DNA from: a virus
Strand: one strand, 5' to 3'
Length of the DNA: 30,619 nucleotides
Virus record (IMG/VR): IMGVR_UViG_3300025120_000315
Location: 1-30,619 of that record
Shown: piece after piece, positions 1-30,619 of the stretch
Numbering within the stretch: the stretch's first letter is position 1
Layout: each line of letters opens with the position of its first letter
Notes under the pieces: generated by a model
Seen by the model: the letters and a program-made list of their open reading frames with translations, nothing else
Databases searched by the model: none
Told to the model about the DNA's origin: nothing
Made by a program: the position numbers and the translations under genes

Positions 1-19
1 AGGAGACGGAACAAGATAA
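1..19 (+). CDS. 3' end of an upstream gene (5 codons visible)
   Basis: The frame beginning at base 2 reads Gly-Asp-Gly-Thr-Arg and then TAA at 17-19. That TAA shares its last A with the ATG of the next gene, giving the TAATG junction seen at several other junctions in this cluster. This suggests the left edge cuts through the last codons of another virion gene. Too little remains to name it. Confidence 0.45.
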
Positions 20-207
20 TGAGTTTATTTAGTAAGGGAGTATACCCAGAGTTATCATACGCAGAAAGAAATAATAATTCTGTATTTGCTAGAACATATG
101 ATGCTTTGGTTAATATTCTACGATTACGTGATGCTTCAGAGGGTGAGGTGCCTGTGAAGATTGCTGATCAAGATCAACAACGATCAATGAATTGGTTTCT
201 AAATTAA
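19..207 (+). CDS. Small protein of unknown function, virion module
   Basis: This is a 62-residue protein starting with ATG, with GGA-type Shine-Dalgarno bases at 2-5 and 8-10. I do not recognise a family. It is mixed polar, with no membrane segment, signal peptide or cysteine, and a predicted helical middle (residues about 22-40). Its TAA stop overlaps the ATG of the next gene (TAATG at 205-209), so the two are probably translationally coupled and co-transcribed with the virion genes downstream. A small accessory virion protein is a guess from position only. Confidence 0.7.
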   Translation: MSLFSKGVYPELSYAERNNNSVFARTYDALVNILRLRDASEGEVPVKIADQDQQRSMNWFLN

Positions 208-575
208 TGGCTATTCAATACAAAAATGTAGCAAAGTCTGTAACTACAACAGGGTCTGATCAAACGATATACACCTGTCCGACTTCAACAACTTTAATAC
301 AGTTTACTGCAATAGTAAAAACATTTACAATTCATAATACAACAGGTGGCGGTGGCACAGTAGATGTCAAAGTAACAGACTCAAGTGCTAGTGCAACACA
401 CACCATAAATCATTTTACATCCAGTGATTTTGCAACTAAAAAGACAGTCGATGCCACAAGCGTTGGGCCGATTGTTTTAGAATCAGCTGACATATTAAAG
501 ATAGATACCTCGGTGCAACCAGCAAATGTCTTGGTTTCTGTCATGGAAATAAGCGATAGCATAAAAGGAGCCTAG
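207..575 (+). CDS. Small beta-rich virion protein (putative)
   Basis: This is a 122-residue protein. I start it at the ATG at 207, which overlaps the previous TAA, rather than at an in-frame TTG at 192 that would only add five residues inside the preceding gene. The sequence is rich in Thr, Ser and Val, with alternating hydrophobic residues and a GGGG turn near residues 47-50. It looks like an all-beta sandwich without cysteines or membrane segments. Small beta proteins of this pattern, ending in a motif like VLVSVMEIS, are common beside tail or head genes of phages (recalled, not searched). A decoration, tail or fibre-associated role is inferred from context. Confidence 0.75.
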   Translation: MAIQYKNVAKSVTTTGSDQTIYTCPTSTTLIQFTAIVKTFTIHNTTGGGGTVDVKVTDSSASATHTINHFTSSDFATKKTVDATSVGPIVLESADILKIDTSVQPANVLVSVMEISDSIKGA

Positions 576-583
576 TTGCCCCC

Positions 584-612
584 TTTACATTCGCATAAAA
601 ATGGAGTATAAT
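584..612 (+). promoter_or_regulatory. Sigma-70-like promoter before the 587-residue virion gene
   Basis: TTTACA (584-589) and TATAAT (607-612) are separated by 17 bases. The -10 is a perfect consensus and the -35 matches 4 of 6. The predicted start point (about 619-620) falls on the ATG of the next gene, so a transcript from here would be nearly leaderless. A copy of the TGCCCCCTTT motif (577-586) abuts the -35. Confidence 0.5.
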
Positions 613-619
613 ATCAGAT

Positions 620-2383
620 ATGGCTATAGGTATGGATAAATTAGCAGGCCCCGTAAGCTCTGGAGATATTATAATGAGGAATCAAGAAGCCCCAAGAGGA
701 GCAGCAGCATTGCTTAATAAATTAGTAAACAAGAACACTCAAGGTATGTACAAATTACCTGAAGAAGATAAAGAAATGCCTGGGTTTATGAAGGATGCCA
801 TGAGAAACATGGAAGAAGTAAAGCTAGATGCTTCTGACTTTAGAACCATACTAAGGCTATTAGAACAAGGTTTTTCCATGGAAGACATACAAGGTATGAC
901 ACAAGCAAATATGAAAAAAGACGGGCCTACAAAAGGTTTGACTATGATGGATATAGCTAACTTAGATAAAGCTTCGGTACAGGGGGGCAAAATAAATTTC
1001 TTAGGTGAGCAACCAACAGTTGATGTACCATTACGTGCTCAATCTCATGCAGACTCAATACCTACAGAACTGGCTTACATTACAGATGAAGAAAAAGATT
1101 TACTAGTTAAAGCAAACATACATGGCTCAATGGAAGGCAAACCAAATGAAGGGCCTGGAGGCATAGCAAGTTTAGATGATTTCTTTTCTACACCAGGTGG
1201 AGGCATTGGTGGTGGTAGTACACAAGATACTGGAGGTAGTATTGGTGGTGGCTTTGGTGGACAAGAAAGTTCAGAAGACTACGGCGTATACGGAGGTGGT
1301 CAATCTGGAAATCAATTTGGTGCTGGTGGTGGTCAAGGTGGTATGGCAGTAGGTGGAAGTGACGGTGGCACAGTTTTTACAGGAAGCGATTTTGTACCAG
1401 CTCCAGGACAAGCTGATAAGCCTGGAACTTTTACTAAAGTTACTGATCAAAAACAAAAAGAATTAGAAGCATTGGCAGCAGCTAAGATGGGTATACAATC
1501 AGGTGGCACTAGTATAGTAGACCTTATGAAAGCAGCAGGTGATAAGATGGGAGATCTTCCGTTCTTAGCATTAAAAGGGGCAGACGCTTTAGCAGAATTT
1601 TTAGATGCAAGAGAAAGACAATCAGTTGAAAATTTATTTAGTTCAGATCCATCAGATGTAGGTACGGGTCTTGGCGCTGTATTAAGATCATTAAAAGAAA
1701 ATCCAACAAGAGCTAATTACTATTTTGATAAATACAAAGATGAACTAGATAACGCTTTAGGTTCAGGTGAAAAAACTGCAGCAGGAGATTCTATAGGTGG
1801 ATTGGAAGGTACGGCATCAGATAAAGTTGAATCTTTAATTAAAAGATATACAGGAACAGATAGTTTTGATAAATCATTTGATCCGAAGAATTATTACTTT
1901 GATAATAAGGGTAATTTTAAAGAAGGTAAGAAACCAAAAACCGCAGGTGATTTTAAAAACTTAGCAGAATTACAAGCACAAGGTAAGATAGATTTTACTA
2001 GAGGAAATACACAAGCGATTGAAGAAGGTAGAAAATTATTAGAACAAGACAGAGGTGACAACAAACCTAATACAGGCCAAGGCACAGCCGCAGCAACAAC
2101 ACAAGAAGAAACTGCCACAGAAACACCAGATCAAAACGAATATGCAGGACAATTTGATATACCAGGCACTATGATGTTTGAGGGTAAAGAAGTTCCTGTA
2201 GGAAGAAGATTTACTACATCACCAAGTACTGTGGAAGATGTAATGAAGTATGCAACACAAGGTGGTTCTAATCAATTTGAGCCTTTTGCACAGTATATAA
2301 AAAGAAGAAAAGATTTTCTAGGAGAAGGCGATAATGAATTTTTTGATGAAGATGGTAACGTAATTTACAGCGGAGTAGCATAA
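620..2383 (+). CDS. Glycine-rich virion-associated protein (putative)
   Basis: This is a 587-residue protein with three visible parts. Residues about 1-180 are mostly helical and include an LAYITDEEKDLL segment (about 151-162) followed by a Gly/Asn/Pro-rich stretch. A very glycine-rich linker with many GGG and GGxGG groups spans about 190-255. The charged helical C-terminal half has a low-complexity Thr/Glu/Gln patch near 485-510. I recall the LAYIT..EE..LL pattern from marine phage proteins encoded just before ejection-type proteins. No enzyme motif is visible. It sits directly after a sigma-70-like promoter and its TAA overlaps the next ATG. The function is unknown and a structural or ejection-apparatus role is inferred from location. 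Confidence 0.8.
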   Translation: MAIGMDKLAGPVSSGDIIMRNQEAPRGAAALLNKLVNKNTQGMYKLPEEDKEMPGFMKDAMRNMEEVKLDASDFRTILRLLEQGFSMEDIQGMTQANMKKDGPTKGLTMMDIANLDKASVQGGKINFLGEQPTVDVPLRAQSHADSIPTELAYITDEEKDLLVKANIHGSMEGKPNEGPGGIASLDDFFSTPGGGIGGGSTQDTGGSIGGGFGGQESSEDYGVYGGGQSGNQFGAGGGQGGMAVGGSDGGTVFTGSDFVPAPGQADKPGTFTKVTDQKQKELEALAAAKMGIQSGGTSIVDLMKAAGDKMGDLPFLALKGADALAEFLDARERQSVENLFSSDPSDVGTGLGAVLRSLKENPTRANYYFDKYKDELDNALGSGEKTAAGDSIGGLEGTASDKVESLIKRYTGTDSFDKSFDPKNYYFDNKGNFKEGKKPKTAGDFKNLAELQAQGKIDFTRGNTQAIEEGRKLLEQDRGDNKPNTGQGTAAATTQEETATETPDQNEYAGQFDIPGTMMFEGKEVPVGRRFTTSPSTVEDVMKYATQGGSNQFEPFAQYIKRRKDFLGEGDNEFFDEDGNVIYSGVA

Positions 2384-3267
2384 TGGCAATATTTGATTTT
2401 TTATTTGGATCTAGCAATCCACCACCAGTAGAGACAACTAATATAAGTACTACTGAAATACCAAAATATATAGCAGAACCAACAGCACAAATAATAGGTT
2501 CATCTATGGATGTAGCTAAAGAAGGATTTGTACCATATACAGGCCCAAGACTTGCAGGGTTTAGTCAAGATGAATTAAGTGCATTTCAAAAAGCAAGAGA
2601 GATGCAGGGTATTGCTGGTTTAAAACAAGATCAAGCTTATACCGCAGCTACAGCATCAGGTGCTCCAGCATTGGGTTCAGTTGATCCGTACATGACAGAT
2701 TATATGACTAAGGTTGCAGACGTAGCAGCAGGTAAATTAAAAGATCAATCTTTAATAGAACAACAAAACATTGCAGCGAAAGCTGTAGGTGCAGGCGGAT
2801 TAGATAACACACGTTTTGCAGTATTAGAAGCAGAGAGACAAAAGAATTTACAATCAGGTCTTGGTGATTTATATACCAAGGCACAAGCATCTGCATATGA
2901 CACTGCACTAAAAGCATCACAACAAGATAGAAAACAACAAGGTACTTCAGCAGAAGCTATGAGTCGTATTGGTACGAGGGGGCAACTTGGTGAGCAAACA
3001 GACATAGGTTTACTTCAAGGTATCGGTGGATTACAAAGAGGTCAAGGTCAATCCGCTATGGATATTGCTTATACTGATTTCTTACAAGAAAGAGATTATC
3101 CAAAACAACAACTTGGATTTGTATCCGATATAATTAGAGGTGCACCATTTGGACAGAAAACAACATCAGTTGGTCAGACTCCAGGTCAAAGACCTGCACC
3201 ATTCCTAAGTCAATTACTTGGTATGGGTATGCAAGGTGCTAACATTTATGGGAGTATATTTAAGTAA
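2383..3267 (+). CDS. Putative internal virion / DNA ejection protein
   Basis: This is a 294-residue protein. Its layout is one I recall from many aquatic podophages: an N-terminal phenylalanine-rich segment followed by Pro/Thr (residues 1-25), a helical repeat-like middle rich in Ala, Gln and Gly (about 60-230), a DIAYTDFLQERDYP-type motif (about 227-240) and a Gly/Met-rich C-terminus. That family is encoded beside very large virion proteins and is usually read as an internal or ejection protein; I assign it by pattern only. Start: ATG overlapping the previous TAA (TAATG), with GGAG seven bases upstream. The next gene again starts by TAATG at the end of this one. Confidence 0.8.
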   Translation: MAIFDFLFGSSNPPPVETTNISTTEIPKYIAEPTAQIIGSSMDVAKEGFVPYTGPRLAGFSQDELSAFQKAREMQGIAGLKQDQAYTAATASGAPALGSVDPYMTDYMTKVADVAAGKLKDQSLIEQQNIAAKAVGAGGLDNTRFAVLEAERQKNLQSGLGDLYTKAQASAYDTALKASQQDRKQQGTSAEAMSRIGTRGQLGEQTDIGLLQGIGGLQRGQGQSAMDIAYTDFLQERDYPKQQLGFVSDIIRGAPFGQKTTSVGQTPGQRPAPFLSQLLGMGMQGANIYGSIFK

Positions 3268-4049
3268 TGGCAATAAAAGAAAACAAAGGCACAGGAATAC
3301 TTACTCCAGATATGTCAATAGACGATTTGCCTCTGGATTTAAGAGACACTATATTAGGAAAATTACCAAAAATTATAACTAAATCTGATCCTGATTTTGC
3401 AATGGATGACTTTATGAAAAACAAATTGGCCACGTTCAAAATTAAAAAAGAATCAGAAGATGCTGCAAAAGCTGAAGAAGATAGACTAGCAAACATGAGT
3501 GTTTTTGGCAAGATGATGGAGAAATTAAAAACAGATGCAGATGCTAGACAAAAATTCTTTGATCAACTTGGTGGTATAGGTGCAGAAATTAGCAGACCAA
3601 CAAATCCAGGAGAAGCTAGAAGTTTAGCAAGAGATTTAATTGTAGGTTCTGAACAAGGTGAAAAACGAAGTGTTGGTAAAAGACAAGCAGAAGCAAAAAC
3701 TTTAGCAGACGTAGCGTTGGCTCGTCAACGTGCAAATCCTATGCAGTATTATACAACTGCTATGAAAGAGTTATCACAACAAGCTGTAGCCGCAGGTCTT
3801 GTACCTGGCACTGCAGCTTTTGTTACGTATATTGGTGAAAAGTTAAGAGGCAAAGGTTTGTCTGCAAACTTAGCATCTTATTCAGAAACATTAAAAAATT
3901 TAAACGAACAATTATTACAAGCACAAGCAGCAGGTCAAGAGACTGAGACTATCATAAAACAAATAAAAGATATTCAAGGTTTGATAACTGGTGAACTGGG
4001 TGGTACGTCGTCTAGCGGAAGCAATGATGTACCTTACAAACCTCAGTAA
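3267..4049 (+). CDS. Helical virion-module protein, function unknown
   Basis: This is a 260-residue protein coupled to the preceding gene by a TAATG junction. It is highly charged and predicted to be almost entirely alpha-helical. Lys/Glu-rich segments lie around residues 45-80, and long Ala/Gln-rich helices (about 130-170 and 200-240) could form coiled coils. The C-terminus is Ser/Gly-rich. There is no signal peptide, membrane segment or catalytic motif. Its place between the putative ejection protein and the giant polyvalent protein suggests it belongs to the same internal-virion set, but this is inference. Confidence 0.75.
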   Translation: MAIKENKGTGILTPDMSIDDLPLDLRDTILGKLPKIITKSDPDFAMDDFMKNKLATFKIKKESEDAAKAEEDRLANMSVFGKMMEKLKTDADARQKFFDQLGGIGAEISRPTNPGEARSLARDLIVGSEQGEKRSVGKRQAEAKTLADVALARQRANPMQYYTTAMKELSQQAVAAGLVPGTAAFVTYIGEKLRGKGLSANLASYSETLKNLNEQLLQAQAAGQETETIIKQIKDIQGLITGELGGTSSSGSNDVPYKPQ

Positions 4050-4061
4050 CAACTATAACTA

Positions 4062-4075
4062 AGGACGCGAGTCCT
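4062..4075 (+). other. GNRA-tetraloop hairpin in the leader of the giant gene
   Basis: AGGAC and GTCCT form a perfect 5-bp stem closed by GCGA, a GNRA tetraloop. It lies in the 45-base gap between two genes, ending 19 bases before the ATG of the giant gene. No U-run follows, so it is not an intrinsic terminator. It could stabilise or space the mRNA, or be a processing site. I see no other feature in this gap. Confidence 0.5.
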
Positions 4076-4094
4076 GAATACATTGTAGGTTATT

Positions 4095-7000
4095 ATGGTA
4101 GAAGAAGTAAAGTATATTAAATTTGACGAAGTGCCTGAGGCACCACGTATTGCAGTTCCTGCAGACTTTACTCAAGACCAAATAGACCAATACCTCAAAT
4201 CAGATTACGTAGAACAAACTTTAGCAGAAAAAGGTTTTGCTTTTAAGTATGGTCTGCAACCTGTTAATCAATTAGAACTAGATAACTTAGATGACTGGCA
4301 CCTAACCTCAGGTGTTAAAAAAGGATGGCTTAGTACAAAAGCTGTAGGCCAAGGTATATTAGCATTTGCGAATGATTTTTTTGGAAACGAAGAAGCTAGG
4401 CAAGAAGCCAAACGTGCTGCAGATCAATACATGTTTGACAAAGCCGCACTTGTTTACCAAGTAGATGACGAAGGTAAATTATTATCTCGTGTAGGAACAA
4501 TAGAAGAAATTATAAATGATGAAGAACACTTAACTGCTTTTACAAAATACGCAAGAGAAAAATTTGGTGAAGCTGCGGCTACTAGTTTTCCTACTTTACT
4601 ATTAAGTTTTGTAGGTGGTGGTGTCGGTGCAATAACTGGTAGTATACTTGCCCCTGGACTAGGTACATATGGCGGTGCTGTAGCAGGCAGTATAGCAGGA
4701 CGATCGTTAGGTGGATTTATGTTTGGTTTAGGTGAAACTTATTTAGCACAAGCAGAAGAAACAGATGATGTTAACTTAGCGTTATCAGTTGCAGCAGCTA
4801 TACCATATGCAGCTGCAGAATCTATAGGTATTGGTGCTATACCTACTGCTTTAATTAGAACTTTTGGAAGTAAAGAAGCTGCAGCAAAAGCAGTAAAAAA
4901 CGGTTTGTTAAAAGGTTTAGTAACTGCAGATGGCAAAATTAACAAAACAAGATTAGCTGGTAAATTTTTAACAGAAGCAGGAAAAACAGGATTAGAAGAA
5001 GGTTTAGCAGAAGCAATACAAGAAACAATAACAACTGGTGCAGCTGGAATAGAAGCTGGTAAAAGTTTTGATGACATGTTTAACAATAAAGATTTTGCTA
5101 AACAATTAGGTGAGGCAGCAGCCGCTGGTTTCTTTGGTGGTATGCCGTTTGGTACAGTTAATCCAAGTGTAAAAGCTTTAAGAGTTTGGAGCAGAATGGG
5201 TGGTGTATCTAAAGATACATTAGACGGTACAACACTGGGGGCTCAATTAAACACTGATCCAGCACAAGAACCAATCCAATCTGCCCCCTTTGACATTGGC
5301 AACACAGTTACAATAGACAATGAATATAATGCTGATGTAGATACAGAACGTCAAGCACAGTTAGAAAAAATGTTTGGCAAACCTAAGTTTAAAGTTTTAG
5401 GTACAGCTGATATAGAAATGGTAAAAGGTCAAGGGACTGAAACTGTTTTTGTTTTACAATCAGATGCAATTAAACAAGCTACTGTTTTCCTAAGACCTGG
5501 TGAACTGGGTAAAGTAAATGTAGTAGAAGATCCATCAGGTGGTGGTGAAGTACCAGACCAAAAAGAAAATTTTGCATACGACGGACAAGCAACTACCAAT
5601 AAATTAAATGACGCTACCAGAAAAGAACATACAAGTTTAAAGAAAAAGATGGTACAAACAGGTCATCTTAATTCTGCACAAGAAACAGAAGTAACTACAT
5701 TTTTAAAAGGCGACAATATAATTGTACGTAACGTAGCTAATAGAATTATTGGAGATAGAGAAACACAAAGAGAAGAAAGAAAAACATTTGAGGCAACGCC
5801 GCAAGAAGACAGAGAAACTGATCTGTTGAATTTTATACCTAAACTAGATAAAACATTTGCTAAGTATGACGGAGTTCCTGACAATGAATTAGAACAAGCC
5901 ATCAGAGAAGACTTACCGTTTTGGCGAACTCAAGAGTTTGCAGAACAAGCGGCAGGTTTATCAGACCAAGTTGCTATATCTGAAGATCAAAATAAACAAT
6001 TAAATGATTTAGGTTACTTTGGTGAAAGGGGGCAGAATTATGTCAACGAAAGAATTAGAGGTAACATCAATCCTGTGAACAACACCGAGTCTTCTGGTAA
6101 AAGATTATTAGATAGTATAATAAAAAATGGAACTAGATTTAGTTCTATACCAGATATACTAGGGGGCCCAGTTAAAGTACAACAAAAGATTGGCGAGAAA
6201 CTAACTAAGAATGAACCATTGACTGCTCAAGAGAAAGCAAGTTTATCTGGTGACAGATTAATACCTGCAACTAAATATGATCCATCCACATACACAGAAG
6301 AGATGTCATTTGAAAATCTTTACGATAAACCTGTAGAAGTTAGAATGAGAATTGTATTAGAGTTGGCAAGTAAATTAGACAGGGATGGTTGGAAGCGTAA
6401 ACAAATAAATGATCCACAGTTAAAAGAATTAGAACAAGCTTTAAAAAATAAAATAAGAGTAGCTGAGTTTCAATACGGCAAACTAAGTGAGAGTTACAAA
6501 CAAGCTAAAAAAGATTTAGCAGACTTTAGAAACACAGGGGAGCATGTGTTAATAAATGGTCTAGCTCCAAAAGGTGTGTTCTCACTTGTACCTATACTAT
6601 CACCTACTGCTTTTAAAACTTACGATAATATTATAGTAAACCTACAACGTAATCTTCAATCAGAAGATCCTATTGTTAGAAAAAATGCAACTGAACAACT
6701 ACCTGTATATCAAAATATGTTAGGACAAGTTTTAGAGTCCAGAATACAAATAAATAAAATGCTTGAATCTATGAGTATAGAACCTATACTAAATTGGAAT
6801 GAGTTTACTGAGCGTTCTATGAAGTCTACTATTAATAAATATCGTAAAAAATTAAATCAAACAGACACAGAGTTTAAAAAGAAAGACATTTATTCTGAGT
6901 ATACAATGCTTAACAAAGAACCTGACAACGTACCAACAGGTGATTATCCACAACTGCAAACAAAAGTTTATGCTAATTTAATTCAAATAATGGAAGTGCT

Positions 7001-10000
7001 TAGACAAGAAGCAAACAAATTGGGATTAGCAACTGTAGACATAGGCATGATGTCTTATGCTGCATCTGATATGTTAAGAGGGCCAGGCACAGTAGGTGCA
7101 TTCTTGCCTGAAAATGCAATGGCTGGTGCTGCATATAGAGGAGCTAAAGCTGCAATAGATGAAGGTTTAATAACTAGTCCTGATCAATTAAATCCTTCTA
7201 TTAATTTAAGTATGATTCATGTTGCATTTGATATAGATGAATTTAATAAAGCAACTCCACAAGAAAAAATAAAGTTATTTGATAAAGCATTTAGTACTTT
7301 AAATCATGAAGCTATACACGCTTTAAAAAGCATGGGATTATTTACAAAACAAGAATGGCAAGTATTAACAAAAGCTTCAGAAGAATTTTTTATAAAAGAT
7401 TATAATATAGAAGAATTATATGTTAAAGAAAGTTATCCTTCATTTACACCACAACAATTCAAAGCTTTACAAGTAGAAGAAGGTATTGCTAAAGCAATGC
7501 AGGCATTTTTAAAAGTAGGTAAATCACCACCCGAATCTTTTACAAAACAATACACAGGTGACAGAACTACATTACAAAAAATATTTGATAGAATAAAAGC
7601 TTTCTTATCTTTACTTGGTTTTAGTTTTAAACAAAATGGATTTAACAATGCTTATGATATTTTTGATGCAGTGCAAACAGGAATCATAGGGCAAAGAATA
7701 CAAGCTAGAACTGACATAGAAAAAATAAAAATTGAAGCTAACATTGAAAAAACTATGGGCATAAATCCCATGGGTGTTTTAGTTTCTAGTAATAGATTAG
7801 CATCAGATGATCCTGCAACTTTAGAGTTTCAGAAAAATGTTATAGCAACTTTTTTAACTGACACCAGGTTTAGAACATTAGCAGAAGCAGAAGCTTACGT
7901 TGATGAGGCTATTAAAGATACTCTTGTTCCTCTTAGGAACAGAGACATTAGGGAGCAACAAGAGATTAAACAATTACAAAGAACTATAAACAGAATAAAA
8001 AATTTAAAGAAACCGTTACAAGCTAGGGTAGAATTAGAAACAAGATTAGAAAATGCAACTACTACAGAACCAAAAGGCAAGAAGCCAGAGTTTCGTACAG
8101 GTCTAGCAGGTATAGGAGGTATAGATATTACTGCCCCTTATACGTCAATGTATATGCCACTAACTGTGGATCAATTCTTAGCTTTGGTTCCACCATTAGA
8201 TGTAGAAACGGATTACACTGAAAGAACTACAAACTTTATGATAGAACAGGCCCAGGATAATGTAGGATTTGGAGTGCCTTATATTGAAATAGAAATAAAC
8301 GAAACAGGTGGTATAGGTAGAGTGGTATCACATGAAGGTAGGCACAGAGTAACTACAATCAAAGCTTTGAATACTGGCAATACAAAGATACCTGTAGCTG
8401 TACGATTTAAAAGAACAGGAGATCCCGCAGCATACAAAAATAATAGAACAGGTAGAAGTGATTTAAGAAACAAAACTTTTTTATCTAATTATTTATTTGA
8501 AGGTCTGTTAACTGCACAAGGAGGTACAACAGAGCCTGGAACAATAGCAAACATGATGGGTAAAAAAGTGTATGAAGGCTTTATGAACATGCCTGACTTG
8601 CAAGGTAACATTTCTAACTACAATTTTACTAAACCTTATATTAACAATTTTGCTAACAACCCTGCAATTAGATATGAGTTGGGTGAGATACAAGATCCTG
8701 TTAATAGAATGAACAGACAGGAAAAAAGAACTGCACTCAACGAAATGAAAAAAGCAATTAAAGATGGTGAGACTGCGTATGAACCAGGTTCACAAGCAAC
8801 TCCTAGAAAGATGTCATTCCCCTCTAGAATACTAGGGCACGCACGATCGTATGCTAAAGTATTTCCAAAATTTAGATTGATGTATGCAAACGTTATGAAT
8901 AAGATATTTAAATCTAGATCTTTACAAATGTCTTTAACTGCTGCTTTAAAAGAAAGATATCTAGAAGTTAAAAAAGATCCTGTAGCAAATGAAAGAATGA
9001 ACAAAGCACATATTATTATGGAGATGACAGGCAAGTTCCCAGAGTTTAATGAGAATGGTGAGTTAGTATTTGTTGCTCCAGCAGATGGTGGTGCGTCAGA
9101 TCTTGATGTAACAGCAGGAGAAGTTGTAATTTTAACAGGTGATGTTGCGATGGCTATGAAAGATCATCAGTCAGTTATGGCAGCTATAATAAAAGAAGAC
9201 TTAAAAGCTACGATATCAAGAGATCATACAGAAGATTTAACTGAAGCCCTAGATGTAATACGTACCTTCTTTCCTAGATTGCGTGATGAAATTAGAGTAT
9301 CATCTGACGGAAAAGGGGGCACAATAAACTTATTAAATAAAGAAGAGTTCGATAGTCTTGCAAGAGAACAACAGCTATATGCCTTAGAAAATTTAGATAG
9401 TAGACAAATAAAATTTATTGTAGACAATTTATCAAATGTAATGATAGGCAGAGGTATGGTGACAGGAGAGTTTGCTGAAATAATAAACAGATTGTTAGGT
9501 AATAAAGATGCAGGTCTTAACAAATTATTAGAAGAAGCTAGTATAGCAGAAGGTTACATGAGTAGACCATACGTACCATTGCAAAGATTTGGTAATGTGT
9601 TTATTACAGTAAAAGATGATAATGAAAACACTATATGGTACGAAACATTTGAAGGTTCTATAGGCACAGAGACACTAGGAAATAGATCGGCTATGAAAAA
9701 AGCTCTTGCTAAACGTTCACAACTTGTTGCAAAATATCCCAATGCAACTGTAAGTCAACCAGCAGTAATGACTATTCAAGAAGTAAGAAGATTAATAAAA
9801 CAAGCAGGGCCTACAGTATCTGTAGAATATTTATCACAGTTTATGTCAGATACAAACGCAAGAAGATTCCAAGAAGCTATGAAAGAAATGAGACAAGTAT
9901 TAGCGGCAAAAGGTTTAGATAAAGACATTACCCCTATAGGTGCATATAGAACACCAAGAGATAGAAGTGTAGGACTAGAAGGTGTGCCAGGTTATAGTGC

Positions 10001-11876
10001 AGATTTTACAAGAGCAACAATGCAATACATAATGACTGCCAGTGAAGCAATAGCACGTAATAGATATCAACCATTAATAAGTCACCATTACAATGAAACC
10101 ATAAAAGATGCACAGGCTAAAGGAGATACCAATTTACAAGAAGCAACACAATCATTCTTTGATTACACAGAAGATCCTGTACAAGAGTTTGCTAACTTTA
10201 GACGCATGGGATTCTGGTGGTATCTTGGTGGTAACATATCATCAGCTATGTTACAAACAATGTCTTTGGTTCAATTCACAGGGCCTATACTATCACAAAT
10301 GTCAGGCACAGTAAGCGCAGCTTCAGAGTTAACTAACGCCGCAGGTGATGCAATGAGCATGGCTAAAATTTCTGGCAGACAATATGAAGATGCTTTCTTA
10401 GATTTTAATAAAGTATTTGATGATGTACCTGGATTAAAAGACGCTATATTTACAGCAGTAGCAGATGGTACAATTAAACAAGGACAAGCTATGCAAGAGG
10501 CTGGTATCGTACCAGGCCCAGGCGGTACACAAGTAGGAACGCAACAAGCAGCAAGAAAAAATTTTAGAAAATTTGAAAATGTATTTGTAGGTGGGGCATT
10601 CAATACTTTTGAAGCGGCTTCACGTATGACAGCTTTCATGGCTGCTTATAGATTAGCAAGTAAAGATCCTAAAGTATTAGAAAACGCAGAAGCATTGTAT
10701 GGCAATGATTTAGATTATCAAAATCAAAAAGATAGATACGGTAATACGCCAGAAGCTTTTGCTAGATTTATGGTTGAAGAAACATTTGGTGTATATGGTA
10801 AAGAAAACAGACCACAATTAGCCAGAGGGTTTGGTTCATTACCTGCTTTATTTATGACATACATCAGTCAAATGTTTGGATTGTTATACCGTTTACTTAA
10901 CCCTTTTGGAATGGCAGCAGATAAAACTGCGTTACAAAATAGAGTAGGCCGCCGTGCATTTGCTCGTATTATGTTAATGATGTTAATGACAGGTGGTCTG
11001 TTTGGATTGCCAGGCGGTGAAGATGGGGAAGATATATACAACTTAGTTAAAAGAAACATAACAGGAGTAGATTCAGATGTAAGAACAGAATTTCGAAACA
11101 TGTTATATGAAGCAGGCTGGAGTCCTTCTATGATAGAAGCATTGGAGTCTGGATTGATTAGTTCTTACATGGGTGTTGACGTGCAAAGACGTATTGGTTT
11201 TGGTGTTGCCCCCTGGTCTACGCAGATCAGAGCAGCACTTTCACTTACGGGTGTAGACACGGGTGCAAGAGCAGAAGAGTTCTTAGGTGCACCAGGTTCT
11301 GTATTTATAGATGGCTTTAATAATTTAGCTACTCTTGGATTTAGAGAAGGTAGATGGGGTGATGTAGTAGTTAACAGTTTACCACTTGGAGTTAGAAATC
11401 CTCTTAAGAGTATGGACTATATGTTTGGCGAAGGTTACATAACTTCATCATATGGTTCTGTTGTAACAGATGACATAGCTGCAGTTGATATGCTAAAACA
11501 ATTTTTAGGATTTACACCAACAGAGATAGCTAAAAATAGAGAAGCATTATTCTTAATGCGTAGGATGGATAGAGCAACAAATACATTTAAACAAAGAATG
11601 AATGCAAGAATAGAAAATGCTTATATAAAAATAATTATGGGTGGTAAAAATAAAAACGGTAGTTTAATTAATGAAGGTAACGCTGATATACAAAACATAT
11701 ATAAGGATATTATGAAACACAATCAAAACAATCCTACTAAAATGTTTATACCAGATTTAAGCAGAAAGTTTGATGATGCATTAAGAGCATCTGATCCTAA
11801 CTATGCCATCATAAAAGGCAAGCAGGAAACAATCGCAGAAAAATTAAGATTAAGAGAGACGTTAGGTCTTAATTAG
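4095..11876 (+). CDS. Giant polyvalent virion protein with HExxH metallopeptidase motif
   Basis: The 2593-residue protein resembles the large polyvalent proteins of phages, which are thought to be carried in the virion and injected with DNA. In order: a helical N-terminus; glycine-zipper-like hydrophobic segments (about 162-215 and 225-265) that could cross a membrane; long charged helical regions; a zincin-like segment with HEAIH at 1071-1075 and a candidate third ligand in EEG near 1128-1129; an Arg/Lys helical linker; a domain around 1345-1450 with SHEGRHR at 1412-1418, which resembles the ParB/sulfiredoxin-like signature; long helical stretches; hydrophobic segments at about 2035-2065 and 2285-2307; and a conserved-looking C-terminus with GFTPTEIA near 2472. 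The start is ATG with a weak AGGT eight bases before. It is the last gene of the + strand module, and its stop overlaps the stop of the convergent neighbour. Protease activity is inferred from the motif only. Confidence 0.85.
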   Translation: MVEEVKYIKFDEVPEAPRIAVPADFTQDQIDQYLKSDYVEQTLAEKGFAFKYGLQPVNQLELDNLDDWHLTSGVKKGWLSTKAVGQGILAFANDFFGNEEARQEAKRAADQYMFDKAALVYQVDDEGKLLSRVGTIEEIINDEEHLTAFTKYAREKFGEAAATSFPTLLLSFVGGGVGAITGSILAPGLGTYGGAVAGSIAGRSLGGFMFGLGETYLAQAEETDDVNLALSVAAAIPYAAAESIGIGAIPTALIRTFGSKEAAAKAVKNGLLKGLVTADGKINKTRLAGKFLTEAGKTGLEEGLAEAIQETITTGAAGIEAGKSFDDMFNNKDFAKQLGEAAAAGFFGGMPFGTVNPSVKALRVWSRMGGVSKDTLDGTTLGAQLNTDPAQEPIQSAPFDIGNTVTIDNEYNADVDTERQAQLEKMFGKPKFKVLGTADIEMVKGQGTETVFVLQSDAIKQATVFLRPGELGKVNVVEDPSGGGEVPDQKENFAYDGQATTNKLNDATRKEHTSLKKKMVQTGHLNSAQETEVTTFLKGDNIIVRNVANRIIGDRETQREERKTFEATPQEDRETDLLNFIPKLDKTFAKYDGVPDNELEQAIREDLPFWRTQEFAEQAAGLSDQVAISEDQNKQLNDLGYFGERGQNYVNERIRGNINPVNNTESSGKRLLDSIIKNGTRFSSIPDILGGPVKVQQKIGEKLTKNEPLTAQEKASLSGDRLIPATKYDPSTYTEEMSFENLYDKPVEVRMRIVLELASKLDRDGWKRKQINDPQLKELEQALKNKIRVAEFQYGKLSESYKQAKKDLADFRNTGEHVLINGLAPKGVFSLVPILSPTAFKTYDNIIVNLQRNLQSEDPIVRKNATEQLPVYQNMLGQVLESRIQINKMLESMSIEPILNWNEFTERSMKSTINKYRKKLNQTDTEFKKKDIYSEYTMLNKEPDNVPTGDYPQLQTKVYANLIQIMEVLRQEANKLGLATVDIGMMSYAASDMLRGPGTVGAFLPENAMAGAAYRGAKAAIDEGLITSPDQLNPSINLSMIHVAFDIDEFNKATPQEKIKLFDKAFSTLNHEAIHALKSMGLFTKQEWQVLTKASEEFFIKDYNIEELYVKESYPSFTPQQFKALQVEEGIAKAMQAFLKVGKSPPESFTKQYTGDRTTLQKIFDRIKAFLSLLGFSFKQNGFNNAYDIFDAVQTGIIGQRIQARTDIEKIKIEANIEKTMGINPMGVLVSSNRLASDDPATLEFQKNVIATFLTDTRFRTLAEAEAYVDEAIKDTLVPLRNRDIREQQEIKQLQRTINRIKNLKKPLQARVELETRLENATTTEPKGKKPEFRTGLAGIGGIDITAPYTSMYMPLTVDQFLALVPPLDVETDYTERTTNFMIEQAQDNVGFGVPYIEIEINETGGIGRVVSHEGRHRVTTIKALNTGNTKIPVAVRFKRTGDPAAYKNNRTGRSDLRNKTFLSNYLFEGLLTAQGGTTEPGTIANMMGKKVYEGFMNMPDLQGNISNYNFTKPYINNFANNPAIRYELGEIQDPVNRMNRQEKRTALNEMKKAIKDGETAYEPGSQATPRKMSFPSRILGHARSYAKVFPKFRLMYANVMNKIFKSRSLQMSLTAALKERYLEVKKDPVANERMNKAHIIMEMTGKFPEFNENGELVFVAPADGGASDLDVTAGEVVILTGDVAMAMKDHQSVMAAIIKEDLKATISRDHTEDLTEALDVIRTFFPRLRDEIRVSSDGKGGTINLLNKEEFDSLAREQQLYALENLDSRQIKFIVDNLSNVMIGRGMVTGEFAEIINRLLGNKDAGLNKLLEEASIAEGYMSRPYVPLQRFGNVFITVKDDNENTIWYETFEGSIGTETLGNRSAMKKALAKRSQLVAKYPNATVSQPAVMTIQEVRRLIKQAGPTVSVEYLSQFMSDTNARRFQEAMKEMRQVLAAKGLDKDITPIGAYRTPRDRSVGLEGVPGYSADFTRATMQYIMTASEAIARNRYQPLISHHYNETIKDAQAKGDTNLQEATQSFFDYTEDPVQEFANFRRMGFWWYLGGNISSAMLQTMSLVQFTGPILSQMSGTVSAASELTNAAGDAMSMAKISGRQYEDAFLDFNKVFDDVPGLKDAIFTAVADGTIKQGQAMQEAGIVPGPGGTQVGTQQAARKNFRKFENVFVGGAFNTFEAASRMTAFMAAYRLASKDPKVLENAEALYGNDLDYQNQKDRYGNTPEAFARFMVEETFGVYGKENRPQLARGFGSLPALFMTYISQMFGLLYRLLNPFGMAADKTALQNRVGRRAFARIMLMMLMTGGLFGLPGGEDGEDIYNLVKRNITGVDSDVRTEFRNMLYEAGWSPSMIEALESGLISSYMGVDVQRRIGFGVAPWSTQIRAALSLTGVDTGARAEEFLGAPGSVFIDGFNNLATLGFREGRWGDVVVNSLPLGVRNPLKSMDYMFGEGYITSSYGSVVTDDIAAVDMLKQFLGFTPTEIAKNREALFLMRRMDRATNTFKQRMNARIENAYIKIIMGGKNKNGSLINEGNADIQNIYKDIMKHNQNNPTKMFIPDLSRKFDDALRASDPNYAIIKGKQETIAEKLRLRETLGLN

Positions 11877-12348
11877 CCAAAGGGTTATTAGCCCTTGTCT
11901 TCATCTCTTCCATAAGTATATCTTGTAATTCGTTTTCTTTTGCTACTACAGCAAGTTTCTTTTCTATTTCACCTAAAGCTTTTTTGATTTCCTTAATATC
12001 TTTTTTAAGTCCATCAATATTAGGTATGTCAATCATAGCCATTTGTTCTCTGACTTTAGCTATGTCTTTAAATACTGTTGTTAAATCTACAGGTATAATC
12101 TTATCGTCTACCTTTTTAATTCTGTCTATTAAGTCTACTTTATATTCATTAGCATATAACAATGCTTCATCTATTTTAGCATTTAATTCTTTATCTTTAT
12201 TTTTTAGCGAAGATAAATTAACTGGTGGTGTAGATTCTATTGCATCAAGTCTGGTATTGAACTGACCCCATGTATAAAAGCCTCCACCGATTGCACCTAT
12301 TACACCTATTAGTGCGGCGTATGTACTAAGTTTCTCTATTATTTTCAT
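11869..12348 (-). CDS. Membrane-anchored coiled-coil protein, end of lysis/export cluster
   Basis: This is a 159-residue protein. Residues about 8-27 form a hydrophobic Gly/Ile/Ala-rich helix with a Lys before it, typical of an N-terminal membrane anchor or uncleaved signal. The rest is charged and strongly helical, with heptad-like Leu/Ile spacing at about 90-150 that suggests a coiled coil. It starts by TAATG overlap with the gene upstream (AAGGG seven bases before) and is the last gene of the - strand cluster. An anchor plus coiled coil near lysis genes is also seen in spanin-like or baseplate-accessory proteins, but I see no lipobox partner and assign no function. Confidence 0.75.
   Translation of the reverse strand: MKIIEKLSTYAALIGVIGAIGGGFYTWGQFNTRLDAIESTPPVNLSSLKNKDKELNAKIDEALLYANEYKVDLIDRIKKVDDKIIPVDLTTVFKDIAKVREQMAMIDIPNIDGLKKDIKEIKKALGEIEKKLAVVAKENELQDILMEEMKTRANNPLAN
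11880..11896. terminator. Hairpin at the convergent gene junction (weak bidirectional terminator candidate)
   Basis: AAGGGTT and AGCCCTT pair as a 7-bp stem (one T-G wobble) around a 3-base loop. It begins four bases after the giant gene's TAG and lies inside the last codons of the - strand membrane protein. Neither strand has a strong T-run after it, so termination would be weak or factor-assisted. The position where two opposed transcription units meet is what makes it plausible. Confidence 0.4.
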
Positions 12349-13934
12349 TAATTGCCCTTTAGTTTTTTTAATTCTATCATAAGAGATAGCTTTTGTCTAG
12401 ATAAAAATTCCATTCTTTCTTCGAAAATCTGCATAGGATCATTCATAGAATAGGCAGACAGGGTAACACCAGCATATATTTGTACACTGTAGCCACCCAA
12501 GTCCACCTGATTCTCAAATAATTCTAAGTTAGCATCTTGATAAATATCTTTAGACTCGTAAAACTCTACCTCCTCATAGGAATCTAGTTCTGGTTGGATT
12601 AACATCTTATCAATTTTGCTAAGTTGCTTGTCAACTTTCTTAAGTTCTACTGTAGTTCCTCCAACATCTGTAGATATTTCAATTTGTTTCTCGGACTCCG
12701 TTGATATCTTTTCTTTGTCTCCTGTCTCTGCAGTCTGTATCTCGGTGTCCTCAGATTCTTCGCTATCAGGTTCTGCTTCTTCAGTTGTTTCATTCTCATC
12801 CTCAGCAGCCTCCGATACGCTCTCTTTGTTTTCTGGCTCCTCTTCCATTGATTCACCAGTATCTTCCATAGTCTCCTCATTCTGAACCTCCTTTGTTGGT
12901 TCTTCCGTTTCTTCTATGGTAGCTTCTTCTGTGATTTCCATCTCAGGTTCAGCTTCAGGTTCTGGTTGTGACTCGACTTCTTCCATCTCTGCCACTTCCA
13001 TTTCCATTTCTGCTTCTAGTTCCGCTATTTCTATTTCTTCTTCTTCAATAACTTCCATGTCAGCTTCTTCTATTATATCTATGTCTTCCGTTGAAATCAT
13101 AAACATCTCTTCAAACTCTTCGAAAGATTCAAAGTCTTCAAAGTACATGTCTTCTTCTATTATTTCTGGAAGAACATCGATCATAATAAACTCGTCTTCA
13201 AAAGTAAATTCTTCTTCAAAGAAATCTTCTGGTATATCTTCTATTATATCTACAATATCTTCATCAATATTATCTATAGATTCTTGTGCATCTTCATTGA
13301 TAGGGGGTATATCTTTATACGTTACATTTAATGTAACATTATCTACATCTGGCCCACGATGAGAGTTGTCATAAGCTGTGCCTGCAGTTTCATTAAATAA
13401 CTCTGCTCTAATTGTAATATCTGTTTGTGTATTTGAACCTTGGATGTATTGATTTGTATAGTTTGTAAACTTATTACCAGTTGTACCGCTAGTGCCAGTT
13501 ATCTCTCTGACTTGTGTAGATACTGAACCATCAGCTCCTGTAATAGTTTGTTTAAGAGTAAGTGTGTTTTCTATATTATTCCAAAACCATACGTCTGCCC
13601 CCATAGTTGAGGTAAAACCTTGGTTCATTTGATGTTGTGTTAAATGGCCATCATCAACTAAATCTACATCTTGGTGTACATTATCCTCTTCATGTCCTTC
13701 AAATGCTAACACACCTCCACTGTCATCCATGCCTGTTTGATATGGAAATCCATTCCAAGCACCGTGCGTGTGGATACCTTCGTCACCGTCTGTTGACCAA
13801 CCAGTTGTAGTTGTAGTATCGCCTGTCCCAAAAGTAGAATTGGAAAGAATGTTTCCTGTGTTTACTTCTGTACTAGTCGCTGTGGACGTTAACAGGCAAA
13901 GGGTCAATAACAGGCTCGATATCGTTAACTTCAT
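12348..13934 (-). CDS. Exported protein with beta domain and very acidic Glu-rich region
   Basis: This is a 528-residue protein. A Sec signal peptide is clear (Lys2, then Leu/Thr/Ser-rich hydrophobic residues 5-18, cleavage likely near residues 19-22). Residues about 25-205 are Thr/Gly/Asn/Asp-rich with aromatic residues and look like a jelly-roll or carbohydrate-binding-like beta sandwich. Residues about 210-420 are an extreme low-complexity acidic region dominated by Glu, with Ile, Met, Pro and Ser. The C-terminal 100 residues are less biased and end in a Lys-rich helix. Start: ATG with AGGAG, overlapping the end of the upstream exported protein by 62 bases. The function is unknown. A periplasmic or surface-acting factor made late in infection, or a virion surface protein, is possible. 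Confidence 0.8.
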   Translation of the reverse strand: MKLTISSLLLTLCLLTSTATSTEVNTGNILSNSTFGTGDTTTTTGWSTDGDEGIHTHGAWNGFPYQTGMDDSGGVLAFEGHEEDNVHQDVDLVDDGHLTQHQMNQGFTSTMGADVWFWNNIENTLTLKQTITGADGSVSTQVREITGTSGTTGNKFTNYTNQYIQGSNTQTDITIRAELFNETAGTAYDNSHRGPDVDNVTLNVTYKDIPPINEDAQESIDNIDEDIVDIIEDIPEDFFEEEFTFEDEFIMIDVLPEIIEEDMYFEDFESFEEFEEMFMISTEDIDIIEEADMEVIEEEEIEIAELEAEMEMEVAEMEEVESQPEPEAEPEMEITEEATIEETEEPTKEVQNEETMEDTGESMEEEPENKESVSEAAEDENETTEEAEPDSEESEDTEIQTAETGDKEKISTESEKQIEISTDVGGTTVELKKVDKQLSKIDKMLIQPELDSYEEVEFYESKDIYQDANLELFENQVDLGGYSVQIYAGVTLSAYSMNDPMQIFEERMEFLSRQKLSLMIELKKLKGN

Positions 13935-14637
13935 CTTGCTCCTTTAATGTTAGTAGTTCTTGTTCAATTCTTTCAGCTTCTATTCTTGCAGCTTCTGCTT
14001 CTTCTGCGGCGATACGTTCATCTTCTATTGCTTGTAACTCTGCATTTACTTTAGCAACTACTTGTTCTTTAACAAGATGCTCTTCGTAATCAGGTCTAAG
14101 TTCAGGATATTTTTCCCACATTTCCGCAGCCTGTGGGCCTATGAGGCCTGAGTATGGACACGGCGTTCCTGCAGCTTCCATCGCAGAAAAGACACGAGGG
14201 TCTTGACACAATACTGCCACACTTGCTACCTTCATTCCAAAGTCTTGCAACACTTTAGCAAGCTTGATACGCTCGCAGTTTAAATCGACTACATGTTTGC
14301 CGCCAGAAATCCCAAATACACCAGTGCTAACAGAACCGCTAACACCCATTGAGCAAACGTCTTGAGACATGCTTGAATAGGATGGGCTGTTCGCTGAAGG
14401 CGGTGGTATTTCTGACCCGTTCGTGTTTGATGAAGTGGTACTCGTTGTGGTGTTTGTTTGCCCCCCAGAGTAGGAGTTAGTCGTTGTCGAGGTGTATCCA
14501 CCTGTGATCTGGGTATTACTACCCGAAGAATTTGTTTGACTGTTTGCATCATTTGTTGAATCTCCATATGCTGGTATACTACTAACACAAAGTATAAACG
14601 TTAGTATAAAAGCTAGTATTAAATTATCTTTTAACAA
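13873..14637 (-). CDS. Exported cysteine-containing protein, TTG start
   Basis: I start this 254-residue protein at TTG 14637, because a strong GGAGG sits five bases upstream. An in-frame TTG at 14661 would add eight residues without such a site. The N-terminus is a signal peptide (Lys, then about 15 hydrophobic residues, cleavage near AYG). Next comes a Ser/Thr/Asn/Gly low-complexity stretch (about 27-90), then a conserved-looking domain (about 95-190) with five cysteines in contexts such as DLNCERIK, LCQDPRVF and GTPCPYSG, consistent with disulfides after export. The C-terminal third is a charged Glu/Ala helix. I recall this Cys domain from marine phage genomes as a protein of unknown function. 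It overlaps the genes on both sides. Confidence 0.78.
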   Translation of the reverse strand: MLKDNLILAFILTFILCVSSIPAYGDSTNDANSQTNSSGSNTQITGGYTSTTTNSYSGGQTNTTTSTTSSNTNGSEIPPPSANSPSYSSMSQDVCSMGVSGSVSTGVFGISGGKHVVDLNCERIKLAKVLQDFGMKVASVAVLCQDPRVFSAMEAAGTPCPYSGLIGPQAAEMWEKYPELRPDYEEHLVKEQVVAKVNAELQAIEDERIAAEEAEAARIEAERIEQELLTLKEQDEVNDIEPVIDPLPVNVHSD

Positions 14638-15148
14638 GACTACCTCCGAAATACAATCCAATAATTGCTGACATTAGGTGAGTATCCAATGGAGTAATAA
14701 CTACACCAAAGAACTCTTTGTCCATAACTATTTCTTTTTTCTCAATTAAGAATAAAAATCCTCTGCTAAATTCAGTCCATGTTAACCATACACTTGTATC
14801 AAAAAATACAGGTACAATTTTAGGCCAAGCAATAATAAAAAATACAGCAGTTAAAGCTATAATTCTTCTAGTAAATTGAAACCCTTTGTTCTCATATGTT
14901 CTTGCTTTCTCTACGAAAGACATTTGTTTATCAGCTCTCGCTAATAACATCTTTTGTTCATCTTGCTTTGCTTTAATACTCTGTGACCAGATGGACATAA
15001 CTCCACCAAGTACACTTGAGCCAAGCATTGTAATCATTTCTACAGGCAATCCTCCTAACATTCTAGTTCCTCCATTTGTTACTTGTGTTACTTCCTTTAT
15101 GCCCTCTTGGACAATCACTCCTGTAATAATTGCTATTAACCATTCCAT
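14624..15148 (-). CDS. Multi-spanning membrane protein, holin candidate
   Basis: This is a 174-residue protein with hydrophobic segments at about 1-16, 38-55, 92-112 and 155-170. A charged Lys/Gln/Glu helix (about 57-90) lies between the second and third. It directly follows the lysozyme-like gene in the same direction (start three bases after that stop), and a lysozyme without its own export signal needs a holin. That supports a holin assignment by context. The length and number of segments are larger than in many holins, so a different membrane role is possible. The start is an ATG with poor Shine-Dalgarno, probably coupled to the preceding stop. The 3' end overlaps the start of the next exported protein. 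Confidence 0.7.
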   Translation of the reverse strand: MEWLIAIITGVIVQEGIKEVTQVTNGGTRMLGGLPVEMITMLGSSVLGGVMSIWSQSIKAKQDEQKMLLARADKQMSFVEKARTYENKGFQFTRRIIALTAVFFIIAWPKIVPVFFDTSVWLTWTEFSRGFLFLIEKKEIVMDKEFFGVVITPLDTHLMSAIIGLYFGGSLVKR

Positions 15149-15151
15149 TCA

Positions 15152-15655
15152 TTATGAATCTATACCAAAGAATTTATATGCTCTGTCTTTAGTAGCTTTG
15201 TCTGGTTTGGTGTGGTGATACTTAGCATATAAATCATAGCCAGCTTTGTTATCACCTTCTTCATATTTTTTTAATAGATCCATAGTAGGATCTGGATTTT
15301 GTTGTAAGTTTGCAAAGAATAAATCTTTTTGTTGTGCTTCGTTTAAACCCATCACACCTGTTTCCTCAGCTTTTTCTAACCACAAAGGAACAGTATAACC
15401 TTTTGCTTCATAAACATTTTTTGCTCTTTGAACAGCTGTCTTAAATCCAGCATCAGTAAATTGATATACACCTTTAGCAGTTGAGTCTGGGTTTTCTAAG
15501 TTTTGACCACCGTCACTTTCTATACCAGCTACTGTGCTAGCGTAGTTGTTTAGCGTTTCATTACTTAAACCATATTCATCTCTTAATATGTTATCCATTT
15601 TAGTACCATCAATTAACGTGGTAATTTGAGAAAACAAATCTTTAATACCCGCCAT
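15152..15655 (-). CDS. Lysozyme-like endolysin (lytic transglycosylase fold)
   Basis: This is a 167-residue cell-wall hydrolase, taken to cleave peptidoglycan at the end of infection. The signature is AGIESDGG (catalytic Glu46) followed after about 13 residues by AKGVYQF (60-66), the pattern of the lysozyme/transglycosylase superfamily (E-S ... GxxQ). The C-terminal half is helical and charged. I start it at ATG 15655, which has AAAGG eight bases upstream. In-frame GTG 15757 and ATG 15733 would add a hydrophobic N-terminus, but that DNA is the coding region of the 44-residue cysteine-rich gene in another frame and neither start has a good ribosome site. The neighbouring membrane protein is the probable holin. 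Confidence 0.82.
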   Translation of the reverse strand: MAGIKDLFSQITTLIDGTKMDNILRDEYGLSNETLNNYASTVAGIESDGGQNLENPDSTAKGVYQFTDAGFKTAVQRAKNVYEAKGYTVPLWLEKAEETGVMGLNEAQQKDLFFANLQQNPDPTMDLLKKYEEGDNKAGYDLYAKYHHTKPDKATKDRAYKFFGIDS

Positions 15656-15776
15656 CCCATAACCTTTCGGCTTCTGTGCCTTCGTGTTCACAGTTAGCGC
15701 ATTCACATTCACCGCCCAAACAAGAACCGCCATTGCTACAATGACACGAATGACCACAGTTAGTACACTCTGGCAT
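15642..15776 (-). CDS. 44-residue eight-cysteine metal-binding-type peptide
   Basis: This short gene reads from ATG 15776 to TAA 15642 and encodes 44 residues with Cys at 4, 7, 11, 13, 19, 24, 26 and 29 and His at 9, 12 and 31. The CxxC, CxC and CxxC pairs are in a Gly/Ser/Asn context, and the tail is acidic. It is metallothionein- or zinc-knuckle-like, so Zn(II) or Fe binding is the natural guess. Support that it is real: AGGAA seven bases before the ATG, a TAATG junction with the upstream gene, and a dense cysteine pattern unlikely to arise by chance in A+T-rich DNA. Its last 14 bases overlap the lysozyme start. It has no signal peptide, so it should act in the cytoplasm. Confidence 0.72.
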   Translation of the reverse strand: MPECTNCGHSCHCSNGGSCLGGECECANCEHEGTEAERLWDGGY

Positions 15777-16015
15777 TATGTTCCTAAACTTATATCGTTG
15801 AATGCTCTGATCGGATATGAATCTACTTCAAAACATATAGAGCTAAAGAGAGCTTGAGTATCTCCTTGGCTACTAGCATAGTCCTTATAATTTTGTACAT
15901 ACATTTCAGTTGACTCTAAACAAGTTTGCATATCTGGATATAAATATCCTTGGTATTTAACTGACGGCCACTCGGGCATTGATGTAATTATTATTGCCAT
16001 AAATACTTTTATCAT
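15776..16015 (-). CDS. Small putative exported protein
   Basis: This is a 79-residue protein with a short hydrophobic N-terminus (residues 4-11, after Lys3) that may be a weak signal or anchor. A small domain follows with two cysteines (32 and 61) that could pair if exported. Motifs such as QGYLYPD and CFEVDSYPI are ones I recall from small proteins beside lysis genes in marine phages, always without assigned function. It begins one base after the TAA of the gene upstream, and its own TAA overlaps the ATG of the cysteine-rich peptide. Confidence 0.7.
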   Translation of the reverse strand: MIKVFMAIIITSMPEWPSVKYQGYLYPDMQTCLESTEMYVQNYKDYASSQGDTQALFSSICFEVDSYPIRAFNDISLGT

Positions 16016-16016
16016 G

Positions 16017-16220
16017 TTACTTTGCGCCGATTGATTTCTCTATTTGTGCAAAAGTTTTCTTTGGTTTTAAATCTGCTACGGCAATCTTAGTCTTTTTGTA
16101 CACAGGTCTTTTATTATTTTTAAAAGATTTACCAAACGTAACTTTGTGTTCTAGATGCTTAGGTGGAGTCTTACGTCTACCTTCTAATTGTTTACTAATC
16201 CCCGCTCTGCTGATCGCCAT
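16017..16220 (-). CDS. Small basic protein
   Basis: This 67-residue protein is very rich in Lys and Arg (about one residue in three), with no acidic clusters, cysteines or hydrophobic segment. It starts at ATG with AGGAAG four to nine bases upstream and overlaps the end of the 40-residue gene. The N-terminal MAISRAGI is a pattern I associate with short marine phage proteins of unknown role. The charge would suit nucleic-acid binding or packing in the virion, but there is no recognisable domain. Confidence 0.7.
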   Translation of the reverse strand: MAISRAGISKQLEGRRKTPPKHLEHKVTFGKSFKNNKRPVYKKTKIAVADLKPKKTFAQIEKSIGAK

Positions 16221-16317
16221 TGTCTTCCTTTGGTTCTTCTACTTTTACGGCGTCTCCGCCTACTTTAACAATACCCATTTGGAATTGTTGATCTTCTGTC
16301 CATTTGTTATTTTCCAT
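16195..16317 (-). CDS. 40-residue acidic protein, first gene of the late - strand unit
   Basis: This is a short gene from ATG 16317 to TAG 16195. GGAGG lies five bases before the ATG, and the promoter -10 lies 19 bases before it, so it is the first gene of a transcription unit. The product is hydrophilic and acidic (MENNKW start, a GIVKVGGDAVKV stretch at about 15-26, Asp/Glu/Gln-rich tail). Its 3' end overlaps the start of the basic protein by 26 bases. The function is unknown. Confidence 0.68.
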   Translation of the reverse strand: MENNKWTEDQQFQMGIVKVGGDAVKVEEPKEDNGDQQSGD

Positions 16318-16335
16318 AGTAACCTCCAATATAGT

Positions 16336-16364
16336 ATTATATCAGACAAAGGGGGCACATTCAA
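16336..16364 (-). promoter_or_regulatory. Sigma-70-like promoter for the late lysis/export cluster
   Basis: On the - strand, TTGAAT (16364-16359) and TATAAT (16341-16336) are separated by 17 bases. The -10 is perfect and the -35 matches 4 of 6. The predicted start is near 16329, leaving a leader of about 12 bases that still holds GGAGG. The -35 lies within the loop and stem edge of the GGGGGC/GCCCCC hairpin at 16351-16370. Confidence 0.65.
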
Positions 16365-16370
16365 GCCCCC
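16351..16370 (-). terminator. GGGGGC/GCCCCC hairpin after the metallophosphoesterase gene
   Basis: Six perfect G-C pairs (16351-16356 with 16365-16370) enclose an 8-base loop, 12 bases beyond the metallophosphoesterase stop. On the - strand it is followed by TTTGTCT, a poor U-run, so termination would be partial. Both arms are copies of the dispersed GGGGGC motif, and the downstream promoter -35 overlaps the loop. It could separate the two transcription units or modulate the promoter. Confidence 0.5.
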
Positions 16371-16382
16371 AATGAATCAGAT

Positions 16383-17615
16383 TTATGCGGCCCACTGAAG
16401 CCATTGTTTACCCCGTTTTTTCACAGGTGTTTCATCACATATGATTGGTACTTGAAAGGTAATACCATGTTGCGGATGCGTAAACCATAAAGCTTGTTTA
16501 GGTATCTCAAAAGCAAAACGATTACTCATTGCGTACTCGTCATAGCCTTTAAGTGAGCCATTTACAATGGCCCCTTTGATAGATATATACTGATGGAAGT
16601 GCCCCATGATAACATAGTCAATGGACTTGCCAAGGTTTGTATACTCTGATCTAACCTTCTGAACTCCTCTCGCAATAGGCCCAAGCATTCCAACAATACC
16701 TGTACCTCCTCGCACACCGAGTCTATCCCCGTGTGTTAGTAGATATGTAGTGTCGTATACTTTATAATACGTATCGAATCCAGTTGGTATCTGAAATTTA
16801 ATTCTGTTATCATTAACAGATTTAAAATGTTTCTCTAATAAATTATACAGCATCCAATCAAAACTTAAATGTGCCGCTTCTTTATTTCTATATTGTTGAT
16901 AAGCACGAGAGTGATTACCGTAACACGTAGGTACAAATACTTTACCAAACTTATCAGCTAATGTACTAATTGTCCAGATCATCTGATCAAACAACTCTAA
17001 CACATGATCGATTGTTGTTCCGTCATTTGATTCAGTTAACTCATCGTGTATATTACCAGACATCATGTCACCACCCAAAGCTAATACTATACCAGGGTAC
17101 TTAGGATTGACCATGTGATTATGGCATAAGTCTATTGCATTTTCTACAGTGCTTTTTAATCTATCTTGTGATATCTTTTTATTAAAGTTATTTAGATTAT
17201 TAACAGCATCTTTCTTAACGACTTCACCGTAGTGAAAGTCTGACAAGAATAATGTAGGCACACCTGGTGTGTTCTTAGATGGCGTAGATTTAATCGTCCA
17301 CTTAGGTGGTGTCGGATCATACTCTCCCAGTTTAAATACGTGCTTGCGTATATAACTAGCTGTAACATTTTGCAATGTTGCTTCTTCTAATTGACTTTTA
17401 AGATCACGTATCTGTATATCGTGTGTCATCTTTTGTTCTGCCAAAGCTACTTCTAAATCTGGAGACTTCACCGATGGTGTTATGTTTTGTCTCTTGGCTT
17501 TGGATACTCTGTCGCACAGAGTTGGTCTTGGAATACCTAAACGTCTAGCTGCTTCGGACTTATTTCCTTTGGCTAACACTAAAGCGTTCACTGCTTTTTG
17601 TAAATTTGTGTCCAT
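16383..17615 (-). CDS. Metallophosphoesterase with N-terminal helix-turn-helix
   Basis: This 410-residue protein begins with a Fis/homeodomain-like helix-turn-helix (about 15-40, NKSEAARRLGIPRPTL), then a helical linker (50-95). A calcineurin-type metallophosphoesterase domain follows from about 118. Its motifs are all present: DFH (Asp126, His128), GGD (Asp183), GNH (Asn234, His235), THGD (His295) and GHFH (His339, His341), so two-metal phosphodiester or phosphomonoester hydrolysis is expected. The substrate is unknown. The HTH suggests it acts on or near DNA, as MRE11/SbcD-like or nucleotide-processing enzymes do. Start: ATG with AGGAG seven bases upstream, overlapping the previous gene. 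It is the last gene before the hairpin and the late promoter. Confidence 0.88.
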   Translation of the reverse strand: MDTNLQKAVNALVLAKGNKSEAARRLGIPRPTLCDRVSKAKRQNITPSVKSPDLEVALAEQKMTHDIQIRDLKSQLEEATLQNVTASYIRKHVFKLGEYDPTPPKWTIKSTPSKNTPGVPTLFLSDFHYGEVVKKDAVNNLNNFNKKISQDRLKSTVENAIDLCHNHMVNPKYPGIVLALGGDMMSGNIHDELTESNDGTTIDHVLELFDQMIWTISTLADKFGKVFVPTCYGNHSRAYQQYRNKEAAHLSFDWMLYNLLEKHFKSVNDNRIKFQIPTGFDTYYKVYDTTYLLTHGDRLGVRGGTGIVGMLGPIARGVQKVRSEYTNLGKSIDYVIMGHFHQYISIKGAIVNGSLKGYDEYAMSNRFAFEIPKQALWFTHPQHGITFQVPIICDETPVKKRGKQWLQWAA

Positions 17616-17802
17616 GTTTTATCTCCTGTTTTCTAAATTCTTTTCGTTCTCTCTTTAAAGATTGTGCGATACCACGCCACTCGTCACGATCTTTAAAATC
17701 TAACTTCTCCCAGATAGGCACTCTGCCTTTCTTGGTTCGTCTGAAATCATAGAATAATTTTTTAGCATACCCATCATATTTAGTTTCTCTTTCTTGGTAC
17801 AT
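17560..17802 (-). CDS. Small basic protein of unknown function
   Basis: This is an 80-residue protein, started at ATG 17802, with GGAAGGG ending six bases upstream. ATG 17805 and 17823 are in frame and cannot be excluded. It is rich in Lys, Arg, Glu and aromatic residues, with a WEKLDF...DEW patch at about 31-44 and a basic C-terminus, and is probably helical. Both ends overlap neighbours: 23 bases with the gene before and 56 with the metallophosphoesterase. No family is recognised. Confidence 0.65.
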   Translation of the reverse strand: MYQERETKYDGYAKKLFYDFRRTKKGRVPIWEKLDFKDRDEWRGIAQSLKRERKEFRKQEIKHGHKFTKSSERFSVSQRK

Positions 17803-18100
17803 CATATTCCCTTCCAAAAGCATCTACTAGTTTACCTATCTTGTCGGCATCTCCAGATGCTACCACTCTAAAATGTTTCACAAGATGACCATTAGGAAGA
17901 TCATCATACAACCACGTATCGTGATTCATTTTATAATTAATATTTCTTATCATAGCTTGACAGTCTAAATATTCTGCATGAAATTTTCTAGCATCTTTAA
18001 TATCTGTCGTACGACTTCTTGATCTAGCATACGCTGTTCGTCCTTTCACTTGATATTCTTTTATATATTTTTTTAATTCTTCTTTTGTAAACTCATTCAT
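17780..18100 (-). CDS. Hypothetical protein
   Basis: This is a 106-residue protein. Its ATG lies inside the last codons of the oxygenase gene (8-base overlap), so translation is probably coupled. The N-terminal 60 residues are Lys/Arg-rich and helical. The C-terminal part has a more globular look (DTWLYDDLPNGHL near 61-73). No signal, membrane segment or known motif is seen. It is co-transcribed with the oxygenase and metallophosphoesterase genes from the 18.78 kb promoter. Confidence 0.65.
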   Translation of the reverse strand: MNEFTKEELKKYIKEYQVKGRTAYARSRSRTTDIKDARKFHAEYLDCQAMIRNINYKMNHDTWLYDDLPNGHLVKHFRVVASGDADKIGKLVDAFGREYDVPRKRN

Positions 18101-18689
18101 TAAATGAATACCATCCTGTTATAATATACTTCTCGTTACTCGGACTGATCTGCCCCACATGGGCATGAGTCCATTCCGCAGGCCATATCAATGTTAAACC
18201 TTTTTCTGCAGGTGCTGTAAATGATTGGCTTGGAAACTTTGTACCTCCGTTTGGCACGTCATTAAGATATGTCATGAATACTAAAACTCTTTTAGATATA
18301 GGAACGCCAGTTCTTTCGGCATGTAATTTTTTGAAACCTTGGGTTGGAGCATAGTGTTGTATATTAAACGCTTCGTTTATATTAAAACCATCGAGCATGT
18401 GATTACAATCTGGATACTCTCTGAGGTATGCTTTTAAAACTCTTTGTTGCTCGACCCTGTATTGATTAATTGGATACTGTTCATCTTCATGTGAGATGCC
18501 TATCTCAGTTGACTCTTTATAACTGGGATCAGTAGCCAGATTACCTTCAAGGTGTTTATTATAAACCACACCTTTAACTTGAAATTTTTTATTGTCGTGA
18601 TACCATTCTACCAACTTGTCACAAATGTCATGGGATATATACCATCCGCCAATGAACTTGTCTTTACTTATACCTTCAAATTTTTTCAC
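18093..18689 (-). CDS. 2-oxoglutarate/Fe(II)-dependent oxygenase (prolyl 4-hydroxylase-like)
   Basis: This is a 198-residue enzyme of the double-stranded beta-helix dioxygenase family, which hydroxylates a protein or small substrate using 2-oxoglutarate, O2 and Fe(II). The likely iron ligands are His123 and Glu125 (HAE, in the place of the usual HxD) and a distal His in WTHAH (175 or 177). Lys187 in EKYIITGW is placed to bind the 2-oxoglutarate carboxylate. FMTYLND (138-144) and the GLTLIWP strand are typical of the phage P4H-like group, which is common in cyanophages. The start is GTG 18689 with AGGAG six bases upstream. It is the first gene after a consensus promoter and a leader hairpin. 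The substrate is unknown. Confidence 0.88.
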   Translation of the reverse strand: MKKFEGISKDKFIGGWYISHDICDKLVEWYHDNKKFQVKGVVYNKHLEGNLATDPSYKESTEIGISHEDEQYPINQYRVEQQRVLKAYLREYPDCNHMLDGFNINEAFNIQHYAPTQGFKKLHAERTGVPISKRVLVFMTYLNDVPNGGTKFPSQSFTAPAEKGLTLIWPAEWTHAHVGQISPSNEKYIITGWYSFNE

Positions 18690-18700
18690 ACACTTCTCCT

Positions 18701-18741
18701 AAAAAAGCTAAAGGCAAACCAACCTAAATCAGCTTGCCTTT
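18701..18741 (-). terminator. Terminator-like hairpin in the leader between promoter and oxygenase gene
   Basis: On the - strand AAAGGCAA (18741-18734) pairs with TTGCCTTT (18717-18710) around a 16-base loop, and six T (18706-18701) follow three bases later. It can end the nrdAB transcript. It also lies downstream of the 18.78 kb promoter, inside the leader of the oxygenase gene. AAGCT inside the left arm can alternatively pair with AGCTT after the right arm, giving a competing fold, so attenuation is possible. Confidence 0.55.
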
Positions 18742-18760
18742 CTGCCCCCCTTATCCTGTA

Positions 18761-18789
18761 ATAATAACACACTTTGGATTTTGTGTCAA
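18761..18789 (-). promoter_or_regulatory. Sigma-70-like promoter for the oxygenase unit
   Basis: On the - strand a perfect TTGACA (18789-18784) and TATTAT (18766-18761) are 17 bases apart. The -35 begins two bases after the nrdB stop codon. The predicted start is near 18754, giving a leader of about 65 bases with the hairpin at 18701-18741 and a copy of the GGGGGC motif (18744-18750) in the first transcribed bases. Confidence 0.72.
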
Positions 18790-18790
18790 G

Positions 18791-19750
18791 CTAAAAAGCA
18801 TCTGCCCAACTCCCTTTAAGTGTACCTTTTGCATACTCTGTAGATCTATTTTCAAAAAAGTTTGTATGCTCTACACCACTAACTACCCAGTCTACCCATT
18901 CCAAAGGATTATCTTTAACACCAAAGTTTGGTTTTAATCCTAGTTGCAACAGCCTGCGGTCAGCTATGTGTCGTATGTATTGTTTAACTTCATGAGGTTC
19001 TAGTCCTTCAACAGGGCCTAACTCAAAAGCCAAGTCAATAAATCTATCTTCAAGAGTCACCATGTCTCTGCAGATTTCATATAAACTCTTTTTAAAATTG
19101 TCATTCCAAACGTGAGGTTTCTCATCAAGCAAGCAATGAAATAATTTAATCATACTTTCTACATGATGTGACTCATCACGGATAGACCATGCGACAATTT
19201 GCCCCATACCTTTCATCTTACCATGACGTTGGAAGTTCAGCAACATGACGAAACTTGCAAACAGTTGCAAGCCTTCGCCAAATGCTGAGAACACAGCCAT
19301 GTCTCGAACAAGTTGTTCATCCCTTGTGCCCCCCTTATTTTGCCAGAGATATTCATGCTTGTCGTTCATGGCCGCGTATTCTTGAAATGCTTGATACTCT
19401 TTGTCATCCATACCTACTGTGTCATTCAATAAAGAATAAGAGTGTGCGTGGTTTGCTTCACTAGTTGCGATAGCAGACAGCATCATTCTTATCTCTGGTT
19501 GTTTGAACATAGGCATGTAGACATCCATATAAGCTTGTGCAATATCAACATCTCCTTGTGTAAAGAAAGTTAATATTTGTTTAACTAAATTTTTTTCTGC
19601 ATTGTCCATACGATTATTCCAATCGTTTACATCTTCATGTAACGGTACTTCACTAGGAAGCCAATGCATTTTCTGTTGTAGATCGTAAGCTTGAAAAGCC
19701 CACGGATATTTAAATGGTTTATAATAATCTCTTGCTTCAAATACTGACAT
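18791..19750 (-). CDS. nrdB: Ribonucleotide reductase class I beta subunit (radical R2)
   Basis: This is the 319-residue R2 subunit, which holds the di-metal centre and radical used by NrdA to make dNTPs. Ligands by alignment to the E. coli pattern: Asp67, Glu98 and His101 (SEANH), Glu159 (FGEG), and Glu193 and His196 (RDESHH). Tyr105 lies seven residues after Glu98, exactly where the radical tyrosine (Y122 in E. coli) lies, so a tyrosyl-radical enzyme is expected. The C-terminal Tyr306 and tail fit the radical-transfer peptide. Start: ATG with AGGAGG five bases upstream, nine bases after nrdA, so the two form one operon from the 21.56 kb promoter. The length is slightly shorter than bacterial R2, as usual in phages. 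Confidence 0.95.
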   Translation of the reverse strand: MSVFEARDYYKPFKYPWAFQAYDLQQKMHWLPSEVPLHEDVNDWNNRMDNAEKNLVKQILTFFTQGDVDIAQAYMDVYMPMFKQPEIRMMLSAIATSEANHAHSYSLLNDTVGMDDKEYQAFQEYAAMNDKHEYLWQNKGGTRDEQLVRDMAVFSAFGEGLQLFASFVMLLNFQRHGKMKGMGQIVAWSIRDESHHVESMIKLFHCLLDEKPHVWNDNFKKSLYEICRDMVTLEDRFIDLAFELGPVEGLEPHEVKQYIRHIADRRLLQLGLKPNFGVKDNPLEWVDWVVSGVEHTNFFENRSTEYAKGTLKGSWADAF

Positions 19751-19759
19751 GTTTCCTCC

Positions 19760-21511
19760 TTATGCTTGACACATTATGCATTCATCTTCGTCGCTATCTG
19801 CTCTGATTTCTCTCTCTACTTTTAAAGATACATTCTCTGCCCTCTTGATAGCTTCACTTCGTAAGTAATACAAAGTCTTTAATCCTTTTGTCCACGCTCT
19901 TTTGTGTATACTATTTAATCTTCTAACATCTGCGTCTGGTGCAAAAAATAAATTTAATGATTGCGCTTGACAGATATACTTTTGTCTTTCGGCCGCGAGG
20001 TCAACCAACCAAGCTTGATCGATTTCGATTGCAGTTTTGTACACGTTCTTTTCGTGTGCATTGAGGAAGTCCAAATGCTGAACACTTCCTCTAGAAGTAA
20101 TAATACTTGACCAAACATCTTTTGTATTCATCCCTTTCTTTTCTAATAGTTGTTCTAGATATTTATTTTTTAACAAGAAAGAACCACTCAAAGTTTTTTG
20201 AGAGAATGCATTTGCACGCAAAGGTTCTATACTTGGTGATGTGTTGCCACATATAACTGAGCTACTTGCGTTTGGTGCGATAGCTATCATGTGTGAAAAT
20301 CTTTTGCCAGTGCCTTTCATATCTGGTGCGTCACCTTTTTCTTTTCCAAGAAGGTAGTTGGCATTATCACATTTCTTTTTTATGTGTTTAAATATTTTTA
20401 AGTTAGGCCCCATAGACATAGGACTTTGTAAAGCTATGCCAATCTTTTGTAAGTAAGAATGGAAACCCATAGTACCTAAACCTATAGACCTTTCTGATTG
20501 AGCACTCTTCACTGCTCTCCACATGGTAGAGGGGGCAGATTTGATGAATGAATCTAAAGTATTGTCTAACATCCTAACAATATCTTCTATAAACATTTCA
20601 TCTTGTGACCACTCATCGAAGTATTCTAAATTTAAACTAGACAAACAACACACTGCTGTTCTGTCTTCTGCTGTAGGTAAAGTAATCTCACTACATAAAT
20701 TAGATTGATGTACCTTTAAACCTTTTGCTTTTAATTCTTTTGGCAACCCCTTTTGTACCGTGTCACCAAACATAATGTATGGTTCACCTGTTGCTACTCT
20801 TGTCTCTAATAACTTTATCCACAGGGTTCTAGCTTTCACAGTCTTGACTACGTCTTTGCTGTTAGGATCTACTAGATCCCAATCTAAGTCTCCTTCTACT
20901 GACTTCATAAACTTATCTGATATAACTACACCATGATGTAGGTTTAAATTCTTTCTGTTAACGTCACCACCACTAGGCTTTCTCATCTCCATAAACTCTA
21001 TGATCTCTGGGTGAGAGATGTTCATGTAACTAGCATATGATCCACGTCTCGTAGATCCCTGATTAAATGCTACCATTTGTGAGTCCACTACGTGCATAAA
21101 AGGAATAACCCCTGTGGTTTTATTACCTTTACTAGTTGACTGTCCCTGTGAGCGAATATGACCCCAATAACCACCTATTCCGCCCCCCATACTAGACAAC
21201 CAGATGTTCTCTGTATAGTGATCAGCCAGTCCAGTCCTGCTATCTGGTACGTAGTTTAAGAAACATGATATAGGTAAGCCTCTGTCTGTGCCACCATTAG
21301 ATAGCAAGGGTGAGGCAAACATAAACCAAAGATTAGATACATATTTATATAGTCTCTCAGCGTGCGCCTTGTTGTCTGCGAAAGCCATACAAGCTCTAGC
21401 AAATGATTCTTGTGGACTTATTTCTTCTGGCAACATGTACCTGTCACGCAAGATATCCACAGCATTCTTGGGTAACATATTATCTTTAGTTATATCAATA
21501 TTTAATTTCAT
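19760..21511 (-). CDS. nrdA: Ribonucleotide reductase class I alpha subunit, no ATP-cone
   Basis: This is the 583-residue catalytic subunit reducing ribonucleotides to deoxyribonucleotides. The active-site set is complete: Cys83 (PISCF), Asn271-Cys273-Glu275 (NLCSE, thiyl radical site), Cys288 as partner cysteine, the Tyr-Tyr radical-relay pair at 548-549, and a C-terminal CIMC (578-581) for thioredoxin or glutaredoxin exchange. Bacterial NrdA is about 750 residues with an N-terminal ATP-cone. Here the protein starts at the catalytic region, so overall dATP feedback inhibition should be absent, a common phage feature that would favour high dNTP output. Start: ATG with AGAGAGG, behind its own promoter. 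nrdB follows after nine bases. Confidence 0.95.
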   Translation of the reverse strand: MKLNIDITKDNMLPKNAVDILRDRYMLPEEISPQESFARACMAFADNKAHAERLYKYVSNLWFMFASPLLSNGGTDRGLPISCFLNYVPDSRTGLADHYTENIWLSSMGGGIGGYWGHIRSQGQSTSKGNKTTGVIPFMHVVDSQMVAFNQGSTRRGSYASYMNISHPEIIEFMEMRKPSGGDVNRKNLNLHHGVVISDKFMKSVEGDLDWDLVDPNSKDVVKTVKARTLWIKLLETRVATGEPYIMFGDTVQKGLPKELKAKGLKVHQSNLCSEITLPTAEDRTAVCCLSSLNLEYFDEWSQDEMFIEDIVRMLDNTLDSFIKSAPSTMWRAVKSAQSERSIGLGTMGFHSYLQKIGIALQSPMSMGPNLKIFKHIKKKCDNANYLLGKEKGDAPDMKGTGKRFSHMIAIAPNASSSVICGNTSPSIEPLRANAFSQKTLSGSFLLKNKYLEQLLEKKGMNTKDVWSSIITSRGSVQHLDFLNAHEKNVYKTAIEIDQAWLVDLAAERQKYICQAQSLNLFFAPDADVRRLNSIHKRAWTKGLKTLYYLRSEAIKRAENVSLKVEREIRADSDEDECIMCQA

Positions 21512-21541
21512 AATTCCTCTCTGTTAACACACGAACTTCGC

Positions 21542-21570
21542 AGTATAACATTATTTAGTTTGGCACGCAA
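21542..21570 (-). promoter_or_regulatory. Sigma-70-like promoter for nrdAB
   Basis: On the - strand TTGCGT (21570-21565) and TATACT (21547-21542) are exactly 17 bases apart. The -35 starts directly after the helicase stop codon (21571). The predicted start is near 21535, leaving about 24 bases of leader with AGAGAGG before the nrdA ATG. Confidence 0.6.
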
Positions 21571-22830
21571 TTACTTTTTTGGAAAAATTAGATTTCCTTC
21601 TAGCTTGATGTAGCCAGAATCTTGCATAGCCTTTATAGTCTGGTCTAACTCCCCAGGGTTTTGTATCTTCCGTAACAATTCTCTTTTAAAAAACCTTAAC
21701 TGCATATGATTCCTGCCGCCAGCTAAGAGTGTGGCATCTAGCCACACCTTCATATCATGTGCAATCCTACCAGTCTTGGCCATACCAAAACCTTCTAAAG
21801 CTTTGGGCATATACTTTTCCATATCAAACATAATCTCTTTTGTAATCTCCCAATCCTCTATAGATATCTTACGAGTAGAAGATCGTGAAGCTGACACAGA
21901 CATTGCGACTTTTAAAAAATGCGACACACGTCTTTGACAATACTCTGACAGGTGTGGATCAGTAGGTTCTGGTTGCACACCCTCGAAGATATCTTGGTTA
22001 GCTATTTCGAATGCATCTCTTTCAAACTCCATAGGCCCATGCATCTTAGCTACGTTACTTAAATCATTTCGCAACTCATTGATAGTATGTTCACTAATAA
22101 CTTTTTGTCTAAGATCTTGTGGTATCTTTTCTCCTTCATAGAACACAGGTATAATTCTAGACAACAAGCCTTGTGACTTAGCATCCTCTGGTAAATTTTC
22201 TACAAACTGTGTAGGTGTAGCACAAGCTATCCAATTTAAACAAGGGCCTTGTATTATATACTCACCAGCAGTTTTAGTTTTATGACTGTAAGAATCTTTT
22301 GCATCCCACATGTCTGTTAAAAACATTTGTAAGTATCGTTCGTTACGACCCATGAATGTACCAAACTCAGATGTAACAAGAGTCAACGACGAATCATAAA
22401 ATTCAAAACCATTTTCTTCATTACCTAAACGCATATCCATACGAGTAATCTTTGTCATATCGACTGCAAGTTTCTCTGGTGTTATCCTATCTTGTATACT
22501 ATACAAAGGATACTTACGTAAACCATAATCATCTAATCCAGAATTAAAATTGTGATCATCTTCTGTCGCACCAACAGGTGAAGTAAGTCTGCTAAATACT
22601 TTTGAGAATGGTAGTATTAAACTTACTGATTTGTTTCTGCCTGGCGATGCGATTAGTATGACAAAAAGATTAGAACCTATATTGTAGTTAGGCATAGGAA
22701 ACCAAACACTTCTACCCAATGCACCAGAGATCGCAGACAAAGCTGTCCACCTTGCAAACGTATCTGGTATTGGACTGTCTTTTACAGCGTCAACACATGC
22801 CTTAATAAAGTCTTTGTGTTTTCGTGGCAT
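21571..22830 (-). CDS. Putative replicative helicase (DUF3987-like P-loop ATPase)
   Basis: This 419-residue protein looks like the ATPase part of DUF3987 primase-helicase proteins. It has a Walker A-like SPGRNKS (62-68, with Asn where Gly is usual), a Walker B-like LVTSEFG (about 150-156), a sensor-like CATPTQF (about 205-211) and a GLLSR arginine-finger motif (about 224-228). A helical C-terminal tail ends in a winged-helix-like region (about 365-415, LLRKIQ...GYIKLEG). No primase domain is present. It probably unwinds the replication fork or loads at origins. It lies immediately after the polymerase unit and begins by TAATG overlap with the preceding small gene. The assignment rests on motif order, not on a database match. 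Confidence 0.75.
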   Translation of the reverse strand: MPRKHKDFIKACVDAVKDSPIPDTFARWTALSAISGALGRSVWFPMPNYNIGSNLFVILIASPGRNKSVSLILPFSKVFSRLTSPVGATEDDHNFNSGLDDYGLRKYPLYSIQDRITPEKLAVDMTKITRMDMRLGNEENGFEFYDSSLTLVTSEFGTFMGRNERYLQMFLTDMWDAKDSYSHKTKTAGEYIIQGPCLNWIACATPTQFVENLPEDAKSQGLLSRIIPVFYEGEKIPQDLRQKVISEHTINELRNDLSNVAKMHGPMEFERDAFEIANQDIFEGVQPEPTDPHLSEYCQRRVSHFLKVAMSVSASRSSTRKISIEDWEITKEIMFDMEKYMPKALEGFGMAKTGRIAHDMKVWLDATLLAGGRNHMQLRFFKRELLRKIQNPGELDQTIKAMQDSGYIKLEGNLIFPKK

Positions 22831-23084
22831 TACTCAGCATCAGCTCTACGAATATTATCTGGATGTATCTTCACGATTTTCTCCAGATCTGCTTTTGTTT
22901 CTATCCAAATGTTTCCGTCTTTATCAGACTTCATTTCACTTGGCCCCTTTATATCTAAGCCATGGCATTTGGTAGCAACTTCGTCAGGTACATCCGACCA
23001 TTCTACTTTACTTTTTATATATTCTTTAACAACTATCATGCCCTCTTCGACATATATTTTTTTTACTTTATACTGTTCGTCCAT
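22830..23084 (-). CDS. Small hypothetical protein between polymerase and helicase genes
   Basis: This is an 84-residue protein starting at ATG 23084, with AAGGA nine bases upstream. A TTG six codons earlier lies deeper in the polymerase gene and looks unlikely. Charged, with Lys/Glu-rich strands and a DGNIWIETKADLEKI segment that looks like a small alpha/beta fold. No motif is recognised. The start overlaps the polymerase C-terminal codons, and the TAA overlaps the helicase ATG, so it belongs to the replication operon. Confidence 0.68.
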   Translation of the reverse strand: MDEQYKVKKIYVEEGMIVVKEYIKSKVEWSDVPDEVATKCHGLDIKGPSEMKSDKDGNIWIETKADLEKIVKIHPDNIRRADAE

Positions 23085-24601
23085 GTTTTCATATCCTTCC
23101 AATTATCACCCACTTCTACAGAGGATGGTATTATCATTTCACGTCCATTGACCTTCAATGGATTGTGCATTTTCTCAAGCACTATTGGCATGAGTTCATC
23201 TATCTTATCTTCATGACACTGGCCTAGTATGGCATCATGTACTTGACCTAACACCTCCACACCAGAGTCTTTCATTTCATCATACACTCTAGACAATCCT
23301 AGATTAAGCAAGTCACCTATCGTAGATTGCGGGACAAAAGCTATTGCCGCACGTAAAGTTGAAGCATCCTTAAGTCTATCCCAGAAGTGTCTGCGTCTAC
23401 CTAGAGGGGTAACAAGACTACCTTTCTCTATCAACTCAGCTTGTATGGCGCTATGCCACACACGTATCTCAGGGAATGCCCCCTTTATCTTTAGTGTATC
23501 TTTTCCTATCTTCTCTCCTTTATCTATCAGTTCTTTGTATCCACCTTGAGGATCTTGTTTGTGCCATCTTTCTAAACTGGTAGATGATATCACACCTCCG
23601 AAATAAAGCAACTGAAATCTTGTAGCCTGCGACACTTTGATCTTTATTTGCCTGGCTAGTGAGTGAGGCGACACACCATAGTTAGTTCCATGTCCTGCTC
23701 GTTTACATATGTCACGGTAACTGTGGTGTAGATAATACTTTCTATCAGCCAACGCTCTGTCTTGCACAGGATCTTCCGACCAACCTAAGTTTGGCCATAC
23801 CATTTTCACAACCTCGGTATGCAAATCTGTACTCTCACATACATCTATGTAGTTTTGATCTGAAGATAGGTATGCTACGACGCGTGACTCGGCTTGTTCT
23901 AAGTCAGCATAAAACATTTTGTTATCTGGGTCGGGTATAAATACTTCTCTTAAATCTTTTGTTATGTTCTGTAAGTTTGTACCAGTACGCCACGGTGATT
24001 CTCTTGAAGACCACCTGCCTGTCTCTGTACCTGCGACATTGTATGAACATCTTATTCTCCCATCTGGATCACGCTTTGAACTAAGCACTGAAAGATTCTT
24101 GTCTATGTCTCGCAATGAAAGTATAGTTCGACAGAAAGGTCTGGCTCTTGGGTAAGATTCAGATAAAGATTCTAGCGCATCACGATCTGTGGATATCTTT
24201 TGTTTACCTTTCTTGTATGAAACTACAGGTGGTAAATTTAAATCTTCATATAATAATTTTTTAAGTTGAACAGGACTGTTATGATTTAAGTCTTTGCCAT
24301 TCACAGATTGTGAAAACAAATGCAACATCCTTTCAAGACGTAATCTTTTTTCTTGTAAAGGTTTTCTAATAGCTTTTACTTTGTCTTCATCAACACGTAA
24401 GCCACGCATAGTCATAGCCATGGCTGGCTTTAAACTTTTTATTTCAAACTCATACGTTCCTCTGGTAGTTTCATCTAATTCTTTGTCTATCTTCTCCCAT
24501 ATCTCTTGAGTTAAAGTACAGTCAAGTGCACAGTATATCCAGTTGATTTGATCATCATCATAAGGTGATAGATCTAAATTATTATTGCTTACTTTTATCA
24601 T
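23063..24601 (-). CDS. Family A DNA polymerase, exo III motif plus polymerase domain
   Basis: This is a 512-residue replicative polymerase. The first 40 residues carry only the last exonuclease motif (Tyr23...Asp27, YCALDC, matching Yxx(E/L)D of exo III). The polymerase domain follows: thumb (about 60-200, with TGRWSS at 194-199), motif A (Asp233, Glu238 in DLEQAES), motif B (Arg296, Lys300, His304, Tyr308) and motif C (His455-Asp456-Ala457). His304 stands where E. coli Pol I has Phe762, and Ala457 where it has Glu883. The matching exo I and II motifs are in the gene ending at 25137. Start: ATG with AGGAG nine bases upstream, overlapping the preceding stop by 20 bases, so it is translated independently rather than produced by a sequencing frameshift. 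Confidence 0.93.
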   Translation of the reverse strand: MIKVSNNNLDLSPYDDDQINWIYCALDCTLTQEIWEKIDKELDETTRGTYEFEIKSLKPAMAMTMRGLRVDEDKVKAIRKPLQEKRLRLERMLHLFSQSVNGKDLNHNSPVQLKKLLYEDLNLPPVVSYKKGKQKISTDRDALESLSESYPRARPFCRTILSLRDIDKNLSVLSSKRDPDGRIRCSYNVAGTETGRWSSRESPWRTGTNLQNITKDLREVFIPDPDNKMFYADLEQAESRVVAYLSSDQNYIDVCESTDLHTEVVKMVWPNLGWSEDPVQDRALADRKYYLHHSYRDICKRAGHGTNYGVSPHSLARQIKIKVSQATRFQLLYFGGVISSTSLERWHKQDPQGGYKELIDKGEKIGKDTLKIKGAFPEIRVWHSAIQAELIEKGSLVTPLGRRRHFWDRLKDASTLRAAIAFVPQSTIGDLLNLGLSRVYDEMKDSGVEVLGQVHDAILGQCHEDKIDELMPIVLEKMHNPLKVNGREMIIPSSVEVGDNWKDMKTWTNSIK

Positions 24602-24863
24602 CTAGTAATTCTCCTGCAATGGCAGAGTATCCTACCATGTCTATATAGGTATCTCTTGTTGGGTTGGGTGATTTAGTTCTTGCAACTTTAAGTAGTAACA
24701 TGAGCATTGCTACATCATGTGCACTAACGTTATGTTCTAAGTAAGCAGACCACAAGTGTGCAATGTTTTCATGGTTAGTTTTTTTATCTCCATACTCTTT
24801 TGCTCTTGACCCTTGCAATATCTTGAGCGCTTCTTTCAAGTTTTCTTCTATACTTACTACCAT
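24582..24863 (-). CDS. DUF6378-like small protein
   Basis: This 93-residue all-helical protein has the pattern I associate with DUF6378: GSRAKEYGD, then HLWSAYLE, then DVAMLMLLLKVARTK and RDTYIDMVGYSAIAGEL at the end. These proteins occur often in phage genomes near nucleotide metabolism genes and resemble MazG/HisE-type folds, but the function is not established. Start: ATG with GGAG seven to eight bases upstream, inside the previous gene (80-base overlap). It is one of two genes lying between the two halves of the polymerase exonuclease domain. Confidence 0.78.
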   Translation of the reverse strand: MVVSIEENLKEALKILQGSRAKEYGDKKTNHENIAHLWSAYLEHNVSAHDVAMLMLLLKVARTKSPNPTRDTYIDMVGYSAIAGELLDDKSKQ

Positions 24864-25137
24864 AAAATTTCTCCATTAATTTATAAATTTCTTTACGAGT
24901 AGTAGCTCCATCTAAATCTGCTAAGTCACAGATGTAATTAAAATTACTGCTCTCGTCTGTATCATTTACCCACTCCCATGCAGATAGATGAGCCTTCTTA
25001 TCTTCTTTACCTTTACCTTCGTAAACTAAATCTTGTAAGGTTTGGTCTAACACAGCACGCCATAAACGTATTGTATTTACTTGTTCTTCCCACTTGTCGT
25101 CCACATCTTTTGCGGAAAAATAATTTGGTCGTTTCAC
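24784..25137 (-). CDS. Small putative DNA-binding protein, GTG start
   Basis: This is a 117-residue protein beginning with GTG that overlaps the TAG of the UDG/exonuclease gene (TAGTG), with little Shine-Dalgarno sequence, so coupling is likely. The first 50 residues form helices (RLWRAVLDQTLQDL). The segment SNFNYICDLADLDGATTRKEI (about 65-85) resembles the helix-turn-helix-like tail of small phage proteins, in which an aromatic-ICDLA motif precedes a charged helix. The C-terminus is Arg/Lys-rich. DNA binding is a tentative inference. It sits between the two parts of the polymerase. Confidence 0.68.
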   Translation of the reverse strand: MKRPNYFSAKDVDDKWEEQVNTIRLWRAVLDQTLQDLVYEGKGKEDKKAHLSAWEWVNDTDESSNFNYICDLADLDGATTRKEIYKLMEKFYGSKYRRKLERSAQDIARVKSKRVWR

Positions 25138-26213
25138 TATTCATCGGCTTTCGTGCTGTGAGAAAACTTGGCTAGAGTTTTCCATGCACCCTCGTTAGTG
25201 TATATGGAGCCTAAGAAGCCTAAACCTTTTTCCATTTCTGGTTGCAACGAATGTTGCGCATGCATCGTGTCATGTACGACACCCGATACATCTATATTCT
25301 GTTTATACTTTAACCAAGACACATCATACGATTGATTCTGTGCTACCTTAGTAATATGTTTATCTTCTAATAATTTCTTAACCCAATTCCACGCTTTTGT
25401 TTGGTCATCTTTCTTCCAGTATCCGTATGTAAACGGTACCACAATGGCATGGGTTGATGAGGGGGCAAACCCAATACACGTTATCCGCCCACCTGCTGTC
25501 TCTATGTCAAATGCCAAAGGATGCTCTGCGTTATTTCTTCTAATGAAGTCTTGTTCAAATTTATCTAAGTCGTTTATACTCGGTTCGATCCAGAGTTCTC
25601 GTTCTATGTTTACTATATCTTTTGTTTCAGATTCTTGTTTTGCTTTTTTGAAATCAGAATAAAGTATAGATCTCAAAGCATAATTTTTGGACACACTAGA
25701 CAGGGCATAAGAAGGAACTATTTTTATATCATCGCTGATGTGTGAGGTGTTAGAGGAGATGAGCGCCCCTCTATAAGTTCCAATCTTATCGTACCCTGTT
25801 AGTGACCACAACGATGCTGCCCCCATTGCTATTATAACATTAGGTTTAGCGTCGCTTAGTTCCTTGTACAATCTTTCCAGATGTGGTTGCGTCTCCTGTT
25901 TAAGAAACCCCATCGTTGAAGACGGATAGGGTGATCGCCACTCGGTAGTCTTGCACAAAGCTTTGTATTCACTTCTCTTGTGAAAAAAGTTTTGTAAGTT
26001 TTCTTGTGCTGGTCTTCTTTGGAAGACGTGGGTGAGCATACAATCTTCTAGCTGTATCCCCGCTAGTTTACATACCTTACCTAGAATGTAATCTCCTGCA
26101 AGTATTTTATTTAAACGAACTTCATTAACTGTTGGGTAGTCCATGACGATTGCAATTTTTGCACCGTCTACAATCTGAGAAGTTATGTTCTTGTGTACCG
26201 CATACTCACCCAT
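25137..26213 (-). CDS. UDG-like domain fused to the N-terminal part of a DNA polymerase exonuclease
   Basis: The 358-residue protein has two parts. Residues about 15-190 follow the uracil-DNA glycosylase superfamily layout seen at the N-terminus of some phage family A polymerases: KIAIVMDYPT in the place of the GExPG loop, LTHVFQRRP, VIIAMGAASLW and IVPSYALS in the place of the HPS motif. The catalytic loops are altered, so it may be non-catalytic. Residues about 228-345 carry exonuclease motifs: DIE (Asp236, Glu238, exo I) and NQSYD (Asn293-Asp297, exo II). Exo III is absent and lies in the polymerase gene two genes downstream. It should associate with that protein to restore proofreading. 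Start: ATG, weak ribosome site, four bases after the previous stop. Confidence 0.82.
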   Translation of the reverse strand: MGEYAVHKNITSQIVDGAKIAIVMDYPTVNEVRLNKILAGDYILGKVCKLAGIQLEDCMLTHVFQRRPAQENLQNFFHKRSEYKALCKTTEWRSPYPSSTMGFLKQETQPHLERLYKELSDAKPNVIIAMGAASLWSLTGYDKIGTYRGALISSNTSHISDDIKIVPSYALSSVSKNYALRSILYSDFKKAKQESETKDIVNIERELWIEPSINDLDKFEQDFIRRNNAEHPLAFDIETAGGRITCIGFAPSSTHAIVVPFTYGYWKKDDQTKAWNWVKKLLEDKHITKVAQNQSYDVSWLKYKQNIDVSGVVHDTMHAQHSLQPEMEKGLGFLGSIYTNEGAWKTLAKFSHSTKADE

Positions 26214-26217
26214 AATA

Positions 26218-26658
26218 CTACGCCGCTCTGTTGATTATTTTTTTAATCGAAGCTTGTAGTATGTCTTTGTTTCGGCCCACCATCTCGTGCTTTACAACAC
26301 CAGAAAATGTTTGACCAATGCTTTGCTCTAGCATCTCGCCAAAGTTAACACCACTCATGTTGAGTGTTTTGGTTAGGAATTTCTTGATGGAAATTACAGG
26401 GTTGCCCTGTCCCAACGCTCTTGCAGTTGCCCAGAACTCCATTCTGGTTGGCTCGCAGTGATCTAAGTCACCGTCCGTGATCTCTGATTCCAAGACAGCA
26501 TTTGCCTTGACATTGAGTCTCACGATTTCGTTTTGGTTTTCACCGACCTTATCCGTACGATAAGACGTGATCACGAAGTCATAGCTACCCTCTGGTAAGG
26601 GCATCTGCTCTTGTACGTCATCTGGATTCATCGATAAAAAATCTGATATATCAGCCAT
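26218..26658 (-). CDS. DUF669-like ssDNA-binding/recombination partner (putative)
   Basis: This is a 146-residue protein. The opening MADISDFLSMNPDD followed by PLPEGSYDFVITSY and strands with alternating hydrophobics resembles the DUF669-type proteins encoded next to Sak4-like ATPases in many phages, which are thought to act as ssDNA-binding partners. There are no enzyme motifs. Start: ATG with AAAGGAGG upstream, overlapping the stop of the ATPase gene by 8 bases. The pairing with the ATPase is the main support for a recombination role. Confidence 0.72.
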   Translation of the reverse strand: MADISDFLSMNPDDVQEQMPLPEGSYDFVITSYRTDKVGENQNEIVRLNVKANAVLESEITDGDLDHCEPTRMEFWATARALGQGNPVISIKKFLTKTLNMSGVNFGEMLEQSIGQTFSGVVKHEMVGRNKDILQASIKKIINRAA

Positions 26659-27472
26659 TAGTTCCTCCTTTGTTTAGGTTAATTACGTTGTCGGCTGACA
26701 ACTTTTTGCGTGCATTTTGTTGTATTGCACTGAACAATTTAGCAAGATCTAATTCAGTTGTCTGACCAATAAGACTTGGTGCAGTAACTTTTAGATCCAT
26801 TCTGTGATCAGATACAGTACGTAATGTACGCTCGGTTCCTTTGCTAGAAGAACGTGTATCTATTCTGCATACACAGTTGAAGTATCTGCCTAGCTTTGTA
26901 GATAGTTTAGAACCTACGCTAGTTGGGTACGCTTTTGACACGCCCATGTCTCCTTCCATGTATTGCATATGCGTTGTAACAACCACGTTACAAGGCACTT
27001 CTGATCCCGTAATGTACTGCATGATATGTTGCACGTCACGAGCTGCCGTTCCCCATTCGGGTTGGGAAGCTTGATCAGTTGACTTCTTATTATTAAAGAC
27101 AAGAGCCGCACGAAGTGCCGCCTCACCCATTAATGTTAAGCTGTCTATAACCAACACATCTTTGTTAGTCCATTTAGATACGGGGCCATACTCTTCATCC
27201 TCATCTTTCCAATTAGAAATTAAAGATGCACCCTTACGAAACGCCTCCGCTCTGCCCATAGGATCTTTCAACGAAACATATGAAACGTTGTTAACACCTG
27301 TGTCCGTTAAGAACTCGGGAAGAATGTCTAAGCCGTTGTCAAAATCTAAGATACGTAACTTGTATCCTGCGTTTGCAAGGGTGGCTAATGAAGCCGTCTT
27401 ACCAGAGCCACTATCCCCTACTAGTAGTAGCTTGGTTACATCTACTGATGTATGATTTTTTATACTTGCCAT
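26651..27472 (-). CDS. Sak4-like RecA-family ATPase
   Basis: This 273-residue P-loop ATPase has Walker A GDSGSGKT (19-26), an ILDFDNG strand (about 41-47), Walker B VLVIDSLT (about 106-113) and a TTHMQ segment (about 166-170) as expected for RecA-core phage proteins of the Sak4/AAA_24 type. These assist homologous recombination or annealing on ssDNA coated by a partner protein. A basic C-terminal tail (about 250-265) could bind DNA. Start: ATG with AGGAG six to seven bases upstream and its own promoter at 27.5 kb. The partner gene overlaps its end, and a Cas4-like nuclease precedes it. Confidence 0.87.
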   Translation of the reverse strand: MASIKNHTSVDVTKLLLVGDSGSGKTASLATLANAGYKLRILDFDNGLDILPEFLTDTGVNNVSYVSLKDPMGRAEAFRKGASLISNWKDEDEEYGPVSKWTNKDVLVIDSLTLMGEAALRAALVFNNKKSTDQASQPEWGTAARDVQHIMQYITGSEVPCNVVVTTHMQYMEGDMGVSKAYPTSVGSKLSTKLGRYFNCVCRIDTRSSSKGTERTLRTVSDHRMDLKVTAPSLIGQTTELDLAKLFSAIQQNARKKLSADNVINLNKGGTNG

Positions 27473-27493
27473 ATTTATCTCCTGTATATTGTA

Positions 27494-27521
27494 ATATTAG
27501 CATAATTAAAATTTTTGTCAA
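27494..27521 (-). promoter_or_regulatory. Sigma-70-like promoter (extended -10) for the recombination/replication unit
   Basis: On the - strand a perfect TTGACA (27521-27516) and TAATAT (27499-27494) lie 16 bases apart, with TG before the -10 (extended form, TGCTAATAT). The -35 contains the TGA stop of the nuclease gene. The predicted start is near 27487, with AGGAG in a short leader before the ATPase ATG. Confidence 0.6.
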
Positions 27522-28477
27522 GAAGTATTTTTACTAAACAAATTTTCTGCATGTATTATTTCTCCTTCACGTACGAGATCATCATGCAATGAGACTTCAA
27601 AGTCTTCATTTAAAATTGTGAGACGGTGGTCAGGTGACTCAGAACACATCTCTCTAAATTTACAACCACCATAGTTACCACATGAAGTAAAGTTAGCTGG
27701 ATAGTATTGGTGTTCCCAATAGTTTTCCGATAGACCTAAGTTATATACTGTATCAGCATACCATTCATCAATAGATAAATTAGATACGTTAAACACAGCA
27801 CGATTGAATCTGCAAAAGTGCACACCTGTCTGTACTGCATCAATAATAAAACCACGAACAGGTAAACTTAGTATGTGTCGTGCGGCCCATAGGTACGCAT
27901 ACACCTGGTTGTTTGGTTGGTAGTTTCTAAAATACATATCACTTAAAGATGCTTTGGTTGTCTTTGTATCACACAGATACAACCCACCTTCGAACTCTAC
28001 AATCTTATCTATCCTACCAGAGAATCTTTTACCTGTCGTACCGAAGGGTACTTCAAATCTTTTCTCAAGACACGGCTCACCGTTAGGCATTGCCGCAATC
28101 TTTATGTTGTCATCCCAGTATTCTTCTACTCTCCAGACAATGGCACGCAGTGCGGCTTCTAATCCTCTTGCCTTATCTTCTGATGAAGATAGATCAGCTC
28201 CGTAATTCTTGAGTATAAACTCAATAGCCTCACGCATTGTGTCTTGTTTATTTTTATTATGGAATCTACCCCTATCGAGTATCTCATATGCGTCGTGCAC
28301 TGCTGACCCAAAGCCCGTGACCATACCATAACTTTTTAATTTATACCCACGTAAGTTTGTCAGATTGTATAGACGGGGGCACGCCAAGAAAGTTGAAAGA
28401 CTTGACGTATCCCATACTACTTGTTTAGGTTTGTCATCTACATAGATATACTTTGGAACTCTATCTGGTTTAGACAT
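27518..28477 (-). CDS. PD-(D/E)XK nuclease, Cas4-like with Fe-S cysteines
   Basis: The 319-residue nuclease resembles RecB/Cas4-type PD-(D/E)XK enzymes. It has an N-terminal SxLxxFLACPRLY motif (Cys33), His61 in GSAVHDAYE, Asp157 in GRIDK, then Asp170-Thr-Lys172 (the DxK catalytic pair) and Gln191 in NQVYAYLW. Three C-terminal cysteines (266, 272, 278) together with Cys33 give the four ligands of a Cas4/AddB-style iron-sulfur cluster. It is expected to degrade DNA ends for recombination, feeding the Sak4-like ATPase encoded next, or to degrade host DNA. No CRISPR array or cas1/cas2 is present. The ATG overlaps the previous gene's stop by 8 bases. Confidence 0.88.
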   Translation of the reverse strand: MSKPDRVPKYIYVDDKPKQVVWDTSSLSTFLACPRLYNLTNLRGYKLKSYGMVTGFGSAVHDAYEILDRGRFHNKNKQDTMREAIEFILKNYGADLSSSEDKARGLEAALRAIVWRVEEYWDDNIKIAAMPNGEPCLEKRFEVPFGTTGKRFSGRIDKIVEFEGGLYLCDTKTTKASLSDMYFRNYQPNNQVYAYLWAARHILSLPVRGFIIDAVQTGVHFCRFNRAVFNVSNLSIDEWYADTVYNLGLSENYWEHQYYPANFTSCGNYGGCKFREMCSESPDHRLTILNEDFEVSLHDDLVREGEIIHAENLFSKNTS

Positions 28478-28697
28478 CTTTGATTAGCACATCTAGTATG
28501 CTACCTTCTGTCACAGGTTTAGCTTTAGTCCTTGCTGATTTGCCTGATATTCTTTTACCAGATTTCTCTGCGGCTCTGATATTCTCACGAGTCCTTTGCA
28601 AATACTCTATGATTTTATCAATGTCTTGTTGATTATCTGCAAGTTCCATTGGATCTTTTTCTAATAGTTCTGTTGGTATTTCTAACTCTTCACTCAT
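28470..28697 (-). CDS. Small hypothetical protein
   Basis: This is a 75-residue protein with an acidic N-terminal third (Glu/Leu/Asp) and a basic middle (about 42-62, Lys/Arg/Ser/Ala-rich). It is probably helical around 25-45. The ATG overlaps the previous TGA (ATGA), and its end overlaps the nuclease gene. No family is recognised. It may be an accessory protein of the nuclease by position only. Confidence 0.68.
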   Translation of the reverse strand: MSEELEIPTELLEKDPMELADNQQDIDKIIEYLQRTRENIRAAEKSGKRISGKSARTKAKPVTEGSILDVLIKDV

Positions 28698-28960
28698 TCT
28701 GGGTCTGTTCCTTCATACATAGGTATCGTATCCATTTGTGGTTCGTCAAATCCTTCTGTATCAAAGGGTTCAACGGACATAATCTTTGCGTCTGGTATTG
28801 TAACCAAACCCATAGTTAATTTATTAGATACATATTTACGAGTAGTCTTATCAAACTTCATGTTTGATTCCATGACTAGTTTCGCCGCGTCTTCTTTAGT
28901 TCTAGCTTCTACTGCCCAGTGCTGTGTGAACATGTGACTAGTTGTAACATCATACTTCAT
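28694..28960 (-). CDS. Small hypothetical protein
   Basis: This is an 88-residue protein starting at ATG with AAAAGGAG upstream. A mixed alpha/beta N-terminal part has the pattern HWAVEARTKEDAAKLV, like small single-domain phage proteins with one helix packed on a sheet. The last 25 residues are Asp/Glu/Pro-rich. There is no catalytic or binding motif. It is followed by an ATGA overlap with the next small gene. Confidence 0.68.
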   Translation of the reverse strand: MKYDVTTSHMFTQHWAVEARTKEDAAKLVMESNMKFDKTTRKYVSNKLTMGLVTIPDAKIMSVEPFDTEGFDEPQMDTIPMYEGTDPE

Positions 28961-28971
28961 CTTGTCTCCTT

Positions 28972-29154
28972 TTAAAAATTAGGTTCTTGTTCTACACCCT
29001 CATCGTGTAGTCTTTTGTATCGAAGGTAGACAGCTTTGGCTTCGTGATATGCTCGCCATCTACCTTCAAATTCTGCGTCGTACATTTTATCTGCCCAATA
29101 CTTTAGTTGTGTGGGCACATGTTCAATGTATGGTCTTTCCTGTAATGTTTGCAT
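28972..29154 (-). CDS. Small hypothetical protein
   Basis: This is a 60-residue protein rich in Tyr, Glu, Lys and Arg, probably two helices (about 16-30 and 32-52). The start is ATG with GGAGG about 10-14 bases upstream. It overlaps the end of the preceding 107-residue gene by 32 bases. No motif is recognised. Confidence 0.6.
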   Translation of the reverse strand: MQTLQERPYIEHVPTQLKYWADKMYDAEFEGRWRAYHEAKAVYLRYKRLHDEGVEQEPNF

Positions 29155-29446
29155 TGTATAACCAATCCTCCAGTGCGTTTGGTTCGTGACCTTCTTCTCT
29201 CATAGAAGCTAAGTCTTTCTCAATCAAATGTCCTATTGAAGTTGCATTCTGTACACACACAGATAACATATGCAACGCAGGTAAACTACCTGCTGATGTT
29301 AGTATCATTCGCATACCCATTTCAATCAGTGCTGATTCTACTAAAGCCATAGGATATTTCATACACAAATCTGCAATAGGTTTCTTTAAATCTTCTAAAC
29401 AATCAACAAACATTTTTTGTTGTATCTTATTAAGTTCATTGCTCAT
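29123..29446 (-). CDS. Small helical hypothetical protein
   Basis: This is a 107-residue protein predicted to be wholly helical, with moderately hydrophobic helices (about 20-65, with Met/Leu/Ala-rich stretches) but no clear membrane segment. Cysteines are at 16, 28 and 64. The start is ATG in ATGA-type overlap with the previous gene's stop. The function is unknown. Confidence 0.65.
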   Translation of the reverse strand: MSNELNKIQQKMFVDCLEDLKKPIADLCMKYPMALVESALIEMGMRMILTSAGSLPALHMLSVCVQNATSIGHLIEKDLASMREEGHEPNALEDWLYNANITGKTIH

Positions 29447-29763
29447 AGTTTGTTTCCTTCCTCATCTGTCATTTCAAATGATTTTGTTTCTAATGAAGAT
29501 GTAATTGTAACACATTCATTTTGTATGTCAAATACTAAATGGTCATACCTCACTTCATCTACACCATCTTTACTTTTCATCTGCGTACGATATGCTTTGA
29601 CATACCTATACAATCTCATCTTCAAAGCAAATGGTTTGTCATGTCGTAGATATATACAAGGCTCATCGCTCTCGCTATTATCTAGGTGATCGACGGCTTT
29701 TTCCAATACGTTCGATAAATCTGTCGAGTGCAATAGGTTGTACGTCTTCGGATTGTACGCCAT
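29443..29763 (-). CDS. Small hypothetical protein
   Basis: This 106-residue protein starts at ATG 29763, chosen because AGGAGG lies three bases upstream. An ATG nine codons earlier (29790) is in frame but lacks such a site. It is mixed alpha/beta, with a YLRHDKPFALKMRLYRYVKAYR basic segment about 38-59 and an acidic C-terminus. The start overlaps the preceding acidic protein by 86 bases. No family is recognised. Confidence 0.62.
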   Translation of the reverse strand: MAYNPKTYNLLHSTDLSNVLEKAVDHLDNSESDEPCIYLRHDKPFALKMRLYRYVKAYRTQMKSKDGVDEVRYDHLVFDIQNECVTITSSLETKSFEMTDEEGNKL

Positions 29764-29923
29764 ACTCCTCCTGTATATGTTCATAGTCATTGTAATCTAA
29801 ACTTAAATCATCGTTGTGTCTAGACCTATCTTCAAGGTTAACTGTGTATCCATCTAATACAAAGTCACCATCTTCTAGTATTTCATCTTCGTCTTCTATC
29901 TTTTTCTTGTATGGTTCTGCCAT
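29678..29923 (-). CDS. Small acidic hypothetical protein
   Basis: This is an 81-residue, strongly acidic protein (Asp/Glu-rich from residue 9 to about 60) with a short basic tail. The start is ATG with AGGAG about eight bases upstream, overlapping the membrane protein gene by 28 bases. No motif is seen. Small acidic phage proteins can be DNA mimics or host-enzyme inhibitors, but nothing here shows that. Confidence 0.6.
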   Translation of the reverse strand: MAEPYKKKIEDEDEILEDGDFVLDGYTVNLEDRSRHNDDLSLDYNDYEHIQEEYGVQSEDVQPIALDRFIERIGKSRRSPR

Positions 29924-30075
29924 ATTCTAACTCCTATCATTGCATAAAATACAATCATTAAAAACACGAACGGATTTCGCATCTTTTCTTCTGTAATAAA
30001 ACCTACAATAGAGATTAATGGAAAGGCTGTCAAGCCTAACATAAACAATATGTAAGCCGCATAATCTATAATCAT
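29896..30075 (-). CDS. Small two-helix membrane protein
   Basis: This is a 59-residue protein started at ATG 30075, with AAGGAG eight bases upstream and an ATGA overlap with the previous stop. A GTG three codons earlier is too close to that site. Two hydrophobic segments (about 5-27 and 36-50) are separated by a short charged turn, followed by a basic tail, which suggests a hairpin in the inner membrane with both ends on the cytoplasmic side. A role such as superinfection exclusion or host takeover is possible but unsupported. Confidence 0.62.
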   Translation of the reverse strand: MIIDYAAYILFMLGLTAFPLISIVGFITEEKMRNPFVFLMIVFYAMIGVRIWQNHTRKR

Positions 30076-30488
30076 ACTGACCACTCCTTGATGTTATTTA
30101 CTGCATCTATTTCTTTGACTGGCATAAGCCTATGGTTGTTGCCCGGAAACATGAAGACTAACACAGAGCCGACTTCATATTCCTTTGTTGTTTCGTTCAT
30201 CACATCTATTTGAAAAGGATAGTATGATGAGCCACTCTCAATGGCATTTACTCTATCCATAGTTTCTGGTGTGACTGACCACACCTCACCTCTTATTTTA
30301 AATCCCTTCTCTCTTGCTACAAGAATAGGAAAACTTCTTGCGTAACTAAACAAATCATACTTGTCATCAGCTGACACATATGTGCCAACATACTCAGATG
30401 AATTGCCCAGTACACTATGAAGTCTGCCCCCTTTCTTCAATGTACCATAGACGAATAGATTAGTTCTCCAACTATAATCATTCGACAT
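30072..30488 (-). CDS. Gamma-glutamylcyclotransferase-like protein
   Basis: The 138-residue protein has the GGCT/AIG2 fold signature: FVYGTLKKGG near residues 12-21 (the substrate-binding loop), a SFPILV segment (about 52-57), IRGEVWSV (about 64-71) and a conserved Glu84 in NAIESG at the usual place of the catalytic acid. GGCT enzymes release 5-oxoproline from gamma-glutamyl amines or peptides. The substrate here is unknown and some phage members are thought to act on modified proteins or metabolites. The length is normal for the family. Start: ATG with AAAGGA eight bases upstream, overlapping the end of the cut-off gene. Confidence 0.85.
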   Translation of the reverse strand: MSNDYSWRTNLFVYGTLKKGGRLHSVLGNSSEYVGTYVSADDKYDLFSYARSFPILVAREKGFKIRGEVWSVTPETMDRVNAIESGSSYYPFQIDVMNETTKEYEVGSVLVFMFPGNNHRLMPVKEIDAVNNIKEWSV

Positions 30489-30619
30489 TAAATTGTCCTT
30501 TCAATACTAATTTTTTTGTAATGCAGTTGTTAGGAATAACTACACCCCCACCACCACATTGACTTTCTTCATCAAAAGATGACACAAGAATGGTACTATC
30601 CTTATCTTCTTTGATAAGG
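30478..30619 (-). CDS. C-terminal part of a gene cut by the right edge
   Basis: The frame running in from base 619 of the last kilobase to TGA 30480-30478 is open for 46 codons. It has a CGGGG stretch and no internal stop, and its end overlaps the next gene's ATG by 11 bases in the manner of its neighbours. The visible residues are mixed, with two cysteines (21 and 32 of the fragment). This is too little to assign a family. Confidence 0.55.
   Translation of the reverse strand, partial: LIKEDKDSTILVSSFDEESQCGGGGVVIPNNCITKKLVLKGQFNVE

Follow-up and report, generated by a model that had tools for sequence, protein, structure and literature searches.

The small cysteine-rich gene and its neighbours

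The window analysed here is the whole 30,619-nucleotide stretch of viral DNA in IMG/VR record IMGVR_UViG_3300025120_000315. One of its short frames (Table 1) is translated as MPECTNCGHSCHCSNGGSCLGGECECANCEHEGTEAERLWDGGY, a peptide of 44 residues with eight Cys and three His. The cysteines stand at C4, C7, C11, C13, C19, C24, C26 and C29, and are thus spaced as CxxC, CxC and CxCxxC. Its start codon runs into the TAA of the 79-aa frame before it, so that the two overlap as TAATG. The frame ends 14 nt into the lysozyme-like frame that follows, whose start (15655) falls within the small gene. A sequence-only reading had pointed to a Shine-Dalgarno site and to this TAATG junction. Both are present, and relatives retain the junction together with GGA- or GGGA-type ribosome sites.

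Table 1. Features of the small cysteine-rich gene and of the adjoining genes in the window
Feature	Position	Strand	Basis
Gene of the 44-aa putative metallothionein-like miniprotein	15642..15776	-	ORF; relatives with all eight Cys; frame-specific purifying selection
Conserved putative metal-ligand core, residues 4-29 (C4 to C29)	15690..15767	-	Invariant Cys/His columns
Shine-Dalgarno AGGA, 5 nt upstream of the ATG of the Cys gene	15782..15785	-	Read in the sequence
79-aa frame preceding the Cys gene	15776..16015	-	Neighbour cluster 6; without family match
Lysozyme/transglycosylase-like gene following the Cys gene, 167 aa	15152..15655	-	PHROG match
Probable membrane protein, 174 aa	14624..15148	-	PHROG_38283; hydrophobic segments read by eye

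The adjoining gene had been called a lysozyme gene. The frame is indeed lysozyme-like, but the identity is weakly supported, with a PHROG transglycosylase match at E 8e-4 and no Pfam match. The 174-aa protein has homologues in Pelagibacter (SAR11) phages, with 62.8-64.1% identity over 81%, and those of cultured SAR11 phages are annotated as hypothetical or as peptidase M15. From the RNR and one neighbour gene alone, the window phage is judged to have a probably SAR11-like host. A close relative of its DNA polymerase was sought and none was found.

Two other minus-strand genes of the window have unusual features. A 410-aa protein (16383-17615) carries at its N-terminus a helix-turn-helix of Fis type (PF02954, E 7e-6) together with the metallophosphoesterase motifs GDMM, GNHSR and GHFHQ, recognised by reading, which is an unusual fusion. 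A 528-aa protein (12348-13934) begins with a signal-like segment and contains a long acidic run rich in Glu; the antisense strand of its gene is open for 148 codons, probably by reason of GAA/GAG/GAT repeats.

Cysteine richness alone is unremarkable in this DNA. Among the 211 window ORFs of at least 30 aa, two are richer in Cys, so composition by itself is no proof of a gene. Relatives were therefore collected from IMG/VR, queried first with the lysozyme-like protein and then with the small protein itself. The former query led to two contigs (83% identical there) with the same frame and all eight Cys, and the latter to at least 13 relatives at the same locus that keep the frame, the TAATG and all eight Cys. 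The TAATG is constant in these 13 although the preceding bases differ. Over 13 distinct nucleotide sequences of the window group, pN/pS is 0.09 in the Cys frame as opposed to 1.56 and 0.95 in the two alternative frames, and the variable columns are distributed over codon positions 1, 2 and 3 as 8, 2 and 20. Other subgroups of the family give 0.10-0.23 in frame versus 0.76-2.8 in the remaining frames. Since conservation in relatives is joined by frame-specific selection, comparative sequence analysis confirms the frame as a real gene. The claim of an overlooked gene of 44 residues and eight cysteines is thus borne out, along with the conserved Cys spacing and the negative selection that had been named as its checks. 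Relatives with stops in the frame or with unconserved cysteines, named beforehand as grounds for giving the gene up, were looked for at this locus and did not appear.

The family, its composition and its surroundings

A first alignment confirmed 89 relatives in IMG/VR, and a second, for which the shortest type served as the basis, at least 174. Members are 29-70 residues long, and the loci read hold at least 60 distinct core sequences. From 26 diverse members and these 60 cores the core was read as C-x2-C-x-H-x-C-H-C-S-N-G-x2-C-x(2,4)-C-x-C-x2-C-x-[H/C]. The regular expression that defines the 60 cores demands the cysteines, and the short seeds of a separate search left most of the eight uncovered; the 80 loci listed from that short-seed search are therefore the fair test of Cys conservation, and all 80 have the eight Cys. 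The His of the CHC motif is invariant among the 60 cores. The first core His (H9) is replaced by Cys alone (L215-L217), and the last ligand column holds H in 47 cores and C in 13. Such interchange of His and Cys at fixed sites is a mark of metal ligands, and together with the invariant Cys it makes the metal binding that the sequence-only reading had suspected probable. S, N and G beside the ligands are nearly invariant as well.

The remainder of the protein is free to change. The loop may be x2 or x4 long and the tails vary, yet the ligands stay, and beyond the core the tails are wholly different between groups. The window type has a loop two residues longer than most members. Locus L057 shares its position and its WDGGY tail, yet has the short loop, which indicates that loop length drifts while the ligands are kept. 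One contig (L059, the same as L218) has two different copies of the gene, with a long CCGGQ loop and a short TS loop, which are paralogues.

The proteins are small and Cys-rich, contain CxC and CxxC pairs and are poor in aromatics, as metallothioneins are, whose Cys content is about 15-33%. Cys makes up 18% of the whole 44-aa peptide and 32% of the cores. Aromatics number two in 1584 core residues, and hydrophobic residues are almost lacking. The mean core charge is -1, and the window peptide has a pI of 4.4 and a charge of about -8. Most members are devoid of a hydrophobic leader or export signal, and several have odd numbers of Cys (9, 11). As potential ligands the members offer 8 Cys with 3 His or, where the protein is of the 29-aa type, 9 Cys with 2 His. 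Zinc ribbons or fingers would have four Cys and a hydrophobic core, instead of the 8-11 Cys and no such core found here. AlphaFold2, run with a 26-member alignment, predicted nearly no secondary structure and no hairpins, at low confidence (pLDDT 62); this model is consistent with a metal cluster and is not proof of one.

The gene occurs in at least six different neighbourhoods. In the window group it stands between the 79-aa frame and the lysozyme-like gene, which is followed by the probable membrane protein. In HMO-2011-like podoviruses it lies upstream of terminase genes with DUF6321 neighbours, the terminase being 72% identical to that of Pelagibacter phage HTVC033P. A third layout has a portal gene (by reading), the Cys gene and a small membrane protein of GTA_holin_3TM type or similar. 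A fourth has a GH108 endolysin (L114-L116, L200-L217), the Cys gene and a nuclease-like gene. In T4-like phages the gene is found between gp5-like and gp25-like baseplate genes, and in further arrangements it is followed by one and the same pair of small genes. As far as gene content tells, every layout is late or lysis-side and none is recognisably early.

In the gp25-type loci, a TATAAATA late-promoter-like box lies 5-6 nt upstream of most ATGs of the Cys gene (L083:3987-4003, L051:2611-2626, L086:3116-3131 and similar loci). Each locus has only one to three of these boxes and its opposite strand has none; a short inverted repeat, GTGCGACA...TGTCGCAC, often comes before the box. An mRNA started there would be leaderless or nearly so, and the gene would form an independent late unit. 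A second box is found shortly upstream of gp25 in these T4-like relatives.

The recurrent pair consists of cluster 10 (about 124 aa, with a transmembrane segment and a coiled coil by reading) and cluster 15 (about 75 aa). It follows the Cys gene in L040, L041, L057, L066, L079 and L093, directly or after lysozyme and membrane protein, and its presence in unrelated phages makes a mobile module possible. In the terminase-side layout, L072 (2316-2609 and 1492-1809) encodes Lys-rich small proteins together with the Cys gene, assigned to DUF6321 (PF19846, E 1.5e-20) and PHROG_23735.

Searches of Pfam, PHROG and NCBIfam gave no credible match for any subtype. Raising the limit to E 10 in Pfam and NCBIfam, where bias filters penalise Cys-rich matches, brought nothing relevant, and a profile search of PDB yielded no sequence match. 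No relative was met in the genomes of 84,980 prokaryote species, scanned twice, and only chance-level matches in 50,697 phage records searched by tblastn and blastn with several members. When 13 whole phage records, cultured SAR11 phages included, were searched with an HMM, no Cys gene was found; a control on nine records known to carry it recovered all nine, using another family alignment. These negatives hold within the sensitivity of the respective searches. The family has presumably been overlooked because genes so short and Cys-rich escape gene callers and family libraries. In the literature consulted, no phage, marine-virus or auxiliary-gene metallothionein was found, and the family may be an unnamed cluster in Fremin et al. 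2022. That work is reportedly a study of small phage genes. The metallothionein-like class is known, but a phage-only family of such sequence is apparently undescribed.

Proposed late metal buffering and its alternatives

We consider it reasonably probable (about 0.6) that the gene encodes a phage-specific metallothionein-like miniprotein acting as a late metal buffer, convergent with the metallothioneins of cells, where we infer both metal binding and stoichiometry from sequence. Zinc or copper, held in metallothionein fashion, would be the most likely metals. Within 28 residues, the eight Cys together with as many as three His would wrap a small metal-thiolate cluster, probably of 3-4 Zn(II) or the equivalent in Cu(I) or Cd(II), with little secondary structure and no hydrophobic core. 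Its expression would be driven by late or lysis-side operons, in the T4-like relatives by a late-promoter-like site of the gene itself, and the protein would for that reason build up in the cytoplasm towards the end of infection. Its most likely task there would be to buffer or hold d10 metals and thiols set free as the host proteome is dismantled, and so to shield late enzymes and the assembly of phage until the cell bursts. This physiological purpose, the buffering of metals and thiols in a dying host, is speculative. A metal-thiolate cluster in a reducing cytoplasm is suggested because the proteins have a Cys-rich, slightly acidic core with almost no hydrophobic residues, mostly lack an export signal and may have odd Cys numbers. 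Neither a disulfide peptide nor a DNA-binding finger nor a signal sequence would readily combine these features. On the other side, the likeness to metallothioneins is one of composition and motif, with no sequence match in Pfam, NCBIfam or PDB, and several unrelated late neighbourhoods do not by themselves indicate metal buffering.

The strict S-N-G and the CxxC-G-H and CxNC-E-H motifs are more than a plain metal sponge would require; they could reflect a partner surface or a small zinc fold. The protein might accordingly be a minimal zinc-knuckle adaptor, with one or two structural Zn sites formed by the CxxC knuckles and the CHC...C half, whose S-N-G / N-C-E-H surface docks a phage or host protein, or else a small virion component. 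The resemblance of CxxCGH and CxNCEH to zinc knuckles, the constancy of S, N and G by the ligands and the place of some members between baseplate genes speak for such an adaptor. It is nevertheless unlikely, as the partner gene is not constant (muramidase, GTA holin, terminase, baseplate or nuclease), the tails share nothing between groups, 11 potential ligands in 28 residues go far beyond one or two structural zincs, and AlphaFold2 gave no confident fold. Control of lysis timing had also been suggested; the peptide might set the moment of holin or endolysin action through its metal or redox state. The lysozyme-like gene and probable membrane protein of the window group, the adjoining GH108 endolysin and the GTA_holin_3TM-type genes of many loci agree with this. 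Linkage to lysis genes is not constant, however: the HMO-2011-like copies precede terminase genes, the T4-like copies precede gp25 and have their own late-promoter-like box, and the HMM search met none in the 13 whole phage records, which renders this role improbable.

Control of host RNA polymerase, likewise raised from the sequence, or of nucleic acids by a zinc-finger-type regulator would suit the CxxC pairs, which are common in such factors. The peptide is strongly acidic and offers no basic helix, which argues against nucleic-acid binding, and the neighbourhoods, including the TATAAATA late box of the T4-like copies, are late and not early. Changing neighbours and charge thus make lysis timing and polymerase control less likely, the latter very much so. 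Equally hard to sustain is a disulfide-rich secreted peptide of toxin or knottin type: its high Cys content is offset by the lack of an export signal in most members, by members with 9 and 11 Cys, by CxC pairs and by a conserved His that interchanges with Cys. Finally, the conserved element might be an N-terminal signal or anchor of the lysozyme, begun at GTG 15757 (VIRVIVAMAVLVWAVNVNA...), with the Cys frame as its shadow. This shifted frame is open and hydrophobic in all group members, its hydrophobicity arising because TGY codons read one base later give Val or Ala, and we regard the longer GTG start as a by-product of the Cys codons. The value of 1.56 quoted above belongs to this signal frame and that of 0.09 to the Cys frame, and the Cys protein is also found at loci without an overlapping lysozyme. 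Such an artefact is scarcely credible, and a lysozyme signal peptide in the shifted frame is contradicted by the frame test.

The metallothionein-like reading may be taken further, albeit tentatively. There may exist a widespread, phage-only metallothionein family of independent origin, which builds an unusual multi-metal cluster of Cys8His3 or Cys9His2 type in proteins that can be as short as 29 residues. With it marine phages would retain zinc or copper towards the end of infection, and lysis would free the metal in ligand-bound form. In the open ocean, life is limited by trace metals. If the proposal is true, SAR11-type podoviruses, HMO-2011-like and T4-like phages share a common and overlooked tool for handling metals.

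Relation to known metallothioneins and zinc proteins

The prokaryotic metallothioneins (SmtA/BmtA; Synechococcus SmtA, Pseudomonas PflQ2MT) are likewise small, Cys-rich and cytoplasmic, and use His ligands. That family is further marked by a zinc-finger fold around one site; the phage core could be compared with it only through the low-confidence AlphaFold2 model (pLDDT 62). The ligand inventory of SmtA is presumably equal to the 9 Cys and 2 His of the 29-aa phage type. The phage family differs in being shorter, in its order of Cys, in the lack of a sequence match and in its confinement to phage contigs. The phage core is also nearly free of hydrophobic residues, whereas bacterial metallothioneins have some (PMC10612145). 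In the bacterial proteins, Cys and His occur together and 3-4 Zn(II) are bound (PMC10612145). Detoxification is not always their function: that of Pseudomonas is a stationary-phase survival factor, dispensable for metal resistance or acquisition (PMC7387436).

Zinc ribbon and knuckle proteins have in common with the phage family two CxxC pairs followed by G/E-H, but the phage protein has twice the Cys, no hydrophobic core and no predicted beta-hairpins. Vertebrate and fungal metallothioneins (beta domain, Neurospora MT) share with it the CxC-x5-C ... CxC-x2-C arrangement, the small polar spacers and the absence of aromatics. In contrast to these, the phage type has an N-terminal CxxCxH knuckle and an invariant His, with no detectable homology, and the likeness is most likely convergent.
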